DNA from: Methanobacteriota archaeon
GTDB taxonomy: Archaea > Thermoplasmatota > Thermoplasmata > RBG-16-68-12 > JAJISG01
Length of the DNA: 48,274 nt
Reading direction: 5' to 3'
Assembly: GCA_030594205.1 (NCBI GenBank)
Contig: JAUVFR010000009.1
Coordinates: 1-48,274, forward strand
Below the pieces are notes generated by a model. The model was not told the origin of the DNA, made no database searches, and was given only the letters and a program-made list of their open reading frames with translations. A program made the translations under genes and the position numbers. Within the stretch, counting starts at the first letter, position 1, and the number at the start of each line of letters is the position of its first letter. This document shows positions 1 to 48,274 of this stretch, piece by piece.

Positions 1-2181
1 ACCGAGAAGGTACTCCGTGTAACCGAAGCAAAGACCAAGGACGTGGGCCGCGGAATCGCTCGCCTGGATCCCGCGGTGATGAAGGCACTCGACCTGACGG
101 CGGGCGACATCATCTCTATCGAGGGGAAGAAACGAACCGCGGCGGTTTGTTGGCCCGGCTATCCTGAAGACGAGAACCGCGGCAGGATTCGCATCGACGG
201 CAACATGCGCCGCAACGCGGGTGCCGGCATCGACGAGAAGGTCGGAATCCGAAGGATCAACGCCAAGCCGGCCACGAAGGTGACGCTCGCGCCCACGGAG
301 CCGCTGCGCATCACCGGAGGCGAGACCTACCTGGCGCGGTACCTCGAAGGCCGCGTCCTCACCCGCGGCGACTACCTGGAGATCAACATCATGGGGCGAA
401 GGCTGGACCTCGTGGCCACCGCCCTCGCACCCGCCGCGGATGCCGTGCTCATCCAACGGAGCACCCGGGTCGCCATCAGCGAGAAGCCCGCACCCGAGGA
501 ACTCCAGATCCCCCGTGTCACCTACGAGGACATCGGCGGCCTGCGTGAGGAGGTCAAGAAGGTCCGCGAGATGATTGAGCTCCCCCTCCGCCACCCCGAA
601 ATCTTCGAACGACTGGGCGTGGAGGCACCCAAGGGCGTTCTCCTGCGTGGACCCCCGGGGACGGGGAAGACGCTCCTCGCTCGCGCGGTTGCCAGCGAGA
701 CGAACGCCTCCTTTTTCTCCATCTCGGGCCCGGAGATCATGTCCAAGTACTACGGCCAGAGCGAGGAGAACCTTCGGGACATCTTCGACGAAGCAGGGGA
801 GAGCGCTCCCAGTATCATCTTCATCGACGAGCTTGACTCCATCGCCCCGAAACGGGACGAGGTCGTGGGGGAGGTGGAACGGCGGGTCGTTGCCCAGCTT
901 CTCTCCCTCATGGACGGGATGCGGACCCGCGGCAAGGTCGTGGTCATCGGGGCGACGAACCGACCCGACGCCCTGGATCCTGCCCTTCGCCGCCCGGGTC
1001 GCTTCGACCGCGAGATCGAAATCGGAATCCCGGACCGAGAGGGGCGGCTGCAAATCCTCGAAATCCACACCCGGGGGATGCCCCTGGCCGAGGATGTGAA
1101 CCTGGAACAGATGGCCAATCTCACTCACGGTTATGTGGGGGCGGACCTGGAATCCCTGAGCAAGGAGTCCGCCATCCGCGCCCTCCGAAAGGTGCTCCCC
1201 GACATCGACCTGGAGGCCGCGGAGATTCCCTTGGAAATCCTGAATCGGCTGACGGTAACCGCCGAGGACTTCATGCAAGCCTTCCGGGAGATGGCGCCCT
1301 CCAGTCTGCGGGAGGTCTTCATCGAGAAGCCCGACGTGTCCTGGGAGGACATCGGCGGCCTCGAGGAGGCAAAGCAAGAGCTCCAGGAGACCGTGGAGTG
1401 GCCCCTGAAGTACGGACCGGTGTTCGATCAGGCGGGGGCCGAGCCTCCCAAGGGCATCCTCCTCTACGGCCCCCCGGGGACGGGAAAGACGCTCCTCGCC
1501 AAGGCCGTCGCCGCCGAAGCCGAGGCCAACTTCATCAGCGTCCGCGGTCCCGAGTTCTTGTCCAAGTGGGTGGGCGAGAGCGAGCGCGCCGTCCGAGAGA
1601 CCTTTCGGAAGGCCAAGCAAGCCGCCCCGGCGGTCATCTTCTTTGATGAAATTGACGCCATCACGCCTGCCCGGGGGGGCACGATGGACAACCGGGTCAC
1701 GGAGCGGGTCATCTCACAGATGCTCGTCGAGCTCGACGGGTTGGAGGAGCTGCACAACGTCACCGTCATCGCCGCAAGCAACCGACCCGACATGCTGGAC
1801 CCGGCCCTGCTCCGACCCGGTCGATTTGACCGACTCATCCACGTGCCTCCGCCCACCTTGGAGGCTCGCGTGAAGATTTTCAAGATTCATACGCACGAGA
1901 GACCCCTCGCCGAGGACGTCGATTTGGAGGACCTAGCCAAGCGGACCGAGGACTTCACCGGGGCCGACATCAAAGCCATGGCCAACGAGGCCTCCATGCT
2001 GGCCATCCGGGAGTACATCCTGGGCGGTGGCTCGCTCGAGGATGAGGCTGTGAAAGAGCTGGAGCTCACCGAACACCACTTCGACGAGGCCCTGGTCAAG
2101 GTCCAACCCAAGCGGCGGGGAGAGTTTGAGAAATACGCGGAAATCTCGCGCAAATTCGGAACCGGAATCGAGGTGGCATAG
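1..2181 (+). CDS. cdc48: Cdc48/VCP-type AAA+ ATPase, 5' partial
   Basis: Cytosolic AAA+ unfoldase that extracts and unfolds proteins, usually feeding the proteasome. The reading frame is open to the window edge and the first codons already read like the family N-terminus (LRVTEAK...[10 protein letters not shown]), so the GTG at 43 is internal and the true start lies upstream. The order is an N-domain, then a D1 ATPase with Walker A GPPGTGKT at nt 649-672 and Walker B IIFIDE near nt 814. A D2 ATPase follows with Walker A at nt 1468-1491 and Walker B VIFFDE near nt 1634. Both modules keep the arginine-bearing [16 protein letters not shown] segments, so both should hydrolyse ATP. The stop is one base before the Hsp20 start, implying co-transcription. 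Family identity is certain; only the 5' end is missing. Confidence 0.97.
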
Positions 2182-2182
2182 A

Positions 2183-2698
2183 ATGGGAGAGACAGAGAAA
2201 AGACGCTGGCCTTTCGACGACGACGACTTCTGGGACTACTTTGGGGACGCCTTCGACGATATGCGGGAGCGCATGGAGCGGATCATGTCCCACTCCTTCG
2301 ACGACTTGACCGAGGGAAAACCGTTCGTATGGGGTTACTCCTTCCGGGTGGGTCCCGACGGACGGCCCGAGTTCCGCCAGTTCGGCGACACGAAAATGCT
2401 GCGACCCTGGAAGGAGGAGACGGGCCGAGAGCCCATGACCGACGTGATGGATCACGGGGACTCCGTCTCCGTGACCGTGGAGCTGCCTGGGGTCGACAAG
2501 GACGAGATCGACCTTCGGACGACATCGGACCGATTGACGATCCGAGTCGAAAGCTCCGAACGGCCCTACTACAAAGAGATCAACCTCGAGACCCCCGTGG
2601 ACCCGAGGTCTGTTCAAGCGACCTACAAGAACGGCGTCTTGGACATCAAACTGAAGAAGACCGGGAAGGACGCGGGCGAGCCCGTCGACATCGAATAG
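2183..2698 (+). CDS. Hsp20/alpha-crystallin small heat-shock protein
   Basis: ATP-independent holdase chaperone that binds unfolding proteins in the cytosol. The 171-aa product has an acidic and aromatic N-terminal arm (WPFDDDDFWDYF) and a C-terminal alpha-crystallin beta-sandwich from about residue 85. That domain contains VTVELPGVDKDEI and the closing GVLDIKL motif. I chose the ATG at 2183 because it lies just past the Cdc48 stop; a longer frame from 2126 would overlap Cdc48. The pairing with Cdc48 suggests one protein-quality-control transcript linking holding to unfolding. No C-terminal IxI motif is obvious, so oligomer assembly may differ from classical Hsp16.5. Confidence 0.92.
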   Translation: MGETEKRRWPFDDDDFWDYFGDAFDDMRERMERIMSHSFDDLTEGKPFVWGYSFRVGPDGRPEFRQFGDTKMLRPWKEETGREPMTDVMDHGDSVSVTVELPGVDKDEIDLRTTSDRLTIRVESSERPYYKEINLETPVDPRSVQATYKNGVLDIKLKKTGKDAGEPVDIE

Positions 2699-2699
2699 G

Positions 2700-3728
2700 C
2701 TAGGGTCGCAACAGGATCTTTCCGAACTGGTCGCCTCGCTCCAACCGCTCCTGGGCCTCCCGGGCCTGCTCGAGGGGGAAGGTTCGGTCGATGACCGGCT
2801 CCAGCTTCCCTTCCCAAATCAGCTTCATTACCTCCCGCAATTCGGCCCGGTTGGACATGGTAGAGCCTAGAATCTGGAGCTGGCGCCAGAAGATGTAGCG
2901 GATGTCCGTCTCACCGATGGGACCTGTCGTGGCTCCGCACGTCACCAGCCGACCGTTCTTCCCGAGGGCGCGGATGCTCTGCTTCCAAGTCGCCTGGCCT
3001 ACGGAATCCACAACCACGTCCACGCCTCTCTTCCCCGAGAGCTCCCAGACCACTCGCTCGAAGGGCTCTTCGGTGTAGTTGATCACCTCGTCCGCCCCGA
3101 GTTGGCGGGCCCGATCCAACTTCTCCTGCGTGCTCGACGTGGCGATCACTCGCGCCCCGGCGTGTTTCGCGATCTGGATGGCCGCGCTCGAGACTCCTCC
3201 GCCGGCCCCGAGGACGAGGACCAGTTCCCCGGGCTGGACGGCAGCCCGGGTCATGAGAAGCCGCCAAGCCGTCATGAAGGTCATCGGAGCGGCCGCCGAT
3301 GGCTCCAAGGGGACCCCGTCCGGCAAGGGCAACAGGTTCTCCCCAGGCACCTTCACCAGCTCGGCGTAGGTGCCGTCCACGTGTTCGCCCAGGATCCGGT
3401 ATTCCACGCACAGGACCTCGTCCCCCCGGCGACAGGCGTCGCAAGTCCCGCAGGTGAGGCTCGGATCGATGACCACCCGATCCCCCACGGCGGCCGTCTT
3501 GACCTCCTTGCCCACGGCCTCCACCACCCCTGCGCCATCGGCGCCGAGGATGTGCGGGAACTTGAGGCCGAGGCCCGGCCATCCCTCCCGGACGAACACG
3601 TCAAGTCGATTGAGCGCGGAGGCCTGAAGGCGGACGAGGGCCTCGTCGTCGGCAATCTCGGGATCGGGCAGGTCCCGGTAGTCCAAGACCTCAGGTCCGC
3701 CGTATCGGTCGATGGCGACAGCCTTCAC
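2700..3728 (-). CDS. MDR-family zinc-type alcohol dehydrogenase / quinone oxidoreductase-like protein
   Basis: NAD(P)H-dependent oxidoreductase of the medium-chain family, about 342 aa. The N-terminal GroES-like domain begins VKAVAIDRYGGPEVLDY. A four-cysteine cluster (CGTCDACRRGDEVLC, about residues 95-110) is the structural zinc lobe. The Rossmann domain follows with VLVLGAGGGVSSAAIQIAK. The usual catalytic zinc ligands are not seen: the expected Cys position reads NRLD and the GHE motif reads GADGAG. It may therefore act like a zinc-independent quinone or enoyl reductase while keeping the structural zinc. The GTG at 3728 matches the family N-terminus; the frame runs further upstream without recognisable sequence. 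It is convergent with Hsp20, one base apart. Substrate unknown. Confidence 0.9.
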   Translation of the reverse strand: MKAVAIDRYGGPEVLDYRDLPDPEIADDEALVRLQASALNRLDVFVREGWPGLGLKFPHILGADGAGVVEAVGKEVKTAAVGDRVVIDPSLTCGTCDACRRGDEVLCVEYRILGEHVDGTYAELVKVPGENLLPLPDGVPLEPSAAAPMTFMTAWRLLMTRAAVQPGELVLVLGAGGGVSSAAIQIAKHAGARVIATSSTQEKLDRARQLGADEVINYTEEPFERVVWELSGKRGVDVVVDSVGQATWKQSIRALGKNGRLVTCGATTGPIGETDIRYIFWRQLQILGSTMSNRAELREVMKLIWEGKLEPVIDRTFPLEQAREAQERLERGDQFGKILLRP

Positions 3729-3869
3729 GTCCGGTTCATCGGCTGCTCCATTAACCCTTTTCCGGGTCTCGCCTCTGAGGCACGGGGTCGTTCCTGCCGG
3801 ACAAGCGTAACTCTCCCGAAATCCTGCCGCAAACCTATCGGTTAAGTAAGCCCCGGCACCTCGAACCAT

Positions 3870-3876
3870 GAGGTGA
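3870..3876 (+). promoter_or_regulatory. Shine-Dalgarno site (GAGGTGA) that decides a non-canonical start
   Basis: GAGGTGA is a seven-base match to the archaeal anti-SD consensus. Its GAGG core ends seven bases before the in-frame ACG at 3881, an ideal spacing. No ATG, GTG or TTG occurs in frame between the TGA at 3869-3871 and the ATG at 3911. Confidence 0.6.
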
Positions 3877-3880
3877 GAAC

Positions 3881-4537
3881 ACGACAAAGCGCGCTCTCCT
3901 GACCATTGATATGACCAACGACTTCACGCTCAAGAGCTACAATCCGAACCTGGCCTTCGATGGGGCGTTGGCGATTGTTCCCCAGATTCGACGGCTGCAG
4001 GACGCCTTCCTCGATGCAAACCTCCCCGTGATCTACAGTACGGACCGACACCTGCCGACCGATTTTGAACTCAAGAAATGGGGACCGCACTCCATGAAGG
4101 GATCCGACGGATCCAAGATCGTGGAGGGGCTGCGGACGGACGGCGTCCATACCCTCGAACGGGAGTGGAGACCCGACGATGTCGAGAAGGTTGATGCGGA
4201 ACACCGATTGTGGGAGGTAGAGAAGGGAACCTACAGCCTCTTCACGGACAACGGAGGCCGCCCCACGGCCATGGACACCGTCTTGGGAAACCTGGGCTTC
4301 GAGGCCGGGGACGAGCTCTACATCACGGGCGTTCACACGAACTGTTGTGACAAGCACGCGGCGATGGATGCCTTCTTTCGAGGGTACCTCCCCGTGACGA
4401 TTCGCGACGCGACCGCCGGCTTTCAGGACCCGGACGGTGACCTGGGCATGGGTCCGGAGGAGGCCCTCAACTACGCCCGGTTTTGGTACGACGCCAAGAT
4501 TCGGACCGTGGACGAGGTCCTGAAGGGTCTAGCCTAG
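3881..4537 (+). CDS. Isochorismatase-fold cysteine hydrolase with apparent ACG start
   Basis: Cytosolic hydrolase of the isochorismatase/nicotinamidase superfamily, about 218 aa from the proposed start. The superfamily uses an Asp-Lys-Cys triad. The Asp lies in ALLTIDMTNDF, and the nucleophile is one of the two Cys in GVHTNCCDKHAAMDAF. The first conventional start (ATG 3911) falls immediately after the catalytic Asp and would delete it and the first beta-strand. Translation must begin earlier, and the ACG at 3881 gives (M)TKRALLTIDMTNDF, a typical family start, behind a good SD. A one-base sequence error at 3874 would instead give an ATG start at 3868. The gene overlaps the NAD kinase gene by four bases, tail to tail. 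Substrate (nicotinamide, isochorismate or another amide) cannot be told. Confidence 0.85.
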   Translation, partial: TTKRALLTIDMTNDFTLKSYNPNLAFDGALAIVPQIRRLQDAFLDANLPVIYSTDRHLPTDFELKKWGPHSMKGSDGSKIVEGLRTDGVHTLEREWRPDDVEKVDAEHRLWEVEKGTYSLFTDNGGRPTAMDTVLGNLGFEAGDELYITGVHTNCCDKHAAMDAFFRGYLPVTIRDATAGFQDPDGDLGMGPEEALNYARFWYDAKIRTVDEVLKGLA

Positions 4538-5622
4538 CTGTCGCCGCTTGCGTGCCGCTTTCCGGCCTGGGCGGTGGTCCCGGGCCGTCCTACCGCGCCC
4601 TCCTCGTCCTCCGCCACGAGATAGAAGATGTCCGATCGGAGATCCCGCAGGTGTGGGGATCGGGCGACCAATCCGTTCTCGACGAGAATGGCCACCGCAT
4701 GGCGCACTGTGCGGGGCGGGAGGAGCGTCTTGGCCGCGATGTCTCGGGCCGTCATCGGACCCTCGTATTCGATGGCCTTGAGGACAAGCTTCGCGCTAGG
4801 TGGCATCTTCATCAGCTCCTCCGTGGAGCGCACACGTCGCAGGGCCTCCAGTCGGCCGGTGGAACCGCTGTTCATCCGAATCAGATGCCCCACGTGGCCG
4901 CCTTGAATTTCGACCCTTTCCTCGACACGCTGTCTCTGCAGACCGTCGATGACGACCTCGCAATCGGACCGGGCGCTAATGTCGGTGAACTCAAGAATCG
5001 ACTGGTCCGACACGACAAGGGGCCGCCGGGAGACGTCCATGGAGTTGACGGACACCACCACGAAGACACGGGACTGGGGCAGGACCAGGGGACCACCTGC
5101 GGAGAGGGCGTAGGCGGAGGACCCGGTCGGGGTCGCGACGAGGACCCCATCGCTGTAATCCCGATAGACCTCCTCCCCGTCGATGGTCAGTTTGTACTCC
5201 ATGAGCGTGGCGGTCTTCGCAGGGAAGACAGCGACCTCGTTCAGGGCGGCGGGCAGGGGCGTCTCGTCGACGGTCACGGAGAGGCGCTGACAGGCCTCGA
5301 GGCCGTATTCCCCCTGCCCTACCCGCCGGAGTCCCTCCTCCAACGCGTCGAGCGAAATGTCGGTCAGGAAGGCGGAACCGGTGGCGTCGTTCACCCCCAG
5401 GATGGGCACCTCCGCATCCCCGTACTCTTGGAAGGCCTTCAGGACGTCCCGGTCGCTGCCCAGGACGAGGATGAAATCCGTCTCCCCCAGCTCCCCACGG
5501 TCCCCCGGGAGGGAACCCGTCTGAATGCCTAGCTCTTTCAGGACCTCGCGGACGCGGACCTCGATCTGGGAGCCCTTCCCTGCAGAGGGACCGCCGGGAA
5601 AGGGGGCCAGAAGGACTCTCAC
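4534..5622 (-). CDS. NAD kinase domain fused to a C-terminal winged helix
   Basis: Predicted cytosolic NAD kinase making NADP+ from NAD+ and ATP or polyphosphate; 362 aa. The kinase signature ATPTGSSAYALSAGGP sits at about residues 163-178 and an NE pair at 128-129. The first motif, normally GGDG, reads GSDRD (55-59): the Asp is kept but the glycines are not. Residues about 265-345 form a separate domain that looks like a winged helix (SAKLVLKAIEYEGPMTARDIAAKTLLPPRTVRHAVAILVENGLV). That domain is not part of ordinary NAD kinases and suggests DNA binding or autoregulation. I chose the GTG at 5622 because a TATA-like box on the minus strand (5643-5650) lies about 25 bp upstream, which fits a leaderless transcript. 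A longer frame to 5871 has an implausible Ser/Ala-rich N-terminus. Confidence 0.85.
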   Translation of the reverse strand: MRVLLAPFPGGPSAGKGSQIEVRVREVLKELGIQTGSLPGDRGELGETDFILVLGSDRDVLKAFQEYGDAEVPILGVNDATGSAFLTDISLDALEEGLRRVGQGEYGLEACQRLSVTVDETPLPAALNEVAVFPAKTATLMEYKLTIDGEEVYRDYSDGVLVATPTGSSAYALSAGGPLVLPQSRVFVVVSVNSMDVSRRPLVVSDQSILEFTDISARSDCEVVIDGLQRQRVEERVEIQGGHVGHLIRMNSGSTGRLEALRRVRSTEELMKMPPSAKLVLKAIEYEGPMTARDIAAKTLLPPRTVRHAVAILVENGLVARSPHLRDLRSDIFYLVAEDEEGAVGRPGTTAQAGKRHASGDS

Positions 5623-5642
5623 GCGCCTGACTACGAGGGCCG

Positions 5643-5650
5643 GGATAATA
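5643..5650 (-). promoter_or_regulatory. TATA-like box for the NAD kinase fusion gene
   Basis: On the minus strand this reads TTATTATC in GC-rich surroundings, about 22-28 bp before the GTG at 5622. Confidence 0.45.
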
Positions 5651-5714
5651 ACCTCTCTGGGGACCTGGCCGCCTCTCGCCGAGCCATTCTCAAACGTGAT
5701 AGCGCCTCGAAAGC

Positions 5715-5723
5715 CTTTAAGTA
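5715..5723 (+). promoter_or_regulatory. BRE/TATA-like promoter for the small coiled-coil gene
   Basis: A purine-rich BRE-like stretch followed by CTTTAAGTAAG lies about 25-30 bp before the ATG at 5747. It faces away from the NAD kinase promoter, so the two genes are divergently transcribed from one ~125 bp spacer. Confidence 0.5.
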
Positions 5724-5746
5724 AGCTCCCGCGGGACGAACGCTCA

Positions 5747-6040
5747 ATGATGGAAGAGGAGCGACCCTGGGAGGACGCCCCCTCGGAGGCCCCCGCGGCT
5801 CCGCAGGCGCCGGCCCCACCTGAGGCGGTCCACGAGGACGTGGACCACGAGACAGGCCTCCAGGAGGCCAAGGAGGCCCAGAAGAAGGCCGCCTACCAGG
5901 AGAAGGCGAGCAAGCTCAAGGCCAAAGCCGCCAAGCTGAACGCGAAGGCGCAGACCCTCCGCGCCAATGCCGAGAAGCTGGAGGACAAGGCTCGCCGCCT
6001 CGAACTGAAGGCGCAGGAATACGAGGCCCGCGCCCAATAA
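5747..6040 (+). CDS. Small Ala/Lys/Glu-rich coiled-coil protein
   Basis: 97 aa. The first ~40 residues are acidic and Pro/Ala-rich (APAAPQAPAPPEA), so probably disordered. Residues ~43-97 are a continuous amphipathic helix of repeated K-A-K/L-x-A-K heptad-like units (KASKLKAKAAKLNAKAQTL) with no helix breakers, so a coiled coil. There is no signal peptide or membrane segment. The ATG at 5747 is followed by a second ATG at 5750, and a TATA-like box lies ~25 bp upstream. I do not recognise a family; such sequences resemble cell-envelope or nucleoid-associated coiled-coil proteins, but that is only compositional. The gene ends just before the accessory region. Confidence 0.7.
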   Translation: MMEEERPWEDAPSEAPAAPQAPAPPEAVHEDVDHETGLQEAKEAQKKAAYQEKASKLKAKAAKLNAKAQTLRANAEKLEDKARRLELKAQEYEARAQ

Positions 6041-6093
6041 AAGGTTAAACTTAACTCCGGTGAGTCAACCCATTTATTCAGCGGAAGCTATAG

Positions 6094-6330
6094 AGGGGTA
6101 GGGTATGTTTCTGTCATGGCCGGACATTCACGGATGCCGGAGCTCGTTCTGCCCAAGAACTCGCTGAGCCTCTTTCGAAGGAGCATCGGCAGAAAATAGC
6201 CAAGGCTCTGATGGGGAACAATCATCACCTCGGTCAACACCACACCGAGGAAACCAAGAAGAGGATATCCAAGACGATGAAGGAGAGGATGTCACTGAGA
6301 GCAGCAATTGTCTATGAGGAGGGTCTCTGA
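6094..6330 (+). pseudogene. Decayed NUMOD3-containing ORF (homing-endonuclease relic)
   Basis: The frame open from 6094 to the TGA at 6330 encodes SKEHRQKIAKALMGNNHHLG followed by QHHTEETKKRISKTMKERM. This matches the NUMOD3 pattern (S-x-E-x-x-x-KI-x-x-x-x-G then H-x-x-E-T-x-x-x-I) found as DNA-binding repeats in GIY-YIG and HNH homing endonucleases. There is no ATG, GTG or TTG before the motif and no catalytic domain. An ATG-led frame at 6116 runs into a stop just as the motif starts in another frame, as if one frameshift had occurred. I therefore read it as the C-terminal relic of a mobile endonuclease. An expressed short DNA-binding peptide is possible but less likely. Confidence 0.6.
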
Positions 6331-6386
6331 CTCTCCTTCTATGAGGTTGGGACAGGTCCGTTTCGCACCACTCAGAGCCACGTGGT

Positions 6387-6456
6387 CCGCTTCTAAGGTG
6401 GGGGTTGGGTCCTGTGAGGGGGGAAAACCCCCTTCCACGCACAAAGAGGACATTGC
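6387..6456. repeat. ~70 bp dispersed repeat, copy A
   Basis: Begins CCGCTTCTAAGGTGGGG and ends AAAGAGGACATTGC. It is near-identical to 8122-8190, with only a few substitutions and length changes in G/A runs. The centre is an inverted repeat in which GTGAGGGGGG faces CCCCCTTCCAC across an A-rich loop, so either strand could form a strong hairpin. It follows the NUMOD3 relic by ~55 bp. It has no coding sense that I recognise, although both copies translate to GKPPSTHKEDIA in one frame. Confidence 0.85.
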
Positions 6457-6486
6457 GTGGCCTCTCCTCTCGCCGACACGTTTCGG

Positions 6487-6585
6487 TTAGAGGATTGCCC
6501 CCCCATTCTTGACTGTCGTAGTCAGCACTACCAGGCTGATAACGACTATGCCGGCGACTAGAACAGCAATTCCTCCCCACTTCAT
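6487..6585 (-). CDS. Possible 32-aa single-span membrane peptide
   Basis: The ATG at 6585 opens MKWGGIAVLVAGIVVISLVV followed by a short polar tail ending in GGAIL. It is a single hydrophobic helix with a Lys at the cytoplasmic side. The frame extends upstream on the minus strand but there runs antisense to the thioredoxin-like gene, so I take only the last ATG. It ends ~30 bp from repeat copy A. A second small hydrophobic minus-strand ORF (8255-8461) bears the same relation to copy B. Too short to be sure it is expressed. Confidence 0.35.
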   Translation of the reverse strand: MKWGGIAVLVAGIVVISLVVLTTTVKNGGAIL

Positions 6586-6711
6586 ACGACGTGCCAGGCT
6601 ACTCCCTCCCGTGACCGGATGTTGGGCGTCCTCCGTTACTCCTCTCTTGACCCCAAGGAGCGAGAATTCGTACCGAAATTCTAAGACCTTGTGGCTACTT
6701 GGTGAGTAGGG

Positions 6712-7401
6712 ATGGCCGGATTCAGAAAGTGCCCCGTGTGCGGGGCATCCGTCAAGTTGACGAATGTTCAGCAGCACACGAAACGGGTCCATTCTGGCAC
6801 GAAGGTGGAATGGAACCTCTCCGGCGAGGAGGAAGCTGCCGTTGAGGAGGTGCGCCGTCGACCAAGGGGCCTGCCCCGCCGCGAACGCATGCTCTATCCT
6901 GTGGTGGCCGTGGTCGTCGTTGTCGGCATCATCTTGGGGGTCATCATTCTGGTCCCGCCGCAAGGCCAGGTGCCCTCCGTCGCCCCGAACTTCATCCTGC
7001 CGAGCAGCGATGGGGGGAACGTGCGCCTTGGGGACTTCCGCGGCTCCGTGATTCTTCTGGACTTCATGGACCCGCATTGCCATAACTGCCAAGAAGAGAC
7101 GGCGGAGGCCCTTACGCCCCTCCACGGCACGTACGGCGGTCAGGTGGTCTTCCTCTCCGTTGATGTGGGGTTCATTGGCCCCCCCTCCAACCTCGGCGAC
7201 CTACTCAACTTCAAGGCCGCCTACGGGGCGACTTGGACCTACCTGCTCGATGATGGCTCCGTGGCTCCCATGTATGGGGTCACGGGTACGCCGACAACTT
7301 TCATCCTGAGGCCGGATCTCACTGTCCACTCCCACTATGTAGGAAAAAGCTCAGCCTCCGTCCTTTCGTCGGCCCTCGATGCCGCCCTGGGAGGGGGCTG
7401 A
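6712..7401 (+). CDS. Membrane-anchored thioredoxin-fold protein with N-terminal C2H2 zinc finger
   Basis: 229 aa. A classical C2H2 finger occupies residues 7-27 (C7, C10, H22, H27). A basic linker leads to one membrane helix (about 62-82), then a TlpA/DsbA-like thioredoxin domain with active site C123-H-N-C126 and a cis-Pro loop near GTPTTF. The positive-inside rule puts the zinc finger in the cytoplasm and the CHNC site outside. The next gene is a VKOR-family protein overlapping by one base, so the pair probably makes disulfides in exported proteins: the thioredoxin domain oxidises substrates and VKOR reoxidises it with membrane quinone. The zinc finger on such a protein is unusual. The ATG at 6712 is the only start that includes the finger. 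Confidence 0.85.
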   Translation: MAGFRKCPVCGASVKLTNVQQHTKRVHSGTKVEWNLSGEEEAAVEEVRRRPRGLPRRERMLYPVVAVVVVVGIILGVIILVPPQGQVPSVAPNFILPSSDGGNVRLGDFRGSVILLDFMDPHCHNCQEETAEALTPLHGTYGGQVVFLSVDVGFIGPPSNLGDLLNFKAAYGATWTYLLDDGSVAPMYGVTGTPTTFILRPDLTVHSHYVGKSSASVLSSALDAALGGG

Positions 7402-7847
7402 TGGAGAATGCCTCCTGGAGGCTTATTCTCTACCTCTCCCTCGCGGGTCTGGGGCTGGGGAGCTACCTCACCGTTGTCACGTTCGTGACGGCAGACCTCT
7501 CCTACTGCGAACCTCATCCCTTGTTTTCCTGTGATACGGTCATTACAAGCTCATACTCCCGGCTCCTCGGTGTCCCCGTCGCCCTCCTTGGCACCCTAGG
7601 CTTCCTCGGAGTCTTCCTGACCTCCTACGGCGGCCTCATCGTCGAGGGAGACACCCGAAGGAGGCTTGCGCTCCTTGGCCTCGTCCTGGCGGGCGCAGGC
7701 CTCGCCTTTGGGATCTATCTGACCTACCTTGAATTGTTCGTGATCCAGTCCGTCTGTCTGCTGTGTCTCGCGACCTTCACCTTGATGATACCTATCTTCT
7801 ACCTGTTCCTGAGGGTCGCCGATGAGGAGCGAGGGCGGGGCGCATGA
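7401..7847 (+). CDS. Vitamin K epoxide reductase (VKOR) family protein
   Basis: 148-aa integral membrane protein with four predicted helices. The VKOR cysteines are present: a loop pair C36 and C44 (SYCEPHPLFSCD) and the redox CxxC C119-LL-C122 (VCLLCLATFT). In bacteria and archaea this family replaces DsbB, passing electrons from a thioredoxin-like partner to quinone. The start codon overlaps the stop of the upstream thioredoxin-like gene (TGATG), so the two are translationally coupled. There is no fused thioredoxin domain, unlike many bacterial VKORs; here the partner is the separate upstream protein. Confidence 0.9.
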   Translation: MENASWRLILYLSLAGLGLGSYLTVVTFVTADLSYCEPHPLFSCDTVITSSYSRLLGVPVALLGTLGFLGVFLTSYGGLIVEGDTRRRLALLGLVLAGAGLAFGIYLTYLELFVIQSVCLLCLATFTLMIPIFYLFLRVADEERGRGA

Positions 7848-8121
7848 CGGGGGGGTCCTCATTGGTGCCATAACGATTACTATCAGCGATTGAGTGCTAC
7901 AGGTAGCCTACCTGTAGATTCAGGTCGGTTGAGACAAGGGAGAACCGCCAGAAGGCCGTTACCGAGTTTCTCTGAACACAGACCAGTCTAAGACGCGTAG
8001 AGCATCCCAGGAGAAGCAAAGAAAGAGAGGAGAAGCTTGAGCAAGAGAAGTCAGAATGAGGAGAACCCCCACGAGGGGGTCTGAATCTCTCCCACTTTCT
8101 CATCACGAGAACCATTCTAAG

Positions 8122-8190
8122 CCGCTTCTAAGGTGGGGATTGGGTCCTGTGAGGGGGAAACCCCCTTCCACGCACAAAGAGGACATTGCC
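8122..8190. repeat. ~70 bp dispersed repeat, copy B
   Basis: Same orientation and nearly the same sequence as 6387-6456, including the GGGGGAAACCCCC palindrome. Some similarity may extend upstream: a GAGGG...TCT-GA...TCTCTCC stretch occurs before both copies, near 6317 and 8074. Copies A and B bracket the thioredoxin-VKOR pair, about 1.7 kb apart. The 7848-8121 spacer otherwise holds a run of Lys/Arg/Glu-rich codons (about 8000-8070) that I could not assign. Confidence 0.85.
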
Positions 8191-8254
8191 CCCCGAGACG
8201 ACTCATGTTGTCCCCGCCCGAGGAGGACGACTCCTTCACGAAGCTGGACTTCAA

Positions 8255-8461
8255 TCAGATTTCTTGACTAGACTGTAGCGCGATAGTCAGGCGTCTTGGG
8301 ATCCGTCGACGATTCAACCAAAACGTAAAGAGTGCGAAAACTACCATGGCTAATCCTAATATCAGCTCGCCCGCCACGGCCCACGCTATGAAGGAGAACC
8401 ATAATCCAGAGGCTGAGCAATACCTGAAGGAGATTGTACATGGAGGAAATGGATAGAGCAA
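8255..8461 (-). CDS. Possible small hydrophobic protein
   Basis: Up to 68 aa from a TTG at 8461, with a GTG at 8377 and an ATG at 8347 as shorter options. It carries one or two hydrophobic helices (LWFSFIAWAVAGELILGLAM, then VVFALFTFWL) and a basic C-terminus (NRRRIPRRL). Its 5' end would overlap the plus-strand gene starting at 8440, so the shorter starts or non-expression are quite possible. It ends ~65 bp from repeat copy B, paralleling 6487-6585 beside copy A. Confidence 0.35.
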   Translation of the reverse strand: MLYPFPPCTISFRYCSASGLWFSFIAWAVAGELILGLAMVVFALFTFWLNRRRIPRRLTIALQSSQEI

Positions 8462-8775
8462 CTATTCTTGAGGGGCTTAGAAAGATGACTGCCGTCCAGA
8501 TAGCAGACTGGGTTGAAAAGGAGGGAGAATCTTTCGGTCCACTGGTGCGGGGCGGAAGAGGAACCCGCTATGACATTGAGCAAGCAGCGGGTTTCATTAC
8601 GGAACTCCTTGAGGGAAAGGTGATGCACTACGATGGGGGCAGAGAGGAGGCTGAATTTCACTCCAACCTTGCCGTACTAGAAATCTATGGACAGAGCGGA
8701 CTTCGGAGAAAATATGTGATTGTGAAGGACGGTGAAACCGAAGAGTACGTGTGTTATCTCTCGTGGCTAATGTAG
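8440..8775 (+). CDS. Hypothetical protein
   Basis: 111 aa, family not recognised. It begins MEEMDRATILEGLRKMTAVQ and has a predicted alpha N-terminal half and a beta-rich C-terminal half (SNLAVLEIYGQSGLRRKYVI), with no membrane helix or signal. I chose the ATG at 8440 because AAGGAGAT lies about six bases upstream; the ATG at 8449 has too little spacing. Base composition and codon use are visibly more A/T-rich than in flanking housekeeping genes. Together with its place among repeats and gene relics, this suggests lateral acquisition. Confidence 0.6.
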   Translation: MEEMDRATILEGLRKMTAVQIADWVEKEGESFGPLVRGGRGTRYDIEQAAGFITELLEGKVMHYDGGREEAEFHSNLAVLEIYGQSGLRRKYVIVKDGETEEYVCYLSWLM

Positions 8776-8817
8776 ACAATGTGGAGATGGAAGGAGAATC
8801 GCCGGGAATGCTCCTGA

Positions 8818-8979
8818 CAGAATCGCCATGATGATATCGCGCTAGGCGAGCTTGGGGAGGAGATCCAGGACGCCCTCGATAACACCTTCGAGGAAGAGTA
8901 CACCGTCCAGGACGTGCGGATCACCGAGGCGGACCGAATCTCGGTCCTCATCGACCTCGCCGGGCGCGGAGAGGCCTAG
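8818..8979 (+). pseudogene. Orphan coding fragment (C-terminal remnant)
   Basis: After a TGA at 8815 the frame reads IALGELGEEIQDALDNTFEE, then EYTVQDVRITEADRISVLID and LAGRGEA, before a TAG at 8977. Codon use is the high-GC pattern of real genes here and the sequence has good helix-strand periodicity, but there is no start codon. It looks like the end of a gene whose front was lost. I do not recognise the family. The following ~300 bp to 9290 hold only repeat debris. Confidence 0.45.
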
Positions 8980-9102
8980 GCGCAGGTCTGCAGGTGCTTC
9001 CACATCCCACCATAGGTTCGAGTCTTAAGCCCGCATCCTCGACAGCGATAGGCCCCATGTTGAGGGCCGGGAGGTCCCCGCGCCCCTCCAACTTTCGCTT
9101 CA

Positions 9103-9131
9103 AGAGAATCATTCTGAGCCGCTTTCTAGCC
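9103..9131. repeat. Degenerate partial third copy of the dispersed repeat
   Basis: GAGAATCATTCTGAGCCGCT plus the following TTCTAG matches the segment just before and into copy B (GAGAACCATTCTAAGCCGCT at 8107-8126) with a few mismatches, then diverges. The palindromic core is absent. It marks the right-hand side of the accessory region. Confidence 0.5.
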
Positions 9132-9323
9132 CTCGCGACCGGGGAAGATGGGTGATTCTCCCTTCTCATCCTCAACACGGCCACTGCGACCACCACGCGG
9201 CCCATAGAGGTCCTCAGGAGGCCCCCCCTCCCAGTCCTCTTTAAATAAGACTCTTGACTCCGAGTATTTAAGGGAAACCTTGTCTGCTTCTTCAGTCTTA
9301 ACAACTTGGACTCAACGGAGTTA

Positions 9324-9340
9324 GGTTAAAGGTTAAACGG
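9324..9340 (+). promoter_or_regulatory. TATA-like promoter for mevalonate kinase
   Basis: GGTTAAAGGTTAAACGG is centred about 28 bp before the TTG start at 9361. Two further A/T boxes (CTTTAAATAAG near 9238 and AGTATTTAAGG near 9263) lie upstream. Confidence 0.45.
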
Positions 9341-9360
9341 CGCTTGGGTTTGCGAGGCAG

Positions 9361-10293
9361 TTGGTCGCCGCATCCGCCCCGGGCAAGCTCATTCTCTATG
9401 GCGAACACGCCGTTGTCTTCGGCGAGCCCGCCCTCTCCGTGGCCATCTCCCGGCGAACGCGGGTGGAGGCACGGCCGGGTCGGCGGACGGAGGTCAACGG
9501 GCATCCCCTGGAGGAAGGACGATACCCGTACGTGGCCGAAACACTCCGCACCACGAACCACAATGAACCCCTCACTCTAACCACCCAGTCCGACATCCCC
9601 ATGGCCTCTGGAATGGGGTCTTCTGCGGCGGTGACCGTCGGCCTGCTCGCCTGCCTTCAGGGCGCCCCGGGGCCCCTCCAGAAGGAGGAGATCGCCCGGA
9701 CGGGATTCGAGGTCGAACACGCCGTCCAGGGTCGGGCGAGTCCCATCGACACGACGACGGCCACCCACGGTGGGGGTATCCTACTGCTCAAGGAGCGGGA
9801 GGAGAACTTCCTGTGGAGCATCGAGAAGGGAGAGACCCGGTGGAACCTGCATGGCTCCCCCCTGCCGGAGATGAAGTTCGTCGTGGGAAGTACGGGGATC
9901 GAGGCGTCCACGGGCCCCCTCGTGGCGCAGGTCAGGAGACGTGTGGAGGCCCAGGCGGTGGCTCGGAAGGCGGTTGAGCGCATTGGCGAGATCGCTTTGG
10001 AAGGAGTCGAGGCCCTTCGCCGGGGCGACCTTGAACGGGGGGGTGACCTGATGCTGGAGAATCATCGCCTCCTGAACACACTCGGGGTGGGCCATGTCGC
10101 CTTGGACAAGCTTGTGGCGGCCAGCATGCCGTTCTCCTTCGGGGCAAAGCTGACGGGCGCAGGCGGCGGAGGGAGCATGATCGCCCTGACCAATGACCCA
10201 GTTGGGGTAACACAGGCCCTTAGGAGCGCGGGAGGGAGCGCCTTCGCGGTCTCTACGGTCCCCACGGGAGTCCAGCTTGAGCGCGAACCTTGA
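9361..10293 (+). CDS. mvk: Mevalonate kinase (GHMP kinase)
   Basis: Phosphorylates mevalonate with ATP in the pathway to isoprenoid lipids; cytosolic, 310 aa. All three GHMP motifs are present: SAPGKLILYGEHAVVFGEPA at the N-terminus, the ATP loop SGMGSSAAVTVGLL near residue 80-95, and KLTGAGGGGSMIAL near 260. The catalytic Asp falls in ASPIDTTTATHGGG. The GEHAVVFG motif favours mevalonate kinase over homoserine or galactokinase. The start is a TTG with a TATA-like box ~28 bp upstream, suggesting a leaderless message. Its end overlaps hutI by 17 bases. Confidence 0.9.
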   Translation: MVAASAPGKLILYGEHAVVFGEPALSVAISRRTRVEARPGRRTEVNGHPLEEGRYPYVAETLRTTNHNEPLTLTTQSDIPMASGMGSSAAVTVGLLACLQGAPGPLQKEEIARTGFEVEHAVQGRASPIDTTTATHGGGILLLKEREENFLWSIEKGETRWNLHGSPLPEMKFVVGSTGIEASTGPLVAQVRRRVEAQAVARKAVERIGEIALEGVEALRRGDLERGGDLMLENHRLLNTLGVGHVALDKLVAASMPFSFGAKLTGAGGGGSMIALTNDPVGVTQALRSAGGSAFAVSTVPTGVQLEREP

Positions 10294-11590
10294 GTCGGCG
10301 TCCGGGCCTTGGGACGGGGGGGACCTCCTCGTCCGGAACATCGGCCGGCTCCTGACCCTGGGCGGATATCGCCGGCCGAGGCGAGGGAGGTCCCTCCTGG
10401 ACCTTGGGGTCCAGGATAGCGCGGCGGTCCTCATCGAGAGGGGGATTGTCACCGAGGTGGGGCCCGAGGCGCAGGTCGTGCGGGAGGCGCGCGGCGTGGA
10501 CATCCTGGACGCCGGAGGCCGTCTGGTCCTCCCGGGTCTGGTGGACGCCCACTCCCACGCTGCTTTCGTCGGGTCCCGGGCAGGGGAGCTCGTCGACCGA
10601 TTGAAGGGGAAATCCTATCGGGAAATCGCACGGGAAGGCGGAGGCATCCTCCGAACCGTTCGGGCCGTGCGGGCCGCCTCAGAGGAGGAGATCGTCGAGG
10701 AAACGGTGCCTCGACTCCGCCGGATGATCGCGCACGGGACTACCACGGCGGAGGTCAAGTCGGGGTATGGCCTGGACGGGGAATCGGAGACCAAGATGCT
10801 CGCGGCAATCGCGCGACTGAACGATCGGGTCCCCATCACCCTCGTGCCCACGTTCCTAGGGGCCCACGCGATTCCTCCTGAGTTCGCTTCGGACGCCGAA
10901 GGATATGTGGACACCCTCGTGGACACTCTCATCCCTGCCGTGGCCGACCAAGGCCTCGCGCGGTACTGCGACGTCTTCGTAGAGAGCGGGTTTTTCAACC
11001 CCGAGCAGGGGCGCCGCATCCTCATGGCTGGGCAGGAAGCGGGCTTGCCCTCGAAGGTGCACGCCGATGAGCTCACCGCGTCGGGAGGCGCCGAACTGGC
11101 CGCGGACGTGCAGGCCGTTTCGGCGGACCACCTTCTCTTCGCCGGGGAAAGGGGGCTTAACGCGCTGGCCGAGAGCGGAACGTTGGCCGTCGTCCTTCCC
11201 GGCACATCCTTCAGCTTGTTTGACCTGCCTTACGCCGACGCCCGTCGGATGATTGAGACCGGCGTGTCCGTGGCCCTCGGCACCGACCTCTCCCCGAACG
11301 CCTGGATTGAATCCATGCTCTTCGTAATCTCCCTCGCCTGCTACCGCCTCCGGATGCGCCCGGAGGAAGCCGTTTCCGCGGCCACATGGAACGCCGCGTG
11401 GGCCGTGGGTCTCGCGTCGGTGGTCGGCTCCGTGGAACCAGGCAAGCGGGGGGATCTTGTGGTCCTCGAGGCACGGGATGTCCCGGAGATTCCCTATGGG
11501 ATCGCCCGAAACCTCGCGCACACCGTCATCAAGGACGGCGCGGTCGTCTCCCGCAAGGGTCGCCTCACTCCGGGGGAGGAGCCAGGCTAG
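10277..11590 (+). CDS. hutI: Imidazolonepropionase
   Basis: Histidine degradation enzyme that opens 4-imidazolone-5-propionate to N-formimino-glutamate; cytosolic amidohydrolase, 437 aa. Family marks are the metal-binding HSH in LVDAHSHAAFVGSR, the substrate-binding EVKSGYGLD segment, HADE near residue 257, and ALGTDLSPN with the metal-binding Asp. The length is close to the usual ~405-420 plus a short N-terminal extension. The TTG at 10277 overlaps the mevalonate kinase end; no other start precedes the conserved sequence. The gene ends by overlapping the convergent nucleotidyltransferase by 26 bp. No other hut genes are in the window. Confidence 0.92.
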   Translation: MSANLESASGPWDGGDLLVRNIGRLLTLGGYRRPRRGRSLLDLGVQDSAAVLIERGIVTEVGPEAQVVREARGVDILDAGGRLVLPGLVDAHSHAAFVGSRAGELVDRLKGKSYREIAREGGGILRTVRAVRAASEEEIVEETVPRLRRMIAHGTTTAEVKSGYGLDGESETKMLAAIARLNDRVPITLVPTFLGAHAIPPEFASDAEGYVDTLVDTLIPAVADQGLARYCDVFVESGFFNPEQGRRILMAGQEAGLPSKVHADELTASGGAELAADVQAVSADHLLFAGERGLNALAESGTLAVVLPGTSFSLFDLPYADARRMIETGVSVALGTDLSPNAWIESMLFVISLACYRLRMRPEEAVSAATWNAAWAVGLASVVGSVEPGKRGDLVVLEARDVPEIPYGIARNLAHTVIKDGAVVSRKGRLTPGEEPG

Positions 11591-12647
11591 CGCCTTCCAG
11601 CCGGGAGTGGGCCCGGACGTGCATTTCGTCCCCGAGGACGCTGTCGAGGATCTCGACATCCTCGTCCACCATGCAGGCGGTCGACAGGACGCTGCCCCGG
11701 ACGCGGCTCCGCCAACCGATGTGACTCTCCTCCATGACAACGGAGTCCTCCAAGTCCACGTCTCGATCCAGGAAGACCCCGTCGTACACGCACGACCGGC
11801 GCACGCGAACGCCCTTCGAGAGGGTGGCCCCCCGACCGACGTAGCTGGGGCCCTCGATTTCAACCCCCTCGTTGATCCGGGCTTCCTGGGAAATGAGGAC
11901 CGGTCCTTCGCTCTTCACCCCTTTTAAGGCAACCTCGGTCCCGGTTCGCCGGATCACCTCCAGGCTCGCCCGCCAGAGGTCCTCGGGTCGACCAATGTCC
12001 ATCCAGAGCCCCTCCAATTCCATGCCGAAAAGCGCTTCGCCCTTCTCCAACAAAAGGGGGAAGAGGTCCTTGGAGAAATCGAAGGTCTTCCGTTCCGGCA
12101 CGAACGCAAGCACCTCGGGCTCGAGGACGTAGATGCCCGCATTGATCAGGTCCGAGAAGGCCTCCTCGGGCGCGGGCTTCTCCTGGAACCGGACGAGGCG
12201 GCCCTCCGCGTCCACCTCCACCACTCCGAACTGGCGCGTGTCCTCGGCACGGGTGAGGGCCATCGTAGCGAGGGCCCCGCTTCGGGTGTGACCGTCGAAG
12301 AGCTTCTTGAGGTTCACATCCGCCAGGACGTCGCCGCTCGCGACCACGAAGGTCCCGTCCACGAAGTCTTCGAGGATCTTCACGGCCCCGGCGGTTCCCG
12401 CGGGGACGGCCTCGAAGGAGTACAGGATGGAGGCGCCGTAGTCAAGGCCGTCTCCGATCCGTTTGATAACCCGATCCGACATGTAACTCGTCGCGACGAT
12501 GATCTCGCGAAAGTCCGCGGAGGCCAGGGAGCGGAGCACGTAGTCGATGCACGGCTCCCCCGCCACGGGCAACAGGGGCTTGGGAACCGTCTCGGTCAGA
12601 GGCCGGAGCCTCGTCCCGTACCCTCCCGCCAGGACCACCGCCTTCAT
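11565..12647 (-). CDS. Sugar-phosphate nucleotidyltransferase with left-handed beta-helix
   Basis: Makes an NDP-sugar from a sugar-1-phosphate and NTP for glycan synthesis; 360 aa. The N-terminal Rossmann-like pyrophosphorylase domain starts MKAVVLAGGYGTRLRPLTET and has the signature PKPLLPVAGEPCIDY. Later come a GD pair (ASGDVLAD) and the substrate-site FQEKP. Residues ~245-350 are hexapeptide-like repeats (SEGPVLISQEARINEGVEIE) forming a beta-helix. GDP-mannose or dTDP/UDP-glucose pyrophosphorylase are both possible; the beta-helix favours the mannose-1-phosphate guanylyltransferase-like group. It is the last gene of the long minus-strand array, two bases after the coiled-coil gene. Confidence 0.88.
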   Translation of the reverse strand: MKAVVLAGGYGTRLRPLTETVPKPLLPVAGEPCIDYVLRSLASADFREIIVATSYMSDRVIKRIGDGLDYGASILYSFEAVPAGTAGAVKILEDFVDGTFVVASGDVLADVNLKKLFDGHTRSGALATMALTRAEDTRQFGVVEVDAEGRLVRFQEKPAPEEAFSDLINAGIYVLEPEVLAFVPERKTFDFSKDLFPLLLEKGEALFGMELEGLWMDIGRPEDLWRASLEVIRRTGTEVALKGVKSEGPVLISQEARINEGVEIEGPSYVGRGATLSKGVRVRRSCVYDGVFLDRDVDLEDSVVMEESHIGWRSRVRGSVLSTACMVDEDVEILDSVLGDEMHVRAHSRLEGASLAPPPE

Positions 12648-12649
12648 GG

Positions 12650-13525
12650 CTAGAGCTCCAGTTTCCCGCCCTTCCGCAGGGCGGCAATAGCCTCATCCAC
12701 CGCTTCGTCCAGCTTCTTTTCGTCCTCGAGTGCTTCACGGACGACGGCCTTCTGCTGCTTCACGAGCGCCTTCGCCTCGGTGTGTTCTTGCCGCCGGGAT
12801 CGCTTGATCGAGATGACCTCCTTGCGCATCTCCACGGCCCGTTGGTGGAAGTGGTCCGCCCTCTCCTTGACCTTCACGAAGAGCTCGTGGATGCGGTTGG
12901 CCTCGGCAATGAGAACGGACTCTTCGTCCAGCTTCTCGTCCAGCTCGTGGCGTAGGGCCTGGGCCTGTTCGGACTTGGTGACGACCTCCTGGTGCTCGGC
13001 GTCCGCCCGTTGGAAGTGGTCGTCGATGGAGACGTCGACGTCCCCGACCTCTCTGAGGACCGACTCGTGTTCCCGCGCCAGGGCCTCCAACTCCGCGAGC
13101 TCCTTCCGGGCCCGCCGCAGGTTCTCCAGCAGGCGGCTCTCCTCGGTAAGGCTGAGCGATTGGGTCTGTTGCTGCGTCTCCAGCTTCGTTGCCTGGTCCC
13201 GGTGTTCCCGGACCTGGGCCTCGACCCCGCCCTTCAGACGACCACGAAGCTTCCGCTTGATCTGGATGAGCTCCTTGCCGCGTCGTTGGAGGTCGTTCCG
13301 CTTCGCCTTGTGGTCCCGGACCTCTCCGAGGAGCTGAGATCGGCGATCGCGAATCGCGTTCGCCTGCTGGCGCACCAGGCCCTTATTCTTGTTGAGTAGA
13401 TCCCGTTCCTCCCGGACAACTCGCGATTCCGCGTTGAAGCGGTCTCGCTTTTCGATCATGTTCTGGTACCGCCGTTCCGCTTGCTGCCGTTCGGTGAGGT
13501 CCTCTTTCCGAGCCATCGGGGCCAC
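12650..13525 (-). CDS. Conserved archaeal coiled-coil protein
   Basis: About 291 aa, nearly all charged helix rich in Glu, Arg, Lys and Gln (KRDRFNAESRVVREERDLLN; ESRLLENLRRARKELAELEA), so a long coiled coil without membrane segments. It resembles the uncharacterised archaeal coiled-coil family (COG1340 type), whose members often sit near translation or RNA polymerase genes. Function is unknown; a role on ribosomes or as a scaffold is guesswork. The GTG at 13525 has an AAGGAG site seven bases upstream; GTG 13531 and ATG 13516 are alternatives. It is tightly packed between ksgA and the nucleotidyltransferase. Confidence 0.75.
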   Translation of the reverse strand: MAPMARKEDLTERQQAERRYQNMIEKRDRFNAESRVVREERDLLNKNKGLVRQQANAIRDRRSQLLGEVRDHKAKRNDLQRRGKELIQIKRKLRGRLKGGVEAQVREHRDQATKLETQQQTQSLSLTEESRLLENLRRARKELAELEALAREHESVLREVGDVDVSIDDHFQRADAEHQEVVTKSEQAQALRHELDEKLDEESVLIAEANRIHELFVKVKERADHFHQRAVEMRKEVISIKRSRRQEHTEAKALVKQQKAVVREALEDEKKLDEAVDEAIAALRKGGKLEL

Positions 13526-13547
13526 AACCACTCTCCTTGGAACCGCT

Positions 13548-14357
13548 TTAATCTTTCGAAGGAAAGAGTCGGTGGGTCAATCCGGCCATCTCCTCGGGCT
13601 GCATCGCGTCGGCCCGCTGTCTGGCGAGGGGGTCTCCCTGGAGGGCCTCCTCGATCGCCCCTTCCGGCCGACCCAAGGAGGGTGCGGCGAGGCGGAGGGC
13701 ATTCAGGGCGGTCTTCCGGCGATGCAGAAACAGGGCGTCGACGACCCGGAAGTATGCGTCCCGGTCGACCGGAAAGGGTGGATCTCTCGCGTCAATCTGG
13801 ACGACGGCGGCATCGACCTCAGGAGCGGGCCAGAAGGCCGAACGCGGGATCGTCCGACGAACCCGGGCCTCTGCTCGATAGTGGACCTTCACGGACAACC
13901 GGGAATACGCCCTGGTGCCAGGCTCCCCCACGACCCGTTCTGCAAACTCTCGCTGCAGGGTCAGGACGGCCCGTTTAAAGGGGACCTCGAGAAGGCGTCC
14001 CAGGAAGGGGGAGGAGATTTCGAAGGGGAGGTTGCTGACCACCTTCTCATATGGGGGCAGCGTGACGCGGAGGACATCTCCGACCAGGAGCTCGAGTTGC
14101 GGGAACCGCTTCCGAAGGTATTCGGCCAGGATCGGATCCTTCTCGACGGCGATCAGGTTCCGGGTCCGGTCCAGGAGAGGCGCGGTGAGGATGCCCACAC
14201 CCGGCCCCACTTCCAGGACGGTCTCCCCCGCCTGGATCTCGCCCAAGGCCACGATCTCCTCGGCCGTGGCATTGGATAGGAGAAAATGCTGGCCCCATCG
14301 CTTCGAGGGTCGGGTCCCCAGCTCGCGCAGTATCTCTTGAATCTGCACCGCCTTCAT
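13548..14357 (-). CDS. ksgA: 16S rRNA dimethyladenosine transferase KsgA/Dim1
   Basis: SAM-dependent enzyme that dimethylates two adjacent adenosines in the 3' terminal hairpin of 16S rRNA during small-subunit maturation; 269 aa. Motifs in order are KRWGQHFLLSN (family N-terminus), the SAM-binding VLEVGPGVGILT, the acidic AVEKD, GDVL, and the catalytic NLPF (usually NLPY). A C-terminal helical domain has FLHRRKTALNAL. The start ATG lies ~30 bp after nusA. Its position in the RNA polymerase array links ribosome assembly to transcription genes. Confidence 0.93.
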   Translation of the reverse strand: MKAVQIQEILRELGTRPSKRWGQHFLLSNATAEEIVALGEIQAGETVLEVGPGVGILTAPLLDRTRNLIAVEKDPILAEYLRKRFPQLELLVGDVLRVTLPPYEKVVSNLPFEISSPFLGRLLEVPFKRAVLTLQREFAERVVGEPGTRAYSRLSVKVHYRAEARVRRTIPRSAFWPAPEVDAAVVQIDARDPPFPVDRDAYFRVVDALFLHRRKTALNALRLAAPSLGRPEGAIEEALQGDPLARQRADAMQPEEMAGLTHRLFPSKD

Positions 14358-14387
14358 GGCTGCACCCGAGGTTGAGGGATCGTGGCA

Positions 14388-14813
14388 TCAGACAATGACG
14401 ACGCTCTGGACGTCGTGGTGCCGGCTGATGAGCTCCCGTGCGAGGCGGAGATTGCTTCCCTCCTTCCCGATGGCGCGACCCTTCCGCAAGGGGTCGACCT
14501 GGACCGACGCATGGGTGGTCTCGCCGCGCTCCTCGAACGTCACCTCACGGACGCCGTAGTTGCGGAAGATGTTCTTGATGAACCGGGTGGGGTCCTGGCT
14601 GTGCTCCACCACCTGGACCTCCCTGTGAAGAACTCGCCGGAGTTTGTTCACGTTTTGGCCACCCTTGCCCACGGCCGGGCCAATCTCCCCCTCCTTGACC
14701 ACGAAGAGGATCTTGGACTCGGACTCCAGGCAGTCGATGGGGGGGATCTTGGTGAGGTCCTGAAAGAGGGTCATCTGCCGTAGGGTATCCCCCGTGAAGG
14801 TGATGGCCGCCAT
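14388..14813 (-). CDS. nusA: NusA-like transcription factor, archaeal short form
   Basis: RNA-binding protein associated with archaeal RNA polymerase, 141 aa. It has two KH domains and lacks the N-terminal polymerase-binding and S1 domains of bacterial NusA. The first KH holds GEIGPAVGKGGQNVNKLRRV and the second GRAIGKEGSNLRLARELI, both with the GxxG loop. Length and position immediately after rpl30e are typical of archaea. The stop is ~30 bp before ksgA. Confidence 0.93.
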   Translation of the reverse strand: MAAITFTGDTLRQMTLFQDLTKIPPIDCLESESKILFVVKEGEIGPAVGKGGQNVNKLRRVLHREVQVVEHSQDPTRFIKNIFRNYGVREVTFEERGETTHASVQVDPLRKGRAIGKEGSNLRLARELISRHHDVQSVVIV

Positions 14814-14821
14814 CCCGTCAC

Positions 14822-15097
14822 CTACCGCTTCAAGATCTTGGATTTTCCGGGGTCCAGAACGGCAACGGCGGAGACGGAGAAGGGCTTCCCGCAGGCCGCC
14901 CCCAGTTCCACGTTGCTGCCCGGGAACTCCTCGACGGGAACGTCCTCAGGTGTCCCTAAAAACTCATCGGGGCAGTTGCTGGCCCTGATAACGAGGCGCG
15001 CTTGGTCCGACTGGAGGGCCCGACGCACCTGATGCAGGCCGAGGACCACCTGGCCCGTTTCGATGGCTCGGCGGAGGGGGCCAGCGAGATCCGCCAT
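14822..15097 (-). CDS. rpl30e: Large-subunit ribosomal protein eL30
   Basis: 91-aa ribosomal protein of the L7Ae/L30e fold. Supporting segments are LRRAIETGQVVLGLHQVRRA, ARLVIRASNCP and VELGAACGKPFSVSAVAVLD, matching the family's RNA-binding loop and its LG..CGKPF..S.... pattern. It is three bases downstream of rpoA2 and eight upstream of nusA, the conserved archaeal order. Confidence 0.92.
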   Translation of the reverse strand: MADLAGPLRRAIETGQVVLGLHQVRRALQSDQARLVIRASNCPDEFLGTPEDVPVEEFPGSNVELGAACGKPFSVSAVAVLDPGKSKILKR

Positions 15098-15100
15098 GGC

Positions 15101-16648
<1,548 letters not shown>

Positions 16649-19420
16649 CTAATCCTCCGCGTCGTCGCTGAGGGCGGCGGAGTCGTCCTCGAGTTCCACG
16701 ACCATGTCCTTCTCCTGGGCTCCGTAGCCAGCGACCGCATGTCCGGCCCCTTGGGCGCCGGAGAGGGCCTCGGGACCGAGAACTCCCGTCAGGATGTCGT
16801 CCAGGTCGACGGCCTCCCCGCCGATGCTCCGCATCGGATCGACCCCGTCCTCCCCGAACCGGAACTGGATGATCGTCTTTGCCGTGTTGCGGACCGTGCG
16901 GTCTTCCATCACCTTGAGGTCCTCCAAAACGTTGATCAGGCGGCGCTGCATGTACCCCGACCGGGATGTCCGGACGGCGGTGTCGACCAGTCCTTCCCGC
17001 CCACCCATGCTGTGGAAGAAGTACTCCGTAGGGTTCAGGCCGCTCTTGTAGGAGGAGCGGACAAAGCCCTTGGCCTCCGCGCCCAGGTCCTCCGGCTGGA
17101 AGTGGGGGAGGGTGCGTTTCCAGTAGCCCCGGGAGATCCGCTCCCCCCTAACGGCTTGTTGCCCGATGCTTCCCGCCATCTGGCTCAGGTTCAACATGGA
17201 GCCTCGGGCGCCGCTTCGCGCCATGATCACAGCACTGTTCTCCACTCCCAGGTGCCGGGAGGCGATCTCGCCCGCGTCGTCTCGGGACCGGCCGAGCTTC
17301 TTCATGGCCTCCACCTCCAAGGTCTCCTCCAACGAACGGCCAGGCATCTGCTCTAGTTCGCCCCCTTTGTAGGCCTCCACGAGACCGGCCACTTCCTCCA
17401 TGGCCCGCTCGAGGACCTCCGCAATCTCGTCCTTGGCCTCCTGAGGGATGTCCTCGTCGTCGATGCCCGTGGTGAAACCCCGAAGCATGATGGTCGCGAT
17501 GGCGAACCGGGTAGCGTCGTCGATGAATTGGCGGGCCCGCTCGGTTCCGTAGTCCCGGGCGATTCGATCGACGAGTTTTCCCTTGAAGGCGCCGATGGCG
17601 TTCTCGTCCATGACCCCTTCGCGAATCTTGCCCTTCTCGATCCGCACCACGGCATCCTCCTCGTCCCCTCGAGAGCCGATGGAAGCACGGAAGGTGACGG
17701 TAAGGTCCTCTGGGAGGATGGTACTGAAGAGGAGCTTCCCGCTCCAATACGATTGGCCGTCCGCCTTCATGTCCGGCTTGGGGAGGCCCGCGCGCCCGAC
17801 CATGGAGAGGAGGTAAGAGGTCTCGTCTCGCGTGAACCGGGCGTCCTTGTAGGTCATGAGGAAGGCGCCGGTGATATGGTCGTGGATGGCCCCGATCACC
17901 GGGCCTCCGAAGCGGGGCGACAGAATGTGCTCCTGGACCTTCATGAGGATCTTCGCTTCAGCCCGCGCCTCCTCGCTCTGGAGAACGTGGAGATTCATCT
18001 CGTCGCCGTCGAAGTCCGCGTTGTAGGGGGGACAGACGGCCAGGTTCAGGCGGAAGGTCTTTCCTGCCATGACCCGCACCTGGTGGGCCATGATGCTCAT
18101 CCGATGGAGGGATGGCTGCCGGTTGAAGAGGACGATGTCGCCGTCCACGAGCTGGCGTTCCACGACGTAGCCCAACTCGACGGCGTCGGCCACGGTCTCC
18201 GCGTTCTTGTCGGTGACCCGAATCCGACGCCCGTCGGGACGGATGATGTAGTTGACGCCGGGGATGTACTCCCCATTTTCGCCTGTAGGTTTGGGACCCC
18301 GAATCACCCACTCCTTCACGATCTCCTGGTTGTACGCCTGGACGTGGACGGGGACGGTGAGTTCCCGGGCGGCCTGGTAGGGAATCCCCACCTCGTTGAT
18401 GCTGATAAGGGGGTCGGGGGAGATGACGGTGCGGGCGGAGAAGTTCACGCGTTTCCCGCTCAGGTTGGAACGGAATCGTCCCTCCTTCCCCTTTAGGCGC
18501 TGCACGAGGGTCTTGAGGGGACGCCCGGATCGATGTCGGGCAGGAGGAATCCCGCTGGTCTGGTTATCGTAGTAGGTGGTGACGTGGTACTGGAGCAGCT
18601 CCCAGAGGTCTTCCACGATGAGCTGCGGGGCGCCCGCATCCCGGTTCTCACGCAGACGCTGGTTGATCCGCAGGACGTCCACCAGTTTGTGAGTCAGGTC
18701 GTCCTCCGACCGGTCCCCGGACTCAAGCGTGATGGAGGGCCGCACGGTCACGGGAGGGACCGAGAGGACCGTCAGGATCATCCACTCCGGACGGGCGACA
18801 TCGGGGTTGATCCCCAAGGGTCGGAGATCCTCATCGGGCATTCGTTCCAGCCGCTCGCGCACCTCCTTCGGTGTCAGCTTGTGGCCGTCCTCTCGGAAGG
18901 TCGTGGGCTTGTCCAGCGTGATCTTCATCTGGTCCGCCTTGCAGTGGGGGCAGACCTGGCGCTTCATCGCGTCTCGCGCCGCCTGTTTCGTGATTTCCAT
19001 CGTCCGCGGGGACTCGCCGCCGGCCGCGAGGGCGTCACTCTTCCGCATCTCGTCCAGGTACTCCTGCTTCTCCTCCCGGCTGAGCAAGAGCCGGCCGCAG
19101 GCACGGCACGTGGACTGCAGGAGTGTCTTGATCTCCTTGATGTAACCCACGTGGATGACGGGCATGGCAAGGTCGATGTGGCCGAAGTGACCCGGGCAGT
19201 CGTCTACGCGTCCGCCGCACGTCTTGCACCGCAATCCCGGCTCGATGACGCCCATATGGAGGTCCATGAGACCCATGTCGATGGGGAACCCGTCGTCATC
19301 GTAGGTGTCGGCCGTGATGATCTTGGTGGCGCTCATCCGACGTATCTCGTCCGGACTCAGGAGCCCGAACCGTAGGGCTTGGATCCGTTTCGAGACCCCG
19401 TGGAGAGGTGTGGGCATCAT
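16649..19420 (-). CDS. rpoA1: RNA polymerase subunit A'
   Basis: Largest-subunit N-terminal portion, 923 aa, holding the clamp, active site and bridge-helix region. Zinc ligands occur in [17 protein letters not shown] near residue 65, with a second set at CRACGR and CPHCKAD. The catalytic magnesium site is [10 protein letters not shown] near residue 473. The rudder/lid segment [20 protein letters not shown] is intact and no intein is present. The C-terminus is acidic ([13 protein letters not shown]). The ATG overlaps the rpoB stop by four bases (ATGA), so the two are coupled. Confidence 0.97.
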
Positions 19421-22400
19421 CGAAGGTCCTCCAATTGGAGACGCATGGCCACCCCGAGAGAGAGCAGTTCATCCACGAGGAGCTTGAAGGCGTAGGAGGT
19501 CTGGACGGGGTAGATGTTGGAGTTGTTGCCGCAGACGGTGCAGCGAAGGTTTCCTTTCCGATCTTTGATGGCGAAGTGGCCGCACTCGGGGTTCCCGCAT
19601 ACGTACAGGAGGATGCCGTCCGACTCGTCCAAGAGGCGGTCCTTGATCACCATGGCCGCTCCGTGGCCGATGAGGCAGTCCCGTTCCATCTCGCCGAAGC
19701 GGAGGCCGCCTTGCCGTGATCGTCCCTCGGTGGGCTGGCGGGTGAGGATCTGCACGGGTCCTCGACTCCGTACGTGGAGCTTCCCAGAGACCATGTGGTG
19801 GAGTTTCTGGTAGTAGATGGCCCCAACGAAAATCTCCGCGGGAATCATTTGGCCGGTCTTGCCGTCGATGAGGACCTCTTTTCCGTTGCTCTTGAACCCG
19901 TTCTTCACGAGGGCCTCTCGCAACGCGTCCTCCGTCTCCCCGCTGAAAGGCGTGCCGTCTACCGAGCGTCCCTCGGCGGAGCCGACCTTGCCCCCGATCA
20001 TCTCCAGGACGTGGGCCACAGTCATCCTCGAGGGGATGGCAGGGGGATTGATCACGAGGTCCGGAACGATGCCTTGCTCCGTGAAGGGCAGGTCCTCTTG
20101 GGCGGCGAGGAGACCGACCACGCCCTTCTGGCCATGGCGAGAGGCAAATTTGTCCCCCAGCTCGGGGATACGAAGGTCACGGATTTTCACCTTGGCCAGC
20201 TTGCTTCCGTTCTCGGATTCCGTGAGCATGACGCTGTCGACCCACCCCATCTCGCCGTGGCGCACCGTGATGCTGGTCTCGCGCCGCTTCTGTGGTGTTA
20301 GAAAGTCCGTCTCCTCCTCCAGGAACCGGGGCGGAGAAGTCTTTCCGATGAGAACGTCGCCCCCTCCCACCCCCACCTCGGGGCTGATGAGGCCGTCCTC
20401 GGGGGTCAGGCTGGCGTAGGCCAGGTCGGCGCGGGCACCGCGGACGTCGGGGCTCGGGGTCTCGAAATGGTCCTCCTGGCCGCCGGGGTAACGGCGTTCC
20501 TCGGCCTTGTAGGTCCGCATGAAGCTGGAGCGTCCGAGGCCGCGCTCCACGGAGGCCTTGTTGAGAACCACCGCGTCCTCCATGTTCCACCCGTGGTAGG
20601 ACATGACCGCGACGATGTAGTTCTGGCCTGCGGGACGGCGGTTGAAGTTGAGGAATTGCATGGCTTCGGTCTGGACCAGCGGCGCCTGCGGGTAGTGGAG
20701 GAGGTGGCTACGGGTATCGGGCCGAATGCGGTAGTTGGATGCCGCGAGGCCTAGGGACTGCTTGATCATGCCGGCCCCCATCGTGACGCGGGGCGAGGAA
20801 TTGTGTTCCGCGTACGGGACGAGGCCCGCACTGACCCCAAGGATGACCAGGGGGTCAATTTCCATGTGCGTGTGCTCCTTCGTAAGAAGGCTCTCCCCCT
20901 CCAGGGTGGACTGGCAGAAGTGACACTGGAGCTCCACGCGCCCCGCCTCGCTGCCGGGGTTGACCCAGTCTACGTCGCCACGCGAGAGGGCGTGGCCGCA
21001 ATGCGGGCAATCGGGTGGCACGCCGTATCCGTAGAGGGCGATGAAGGCATCCTCCTCTTCCTCGGCGTCGATCCACTCCACGATTCCGTTGTCGATCATG
21101 TCGGCCCACCGGAGCTTCCCGATACGGAGGTCTTCCAGGTCCTTCTGCGTGAGGACCGGAATCCCCTCTCGGAGCACAATCAGCGGTCGTCGCATCCGGC
21201 CCTGGTCGCAGTTGATGATGATCTCGTTCATCGACCGGTCGAACCGGATGTTGACTTCGTGGCTTAGGAGTCCGGAGCGCCGTCGACCCCGAATCTCCTC
21301 GACGAGGGTCTCGGGTTCTTCGTGGAGGCCCACGAGGTCTCCGTTGACGTACACACGAATGAGCTGGGTCTGCTGCCCAGCCACACGACGGGTCCCCAGG
21401 TCGGCCAGGAGGAGCTTGACGGTGTCCTCATCGAACCCTTCGGAGACGTCGATGACGAGGGCGGCGTTCTTGACCAGTCCACAATTCTGCCCTTCCGGTG
21501 TCTCGTTGGGACAGAGGCGGCCCCACTGGGTGGGGTGGAGGTCCCGGGCCTCGAAGTGAGGCTGGCTCCGCGTCAAGGGGGAGGTCACCCGCCGCAGGTG
21601 GCTCATGGCACTCATGTGCGACGTCCGGTCGAGGAGTTGAGATACCCCCGCCCGGCCGCCCACCCAGTTCCCCGTGGACAGCGCGTGCAGCAGGCGTTGG
21701 GACAGGAGGTCGGGCCGGATCGCAGCCGAAATCTTCAGTCCCTTCCCGCGGGCGTAGGCGCGCTCCAGCTGGTACTTCAGGTCCTTGATAAGGTTCGCGA
21801 AGGCCACGCGGAAGAGGTCTTCCATCAGGTCCCCCGCCAGCTTCAGGCGCTTGTTGGCATAGTGGTCCTTGTCGTCCGCGCGACGAAGGTCCAAGGAGAG
21901 CTCGAGGATCGTCCGCGCGATTCGGCCCAGGAAGAGGCCCTTCTTGATCCGGGCCTCCTTCGTGTCGCCCAAGTGAGGAAGGAGGGAACGGTCCAGGATG
22001 GAGTCCACCTTGCGGATCCGGTACTCCTTGGCCTGGCCCGTGGCGAACTTCTTCTCTAGGTAGAGGAGCGCGTCCTCCTGGCTGAAGATCCCCGCGGGTG
22101 GGTAGAGCTTCTTGTTCTGGATCTCCTCTAGGTTCGCGTAGACGATAAGGCGCATCTGGGGGGTCGAGACAATGGCGTTGAAGATGTCCTCGTCCTTGTC
22201 CATTCCTAGGGCCTTGAGGAGGATGACGAGGGGGATTTGGCCGGAGGCCGTGGGGACGGTGACCATGAGGATGCTGTCCTTCTTCTTCTCCACCAAGGTA
22301 AGAGCCCGGTACCCTTCCCGCTGGGAGAAAACCTTGGCCACCTCCATACGGCGGCCGTACCGCTCGTTGAATTCGACGAGGACGCGATTGGGAGCCAAGT

Positions 22401-23010
22401 CCTCCAGGGAGATGAGCACCCGTTCTGTGCCGCTGATGATGAAGTAGCCACCGGGGTCATAGGGATCCTCACGGTTTTCCACGAGCTTCCGGTGATATTC
22501 CTCGTCGAGGAGGTCGTACCCGTCCTCCAGGTTCTCTCGATAGAGGCGGCACTTCCTCGTCTTGACCATGATCGGGAGGTTGCCGATGAAGACCCGAGCA
22601 GGCTCCCGCTCGATGCCGTCCTCGACGATGGTGAAGTCCAGGTAGAGCGGTGCTAGGTAAGTCAGACCTCGGAGGCGGGACTCCATGGGGGTGAGAGGGT
22701 GCGAAGCGCCGTTGGCCTCCTTGACTTCGGGCAGCTTCACGTGGATGGTGGGCTTCGCATCGGGCGGGATCCTTCCGTTCTCCTCGTTCCGACGGCCAAA
22801 ACGAATCTCGACCTTTCTACCCTCAGTTCGGTCCTCGTCGAGCTTAATGATGCCCCGCCGGTCATCGTCCACCATGGCCCGAAGGCTGTCCACAATGCCT
22901 TGCATCCGGCTGTTCGGATTGTCATCGGACGCCAGGAAATCGTTGAAGCTGGCGATGTGGTGGTTGACGATGCTCCGTTCCCGAAAGAAGGCGTGTACAA
23001 GCTCCCGCAT
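19417..23010 (-). CDS. rpoB: RNA polymerase subunit B (unsplit)
   Basis: Second-largest subunit, 1197 aa, as one polypeptide rather than B' and B''. Landmarks are [44 protein letters not shown]-like [15 protein letters not shown], the hybrid-binding [13 protein letters not shown], and the C-terminal zinc site CGNPECGHF...CTVCG. An additional four-Cys segment (CPHCGH...CHFCQ, about residues 666-697) is inserted between [14 protein letters not shown] and [16 protein letters not shown], where most homologues have a short loop. It begins two bases after rpoH. Confidence 0.97.
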
Positions 23011-23012
23011 GC

Positions 23013-23267
23013 TTATCTCTCCACGACGACCCGGTAGGCCACGAACACCCCGGCCGTGGCGCTCAGGCGAACGACCTTGATGACCCGCCCTTCGGCGATG
23101 GGCTCGCCCACCACCTCCTCGAGGAAACGGATGGCGGGGTCCCCGCTTTTGATCTTCGGGAGCTGTTCCCGGCCCACGCGCAGCTCGGCCAGGACGCCAT
23201 CAGCTTCCTTCTCGGAAAGCAGGTGGTGCTCGGGGACCATGTCGTGTTCCATCACATTGAACGCCAT
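23013..23267 (-). CDS. rpoH: RNA polymerase subunit H (Rpb5 C-terminal homologue)
   Basis: 84-aa assembly subunit of archaeal RNA polymerase. Typical segments are [20 protein letters not shown], then [13 protein letters not shown] and a basic C-terminal strand ending VAYRVVVER. The ATG at 23267 follows a full AGGAGG seven bases upstream, which decides the start over the longer frame reaching 23357. It opens the protein-coding part of the array; the tRNA-Lys gene ends 30 bp upstream on the same strand. Confidence 0.95.
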
Positions 23268-23296
23268 TGGGTGTCCTCCTACCGCTGGCCGCCCGA

Positions 23297-23469
23297 CGGG
23301 CCCGCGGGGACTTTCGCTGCGCCTCCCGAAGGGACGCAATTTCGAACCCCGGACCATCTGGTTTCAGCGCAATCGCTCCCAGGAATCGTTCCTAGAGCAT
23401 TGCCTAAAAGCCAGACGCTCTTTCTAGGGACCAGCCTCCGGCCGTCCAACCTAGCTGAGCTACGGGCCC
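23297..23469 (-). tRNA. tRNA-Lys(UUU) interrupted by three introns
   Basis: Acceptor GGGCCCG (23469-23463) pairs perfectly with CGGGCCC (23304-23298); the discriminator is G and no CCA is encoded. Exons are 23469-23449, 23421-23405, 23362-23341 and 23310-23297, giving a 74-nt tRNA with D-loop AGCTAGGTA, anticodon loop CTTTTAA and T-loop TTCGAAT. Intron 1 (27 nt, D-loop) forms a BHB: CTAG/CTAG centre, bulges GTT and AAA, inner GGAC/GTCC. Intron 3 (30 nt, T-loop) forms a BHB: TTCG/CGAA centre, bulges AAA and AGT, inner TTGCG/CGCAG. Intron 2 (42 nt, after base 37) has an internal stem GCAAT/ATTGC but a relaxed junction, so its ends may shift by one base. A TATA-like CAATTTAC lies ~23 bp upstream. 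Splicing would need the archaeal BHB endonuclease. Confidence 0.9.
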
Positions 23470-23631
23470 AGGGGGCGGCGGTACGCAGGGTAAATTGAAG
23501 CTCCAGGCTGAGATAAACCTTACGGTGTGTCATGTCGGGCCAGATCGCCTCGATGTGGCGGACCTCGGGTGGCGAATGGCGATGGAGTTCGTCGCTATAT
23601 AATCCTCTCGTCGCGAAGCGGACCGGGGAAC

Positions 23632-23641
23632 CCTTTTAAAG
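23632..23641 (+). promoter_or_regulatory. TATA-like box for the zinc-ribbon/aEF-1beta pair
   Basis: CTTTTAAAGG is centred ~25 bp before the GTG at 23662. A second A/T box (CTATATAATCC near 23595), palindromic enough to serve either strand, may instead drive the opposite-strand tRNA-Lys transcript. Confidence 0.45.
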
Positions 23642-23661
23642 GCCTTGGGCCTGAATGAACC

Positions 23662-23835
23662 GTGCTGGCCTGGATCGAGACCAAATGTACGACGTGCGGT
23701 CGTCCCTTGACGGAACAGGGATCCGTCATCTTCCGGTGTCCACGGTGCGGAGATACCACCATCGGCCGGTGCGTGCGTTGCCGGGATCAGAGCGTGCCTT
23801 ACGCCTGCAAGAAGTGCGACTTTCACGGGCCCTAG
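23662..23835 (+). CDS. Small zinc-ribbon protein (translation-associated, HVO_2753-like)
   Basis: 57-aa protein made almost entirely of two zinc ribbons with four CxxC pairs: CTTCG, CPRCG, CVRC and CKKC, ending YACKKCDFHGP. This pattern is the conserved archaeal small zinc-finger family often encoded next to aEF-1beta and thought to bind RNA. The GTG start at 23662 puts the first ribbon in frame behind a TATA-like box. The aEF-1beta gene follows eight bases later. Assignment rests on pattern and neighbourhood. Confidence 0.85.
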   Translation: MLAWIETKCTTCGRPLTEQGSVIFRCPRCGDTTIGRCVRCRDQSVPYACKKCDFHGP

Positions 23836-23843
23836 GTGATCGT

Positions 23844-24104
23844 ATGGGCCGGGTCGTGGTCACCTTCCGGGTCATGCCGATGGGTCCGGACGTCGAAATG
23901 CCCCCAATACGGGAAGCCCTGCACGAATCCTTCGCGGGGGACCTACGGGACCTCGTCGAGAAGCCGGTGGCCTTCGGCCTCGTGGGCCTGGAAGCCATCG
24001 TCCTCCTGGACGACGCGGAGGGGCGCCTGGAGGGCGCGGAGGAGATGATTCGCGGGTTGGAGGGTGTCGGGAGCGTGGAGACCCTCTCTGTCGACCTGAT
24101 TTGA
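23844..24104 (+). CDS. Translation elongation factor aEF-1beta
   Basis: 86-aa guanine nucleotide exchange factor that recharges aEF-1alpha with GTP. Matches to the family are the start MGRVVVTFRVMPMGPDVEMP, the central KPVAFGLVGLEAIVLLDD, and the C-terminal GLEGVGSVETLSVDLI. The last segment resembles the conserved GVxSVEVxxVxLI ending. The length is typical of the archaeal single-domain form. It is translated with the upstream zinc-ribbon gene. Confidence 0.92.
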   Translation: MGRVVVTFRVMPMGPDVEMPPIREALHESFAGDLRDLVEKPVAFGLVGLEAIVLLDDAEGRLEGAEEMIRGLEGVGSVETLSVDLI

Positions 24105-24273
24105 ACATCAGCGCCCTGGCGGCGTGACGCTCGATGTTTTCGAGGATGATGGAGGCCCCGCAGAGGGGACCCCGCTTGAACTCGGCCCTCCACCGATTGC
24201 ATATGATGGGAGGAATTTATCCTTGGGTCGTGAGAGGCTTAGTTTTGTGGGTGATAATCAGAAACAAAGCTTC

Positions 24274-24729
24274 ATGGAGGCCGAAGAGGGCTGGACACAT
24301 GGCGGTAATTTGGCCAAAGGTGCCCTCCAGGAGTTCATTCTGGACAACATGGGAGTACGGGCTGTTACAGGACTGATCGCGAAGACACTGAAGAAGTCGA
24401 AGTTCAAGATTCTCGAATCGGGCGGTGAGGCCAATAGGGGATACATCAAGGCAATTTGGGGTGGAAAGCTCAAGTCGTATTTCATCGGGAATCTGCCCTT
24501 CGGGAAGCTTGTCAAGTCGGGCAAGCGGCTAGGGGCTGAGGTCGACGTGACGGCCCACGGGTCGGGAAGCCATGTGCGGCTCCTCATCGTCCCCTACATG
24601 GAACTCTGGAATCGGCCAGAGGTCTTCCTCATGAGTCAAGGCATACTCGAGAAACTGACGGACGATAGCTTCTCTCGGAAGAAACTCGACGAGGTAATGG
24701 CACGTCTGAAGACGCCAGTAGCGAGGTAG
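24274..24729 (+). CDS. Hypothetical protein, N-terminal part of a probably frameshifted gene
   Basis: About 151 aa from the ATG at 24274; a longer frame to a GTG at 24124 is possible but its extra sequence is not convincing. It has a mixed alpha/beta pattern (KSKFKILESGGEANRGYIKA; SGSHVRLLIVPYMELW) with no membrane helix, and I do not recognise a family. It ends MARLKTPVAR at 24727. Continuing in the -1 frame, the DNA encodes a Pro-rich linker and membrane helices with no start codon of their own. The original product was therefore probably one soluble domain plus a membrane anchor. Composition is slightly more A/T-rich than its neighbours. Confidence 0.5.
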   Translation: MEAEEGWTHGGNLAKGALQEFILDNMGVRAVTGLIAKTLKKSKFKILESGGEANRGYIKAIWGGKLKSYFIGNLPFGKLVKSGKRLGAEVDVTAHGSGSHVRLLIVPYMELWNRPEVFLMSQGILEKLTDDSFSRKKLDEVMARLKTPVAR

Positions 24730-25247
24730 AGGTCATCCCGCCTCCCCCGCAGGGTGACTACGATCCAAGGCCCGCCCCAACTGCAGCAGAAGGAATCCCC
24801 GCTTATGCCACTTCGATCAGGACGGTATACCGCACGCCACGGGGGGGCTGGCTCTTCTGGCTTCTGGGTGTCGTCGTCTCCGGTGCGATCCTCTACTACT
24901 TCTTCGTCTACGCCCCGGGCACGTACACCACGCAGGATATACTCCTGATTGCCCTTGGCGCCGTCTTCCTCGGCGGGTTCATAGCGCGAAAGGGCACGCG
25001 GGGAGCTCTGCTGGGCTTCTTGGTGTTCTTCGGGCCCCTCATGGCCCTTGGCATCATTGTATTGATGGGGGCCGTAGGGGCTGCAGGCAGCGCTCAGGGA
25101 CTTGAGACCCTCGGTCCGGTCATCGGAGCGGTGGCGGGAATCATGCTTGTAATCCTGGCCTTCGCCGGCGGGATCATTGGCCTCATAGTGGCTGGAATCG
25201 CGGGATGGATATCGGGTAGGATCTTCCCCATCGGCGGGCGACGCTAG
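24669..25247 (+). pseudogene. Membrane-domain half of the frameshifted gene
   Basis: Open from just after a TAG at 24666 to the TAG at 25245, but with no ATG, GTG or TTG until a TTG at 25020 that lies inside the membrane region. It reads SSEVEVIPPPPQGDYDPRPA then PTAAEGIPAYATSIRTVY, a Pro-rich linker. The helices follow: GGWLFWLLGVVVSGAILYYF, a second near IALGAVFLGGFIA, then ALLGFLVFFGPLMALGIIVL and a Gly-rich pair. The frame is -1 relative to 24274-24729 and overlaps its end, so a single base deletion or a programmed shift near 24710-24727 would join them. The TTG at 25020 could give a 75-aa fragment, but that would waste clear coding sequence. Confidence 0.6.
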
Positions 25248-25251
25248 GAAA

Positions 25252-25620
25252 TCACGCCTTCAGAAACGGGTCCGGAGCTTGCGCCAGCGCCTTGACTTTG
25301 TCCTCTGGTTCACCTTCGAGGAACCTACGTTTCCTCTCTGCGGGCTCCCCCTCCACCAGCTCACGGACGATGGTATATGCGCCTTTCAGGCCGATCTCGC
25401 AGTGTGTGTCCACGTTCCACTTCGCCTGAAGGTCCGGAGTCGTCAAGCTGGTTCCTGAGGTGGTCGAACTCCCTCTCATCCCCAGCCGTCAGGCCGATCA
25501 TCGCGGCGAGCTTCGCAACCCTAGTTCGGACGGACGTCAAGGATTCGCCCTACGTCTTGACGAACGCCTTTTCGGGAAGAGGTAGCTTCACGCCTAGAGG
25601 CGGGATTGGCGATCGCTTCC
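25252..25620 (-). pseudogene. Decayed gene of unknown family
   Basis: On the minus strand, protein-like sequence is scattered over two frames and broken by a stop. KLPLPEKAFVKT meets a TAG at 25550-25552. The same frame continues as SVRTRVAKLAAMIGLTAGDE plus REFDHLRNQL, and then sense shifts to another frame near 25440. There it reads NVDTHCEIGLKGAYTIVREL, then VEGEPAERKRRFLEG, to the end at 25252. One nonsense change plus one frameshift explains it. The family is not recognised. From here to 25900 I see no gene. Confidence 0.45.
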
Positions 25621-25901
25621 CGTCAAATGGAATTGCCGGACCCCTCCGCGTCTGTCCTGTCAGGCTCCGATACGGAAGTGACGGCGGGCCATCTCCTCCT
25701 TTTCTGGGCTTGCTTCCCCTCGCCATGTAGTCCCGGTTATGCCGCAGGACCACGGCGTGGGATAGCCGACTCTGGCAACTGTAATGCCAGTTCGGATGAT
25801 TTCTCTATCCAGGCGGCTCTCGAGCGCCAAGCCTGGCACGGACATGGCCTACCGCTGAGCTGATTTGAGCCCGATTAACTCATTAGAACTCAGCTAAGAA
25901 G

Positions 25902-25911
25902 GATTATATAA
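25902..25911 (+). promoter_or_regulatory. TATA box for the MscS channel gene
   Basis: GATTATATAA within GC-rich flanks is a near-ideal archaeal TATA box. It is centred ~29 bp before the in-frame GTG at 25936 and ~44 bp before the ATG at 25951. Confidence 0.6.
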
Positions 25912-25950
25912 CCGCTTCTGGGTCTTTTGGGCGCTGTGTCCCCCCACACC

Positions 25951-27291
25951 ATGGCGCTACTGGACGACCTCACGCAGTTCGTCTTGACATTCTGGCCGGC
26001 CTTCGTTCTCACCTTCTTCATCTCCGTGGCTTTCCTCTACATCTTCGCCTACCAGAACCGCTTCTTTGAGTACCTAAAGGCCCAGGAGAGCCGGTACCTG
26101 GACCGCCGGACCCTGGAGCTCATCAAGCGGATCCTCATCGGCACCTGGACCTTCCTCGGCGCGGTCGTGGTCCTGGTGCCATTCTCCGCCGGCTCCCCGG
26201 TGATCCGGGACTACGCAGTGCAGGTCATCCTGCACATGCCCTCCATCCTCTTCGTCACCTTCGTCCTGATGGCCACCATCGTGGCCGCGGGAGCGGTCCG
26301 TCGGAACCTCACCTATCTCCGGGGGCAACTCGAGGACAAGCCGGAAAAGGTCATCTCGGCTCGGTCTTTCGCCGTCACGGAGGTCATCGTCCGGTATGCC
26401 CTCTACCTCTTCGGGGTCGTGGTGGCCGCCATCGGGGGCCTGGCCCTGCTCCCGCCGCAGAATTCGACCGTGGCGGACTTCGTCAGTCGTTACATCCTGG
26501 CGCCCCTCGAACCGTACCTGCGTGTGTCCTTCCTCACGGTCCTCATCGCTACCTTCGTCATCATGGCCGTCGCCGTCCGTGTAGCCGATTCCTTCTTCTC
26601 CGACTTCAAGGTTCGAACGACAAAGTACAACCCCCGGGTCCTGGAGCTCTTCCGAACGACCACGATGTACGCGATCTACGCGGGGGCAGCCCTGGCCATC
26701 ATCTTCCTCATCCTCTCCGTCAACTTCTCCGCCGATCAGCTGCTCCTTATCGGGCTCATCCTCGTCATCAGCGGCATCGCTGGCGTCCTGGTCCTCTACG
26801 AAGCCATCAGCGACGCCCTTGCGGGGGTTGCCCTCATCAACGCGGACCCCTACCAAGAGGGAGACCGCATCAAGATCGGGGAGAACATGGTGGCGGACGT
26901 CTTGGAGGTCAACCTCACCCTCACGAAGGTGAAAAACCTCCGGGGGGAGGTGGTGAATCTCCCGAACAAGGAACTGCTGGCCAAGACCATCACGAACTTC
27001 AGTCGGTCCAAGACCTACGCGATGACGGTGGACATTACGGTGAGCTTCGACCGGCCCCACCGGAAGGTGGAAGCCCTCCTGACGAAGGCAGCCCAACGGG
27101 TGGAGGGCATCCTCACGGATCCCGCGCCCGTCGTGTACGCCCGGGAAATTCACGGCAACGCTGTAGGCTACCAGCTCTGGGCCTACATCTCGGACCCGGC
27201 CCAGATGAAGCAGATCAAGAGCGAGCTCATCTCCCGGGCCCAAGAGCTGTTCCACGAGGAGAACATCAAGCTTCTGTTTCTACAGGTTTAG
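25951..27291 (+). CDS. MscS-family mechanosensitive channel
   Basis: About 446 aa. Four or more N-terminal helices (FVLTFWPAFVLTFFISVAFL; SILFVTFVLMATIVAAGAV; FLTVLIATFVIMAVAV) precede the MscS core. The pore-lining helix region is GIAGVLVLYEAISDALAGVA. The beta-domain signature follows (YQEGDRIKIGE..., VVNLPNKELLAKTITNFSRS), then a C-terminal alpha/beta domain. It opens under membrane tension to release solutes during osmotic downshock. The ATG at 25951 is chosen; a GTG at 25936 or TTG at 27 bases upstream of it would add a few residues. The 3' end overlaps the convergent permease gene by 26 bp. Confidence 0.9.
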   Translation: MALLDDLTQFVLTFWPAFVLTFFISVAFLYIFAYQNRFFEYLKAQESRYLDRRTLELIKRILIGTWTFLGAVVVLVPFSAGSPVIRDYAVQVILHMPSILFVTFVLMATIVAAGAVRRNLTYLRGQLEDKPEKVISARSFAVTEVIVRYALYLFGVVVAAIGGLALLPPQNSTVADFVSRYILAPLEPYLRVSFLTVLIATFVIMAVAVRVADSFFSDFKVRTTKYNPRVLELFRTTTMYAIYAGAALAIIFLILSVNFSADQLLLIGLILVISGIAGVLVLYEAISDALAGVALINADPYQEGDRIKIGENMVADVLEVNLTLTKVKNLRGEVVNLPNKELLAKTITNFSRSKTYAMTVDITVSFDRPHRKVEALLTKAAQRVEGILTDPAPVVYAREIHGNAVGYQLWAYISDPAQMKQIKSELISRAQELFHEENIKLLFLQV

Positions 27292-29656
27292 CCGCCTCCA
27301 CGGCCTTGCGCACCATCAGCACGGGGGAGGTGATGCGCTTCGCGATGCGATCTTCCAAGGGACCAAAAGCGTACTTCCGCAGCACCCAGGTCGGGCTGGC
27401 CCCCATGACCAGGAGGTCGGTGTCGCGGGCGGCCCGCTCCACCGCGCTCAAGACGGAGCCGGAGTAGACGATCTTGTGCTCATGGGGGACCTCCGCCTCC
27501 ACAAACACCTCCATCAGCCGGTGTGCCAGGGCGATGGCTTCCTCCTCCTGGGCTCGCTGGGGAACCACGGAGAGCACGGTGACCCGGGCTTCGTTCTCGC
27601 GCGCCAATTGGGCTGTGATCCGGGCCGCGTAGTTCACATGGGAGGTGCGGCCCGCCAGGAGAGTAATCCGCTTCAGCTTCTCCTTCATCCCTACCGTCTT
27701 CATGACGACGACGTCCACGTTGACACGCTGAACCAGGAAGTCGATGTTGCTGCCCAGGATCCGACCGCCCCGGGCCGGCCGTTCCCCCCGCCAGCCGAGC
27801 ACGAGGAGATCCGCGCCCTCCTCCACCACCGCCTCCAGGATCGTGTCGTAGACCCGGTGGGAGATCTTGACGACGACGGAGACAGGGACGCCCACGTCGC
27901 GGGCGGCCCGCTCTGCCGGACGGAGGGTGCGAATACGGTCGTTAACGTACGCGAAGCGCACCGACTTCGGAGGCATGTTGCGAGGGACCTCGATCACGTG
28001 GAGAAGGAGGAGCTCGGACTCCCTCTCTTTCGCGATCTGGGCGGCGGCGCGGACCATCGCGAGGTTTCCGGGATCCCGGATGGGAAGGAGGACACGGCGG
28101 CCCTCACGAGCCCGTCTCCGAACCGGGGTGGCGATCACCTCCAGGATCTCCCGCCGGACGACGCGGGGGGCTTCGATTTCGGTCCGTCCTCCGGAGAAGA
28201 AACGATACGTGAGGCCTATGCTAAGCCAAAGGATCGCGATGTACCAAGCGACCTGACCGGTGCTCAGGCCACCGATCACTTGGCCAGAGAAGTTCAGTAC
28301 GTAGATCGCGAGGCCGATATTCGCGACGATGCCTACGATCGGGATGTACGGGAAGAGGGGAACCCGGAAGCCCGGATCGAGGTCGGGTCGTTTCTTCCGG
28401 AGGGCGATGAGGCTCATGTTGGCGATGGCGAACAGGAGAAGAAACATCACCGCCGCCGACGCGGCGATCTGTTCGATGGGGAGGACGAGGGCGAAGACCA
28501 TGATGATGATCCCACTGGCGAGGACCGCGTTCCCGGGAGACTGCCGCTTGGGGTGAACCCGTCCCAAGGAGCGCGGAAGGGTCCCGTCCCGTCCCATGGC
28601 GAAGCTCACGCGTGAGGAGGAATAGAGGGTGGCGTTGAGCGCGGAGGTGGTCGCAAGGAATCCCCCGACGAGCATGATGGTCAGTCCGAGGGTGCCCGCA
28701 AGGGATTCGCCCGCCCGGATCATGGCGAGCTCTGGGTTTGCGGGCGGGAGCCCCACCGCCTTCGGGTCGCCCAGACACAGATAGGCCTGGGAGGGGTCCG
28801 GGCACCCGATGACCCCCAGAGCCACGGTGAAGGTGAGGACGTAGAAGATGACAACCACGAAGATCGACACGAAGATGGCCCTCGGGATGTTCCGTCGGGG
28901 ATCCTTTACCTCCTCCCCGGACTGCGCGATGATCTCGTATCCCTCGAAGGCGATGAACGTGATGCCCATCGCGAGGAGGATGCCGCCGCCTCCCGCGGGC
29001 GCGAAATCGGCCACGAAGCGTTGGGGGAGAGTCGGGTCCCGCAGCATCGCGCTGATTCCGAGGGCGATGAAGAGGCCTAGGACGACCATCTTGCCAATGG
29101 TCATGACGCTCTCGGTCCGGCCCGTGGTCTGGGCCCCGACGTAGTTGACCATGACGAAGAAGATGATGATGAAGGCCGTGACGCCCTGGGTAAGCGGGTT
29201 GAACGTCAGACCGCCTAAGGAGACCTCGGGGGGGAGGACGGACGACCCAACCCCCAGTACGTCGAGCGCCAACGCGAGAAACTTTCCAAACGCCGCCGCG
29301 TAAAGGGCACAGGCAATGAGCGTCGCGGCCCAAGAGAACCACCCGCTGATGAAACCGATCGGCGGAGGCAGGCTCTCGCGGGCCCACACATAGCCCCCTC
29401 CGGCCTGGGAATAGGCCGAACCGAGCTCCGCGTAGGTGAAGGCCGTCACGAGGGTGACGAGACCGTTGATGACGAGAGCGATCAGCGCCGCCGGTCCCGC
29501 AAGACGGGCCGCGGAGCCCGTCAGAACGAAAATCCCCGCACCAATCATGGCCCCGATGCCAATCATGGTGATGTCGAAGAATCGAAGATCGCGGCTCAGC
29601 TCGATGCGAACCTCGGTGCCTGCGGGTTCGCGCGCCTGCAGGACCTCCGCTGCCAT
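27266..29656 (-). CDS. APC-family amino acid permease with two C-terminal Usp domains
   Basis: 796 aa. Residues ~20-500 are a twelve-helix APC transporter opening ITMIGIGAMIGAGIFVLTGS, with the usual helix-6 region ITFIAFEGYEIIAQSGEEVK. The C-terminal ~260 residues hold two universal stress protein domains, one starting RRVLLPIRDPGNLAMVRAAA and one KRITLLAGRTSHVNYAARIT. Each ends with a Usp nucleotide-loop-like segment (VLGWRGE...GSNIDFLV; VMGASPTWVLRKYAFGPLED). The Usp pair is cytoplasmic and may sense nucleotide or energy state to gate transport. The substrate is probably an amino acid or amine. A TTTTAAGC box at 29691-29698 on the minus strand lies ~38 bp before the ATG. Confidence 0.9.
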   Translation of the reverse strand: MAAEVLQAREPAGTEVRIELSRDLRFFDITMIGIGAMIGAGIFVLTGSAARLAGPAALIALVINGLVTLVTAFTYAELGSAYSQAGGGYVWARESLPPPIGFISGWFSWAATLIACALYAAAFGKFLALALDVLGVGSSVLPPEVSLGGLTFNPLTQGVTAFIIIFFVMVNYVGAQTTGRTESVMTIGKMVVLGLFIALGISAMLRDPTLPQRFVADFAPAGGGGILLAMGITFIAFEGYEIIAQSGEEVKDPRRNIPRAIFVSIFVVVIFYVLTFTVALGVIGCPDPSQAYLCLGDPKAVGLPPANPELAMIRAGESLAGTLGLTIMLVGGFLATTSALNATLYSSSRVSFAMGRDGTLPRSLGRVHPKRQSPGNAVLASGIIIMVFALVLPIEQIAASAAVMFLLLFAIANMSLIALRKKRPDLDPGFRVPLFPYIPIVGIVANIGLAIYVLNFSGQVIGGLSTGQVAWYIAILWLSIGLTYRFFSGGRTEIEAPRVVRREILEVIATPVRRRAREGRRVLLPIRDPGNLAMVRAAAQIAKERESELLLLHVIEVPRNMPPKSVRFAYVNDRIRTLRPAERAARDVGVPVSVVVKISHRVYDTILEAVVEEGADLLVLGWRGERPARGGRILGSNIDFLVQRVNVDVVVMKTVGMKEKLKRITLLAGRTSHVNYAARITAQLARENEARVTVLSVVPQRAQEEEAIALAHRLMEVFVEAEVPHEHKIVYSGSVLSAVERAARDTDLLVMGASPTWVLRKYAFGPLEDRIAKRITSPVLMVRKAVEAAKPVETEA

Positions 29657-29777
29657 CTGGCGCTCCCGGCGCGCGGCTAGCAGGCCCTCCGCTTAAAAGC
29701 TTTGGCCGGTGGTTCTCGGGAGCGACCCAGCCTCCGGCTCCGAAGGAGGCTCGAGACAGTCCAGCTTATGTAGGCCA

Positions 29778-30686
29778 ATGGACCTCCGGCCCCCCGTGCT
29801 CCTGTCCCTACTACGCCTGCTGGTGGGGGTGCTCCTCCTCTCCATCGCATCCTTGGCCGACTGGCGCACGAGGCGGGTCGGGGACGCACCCTGGGGCCTC
29901 ATAGCCGGCGTCGGACTGGCCCTCCTGGCTAGCGAGCTCGTCTCAGCGACGCGTGACCCTCTCCCATTCCTAGTCCTTGTGCCCCCGGCGCTCCTCTTCC
30001 TCGACGTCATTTGGGAACGGGGCGGGGGCAGGTTCGTCAATGGCACGACCCTCCTCTTCTACGGTCTAAGCGGCCTCGCGGTCCTCTTTCTCATCATGGG
30101 GTTTTCAGGCCAGGGACCCACCGAGCAGGCGCTGATCATCCGAGGCTTGGGCATCCTTACGGTAATCCTCCTGGGGTACGTCTTCTACTACCTCGGTCTT
30201 CTCAAGGGTGGGGCCGACGCGAAGGCGTTCATGGCCATCGGCATCCTGGTCCCGGGCTATCCTGCCCTTGGATCCTTTCCGCTTCTCGCGGTCAGGCCCC
30301 CCCTCTTGGCCCCTTTCGAACTCCTGTTCCCCTTCGCGATGACGACCCTTCTCTGGGGGGCCCTCCTCCTCATCGGGTTGCCCGTGGCCTTCCTCGTCCG
30401 GAACCTCGCTCGGGGAGACCGTCGGTGGCCCCAACTCCTGCTGGGCTACAAGGCGCCGGTGGACCAGCTACCTCGGTTCGCCTGGACGCTCCAGGAGGTG
30501 AAGGACGGCAGGATGCGCTACCGAGTCGTCCCCCGCACGACTGCCAAAGAAGCCGACCTGGAGGCGCTGCGAGCTGCCGGGGTGAGTCGAGTATGGGTGA
30601 CGCCGCAAATCCCCTTCCTCATCCCACTGACGGTGGGGTTCCTCCTCGCGTTTCTCATAGGGAACCCACTTTTCGCCCTCTTCTGA
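29778..30686 (+). CDS. A24-type prepilin/preflagellin peptidase-like membrane protein
   Basis: About 302 aa from the ATG at 29778; a GTG at 29709 would add an unlikely polar leader. It is a polytopic membrane aspartyl protease that cleaves class III signal peptides of archaellin and pilin precursors. Two catalytic Asp motifs are seen: SLADWRTRRVGDAPW in the first loop, and LLKGGADAKAFMAIG, the GxGD-type site, near residue 140. The C-terminal part adds a soluble segment (LQEVKDGRMRYRVVPRTTAK) and a final helix. No pilin or archaellin genes are in the window. Confidence 0.82.
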   Translation: MDLRPPVLLSLLRLLVGVLLLSIASLADWRTRRVGDAPWGLIAGVGLALLASELVSATRDPLPFLVLVPPALLFLDVIWERGGGRFVNGTTLLFYGLSGLAVLFLIMGFSGQGPTEQALIIRGLGILTVILLGYVFYYLGLLKGGADAKAFMAIGILVPGYPALGSFPLLAVRPPLLAPFELLFPFAMTTLLWGALLLIGLPVAFLVRNLARGDRRWPQLLLGYKAPVDQLPRFAWTLQEVKDGRMRYRVVPRTTAKEADLEALRAAGVSRVWVTPQIPFLIPLTVGFLLAFLIGNPLFALF

Positions 30687-30756
30687 GCCTGCCGGCCTTG
30701 AGTTTATATGGGGCATGCACCTCCTGCGCACGAGACTTCCACCGAGGGAGTGCGTT

Positions 30757-32826
30757 ATGTTTCACATCGTCCTCATCGCCCTCGGGGTGGCGGGCCTCAC
30801 CTTGGTCTTCGCCGCCTTCCTTGTCCGCGCCATTCTGCGCCAGCCGGAAGGGTCGGAACGGATGCGGGAGATCGCCCGGTTCATTCAGGAGGGAGCCGCC
30901 GTCTTCCTGCGGCGGGAGCTCCGCGCCCTCTCCGTGTTCACGGTCGTCCTGGTGCTCGTTCTCACCTTCCTCATTTCGCCCGGCACAATCCACGCGGAGC
31001 TGGGAGTGGCCTTCGCCCTCGGAACCGCTGCCTCCTTCGGTTCGGGGTACCTGGGGATGTGGATTGCCACGCGGGCCAACGTGCGCACGGCCGGTCTCGT
31101 CACGGTAAGCTTCACGGGCGCCATGCGTACCGCCTTCTTTGGCGGGGCTGTCATGGGCTCCGTCTCCGTCGCCCTGGGCCTCATCGGACTGACCAGCCTC
31201 TTCGCTGCGTTCCCCGCGGAACCGGAAGTCTGGTTGGCCTACGCCTTCGGGGCCAGTTCGGTGGCCCTCTTCCTGCGGGTCGGGGGAGGCATCTTCACCA
31301 AGAGCGCCGACGTGGGGGCGGACCTCGTCGGGAAGGTGGAGGCCGGCATTCCCGAGGACGACCCCCGGAACCCGGCCGTCATCGCGGACCTGGTCGGGGA
31401 CAACGTCGGGGATGTCGCAGGGATGGGCTCCGACCTCTACGAGTCCTACGTCTCCGCCCTCGCGGCCACCATGGTCATTGCCCTTGCGCCCGCCCTCAAC
31501 CTCGGGGTCGACTACGCCCTCTTCCCCCTTCTCATGGGGGCAGTGGGTCTCCTCGCTTCGATGGCGGGGATCCTCGCCGTACGCCCTCGACGGCGCGCCG
31601 AAGGCTACGAGCAGGAGGCGAGGGCCGCGCGGTCGGCCTTGAACGTCGGCGTGTATGTGAGCACGGGCGTCATGATCGTGGCGGGGTACTTTGCCGCCCA
31701 GTTCCTCCTGGGTCAGGACGGGCTCTTCCCCTTCCTCGCGCTGGTCACAGGCCTCGTGGGGGGGTTCTTAATTGGACTCTCGACCCAGTACTTCACATCG
31801 GAGTATGGCCCCGTGCGGGGCATCGCGAGAGCAGGCGAGAGCGGGGCCGCCATCAACGTGATGGAAGGGCTGTCGGTGGGGTTCCTGAGCACGATTCCGC
31901 CGATCCTCGTCGTCGCGGGGGCAACGTTCGTGGCCTTCTTCTTGGTGGAGACAGGCTCCCCTGGTTCGGGGCTCTACGGCATCGCCGTCGCCGCCGTAGG
32001 CATGCTGGTGACCCTCGCCATGCTCCTGGCAACGGACGCCTACGGCCCCATCGCCGACAACGCGGCGGGCATCGCTGAGATGAGCGACCTGGGTTCAGAC
32101 GCCCGCGAACGGGCGGAGGCCCTGGACTCCGTGGGGAACACCACGGCGGCCATCGGGAAGGGGTTCGCCATCGCCTCGGCGGCCCTTGCGTCGTTGGCTT
32201 GGATCGCGACATTCCTCGTGGTGGCCGAGGTGACGGTGGTCCCCATTCTCGCCTTCCCGCTGACCTTCACGGAGGTCGGGGTCTTCATCGGCCTCTTGAC
32301 CGGGGGCTTACTCGCCTTCGTGTTCTCGTCCCTCACGCTGAAGGCCGTCAGCTCCGGGGCCTTCGAGATCGTTCGCGAGGTTCGACGGCAGTTTCGCGAT
32401 ACCCCGGGCCTGCGGGAGGGGAAGGTGCAGCCCGACTACGAAGCGGCCATCTCCCTGGTGACCCGGAAGGCCATCCGGGCCATGTTCCTCCCGGGCCTCT
32501 TGGTCCTCGTCGTCCCGCTTGCGGTCGGGTTCAGTCTGGGGGCCGAGGCCCTCGCTGGACTCCTCCTCGGCGTCCTGTTCGTGGGTTTCCTCCTGGCCGT
32601 GACGATGGCCAATTCCGGCGGGGCCTGGGACAACGCGAAGAAGCTCATCGAGTCGGGGTTGCACGGGGGCAAGGGCGGGGAGGCCCACAAGGCCGCAGTC
32701 ATCGGGGACACGGTGGGCGATCCATTCAAGGACACCTCGGGACCGTCTCTGAACATCCTCATCAAGCTCGTGGGGAAGGTGGCGGTCATCTTCGCCCCTC
32801 TATTCGCGCTGATCGCGGTGATGTGA
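30757..32826 (+). CDS. hppA: Membrane ion-translocating pyrophosphatase
   Basis: About 689 aa with ~16 helices; couples hydrolysis of pyrophosphate to pumping of H+ or Na+. Signature sequence FTKSADVGADLVGKVEAGIP with EDDPRNPAVIADLVGDNVGD lies near residue 180-220. The second acidic cluster is TDAYGPIADNAAGIAEM, and the C-terminal one GDTVGDPFKDTSGPSLN. GNTTAAIGKGFA has Ala where K+-independent enzymes have Lys, so K+-dependent activity is expected. The ATG at 30757 has GAGGGAG just upstream; an ATG at 30715 is less likely. A TATA-like GTTTATATGG lies at ~30701. Confidence 0.95.
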   Translation: MFHIVLIALGVAGLTLVFAAFLVRAILRQPEGSERMREIARFIQEGAAVFLRRELRALSVFTVVLVLVLTFLISPGTIHAELGVAFALGTAASFGSGYLGMWIATRANVRTAGLVTVSFTGAMRTAFFGGAVMGSVSVALGLIGLTSLFAAFPAEPEVWLAYAFGASSVALFLRVGGGIFTKSADVGADLVGKVEAGIPEDDPRNPAVIADLVGDNVGDVAGMGSDLYESYVSALAATMVIALAPALNLGVDYALFPLLMGAVGLLASMAGILAVRPRRRAEGYEQEARAARSALNVGVYVSTGVMIVAGYFAAQFLLGQDGLFPFLALVTGLVGGFLIGLSTQYFTSEYGPVRGIARAGESGAAINVMEGLSVGFLSTIPPILVVAGATFVAFFLVETGSPGSGLYGIAVAAVGMLVTLAMLLATDAYGPIADNAAGIAEMSDLGSDARERAEALDSVGNTTAAIGKGFAIASAALASLAWIATFLVVAEVTVVPILAFPLTFTEVGVFIGLLTGGLLAFVFSSLTLKAVSSGAFEIVREVRRQFRDTPGLREGKVQPDYEAAISLVTRKAIRAMFLPGLLVLVVPLAVGFSLGAEALAGLLLGVLFVGFLLAVTMANSGGAWDNAKKLIESGLHGGKGGEAHKAAVIGDTVGDPFKDTSGPSLNILIKLVGKVAVIFAPLFALIAVM

Positions 32827-32874
32827 GCTGCCTCCACAAGGCTTAAGCCGCCGAACTGGCTAACGACCGCGGAA

Positions 32875-33006
32875 GGGTGTGACGGCCATAGCGGCGGGGA
32901 TACACCCGGTCCCATCCCGAACCCGGAAGTTAAGCCCGCCTGCGTTTCCTCTGGTACTGCGGTGCGCGAGCCCGTGGGAAGGTTGGCCCGCAAGGGTCGT
33001 GGACCC
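32875..33006 (+). rRNA. rrf: 5S ribosomal RNA
   Basis: Contains the conserved archaeal 5S core: GGCCATAGCGGCGGGGA, then CCCATCCCGAACCCGGAAGT and TAAGCCCGCCTGCGTT, then GGTGCGCGAGCCCGTGGGAA. The terminal helix pairs around GGGTGTGAC with GTCGTGGACCC. The ends are estimated to within a few bases. No 16S or 23S gene is adjacent, so 5S is a separate transcription unit. A TATA-like GCTTAAG at ~32841 lies ~30 bp upstream. Confidence 0.93.
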
Positions 33007-33024
33007 CTGGTCTAGGCGCGCTAG

Positions 33025-33046
33025 CCTGGTTACTTCGGTAGCCGGG
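33025..33046 (+). terminator. UUCG-capped hairpin downstream of 5S rRNA
   Basis: A nine-base-pair stem (CCTGGTTAC with GTAGCCGGG) closed by TTCG lies ~20 bp past the 5S 3' end. There is no following T-tract, so it may be a processing or stability element rather than an intrinsic terminator. Confidence 0.45.
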
Positions 33047-33100
33047 TGAACCGTTGCCGTTGACGGCCAATGGGTCTGCGGAACGCTGTCAGCCCTTCCC

Positions 33101-33430
33101 TCACCCTGCTTCGGATCCGGCCAGGACGTCTTCCAGGTCGGCCTCGGAGAGCCCATTCCCCAGGACCCCATCGGCCCGACCCGCGATATTTCCTCCTTCG
33201 AAGAGGATCAGCGTGGGCACGACCTCGATGCGGTACCTATCCCACAGGGGATTAATCTCCTCCGAGAGGTCCACCTCGACCTTCTTGATGGAGCCCGTGT
33301 CCTTTACGCGGAAGAGCGGCAGAAAGTCCTGGCAGTAGCCGCACCACGCGGCGTGAAAGAGCGTGAGAACCGGCCCCTCCGCCTCGACGACCGCTTCGCG
33401 AAACTCATCGGGCGTGGTGACCTGCTCCAT
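33101..33430 (-). CDS. Thioredoxin-like protein
   Basis: 109-aa thioredoxin-fold redox protein without signal or membrane helix. Active site AAWCGYCQDF (C30/C33) and the cis-Pro loop VVPTLILFEGG are clear. CGYC is closer to glutaredoxin-like or protein-disulfide-type sites than the usual CGPC. It is convergent with the 5S unit and divergent from the polymerase gene. A minus-strand TTGATATGG box and a GGAGGGA site precede the ATG. It is the cytosolic counterpart of the membrane thioredoxin at 6712. Confidence 0.9.
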   Translation of the reverse strand: MEQVTTPDEFREAVVEAEGPVLTLFHAAWCGYCQDFLPLFRVKDTGSIKKVEVDLSEEINPLWDRYRIEVVPTLILFEGGNIAGRADGVLGNGLSEADLEDVLAGSEAG

Positions 33431-33486
33431 CGATCCGGCCTAGTCCCTCCTTCCATATCAAGGGGGCGGACAGACCCCGGGACAGC

Positions 33487-33494
33487 CTTTATAG
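33487..33494 (+). promoter_or_regulatory. TATA-like box for polD large subunit
   Basis: CTTTATAG is centred ~40 bp before the ATG at 33531. Confidence 0.4.
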
Positions 33495-33530
33495 CGACCC
33501 CTCCATACCTGTCCGCTTCTGCGTGATGGG

Positions 33531-36500
33531 ATGACCAACCTTAGCTTGAGCCAGGCAATGAGGGGCTACCTGGAGGAGCTGAACGGGGAGGCCGAGGCGT
33601 GCTACACTATCGCCCGCCACGCCCGGGCGCAGGGGATGGACCCGGAGCTCACCGTGGAAATCCTCGCGGCGGAGGACCTGCCGAGTCGGGTGGAGCGCCT
33701 CCTGGAGGCCTACGATCTGGAGGGAATCGCCCAGCGGATTCGGGAGCTGAGCGTCCATCACGACCGCGAAGAGGCCTCCCTGCTACTGGCGCGGGAGCTG
33801 GCCCAGGAGCCGGGGCGGAGCATGGAGGAGCGCATCGAACGCGCGATTCGAGCGGGCCTCGCCCTCCTGACCGAGGGCGTCGTCGTGGCCCCCTTGGAGG
33901 GACTGGGGGGCGTTCAGGTCAAGCGGAACGAAGACGGGACCACCTACCTGGACGTGTTCTATGCTGGCCCGATTCGGTCCGCCGGGGGGACGGCCCAGGC
34001 TCTCAGCGTGCTCATCGCCGACGTGGTCCGCCGGGAGCTGGGCATCGGGGCGTATCGGCCGACGAAGGAGGAGGTGGAGCGTCTCAAGGAAGAGATTCCC
34101 CTCTACAAGCAACTTCAGCACTTGCAGCATACCCCTACTGGTAGGGACATCGAGCTGGTCATGGGCCACTGCCCGGTCGGCATCAACGGGGAGGGCACGG
34201 AGGAGGAGGAAATCAGCGGCCACCGGGACCTCCCCCGGATGGAGACGAACCGCATTCGTGGTGGCGCCTGTCTCGTCATTGCCGAAGGACTCTGCCTCAA
34301 GGCGCCCAAGATCCTCAAGCACGTACGGAATCTCCAGATCGACGGTTGGGATTTCCTCGCCCGCTACCTGGAAGAGCGGAAGAACAGCGAGGAAGAGACA
34401 GAGAAGGAACCCAGCTTCATCCAGAACGTCATTGCGGGTCGACCGGTCCTCGCCCACCCGAGCCGGAAGGGCGGGTTCCGCCTCCGATACGGCCGCACGC
34501 GCGCGACGGGACTCGCGGCGCTGGGCGTCCACCCGGCCACGATGCACCTCGTCGACGAGTTCGTCGCGATTGGGACGCAGATCAAGGTGGAAAAGCCAGG
34601 GAAGGCGGGTGCCGTTTCGCCCTGTCCGACCATCGAGGGGCCCCTGGTTCTCCTGAGGGACGGCAGCCTGACCGAGGTTTCCACCCTGGAGGAGGCACGC
34701 CGGGTTCGGCCTGAGGTCGTGAGCCTCGTGGACCTGGGGGAACTCCTCGTGGCCGTCGGCGAATTCCTAGAGAACAACCACGTCCTCCTCCCTGGCGCTT
34801 ACGGCCTCGATTGGTATCGGACGGAGCTCGAGGCCCACCTGGGCCGCCTTCCCGACAATTGGGAACGACCGTCTTTCGAGGAGGCGGAAACCTGGTCGCG
34901 TGAGTACGCCGTCCCGATGCACCCCCGCTTCAACCTCTTCTGGCACGAGCTGTCCGTGCAGGAGCTACGGGCGTTGCGTGAGAGCCTCGCGGAGCACGGT
35001 CGGTGGGCGGAAGGGCACCTCACCGTACCCGCTGCGGACGATCTGCAGGCTTCCCTCGTGGACCTGGGGGCCCTCTTCCGCCGGGAGGGGAACACCTTGC
35101 AGGTCGGGCGTCACGGTCGCGCCCTCCTACTGGGACTCGGTCTTGCGGTGGTGGACGGAAGGCTCCGGGCCGGGAAGGAGGTGAAGGCAGAAGGTGCCCT
35201 TGAGTACGTCTCGCGTCTCTCCGGGATCACCCACAGGGCCCGAGGACCCACGCGGATTGGGGCGCGGATGGGCCGCCCGGAGAAGGCGCGGCCCCGCCTC
35301 ATGAAGCCACCTCCCCACGGCCTCTTCCCCCTCGGCGTGCAGGGAGGCCCCCAACGGCTATTGGGCAAAGCCCTCGAGAAGGATCGAGTCGTCGCGGAGG
35401 TCGGGATTCGAAAATGCACCGAGTGCGGTCGGTCCTGGTTCCTCTCCAGGTGTCCCTGTGGTGGCCATACGGTCCCTGGGGGTCGAACCGTGGAGGAGAG
35501 TGTCCCTCTACGGGAGGTGTTCAACAGGGCCCTGAAGGCCCTGGGCCTCACCCGAATGCCGGGCGTGAAGCTGGTCCGGGGGATGATTTCTGGGATGAAG
35601 ACTCCCGAAGCCCTGGAAAAGGGATTACTGCGGGCGAAGCACGAGATCCACGTGTTCAAAGACGGGACCTGCCGATTCGACATGACGAACCTCCCCCTCA
35701 CCCACTTCCGACCCGGGGAGGTCGGCCTCTCCGTGGAGCGGACACGGCAGCTGGGTTACGAATACGACGTCACCGGGAAGACCCTGGAGGATGCGGACCA
35801 ACTTGTCGAGCTGCGGCCCCAAGACTTGGTCGTTTCGGAGGACTGCGCGGCCTACCTCGTCCGGGTTGGCCGTTTCGCGGACGACCTCCTCACCCTCGTG
35901 TATGGCCTGGAACCCCACTACGGGTTCGAGACCCCCGAGGACGTGATTGGTCATCTCGTGATGGGTCTGGCCCCCCACACCTCCGTGGGCGTCCTGGGTC
36001 GGGTCATCGGCCTGACCCCGGCCCAAGCGTGCTTCGCACACCCCTTCTTCCATGCCGCCAAGCGCCGCGACGCCGACGGGGACGAGGACTCGGTGATCCT
36101 CCTCCTGGACGGCCTCCTCAACTTCAGTCGCGGCTTCCTGCCGGAGAAGCGAGGCGGGCTCATGGACGCCCCGCTCGTGTTGAGTACACGCATCGATCCC
36201 AAGGAGGTGGACCGGGAGGTCCACAACATGGAGGTGTGCAGCGCCTACCCCCTCGAGTTCTTCGAGGCGGCGGAACGGGGGCGCCACCCTCGGGAGGTGG
36301 CGGACCTAGTGGACACGGTGGCCCAGAGGGTGGGCTCGGTCCTCCAGTTCGAGGGGTTCGGGTATACCCACGAGGTCGAGCGTTTGGATGAGGCGCCGCT
36401 GCGCACGACCTACACGAAGGGAGGGATGCTGGCCAAGATTGAGGGCCAGTTGGCCCTGGCAAACCGGATTCGAGCGGTCGACGCCGAAGACGTGGTTGCC

Positions 36501-36881
36501 CGAATCGTCAATCACCACTTCCTACCCGACCTCATCGGCAACCTTCGGGCTTTCACGAGCCAGCGCTTCCGGTGCACGAAGTGCAACGCCAAGTATCGCC
36601 GCTTGCCTCTCGCCGGTACGTGCCTTCAATGCGACGGCAAGCTGACCCTGACCGTCCACAAGAGGGGGGTCATGAAGTACCTAGAACTCTCGAAACGCAT
36701 CGCGGAGGAGTACGCGATCTCACCTTACCTTCGGCAGCGCATCGGCCTTGTCGAGGAGGCCATCGTGTCGATCTTTTCCGACGAGAGTCGTCAGGTCGTG
36801 CACCTGGAGGACTTCCTCGAGTCCAGGTCCCCCTCGGACGAGGCCCTAGGCGCGACGGGCGCGGCCGATGAGGAGACCTGA
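33531..36881 (+). CDS. polC: DNA polymerase D large (catalytic) subunit DP2
   Basis: Replicative polymerase catalytic subunit found in non-crenarchaeal archaea, 1116 aa. The N-terminal region has SAGGTAQALSVLIADVVRRE and the motif GGACLVIAEGLCLKAPKI. A zinc module occurs at CTECGRSWFLSRCPCGGHT near residue 630. The double-psi beta-barrel active site is in RRDADGDEDSVILLLDGLLN (Asp cluster ~846-850). A C-terminal zinc pair is at CTKCNAKYRRLPLAGTCLQC. No intein interrupts it. The small subunit DP1 is not in the window. Confidence 0.96.
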   Translation: MTNLSLSQAMRGYLEELNGEAEACYTIARHARAQGMDPELTVEILAAEDLPSRVERLLEAYDLEGIAQRIRELSVHHDREEASLLLARELAQEPGRSMEERIERAIRAGLALLTEGVVVAPLEGLGGVQVKRNEDGTTYLDVFYAGPIRSAGGTAQALSVLIADVVRRELGIGAYRPTKEEVERLKEEIPLYKQLQHLQHTPTGRDIELVMGHCPVGINGEGTEEEEISGHRDLPRMETNRIRGGACLVIAEGLCLKAPKILKHVRNLQIDGWDFLARYLEERKNSEEETEKEPSFIQNVIAGRPVLAHPSRKGGFRLRYGRTRATGLAALGVHPATMHLVDEFVAIGTQIKVEKPGKAGAVSPCPTIEGPLVLLRDGSLTEVSTLEEARRVRPEVVSLVDLGELLVAVGEFLENNHVLLPGAYGLDWYRTELEAHLGRLPDNWERPSFEEAETWSREYAVPMHPRFNLFWHELSVQELRALRESLAEHGRWAEGHLTVPAADDLQASLVDLGALFRREGNTLQVGRHGRALLLGLGLAVVDGRLRAGKEVKAEGALEYVSRLSGITHRARGPTRIGARMGRPEKARPRLMKPPPHGLFPLGVQGGPQRLLGKALEKDRVVAEVGIRKCTECGRSWFLSRCPCGGHTVPGGRTVEESVPLREVFNRALKALGLTRMPGVKLVRGMISGMKTPEALEKGLLRAKHEIHVFKDGTCRFDMTNLPLTHFRPGEVGLSVERTRQLGYEYDVTGKTLEDADQLVELRPQDLVVSEDCAAYLVRVGRFADDLLTLVYGLEPHYGFETPEDVIGHLVMGLAPHTSVGVLGRVIGLTPAQACFAHPFFHAAKRRDADGDEDSVILLLDGLLNFSRGFLPEKRGGLMDAPLVLSTRIDPKEVDREVHNMEVCSAYPLEFFEAAERGRHPREVADLVDTVAQRVGSVLQFEGFGYTHEVERLDEAPLRTTYTKGGMLAKIEGQLALANRIRAVDAEDVVARIVNHHFLPDLIGNLRAFTSQRFRCTKCNAKYRRLPLAGTCLQCDGKLTLTVHKRGVMKYLELSKRIAEEYAISPYLRQRIGLVEEAIVSIFSDESRQVVHLEDFLESRSPSDEALGATGAADEET

Positions 36882-37115
36882 GGTGAGGAGGGCGCCCAGA
36901 CCGGCGACGAGGGCGAGGGTGCCGCCCAGGAGAACGGTGAGCCAGATCTCCTCGGGCATGAAGAGGGCGACGAGGAACGCGAGCAAGCCGATGCCGAGAA
37001 GGGCGGCCCCGGCCTTACCCACGGCGGGGAGGCGGAGGGCGTAGCTGCAACTCGGACAAACGAACGCGTTGGGATTCTCAAGCGCGCCGCGACAGCGGGG
37101 GCAACGGTCCGGCAT
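36846..37115 (-). CDS. Small zinc-ribbon membrane protein
   Basis: 89 aa: an N-terminal zinc ribbon (CPRCRGALENPNAFVCPSCS) followed by two hydrophobic helices (GAALLGIGLLAFLVALF and LTVLLGGTLALVAGLGALLT) and a short basic tail. Such ribbon-plus-two-helix proteins are frequent in Thermoplasmatota-like genomes, with no known function. It overlaps the end of the polymerase gene tail to tail by 36 bp. Confidence 0.7.
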   Translation of the reverse strand: MPDRCPRCRGALENPNAFVCPSCSYALRLPAVGKAGAALLGIGLLAFLVALFMPEEIWLTVLLGGTLALVAGLGALLTSGLLIGRARRA

Positions 37116-37141
37116 CCCGCCGAAACGAGTGTTCGAAACTA

Positions 37142-38233
37142 CTAAAAGCTGGCGCCGTCCGTGGCGGCTTCCAAGATGCCCTTCATGGCCCTTACGAAAG
37201 GCTCCTCCCCGAACCGTTCCGCCTGCGTCTCCGCCGCCGTCCGCAGGCCGAGCAGGGTAGCATCATCCAGTCCCCGGATCTTCTCGACAAACGCCTCGGG
37301 GTCCGGCGGGAGGAGCCAGCCCGTCGCCCCGTCACGCACGCTTTCCGGGTAGCCCCCCTCGTTCGTTGCAAGGACCGCCTTCCCCGAGGCCATCGCTTCG
37401 ATGGGCGTCAGGCCGAAATCCTCGTCGACGGCCGTGGCGACAACCCCGCGACATCGGGCGTAAAGGTCCACAAGTTCCTCCTCGGGGACCTCGCCCCGGA
37501 GGGTCACGTTGGAGGGCGGATCGAGGCCCGCGACGTAGCGGGCACTGTGGTCCCCAGGGGCCCAACCCCCCACAACCACGAGCCGCTCCTCCGGAAGGCG
37601 TCGGAAGACCTCGAATTGCAGGTCGACCCGCTTTTCCGGATACAGTCGGTTCACGCTAAGCCAGAAGTCCCCCAGCTCCCGGAAGCGGAACTGGGAGGTC
37701 GCGACGGGAGGGTACACGACGGGGGCCTCCCGGTCGTAATACCGGCGGATGCGCTGTCGAACGTTTTTGCTGATGGCGACGATGCGGTCGACGCCGTGGA
37801 CGGAGGCTCGATCGAGACTGGCATGGACCCGGGACCAGGCCCGGTAGAGGGGTCGCTGGGGGGGCGAGAGGCTCGAAAGAAGGGCCTCACGTCGATCGTA
37901 AAAGGCCCGCACCGGGGTGTAACAGTACAGCACGCCCGGACGGTGTCGCTCTCCCGCATGGTGGGCCCAGTTCCCCGAGAAGACGAACGCATCATACCCG
38001 GATATCCGGGCCATACGAAAGCGCCCAGAGGCGTGAATCTGCTTCAGAGGGGCAGACAGGACCAGAGGACCGAGATCGTGAATCCGGACGCGTTGCTCGC
38101 CGAGGCGGGTCAGGACTTCGGGCCGAAGATTGGTGGTGAACAAGTCTGCGTCGAGGGCCCTGGCCAGGGTGAGCATGGCCTTCTCTCCGCCCCCGATCTT
38201 ATCGAAGTAGTCGTGGAATATGGCGACACGCAT
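37142..38233 (-). CDS. GT4-family glycosyltransferase
   Basis: 363-aa retaining glycosyltransferase with GT-B fold, probably cytosolic and membrane-associated. It starts MRVAIFHDYFDKIGGGEKAM, the N-terminal glycine-rich loop. The donor-binding C-terminal domain has VNRLYPEKRVDLQFEVFRRL and the E-x7-E motif DEDFGLTPIEAMASGKAVLA. Likely role: adding sugars in envelope glycan or N-glycan assembly. It shares a divergent promoter with the polytopic membrane protein at 38299, and the two may work in one pathway. A GGAGG site precedes the ATG. Confidence 0.9.
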   Translation of the reverse strand: MRVAIFHDYFDKIGGGEKAMLTLARALDADLFTTNLRPEVLTRLGEQRVRIHDLGPLVLSAPLKQIHASGRFRMARISGYDAFVFSGNWAHHAGERHRPGVLYCYTPVRAFYDRREALLSSLSPPQRPLYRAWSRVHASLDRASVHGVDRIVAISKNVRQRIRRYYDREAPVVYPPVATSQFRFRELGDFWLSVNRLYPEKRVDLQFEVFRRLPEERLVVVGGWAPGDHSARYVAGLDPPSNVTLRGEVPEEELVDLYARCRGVVATAVDEDFGLTPIEAMASGKAVLATNEGGYPESVRDGATGWLLPPDPEAFVEKIRGLDDATLLGLRTAAETQAERFGEEPFVRAMKGILEAATDGASF

Positions 38234-38263
38234 GGACTCCCGTACGATGCCCCTCCTGGTGCA

Positions 38264-38280
38264 TCAAGTTTAATATCGCC
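38264..38280. promoter_or_regulatory. Divergent TATA region for two glycosylation genes
   Basis: AAGTTTAATATCG reads as a TATA-like box on both strands. It is ~25 bp before the GTG at 38299 and ~35 bp before the minus-strand ATG at 38233. Confidence 0.5.
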
Positions 38281-38298
38281 CACTCCGGATGCGGGAGT

Positions 38299-39948
38299 GT
38301 GCGGCGGTCGACCGGATTCGCTCTTCTTGCACTGGTCTTCCTCTCCCTCTACATCCGTCTCATTCCCGTGACCCAGTTTCTCTACTGGGGGGGGGACTTT
38401 GGGGAGTACTTTGGCCTCACGCGGGCCGTCTATGAGGTCCAGCCGCTGCCCAATCCGTACCTGGGATGGGGCGTGACCTATCCCGAATTCCCCGGCCTGT
38501 TCGTTCTCAACGCCGTGGTCGCGTGGACCGGGATTCCGCTCGAGGCCGCCGCCGTGCTCCTCGTGCCCATCCTTGCCGCCCTCGTCGTGATCCCCGTCTT
38601 CCTGCTCACCCGCGAGGTGACCCGGAGGGACGGGGCGGCCCTCGTGGCCGCGGCCATCGTGGCCGTCCTGAGCCCCCACGCCTACCTGACCTCCCACGCC
38701 ATCCCGGGCGCCCTTGGGGACCTCCTCTTTGTCACCGGCCTCCTCCTTCTCGTCCGGCTCCGTTCGGACGCCCGAATGCTGGGGCTGCTGATTCCCGTCG
38801 CCCTCGCCCTCGTCCCCCTCCACCACCTCTCGAGCTACTTTCTGATCGTGGCGGCCTTCTTCGTCCCGTTCTTCCGGGTGGTCGTGTGGCGAGCCCGATG
38901 GGAGGAGATTCGGAGAGAGACCGGATTCCTGGCCTTCCTCGTGGCCATCAACGTGACCTATTGGGTCACCTACGCGGAGACCTTTCGTCTCTTCCTCGGG
39001 TTCGAGCGCGTCTCACCCTTCCTGACGGCCGGACTTCTCCTCGTGCTTCCGTTTGTCCTGTTCCCCCTTGCCCGGCTCCGCGCCCGTACCGCCTGGAGGT
39101 TTCGTCCTCGCTGGCCCTCTTCGAGGCGATCCTGGCGCGTCCTCTTCGGCGTTACCCTCGCCGTCGCAGGCCTCATCGCCTTCACCACCCTGGTCCAAGT
39201 GCCCGGGACGAACATTTCCATCCCGGTCCCGGGCCTCCTCTACGCCGCGGCCTTCCTGCCCCTGCTACTCCTCGCGGCCCTCGGGCGGAAAGCTTTCGAC
39301 TTCCTCCCGCAGGGCGCCCTCATTACGGGAGCCTTCCTCGCCCTGACCCTGTCCTGGGTCGTCGGGAGCGGGGTCGCCCCGGCGTTCCTGGTCCCGTACC
39401 GGCACTTCCAGTACATGGTACCCCTCCTGGGCGCCTTCGCGGGGATGGGCGCGGTGATCCTGTCCCGAAAGACGGGTGCCCGGATTCTCGTCCCCGTCCT
39501 TGCGGGTTTGGTCGTTCTGGCGGCGGCGACCGCCATCCCGCCTCGGGAAGTCCTGGCCAACCATTTCGAAGGCACCCGACCGGACGCGCTCGTGGGGGTC
39601 GAATGGGCGGGGACCCGCATTCCTTCGCTGACGGCCACCGATCACCGCGCCTCCACCATCCTCTTCGGCTTCGTGGCGGTCCGTGGAACGTGGGACACGG
39701 TGTCGGCGCCACTGCACGCTCCTACGTTCGAGGTGGCTCGCGAGGAGATGGCTGCGATGCCGGACCGGGACCGGATTGATTTCGTCGTTCTCGACAAGGA
39801 CATGATCGCGGGGGCATCCCTGCTGCCGTGGGATCCGGCCTTACCCCTCTCCCCCGAGGCCCAAGCCAAGTTCCAGGGTCCGCACTATCTCAAGCTCTAC
39901 GACGACGGGTACGCGCAGGTCTATTGGGTGAACTGGGGCACGGCATGA
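38299..39948 (+). CDS. Polytopic membrane protein, GT-C glycosyltransferase-like
   Basis: 549 aa with about 11-13 predicted helices and a C-terminal soluble part. The first extracytoplasmic loop carries acidic residues (YWGGDFGEYFGLTRAVYE), as in GT-C enzymes, which use polyprenyl-phosphate sugars. The soluble end includes ATDHRASTILFGFVAVRGTW. Acceptor and sugar are unknown; an uncharacterised membrane protein is the alternative. The GTG start sits ~25 bp after the TATA box. It is divergent from the GT4 gene. Confidence 0.75.
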   Translation: MRRSTGFALLALVFLSLYIRLIPVTQFLYWGGDFGEYFGLTRAVYEVQPLPNPYLGWGVTYPEFPGLFVLNAVVAWTGIPLEAAAVLLVPILAALVVIPVFLLTREVTRRDGAALVAAAIVAVLSPHAYLTSHAIPGALGDLLFVTGLLLLVRLRSDARMLGLLIPVALALVPLHHLSSYFLIVAAFFVPFFRVVVWRARWEEIRRETGFLAFLVAINVTYWVTYAETFRLFLGFERVSPFLTAGLLLVLPFVLFPLARLRARTAWRFRPRWPSSRRSWRVLFGVTLAVAGLIAFTTLVQVPGTNISIPVPGLLYAAAFLPLLLLAALGRKAFDFLPQGALITGAFLALTLSWVVGSGVAPAFLVPYRHFQYMVPLLGAFAGMGAVILSRKTGARILVPVLAGLVVLAAATAIPPREVLANHFEGTRPDALVGVEWAGTRIPSLTATDHRASTILFGFVAVRGTWDTVSAPLHAPTFEVAREEMAAMPDRDRIDFVVLDKDMIAGASLLPWDPALPLSPEAQAKFQGPHYLKLYDDGYAQVYWVNWGTA

Positions 39949-39967
39949 GCGACGGGAGATCCGTGTC

Positions 39968-40348
39968 CTACTGGGCGACCGCTTCGTAACACACGTTGCA
40001 GTTGTCCAGATCGGCGATCTCCCGGTGGTAATTGCAGAATCGATCCGTGTCCATGATTTGCCAGCAGATCGTGTTCATGCGACCAACCTGGGCGGGTCGA
40101 GAGAGCCCCCCTGCGATGTCCTGTGCGAGATCCACGACGAACCCGTCGATCTCCGGGAAGAGGGAAAAGACGCCGTCGTCCTCCCCTCGGGCGTGGGTGT
40201 TGTAGTGACTCACCGTCGCTTGGGTGACGCCCAAGCGGTCCGCAACCTCCACCTGCTTCATCCGGTACTCCTGCAGCAGGACGCGTGCAAGGCGGGCGCG
40301 AATCGTGGGGAGAACCTTGTGGACGACGAATTCATAAGGCTGGAGCAT
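39968..40348 (-). CDS. HTH transcriptional regulator with C-terminal cysteine cluster
   Basis: 126 aa. The N-terminal helix-turn-helix (KQVEVADRLGVTQATVSHYN, residues ~30-50) resembles the archaeal COG2522-type regulators. The C-terminus has a CWQIMDTDRFCNYHREIADL then DNCNVCYEA arrangement, with four Cys and a His that could hold zinc or an Fe-S cluster and sense redox or metal. The ATG at 40348 is chosen because upstream sequence to 40642 belongs to the neighbouring gene's region. A minus-strand A/T box (AAATATTC near 40385) lies upstream. It clusters with sensory proteins. Confidence 0.8.
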   Translation of the reverse strand: MLQPYEFVVHKVLPTIRARLARVLLQEYRMKQVEVADRLGVTQATVSHYNTHARGEDDGVFSLFPEIDGFVVDLAQDIAGGLSRPAQVGRMNTICWQIMDTDRFCNYHREIADLDNCNVCYEAVAQ

Positions 40349-40437
40349 CGGGCCCCCAGACACTTCATAAGAAAGGGTTCGTGAATATTTAATCGTATCT
40401 TGGTCGCCGCGATTCGGTCCTCGAATCGAGTGAACGG

Positions 40438-41016
40438 CTAACCCGGAAGCAGCCACGATTGGAACCGGCAGATCCTGTCTCCTCGGGCAATGCAATCCGT
40501 TTCGGAGATACGGAGATTGAGCCCCAGACTCCCCTTGGCCCACCCCGCGCATAGACCTTCGAAGAAGGCGCACGTGGGCTCCGAATGCGGCCTGTTCTCG
40601 CGACTGGCCATGGCAATCACTGTCCCCAGATCGAAGACCCAAACCAGCCGCTCTCGTTGGTCGTCATACACGAGTTCGCTGGTCCCAAACCCCGTCCCAG
40701 CGAGGATGGGGGGCATTGCCAGGAGCGTCTCGGCCTTCGGCAGGTTCGGATCGCGGGCACGATCCAGGGCCGCGGCGCTTTCAAGACCCGCGTGATAGCC
40801 AATCTCCCGGCAAAGGTCCCGGGCGGGCGGATGGAGGGTGACATCTTCAAGCACCTCCATCAACTCGAGAACGAGGGGAGACCAGACCACCGCAGGGGAA
40901 CGGGGTTCCCCGGACGCCGGCCCCTGGTCTGGTTCCCAGCGGAACCCCTCGGCAAGAACGGTGTCAAAGTAGGCCTCCACCGATTCGACGGTGAGGCTGA
41001 CTCTGTGGACGGTCAT
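40438..41016 (-). CDS. V4R-domain sensory protein
   Basis: 192 aa. The C-terminal half matches the 4-vinyl-reductase (V4R) ligand-binding domain: PTCAFFEGLCAGWAKGSLGL followed by ETDCIARGDRICRF, the C-x-x-x-GD-x-x-C-x-F signature. V4R domains bind small hydrophobic ligands or metals in regulators. The N-terminus (MTVHRVSLTVESVEAYFDTV) is a separate small helical part. The ATG at 41016 fits better than 41085. It neighbours an HTH regulator and a longin-like protein, suggesting a sensing module without its own DNA-binding domain. Confidence 0.8.
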   Translation of the reverse strand: MTVHRVSLTVESVEAYFDTVLAEGFRWEPDQGPASGEPRSPAVVWSPLVLELMEVLEDVTLHPPARDLCREIGYHAGLESAAALDRARDPNLPKAETLLAMPPILAGTGFGTSELVYDDQRERLVWVFDLGTVIAMASRENRPHSEPTCAFFEGLCAGWAKGSLGLNLRISETDCIARGDRICRFQSWLLPG

Positions 41017-41136
41017 GGGGGTGATCCTCGGGACGAACCATGTCGGGGGTCCCCGTATAAGGATTTCTCGCCCAGAATCGAACATGCAAACGGCGGGAGC
41101 TTCCGGACCCCAGATACGGTCGCCGGCGGACTCCCT

Positions 41137-41550
41137 TCAGAAGACCTTCATCAGGTTCGTCGCGATGGAGATGGTGTCCTGCCCGTCCTTGCGCATCCGA
41201 CCCCCGATGGCACCCTCCCTCAAGTCCGACTCGTTCCTTTCCTCGAACCTTTCAAGGATCTCCTGCATCCCCTGGCGGAGCCCCTCATCCTCGTGGCCCT
41301 CGACGATCAGGATGAGCGTGCAGAACTTTCCCTTATGCGCGAGGACCCGAATGGGACCGTGGTCCAGGGCTTCGAAGAGCTCACTTTGGGTTGTCGGGTA
41401 CGACCGCTCGACAAACTCCAGGATCGGCGCCATTGCGGTGGAGAGGCGGTCTCCGTCCTCCACCAGGGGGCTGCCGAGGTTGTGGGAGACAATCACCTGG
41501 CCCCCGTAGCCCATGAGGCAGCCGTAGAGAATCGGGGCACTCTGGGGCAT
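41137..41550 (-). CDS. Roadblock/longin-like small signalling protein
   Basis: 137 aa with a profilin-like pattern: a two-strand start (ILYGCLMGYGGQVIVSHNLG), a helix (LSTAMAPILEFVERSY), further strands (GPIRVLAHKGKFCTLILIVE), and a long C-terminal helix (EGLRQGMQEILERFEERNES). This resembles archaeal longin/roadblock domains that regulate small GTPases or act as sensor subunits. The ATG at 41550 lies ~25 bp after a minus-strand TATATTATA-like box, so a leaderless start is likely. Fold assignment is by pattern only. Confidence 0.6.
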   Translation of the reverse strand: MPQSAPILYGCLMGYGGQVIVSHNLGSPLVEDGDRLSTAMAPILEFVERSYPTTQSELFEALDHGPIRVLAHKGKFCTLILIVEGHEDEGLRQGMQEILERFEERNESDLREGAIGGRMRKDGQDTISIATNLMKVF

Positions 41551-41622
41551 CTCCACAAAATCTGAGAAACCTATAATATAAAACAATGCACCCGAGTATC
41601 AGTACGATGAGGCGCGGCAATC

Positions 41623-42402
41623 CTACGCGCTCACCTGTAGTCGCGCTGAGCCCTGGACGCCCTCGTGGTGCGCCAAGACGCGATACGCCCCCTTGGACGC
41701 GTTACCGGGGAGCTGAAGCTCGACTCGGAATCGGCTGTCCCTCTCCGTGGCGGCCTCGGCGCTGGCCTGCTCGACGCCTTGCGGGTCAACAATCATAACT
41801 TCGATGGTCCTGGAGGCCCTATCGTTCATCATCAGTTCCCCCGTGACGAGAACGCGATCGCCCGGAGCCACCGTGGAGGGAGTGGATGCCACGGCCACGA
41901 CGTGCCCCCGGGCAATCATTTCGCCCGCGGTTCTCGCGCCACCATGGAGAATCACGGGACCTTTGGAGCCGTCCACGGAGAAGGCGATGACCTCGCCGAT
42001 GAAGGCCGTGTGGTCTCCCATGGGGACCTGCTGCACGATCCGGCACTCGGCATTAAGGAGGGCCTCTCGAATCATGGGCGCACCGATCTTCTCGGCAGGG
42101 TAGGTGTCGAACAGGTCGCTGGAGAATTTGTCCACCTCATTGCCTGTGAAGTGGCCCGCGAAGGACATGGCGTTCACCTGGTCCTCCGACACCAGGTTCA
42201 CCCCGAACTCCTGGCTCTCTTCGATTGCCGTGTGCGTGGCCTTTCCGGGGCGAATGTGAACGCTAATCAGGAACGGGTCATAGGAGACATGAAAGGTCCA
42301 CTCGGCGGCCATCACGTTGTCCCCTCCGCGGCCTCGGGTGGTTACGAGGGAAACCCCTGTCGTGAACTGCCGGAACGCCTCGCGCGCGTTGGCAGATGCC
42401 AT
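41623..42402 (-). CDS. Flavin reductase-like (FMN split-barrel) protein with C-terminal beta-sandwich
   Basis: 259 aa. Residues ~1-160 are a flavin reductase-like split barrel (AFRQFTTGVSLVTTRGRGGD; HTAIEESQEFGVNLVSEDQV), binding FMN and a nicotinamide or acting as a flavin carrier. Residues ~170-255 form an unrelated beta-rich domain (GDRVLVTGELMMNDRASRTI; RFRVELQLPGNASKGAYRVL) like Ig or macroglobulin-type folds that often occur outside the cell. No signal peptide is seen, so it is probably cytosolic. The ATG at 42402 fits the family start. Its electron partner is unknown. Confidence 0.8.
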   Translation of the reverse strand: MASANAREAFRQFTTGVSLVTTRGRGGDNVMAAEWTFHVSYDPFLISVHIRPGKATHTAIEESQEFGVNLVSEDQVNAMSFAGHFTGNEVDKFSSDLFDTYPAEKIGAPMIREALLNAECRIVQQVPMGDHTAFIGEVIAFSVDGSKGPVILHGGARTAGEMIARGHVVAVASTPSTVAPGDRVLVTGELMMNDRASRTIEVMIVDPQGVEQASAEAATERDSRFRVELQLPGNASKGAYRVLAHHEGVQGSARLQVSA

Positions 42403-42520
42403 GGGTAAAACCACGGGGGCGTCGGTGAAAAACGTGACACAGTCCTCGGGAGAGACGGTAGGGGAACCGGAGCCCGGCCCGACAATTACTTCTAAGGCCT
42501 GCCGCTCATCCGGGGCCAGC

Positions 42521-42606
42521 GCCGCCGTAGCTCAGCTGGCGAGAGCGACGGTCTTGTAACCCCGCAAGAAAACCGTAGGTCAAGGGTTCGAATCCCTTCG
42601 GCGGCT
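42521..42606 (+). tRNA. tRNA-Thr(UGU) with a 12-nt intron
   Basis: Acceptor GCCGCCG pairs with CGGCGGC; the T-stem is AAGGG/CCCTT around TTCGAAT and the anticodon stem ACGGT/ACCGT. The discriminator is T and no CCA is encoded. A 12-base insert (42559-42570) follows base 37. CTTG in the exon pairs with CAAG in the intron to form the central BHB helix, with bulges TAA and AAA and a five-base loop closing the intron. Splicing gives the loop CTTGTAA and a 74-nt tRNA. An A/T-rich box at ~42483-42495 is ~30 bp upstream. Confidence 0.93.
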
Positions 42607-42654
42607 TAACCTCATTGGGGGTCCATCAGCGCCGGGCGGACTCCTCCGTCCACC

Positions 42655-42972
42655 TCAAGAACTTAGCCGGATGTGGACGAATCCGCACTCTGGGCAGCGT
42701 GCCTGACAATCGATACAATATTGGGATCCGCAATCCGCGCACGCAGCAACACGCTCCTCGTGAGGACCGCCCGGCCGGAAATGTGTAGCTCCGGTTGTTC
42801 GCGGAACCCAGTAAATCACCACGGCGACAAGAATGCCGAGAAGGAGGATGACAGGCTGCGGAGGGGCCGTGATGAAGGCGAGTAAAGCGGACGTGAGGAC
42901 GATCACCGTCGCGATCACGACGGCCCCCGTCAGCCTCACCTGATGGCCGACGATCCTCTCCTTCTCTTCCAC
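42655..42972 (-). CDS. Small two-helix membrane protein with C-terminal zinc ribbon
   Basis: About 105 aa from a GTG at 42972. Two hydrophobic helices (GAVVIATVIVLTSALLAFI; PVILLLGILVAVVIYWV) are followed by a cytosolic tail with CADCGSQYCIDCQARCPEC, a double CxxC ribbon. The longer frame to 43155 is not protein-like. It belongs to the run of zinc-ribbon genes continued by 43168 and 43498 on the opposite strand. Function unknown. Confidence 0.65.
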   Translation of the reverse strand: MEEKERIVGHQVRLTGAVVIATVIVLTSALLAFITAPPQPVILLLGILVAVVIYWVPRTTGATHFRPGGPHEERVAACADCGSQYCIDCQARCPECGFVHIRLSS

Positions 42973-43129
42973 GGCTGCAGAACCTTGTCTTCCATCAAGA
43001 ATGGTTCCCTTAGGAGCGGAGGCCAGAGGGTTTGGCCACCCACGGCCGAGGAGCGTATGGCGGCCCAGCGCTGGGAAGGTGCCTTCGGTTCCCCCTCCCT
43101 GGGTTCCGTTTTTGATTTCAAGTCGCAAA

Positions 43130-43138
43130 GCCTCATAT
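43130..43138 (+). promoter_or_regulatory. TATA-like box for the triple zinc-ribbon gene
   Basis: CTCATATAG is centred ~33 bp before the ATG at 43168. Confidence 0.4.
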
Positions 43139-43167
43139 AGGCCACTCCCGCCCATTCAGACGGTGAG

Positions 43168-43479
43168 ATGCCTGGGTGCCCCACCTGCGGTGCGGAGCTC
43201 ACCTACCTCGAGCCTTACGCACGCAGCTACTGCTACCACTGCCGGGCCTACGCCCCGGAAGAGATCGTCCCCTGCGCCGTATGCGCCAGGGTGCTCGTCT
43301 ACGTCCCGGAGCACGGCCTTTACTACTGCTACGGTTGCCAGGAGTACAAGCAGGACGCCCGTCGTGCGGAGAGGCCGTGTCCGAGATGCGGCGGAGAACT
43401 CCGCTTTGTCGCCGAGTACGAACGACTATTCTGCACCAGATGCAACGCATACGCACCGGGAGACCGGCAAACCGCCTGA
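43168..43479 (+). CDS. Protein of three tandem zinc ribbons
   Basis: 103 aa made of three homologous ribbons of ~30 residues: CPTCGAELTYLEPYARSYCY, CAVCARVLVYVPEHGLYYCY and CPRCGGELRFVAEYERLFCT. Each has two CxxC pairs and a conserved Tyr/Glu-rich middle. The next gene carries a fourth copy (CANCGGELTYIAEYERWYCY), so the ribbons spread by local duplication. No membrane or catalytic segment. Probably a protein- or nucleic acid-binding adaptor; function not known. Confidence 0.75.
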   Translation: MPGCPTCGAELTYLEPYARSYCYHCRAYAPEEIVPCAVCARVLVYVPEHGLYYCYGCQEYKQDARRAERPCPRCGGELRFVAEYERLFCTRCNAYAPGDRQTA

Positions 43480-43497
43480 GAAGCCGGGAGGTGGACC

Positions 43498-44181
43498 TTG
43501 ACGGAAGCGGGAACCGTTACAGGCTTTGCGCCCTTCTCGCGCGAAGAGATGGACCTGGCGTCCAAGGATCAGCTCATCCGCTGGGCCAAGGAGTACGGGC
43601 TGGACAAGGGCGGGATGAAGTACGAGCTTCGCCTCCGAATCCTGGAGTACATCCGGCGGCAGGGACTCCTGCTCAAGGGGGAGGAACCCCTGGAGGAGGA
43701 GGGCGCGCCGGCGGACGGCGAAACGGCCACCGCCCCACCGGCCGCTCCCCCGGAATCGGCGAGGGGAGGGGAGACAGCGCAGACCTCATCCGAGCCTGCC
43801 CCGAGCAATTCGCCGGGCGCCTGCGCGAATTGCGGGGGGGAGCTCACCTACATCGCCGAGTATGAGCGGTGGTACTGCTACAACTGCGACACGTATGCGG
43901 GCGTTTCGGCCGCAGGTGCCTCCACGGTCGCCGGAGTTTCCCATGCGTCCTCGCACCGCGAGGCCAGGGGAAGAGCCGGCGCGGGCATCGCCCTCGCCCT
44001 GGCGGGCATCCTCACATTCCTTGCGTATCAGATCCTCTTCGTCGCGCCTCCGGGGCTCTTCCCAATTCCCTTCGTCATCACGGTCGCTCCCGAGGTCCTC
44101 TTCGCCCTCCCCCTCGTTGCCTTCGTCCTTCTGGGCGTCGGCGTGATCGCGGGGCTACGGAGTCTGGGTCACCGCGGGTGA
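43498..44181 (+). CDS. SAP-like / zinc-ribbon / membrane-anchored protein
   Basis: 227 aa in four parts. A helix pair resembling a SAP DNA-binding motif comes first (SKDQLIRWAKEYGLDKGGMK, residues ~22-52). A Pro/Ala/Glu-rich linker follows, then a zinc ribbon (CANCGGELTYIAEYERWYCY, ~109-135), and finally two membrane helices (GAGIALALAGILTFLAYQIL; VLFALPLVAFVLLGVGVIAG). The TTG at 43498 follows GGGAGGTGG, a strong SD, which decides the start. The ribbon is a paralogue of the three in the preceding gene, 18 bp upstream; the two are surely co-transcribed. Function unknown; tethering nucleic acid to the membrane is conceivable. Confidence 0.75.
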   Translation: MTEAGTVTGFAPFSREEMDLASKDQLIRWAKEYGLDKGGMKYELRLRILEYIRRQGLLLKGEEPLEEEGAPADGETATAPPAAPPESARGGETAQTSSEPAPSNSPGACANCGGELTYIAEYERWYCYNCDTYAGVSAAGASTVAGVSHASSHREARGRAGAGIALALAGILTFLAYQILFVAPPGLFPIPFVITVAPEVLFALPLVAFVLLGVGVIAGLRSLGHRG

Positions 44182-44192
44182 AGGCTTTAACG
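44182..44192 (+). promoter_or_regulatory. TATA-like box for the radical SAM gene
   Basis: GGCTTTAACGG lies ~28 bp before the ATG at 44215, fitting a leaderless message. Confidence 0.45.
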
Positions 44193-44214
44193 GGCCGGAC
44201 ACTAGCTTTCGTGA

Positions 44215-45231
44215 ATGACGGAGCTGGCTGCCCTCATTGAGGAAACTCGGGCCACTCGGCCTCACGACCCTACGCAGTATGTCTCCGCCTGGACGGAACG
44301 AGAAGTTCTCGACGACGAAATCGTTGACGCCTTCGTCCTCATCCTCCGAACCAAGGGGTGTTATTGGGCCCGGAAGAGCGGCTGCTCCATGTGCGGGTAC
44401 GTGAGCGACGGGTACGTGAGCGTCTCGAAAGCCGACCTCCTGACCCAGTGGGACGCGGCCCTCGAGGCATACCGGGGCCAGCCCGTCGTGAAATTGTACA
44501 ACTCGGGCAATTTCTTCGATCCCAGTGAGATCCCCGCGCTGGCCCGCAGGCGCATTTTGGCAGACCTCGGCGAGCGATGCGAGAAGGTGGTAGTCGAGAA
44601 TCTGCCGCAGCTGGTTCGTACCCCGTTGTTAGAAGAGGCCCTGGATCTCTGCCCACGCTTTGAGGTGGCGATTGGACTCGAGACGGCGGACGACTACCTG
44701 CGGGACCACACAATCAGCAAGGACTTCACGTTCGCACGATACAAAGAGGCGGTCCGGGTCGCGCACGCAGCGGGCGCCACCATCAAGACCTACCTCCTGT
44801 TCAAACCTCCCTTCCTCTCCGAGGGGGCGGCCATGCGCGACGCGACCGCGTCCGTCCGTGCCATCGACGGGCTCTCCGACACGATCTCCATCAACCCCAC
44901 GAACGTCCAGCGGGACACCCTCGTGGATCGGCTGTACCGGAGGGGAGAGTTCCGCCCTCCGTGGCTCTGGTCCCTCGTGGAGGTGCTGAAGGCGGTTCGC
45001 GGGGCGGAATCTCGGGTTCTATCGAAGCCCACGGGTGGGGGCCAGCCTCGGGGGACTCACAACTGCGGGCACTGCGACGCCGTCGTGCTGCAGGCGGTGG
45101 AGGACTACTCCCTCCAGCGGGAGGATTGGCTCGACGAACCGACATGCGCGTGTAAGGGGGATTGGGGGGCGTACGTGCGGGTCGAGGAACTCGCCCACAC
45201 GTCCGTAGACCTGGATCGGTTCCTCACATAG
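44215..45231 (+). CDS. Archaeosine biosynthesis radical SAM protein RaSEA
   Basis: 338 aa. In archaea RaSEA works with ArcS to convert the lysine adduct of preQ0 at position 15 of tRNA into archaeosine. The iron-sulfur motif is CYWARKSGCSMC (C49, C57, C60), the spacing typical of this family rather than the usual CxxxCxxC. Further marks are KLYNSGNFFDPSEIP, VAIGLETADDYLRD and the late Cys group HNCGHCD...CAC. It resembles the bacterial YhcC-like radical SAM family less well. The neighbours do not include ArcS. Confidence 0.85.
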   Translation: MTELAALIEETRATRPHDPTQYVSAWTEREVLDDEIVDAFVLILRTKGCYWARKSGCSMCGYVSDGYVSVSKADLLTQWDAALEAYRGQPVVKLYNSGNFFDPSEIPALARRRILADLGERCEKVVVENLPQLVRTPLLEEALDLCPRFEVAIGLETADDYLRDHTISKDFTFARYKEAVRVAHAAGATIKTYLLFKPPFLSEGAAMRDATASVRAIDGLSDTISINPTNVQRDTLVDRLYRRGEFRPPWLWSLVEVLKAVRGAESRVLSKPTGGGQPRGTHNCGHCDAVVLQAVEDYSLQREDWLDEPTCACKGDWGAYVRVEELAHTSVDLDRFLT

Positions 45232-45245
45232 AGCCGTTCGAAGCC

Positions 45246-45252
45246 TTTTTTT
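45246..45252 (+). terminator. T-tract after the radical SAM gene
   Basis: Seven consecutive T residues lie 15 bp after the RaSEA stop, as in archaeal oligo-T termination. The same tract is ~30 bp before the next start, so it could instead act as an A/T promoter box. Confidence 0.4.
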
Positions 45253-45280
45253 GCCGGGTCCCGCCTTGCCCCTCGATTCC

Positions 45281-45574
45281 ATGCAGGCGTACGACATCAA
45301 GCGAGGCCACGCCCGGACCTTGGAGGGGGGTGGCTTTCAGACCATCCTCGAGGATTGCTACGATTCCGTCGCCGAGGAGGACGCGGGATTTCTCGTTCGG
45401 CACGGGGCGATCCAGGAAATGCGGGTTTGGGTGGAGGGAAACCGACTCCACGTCGAGATGGCCATGGACACTCAGGTCGACGACGCGACGGCGGCGGACA
45501 CGATTCGGGCCCATAACGCCTTTCTGGAACGCGCGACCGGGTTCAACGCGAAGCAGCGGCGGAAGCGGCTGTAA
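45281..45574 (+). CDS. DUF5611-like conserved archaeal protein
   Basis: 97 aa. It starts MQAYDIKRGHARTLEGGGFQ and ends HNAFLERATGFNAKQRRKRL, a pattern I associate with the small archaeal DUF5611 family. A central strand region reads IQEMRVWVEGNRLHVEMAMD. It is soluble, with a basic C-terminus, and its function is unknown. The ATG at 45281 is chosen over a TTG 30 bases upstream because the family start is clear. Confidence 0.7.
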   Translation: MQAYDIKRGHARTLEGGGFQTILEDCYDSVAEEDAGFLVRHGAIQEMRVWVEGNRLHVEMAMDTQVDDATAADTIRAHNAFLERATGFNAKQRRKRL

Positions 45575-45609
45575 AAGAAGGCGAAAGAGGGGAAGCTCTG
45601 AGCGCTGAC

Positions 45610-45620
45610 ATCTCTAAGTA
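45610..45620 (+). promoter_or_regulatory. TATA-like box for the CDF transporter
   Basis: CATCTCTAAGTAGG contains a weak A/T box ~25-30 bp before the GTG at 45643. Confidence 0.35.
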
Positions 45621-45642
45621 GGTCGGCGCGCCTAGAACGGAC

Positions 45643-46539
45643 GTGGACTTCCTCCCCAACCTGGGCGACCCAGAGGACCCCAAGGTTCGGGCCCGGTACG
45701 GGTACCTTCAGTCGGGCGTTTCGATCGGACTGAACCTCTCCCTGTTCGCCACGAAACTTGTGCTCTGGTCCGTCCTGGGGAGCATCGCCGTCCTCACGGA
45801 CGCCTTCAACGGCCTGGGGGATGTGGCAATATCGGCCACCATCCTGCTCACGTTTCGCTATGCCAGCCTTGAGGCCGACGAGAGACACCCCTTCGGGCAC
45901 GGCCGCCTAGAGCAGATCGCGGCCCTCATCGTGGCGGCGTTCTTGATCTTCATCGCGGTCCTCCTCCTGGTCCAGGCCGCCTTCGAATTGACCGATCCTT
46001 CGGTGCAAGGGAGCTTGGTTCTTGCCCTCGTGCTCGCCGGATTGGCGGGGGTGAAGGAACTCCTGGCCCGTTTTTCGTTCGCGATTGCGCGACGACTCGA
46101 CAGCGACGCCCTGCGAGCGGATGCCTGGAACCACCGGTACGATGCGCTGTTGACAGCGTCGATCGCCCTCGCGATCTACCTGGTCAGCCTGACGCCCTCC
46201 CTGCAGATTCTGGACCCCATTTTCGGGATCCTCGTATCCCTGTTCGTCGTCTACACGGGGGCAACGCTCCTGTGGCGGTCCGGGGAGAAGCTTCTGGGTC
46301 GCGCCCCCAGCCGGGCCGTCCTGAGGCGAATCGTGGAGCTGACGCACGGGGTGCCCGGGGTTCGCCGGTGCCACGACATTTCCATTCACGACTATGGCAC
46401 GCACAGAGAGATCTCACTGACCATCCAGGTGGGGGGCGACCTAACGGTGGAGGAGGCTCATCGGATCGCGACCGAGGTCAAGCGGGTCGTGAACCGGGAG
46501 CTCCGGGCCAAGACGACCGTCCACGTCGAGCCGCCCTAG
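45643..46539 (+). CDS. Cation diffusion facilitator (CDF) metal transporter
   Basis: 298 aa with six helices and a C-terminal cytoplasmic dimerisation domain (SRAVLRRIVELTHGVPGVRR... REISLTIQVGGDLTVEEAHR). It exports divalent metal in exchange for protons. The family motif HPFGHGRLEQ is present. The transport-site residues read NGLGD in helix 2 (LTDAFNGLGDV) and NHRYD in helix 5 (ADAWNHRYDALL), so both metal sites are N-x-x-x-D instead of H/D-x-x-x-D. That argues against a standard zinc exporter. The start is a GTG, probably leaderless. Confidence 0.9.
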   Translation: MDFLPNLGDPEDPKVRARYGYLQSGVSIGLNLSLFATKLVLWSVLGSIAVLTDAFNGLGDVAISATILLTFRYASLEADERHPFGHGRLEQIAALIVAAFLIFIAVLLLVQAAFELTDPSVQGSLVLALVLAGLAGVKELLARFSFAIARRLDSDALRADAWNHRYDALLTASIALAIYLVSLTPSLQILDPIFGILVSLFVVYTGATLLWRSGEKLLGRAPSRAVLRRIVELTHGVPGVRRCHDISIHDYGTHREISLTIQVGGDLTVEEAHRIATEVKRVVNRELRAKTTVHVEPP

Positions 46540-46630
46540 TGGAACGGGAGGCCCCAGGCCTTTGGAGGAGGGCCTCAGCTCAGGGGAACTTCGGTTGTCC
46601 CATGAGGAAGACTCTCGGCCCCGGGAGGGC

Positions 46631-46951
46631 CTACGTGCCGAAAAGGGCGCCCAAACCGGCGGCGGCCTCCTCCTCGCTAACCTCTTCCTCTTTCTTTTTC
46701 TTCTCCTTCTTGGCGTCCGACTTCTTCTCGTCCGGCTTCTTCTCCTCCGGCGCGGGCGCGGGGGCAACGGGGGCAGCGACGGCCCCCTTGATGGCCTCCT
46801 CGATGTCGACGTCCTCGAGGGACGCCGCGAGCGCCTTGATGCGGGCGTCGTTTGGCTTCAGGCCCGCCGCTTTCAGAACGCTCTTCAGGTTGGCCTCATT
46901 GACCTCCTGCCCTGCGACGTGGAGGAGCATGGCACCGTAGATGTACTCCAT
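46631..46951 (-). CDS. rpl12: Ribosomal protein P1/L12 (archaeal L12)
   Basis: 106-aa stalk protein that recruits translation GTPases. The N-terminal dimerisation region begins [21 protein letters not shown] hinge of Ala/Pro and a Lys/Glu-rich tract follow, ending in the conserved GLGALFG tip. The ATG at 46951 follows GAGGAGGTGA, a full SD, on the minus strand, which overrules the longer frame. It is 19 bp after rpl10. Confidence 0.95.
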
Positions 46952-46970
46952 ACGTTCACCTCCTCGATCT

Positions 46971-47996
46971 TCATCCAAAGAGAGAGCTGAGGCCCGCAGC
47001 GGCCTCCTCCTCGTCATCGGCTCCCTCGTCTTTTGCCTTCCCCTTCTTTACCTTCTCCGGGGTCTCCTTAGGGCTCGCCTCCGCTTCTGCGGATCCCTTT
47101 CCCGCCGTGCGCGTCCCGAGGTCCGCCTTCAACTCATCGTCCAGGCCCTCCGGTAGGTGACTCGCCAAGGCACCCATCCGAGCGTGGGCCTCCGCGAGGA
47201 GGCGCGTCAACACCTCCCCCACCGGGTACTCCGCCGCCAAGGCCAGGGCCAGGGCCCGCTCCTGGGCCATCCCCAGGAGGGTGGGCGTCGTATCGCGGGT
47301 GGGGTAAGCCATTTCGAAGGCCAGCCGATGGGCCTGCGTGGCGGCCATGGCGAGGTCGCCCCGGATTTCTTCTTCGTCCACGGCGAGGTGTTCAGGAGTG
47401 TAAAGCTGACCGTCCTCGAGGACGCCTCGCAGGTCAAGGCCCACGGTGAGGGGGAAAATCTCCATCCGTGTGAGGACCTGCGCCACCTCGCGCCGAATCT
47501 TCTGGCCGGCCTCGACTAGGACTTTGTCCTTCTTGATGACCACCTTCCCTCGCTCGATGGCGGCTGGTACGCCGGCCTTCTGCAAGTCCCCCACGATGGG
47601 GCCCGGTTTGAAGGGGGTGTCGCCCTCCGGGACCACGATGTCCTCCGGCGCGAGCTCGCCCCCCCGCGCCGGCGCCCGGGTCTTCGTGGCCTCAAGTTCC
47701 CTGTAAAGCCGGAAGGGATTCTCCTCCGTGGCGACGAGGGCGGTGGGGCCCGTGATGAACTCCTCGAGCCCCTCGATGCCGGACTTCTCCGAGGCGGCGG
47801 TCTCGAGGGCCCGACGGAGCAGTCGGTTCTTGATGATACGGAAATCCACGGTCCCCCGGAGTCTGGCCCGAATCTGTTGCATCTGTGGGGCCGGGAGGCC
47901 CTCGATGCCGGCCAGACCGACGACTCTAGCCCGGGTCATCCAATCGACGAGTTCCCCAACGGCGGCCGCCTTCGGATGGTCCATCGCGTCCGTCAT
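46971..47996 (-). CDS. rpl10: Ribosomal protein uL10/P0
   Basis: 341 aa; the stalk base, binding 23S rRNA and several L12 dimers. The N-terminal rRNA-binding part includes [20 protein letters not shown] and IRARLRG...[11 protein letters not shown]. The insertion domain and helical L12-binding spine follow. The acidic tail ends [13 protein letters not shown], matching the L12 tip. Its start overlaps the rpl1 stop (ATGA-type overlap). Confidence 0.95.
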
Positions 47997-48274
47997 CAGA
48001 CCACCCTCACGGCGGGGCCCATCGTGGTCTTGACGTAGACGGACCCGATGTTCGTCCGGCCCCGCGGCAGCTGAGCCGCCACCCGTTTCAGGATCGCCTC
48101 CAGGTTCTCCGCCAGGTCTTTCGGTTCCATGTTCCGGGTCCCCAAGGCGGCGTGGAAGGTAGGACGATCCTTGGACCGCAGGCGCACGGCTCGTTTCAGG
48201 TTCCGAATGACCCGGACGGGATCGCTGCCGGGCGGGAGGGGACGGGGCATCTTCCCTCGAGGCCCCAAGACGGT
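47996..48274 (-). CDS. rpl1: Ribosomal protein uL1, C-terminal part (5' beyond window)
   Basis: The frame enters from the right edge as TVLGPRGKMPRPLPPG, the conserved L1 segment preceding the second half of domain I. It ends SVYVKTTMGPAVRV. About 92 codons are present; the N-terminal ~120 lie outside. uL1 binds 23S rRNA at the L1 stalk and its own mRNA in many archaea. The order rpl1-rpl10-rpl12 is standard. No autoregulatory site can be checked because the 5' end is missing. Confidence 0.95.
   Translation of the reverse strand, partial: TVLGPRGKMPRPLPPGSDPVRVIRNLKRAVRLRSKDRPTFHAALGTRNMEPKDLAENLEAILKRVAAQLPRGRTNIGSVYVKTTMGPAVRVV

Follow-up and report, generated by a model that had tools for sequence, protein, structure and literature searches.

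A tRNA-Lys(UUU) gene in four exons

The stretch of DNA analysed here (48,274 nt, referred to below as the window) belongs to a Thermoplasmatota MAG of 1.54 Mb, which is distributed over 69 contigs and rated 94% complete. Its minus strand carries a tRNA-Lys(UUU) gene with three introns ahead of rpoH and rpoB (Table 1). In reading order, the gene consists of GGGCCCGTAGCTCAGCTAGGT, a 27-nt intron, AGAGCGTCTGGCTTTTA, a 42-nt intron, ACCAGATGGTCCGGGGTTCGAA, a 30-nt intron and TCCCCGCGGGCCCG. The exons (21+17+22+14 nt) add up to 74 nt, and the introns are located, in standard numbering, at 20/21 (D-loop), 37/38 and 59/60 (T-loop). Once they are removed, all stems are perfect (acceptor 7/7, D 4/4, anticodon 5/5, T 5/5), and the exons form a complete cloverleaf in which the conserved residues U8, A14, G18G19, U33 and TTCGAAT are present. 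The initial annotation had proposed this 173-nt gene, with the segments 23448-23422, 23404-23363 and 23340-23311 taken out; the coordinates are exact and leave a perfect 74-nt tRNA. The gene was reported neither by ARAGORN nor by Rfam RF00005.

Table 1. Features of the tRNA-Lys(UUU) locus and its downstream neighbours
Feature	Position	Strand	Remarks
tRNA-Lys(UUU) gene, three introns	23297..23469	-	173 nt, predicted mature tRNA 74 nt; sequence, genome scan, 65 other syntenic orthologues
Exon 1, GGGCCCGTAGCTCAGCTAGGT	23449..23469	-	tRNA positions 1-20
D-loop intron, 27 nt, 20/21	23422..23448	-	bulge GU|U, central helix CUAG/CUAG, inner helix GGAC/GUCC
Exon 2, AGAGCGTCTGGCTTTTA	23405..23421	-	tRNA positions 21-37; anticodon UUU at 23408-23406
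Canonical-position intron, 42 nt, 37/38	23363..23404	-	central helix 2 of 4 pairs
Exon 3, ACCAGATGGTCCGGGGTTCGAA	23341..23362	-	tRNA positions 38-59
T-loop intron, 30 nt, 59/60	23311..23340	-	strict hBHBh': T-stem outer helix, bulge AA|A, central UUCG/CGAA, bulge AG|U
Exon 4, TCCCCGCGGGCCCG	23297..23310	-	tRNA positions 60-73
rpoH (Rpb5 C-terminal domain)	23013..23267	-	start codon 29 nt past tRNA; AGGAGG at 23280-23275; conserved downstream neighbour
rpoB, unsplit, 1197 aa	19417..23010	-	anchor for collecting orthologous loci

After the tRNA and rpoH, the unsplit rpoB is followed by rpoA1 and rpoA2, the three genes spanning 15101-23010 on the minus strand. The divergent neighbour (23655-24104, plus strand) encodes an EF-1 guanine-nucleotide-exchange domain (archaeal EF-1 beta). 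A 5S rRNA gene lies at 32878-32993 on the plus strand, and neither 16S nor 23S rRNA was reported within the 48-kb window.

Copy number and other interrupted tRNA genes of the host

We scanned the whole host genome with an intron-aware procedure of our own, which permitted introns at 20/21, 37/38 and 59/60. The scan found 38 tRNA genes in the 1.54 Mb and independently recovered tRNA-Lys(UUU) with its three introns, as had been suggested for such a search; it is the only three-intron tRNA of the scan. Fifteen random genomes of equal size and trinucleotide composition gave no three-intron match with perfect stems and two imperfect ones, which rules out a chance parse. A second, intact tRNA-Lys(UUU) gene, with the present copy degenerating in relatives, had been named as the finding that would speak against the gene. 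No second gene was found in the 94%-complete genome, the missing part of which could still hold one, and in relatives the gene is not degraded.

Introns were found in at least 20 of the 38 scanned tRNA genes. The other tRNA-Lys (CUU) carries two of them, 15 nt at 37/38 and 22 nt at 59/60. Introns at 59/60 are present in seven genes (Met-CAU, Ser-CGA, His-GUG, Ser-UGA, Leu-UAA, Lys-CUU and Lys-UUU), such that the BHB found at this position of tRNA-Lys(UUU) also occurs in six other tRNA genes of the same genome. Two further genes were noted in passing. A tRNA-Thr(UGU) at 42521-42606 (plus strand) has a 12-nt intron at 37/38 and is called tRNA-??? by ARAGORN without intron mode. A tRNA-Trp(CCA) (L176, G000 C29 near 94830-94873) has a 94-nt intron at 37/38; in other archaea, introns of this length class carry a box C/D guide RNA.

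Conservation of the locus in Thermoplasmatota

With rpoB as an anchor, 80 Thermoplasmatota loci were collected from GTDB genomes, and tRNA-Lys(UUU) could be parsed in 66 loci (window included), in the same place and orientation upstream of rpoH-rpoB. All three introns are present in 12 of these loci, one or two in 38 and none in 16. Denoting the introns at 20/21, 37/38 and 59/60 as D, A and T, the patterns are D+A+T (12), D+T (25), D+A (4), D (4), T (5) and none (16), or, per site, D in 45, A in 16 and T in 42 loci; four loci with visible D-loop insertions on which the parser failed (L042, L043, L048, L057) were left unassigned in these counts. One further parse, of A and T introns in L081, was rejected as spurious: its T-loop, GTCCGAAT, fails the TTC filter, and the gene looks intronless. 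Dozens of Thermoplasmatota loci preserve the order tRNA-Lys(UUU)-rpoH-rpoB, whether or not the tRNA gene is interrupted. The cultured relative Methanomassiliicoccus is of the D+T type.

The mature 74-mer is near-constant across the loci, and the introns diverge in sequence as well as in length (D 24-147, A 20-67, T 19-66 nt). In the nearest relative (L003, 86% rpoB identity) they measure 27, 43 and 29 nt. Orthologues with the same insertion points come from many independent assemblies, including the single-contig chromosomes CP070767, CP070732 and CP070748. The intronless tRNA-Lys(UUU) genes belong to Thermoplasmatales and Aciduliprofundum/DHVE2. When 194 genomes sampled across the phylum were searched with a covariance model built on the T-loop intron, 42 gave matches, which fall into several families both within the class and beyond it; this count is a lower bound, because the filters were strict. 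In the 398 kb scanned of the complete L007 chromosome, no further T- or D-loop introns were found.

Structure at the splice sites

Splice sites were assigned by placing each cut between bases two and three of a 3-nt bulge. The T-loop intron conforms to the strict motif. Every T-loop intron in the set is flanked by the 5-bp T-stem and a central helix of the UUCR/YGRA type, with 4/4 pairs in 41 of 42, and the lowest-energy fold of the window's T-arm is a strict BHB. In the alignment of 27 T-loop introns, 96% of the cells are paired as compared to 78% in shuffles, and the covariation score (0.529 vs 0.167 in shuffles, 0/500) is lost on sliding the partners. An inner helix of at least 4 bp is formed in 19 of 42 loci, as compared to 2.8 when intron halves are swapped.

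For the D-loop intron, the 3' site lies in a 2x3 internal loop (A14-G15 opposite AAA), which makes it a bulge-helix-loop (BHL). The relatives agree with this: their D-loop introns always have the 5' bulge, and on the outer side they invariably show a 2x3 internal loop. The two-bulge motif that the initial annotation assigned to both introns hence holds for the T-loop (hBHBh'), whereas in the D-loop a clean 3-nt bulge is confined to the 5' side. The central helix has 4/4 pairs in 41 of 45 loci and is maintained by compensatory exon-intron pairs (CUAG/CUAG, CCAG/CUGG, GCAG/CUGC, AUAG/CUAU, GUCG/CGAU). Paired cells make up 97.9% of the alignment vs 83% in shuffles, the covariation score is 0.434 vs 0.151 (0/500), and an inner helix of at least 4 bp is found in 35 of 45 loci as compared to 11.5 with intron halves swapped between species. 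The junctions of both non-canonical introns thus show a BHB or a relaxed version of it, strict hBHBh' in the T-loop and BHL in the D-loop, with covariation in both.

It could be argued that the gene is a decaying pseudogene or an assembly artefact, the insertions being lesions in a dispensable copy, given that standard tRNA finders miss it and that its host is a MAG in 69 contigs. However, no other tRNA-Lys(UUU) was found, the exons are perfect and the helices covary, and divergent introns share their insertion points over many independent assemblies, single-contig chromosomes among them. We regard pseudogene and assembly error alike as ruled out by the absence of another gene and by this conservation, the probability that we would still assign to them being close to nil.

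With respect to the 37/38 intron, the central helix has 4/4 pairs in 12 of the 16 carrier loci (e.g., CUUU/AAAG) and 2/4 in the window and L003; an inner helix of at least 4 bp is present in 12 of 16, vs 2.5 with intron halves swapped. Unlike in most relatives, UUUUAG pairs with CUGAAA in the lowest-energy fold of this intron in the window and its sister L003, which covers the anticodon. This fold buries the 37/38 splice sites in a near-continuous helix that lies about 6 kcal/mol below the fold with both bulges open, and the corresponding gap in several relatives is 4.5-5.8 kcal/mol. A regulatory role is conceivable for the introns, especially the one at 37/38, in that slow or conditional splicing may couple lysine decoding to rpo expression. 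The pairing of the anticodon with the intron in the window gene would fit this, as would the conserved adjacency to rpoH-rpoB, with a gap of 29 nt in the window. Several lineages, however, keep the synteny without any of the introns, and we consider such a role unlikely.

The splicing machinery

The genome contains one EndA gene. Its product of approximately 350 aa has PF02778 and PF01974 each twice in one ORF, and the active-site Tyr, His and Lys are found in the second repeat, with Tyr and His absent from the first. A single gene with two fused repeats and the triad in the second only identifies the enzyme as alpha'2-type, which supplies the EndA typing that had been called for. AlphaFold predicts the fold at a mean pLDDT of 90, and Foldseek puts the model next to 5X89, the fused EndA of M. 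kandleri (TM 0.79), and 2GJW, the alpha'2 dimer of Archaeoglobus. The protein thereby resembles the known alpha'2 enzymes (Archaeoglobus 2GJW, Thermoplasma 2OHC, Haloferax, Ferroplasma) and fused 5X89, which likewise are encoded by one gene and have a structural first and a catalytic second repeat. The RtcB ligase gene is also present once.

At the site of Aeropyrum's 10-residue specificity loop, neither the EndA of the window genome nor those of the aligned intron-bearing relatives have an insertion compared with Archaeoglobus (ARMAN-2 stood outside this residue-by-residue alignment). The sequence hence lacks the hallmark of broad-specificity EndAs ((alpha-beta)2 with CSL, epsilon2 with ASL), a loop insertion that bears a conserved Lys close to the active site. 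The relaxed splicing endonuclease that the initial annotation expected is therefore not indicated: the enzyme is alpha'2-type without the crenarchaeal loop, and the motif at the T-loop intron is a canonical one. As a rule, relaxed introns are associated with loop-bearing EndAs of the (alpha-beta)2 or epsilon2 type, which is why a loop-less EndA is notable here.

EndA was detected in 28 genomes. Where tRNA-Lys has introns, the protein shows two recognisable catalytic domains; where it has none, EndA is compact, about 290-320 aa, and a single domain can be recognised (G028 has a longer ORF, its start being undefined). The EndA of the host, at 350 aa, has full N-terminal domains in both repeats, whereas that of intronless Thermoplasmatales measures about 290 aa. 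This relation between EndA size and introns is a correlation and not independent evidence, because it rests on one phylogenetic split. An example of the full-length two-repeat form is found at L002 (G000 C64:232681-233682), the compact form being that of Thermoplasmatales and Aciduliprofundum. In most intron-bearing lineages, the (Y/F)G motif in the second repeat is immediately followed by a conserved Lys or Arg.

Age of the introns

On an rpoB tree of 78 rows, rooted at its midpoint, the state of the D-loop intron requires 2 changes. The counts for A and T are 4 and 6, each of them at most one too high because of the spurious L081 parse. All intron patterns together require 21 changes, as compared to 47.8 in shuffles. 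Intron presence is strongly clustered on the tree and covers most of the sampled non-Thermoplasmatales lineages. Since the insertion sites are shared by dozens of related species ahead of the same RNA-polymerase genes, they are old features. The midpoint rooting is compatible with ancestral presence and later loss as well as with a single early gain; it is not compatible with a recent gain.

A recent intron gain had been put forward for this gene, and in a fuller version a newly relaxed endonuclease would have admitted the D- and T-loop introns. The idea has a precedent in Thermoproteales, the group best known for multi-intron tRNAs, in which gain was recent (PMC8450103, PMC4090602). It is contradicted by the D-loop intron, which is present in 45 of 66 loci and changes only twice on the tree, and by the clustering of all patterns (21 vs 47.8 changes), and a newly relaxed enzyme sits poorly with an EndA that has no specificity loop. 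We thus judge a recent gain to be very unlikely.

Discussion

The tRNA-Lys(UUU) gene described here is, with high probability, a functional, essential single-copy gene whose pre-tRNA is cut six times by EndA and joined by RtcB, and whose introns were inherited from early on. Gene structure, conservation and covariation are directly observed, as is a single gene each for EndA and RtcB; the splicing of the introns, including the exact junctions, is deduced from them. The pre-tRNA would probably be made together with rpoH-rpoB. The single homodimeric alpha'2-type EndA would then cut it six times, at the 20/21 BHL, at the intron in the anticodon loop (37/38) and at the 59/60 BHB, the exact sites and the order of cutting being presumptive, and the four exons would be ligated by RtcB. 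The introns appear to have been passed on from early in the intron-bearing Thermoplasmatota, with sequence and length drifting within the limits set by the splice-site helices.

Three-intron tRNAs, positions 20/21 and 59/60, and BHB/BHL junctions have already been described (PMC4090602, PMC8450103, PMC6379350), and both positions are among the published non-canonical sites (PMC4090602). As in Thermoproteales, where for instance tRNA-Pro(UGG) of Pyrobaculum islandicum has introns at 25/26, 37/38 and 56/57, up to three introns occupy canonical and non-canonical positions with BHB or relaxed BHB junctions (PMC4090602). However, Thermoproteales have an (alpha-beta)2 EndA with the crenarchaea-specific loop, as opposed to the loop-less alpha'2-type, and their introns were gained recently, by transposition, whereas those described here are old and syntenic. 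Euryarchaeota with alpha4 or alpha2 endonucleases have been characterized as having few tRNA introns, one per gene and at the canonical site (PMC4090602). That such genes are known mainly from Thermoproteales, as the initial annotation had it, is correct insofar as they are best known there, but multiple introns also occur outside, including in two euryarchaea, Methanopyrus kandleri and Methanothermobacter thermautotrophicus, which like our host are Euryarchaeota-side and have more than one intron per tRNA (PMC4033280). These are two isolated genera in a list from which Thermoplasmatota are absent, whereas the sites reported here are common to a set of lineages. Compared with other archaea that have introns at 20/21 or 59/60, both are combined with 37/38 in one tRNA-Lys(UUU), conserved beside rpoH-rpoB. 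We did not find this combination or the synteny described, though an earlier description (Kaneta 2018, GtRNAdb) is possible, and the literature that we searched yielded nothing on the occurrence, age or synteny of tRNA introns in Thermoplasmata or Methanomassiliicoccales.

Whether a loop-less alpha'2 enzyme cuts a BHL in the D-loop is disputed, the literature being divided. On the one hand, homodimeric EndAs are reported to accept bulge-helix-loop motifs (PMC8707768), and the Archaeoglobus EndA is reported to cut a BHL at 37/38 in a full-length pre-tRNA (PMC6379350). On the other hand, alpha'2 is called narrow in reviews and the Haloferax enzyme is described as strict (PMC6379350, PMC7714728), while alpha2 is said to be limited to the canonical BHB (PMC4033280). 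We tentatively propose, at somewhat less than even chances, that relaxed non-canonical introns have been processed by a full-length alpha'2 EndA without the loop in most Thermoplasmatota lineages, from their common ancestor onwards, and that the loss of introns in Thermoplasmatales and Aciduliprofundum was accompanied by shrinkage of EndA. If this is true, the accepted rule by which such introns co-evolve with loop-bearing (alpha-beta)2 or epsilon2 EndAs would not be a general one.

The initial annotation was thus right about the structure and, judging from a host that is a Thermoplasmatota and a gene that looks functional, about a three-intron tRNA-Lys(UUU) in a Euryarchaeota-side genome; its reading of a recent gain was wrong, and the sequence of the enzyme lends no support to the relaxed endonuclease that it implied. 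The multi-intron tRNA gene is real; genes of its kind are known, and this clade, absent from the reviews that we consulted, is one in which none was expected. One Thermoplasmatota genome with introns in at least 20 of 38 tRNA genes contrasts with the reviews' picture of Euryarchaeota having few. The syntenic series of genes with three, two, one or no introns, in genomes with a full-length or a compact EndA, constitutes a natural comparison that would let intron age, intron loss and endonuclease specificity be tested. For the cell, the introns would have to be cut out in order to make the essential tRNA-Lys(UUU), and for the annotator, essential tRNAs in Thermoplasmatota can escape standard tRNA annotation.
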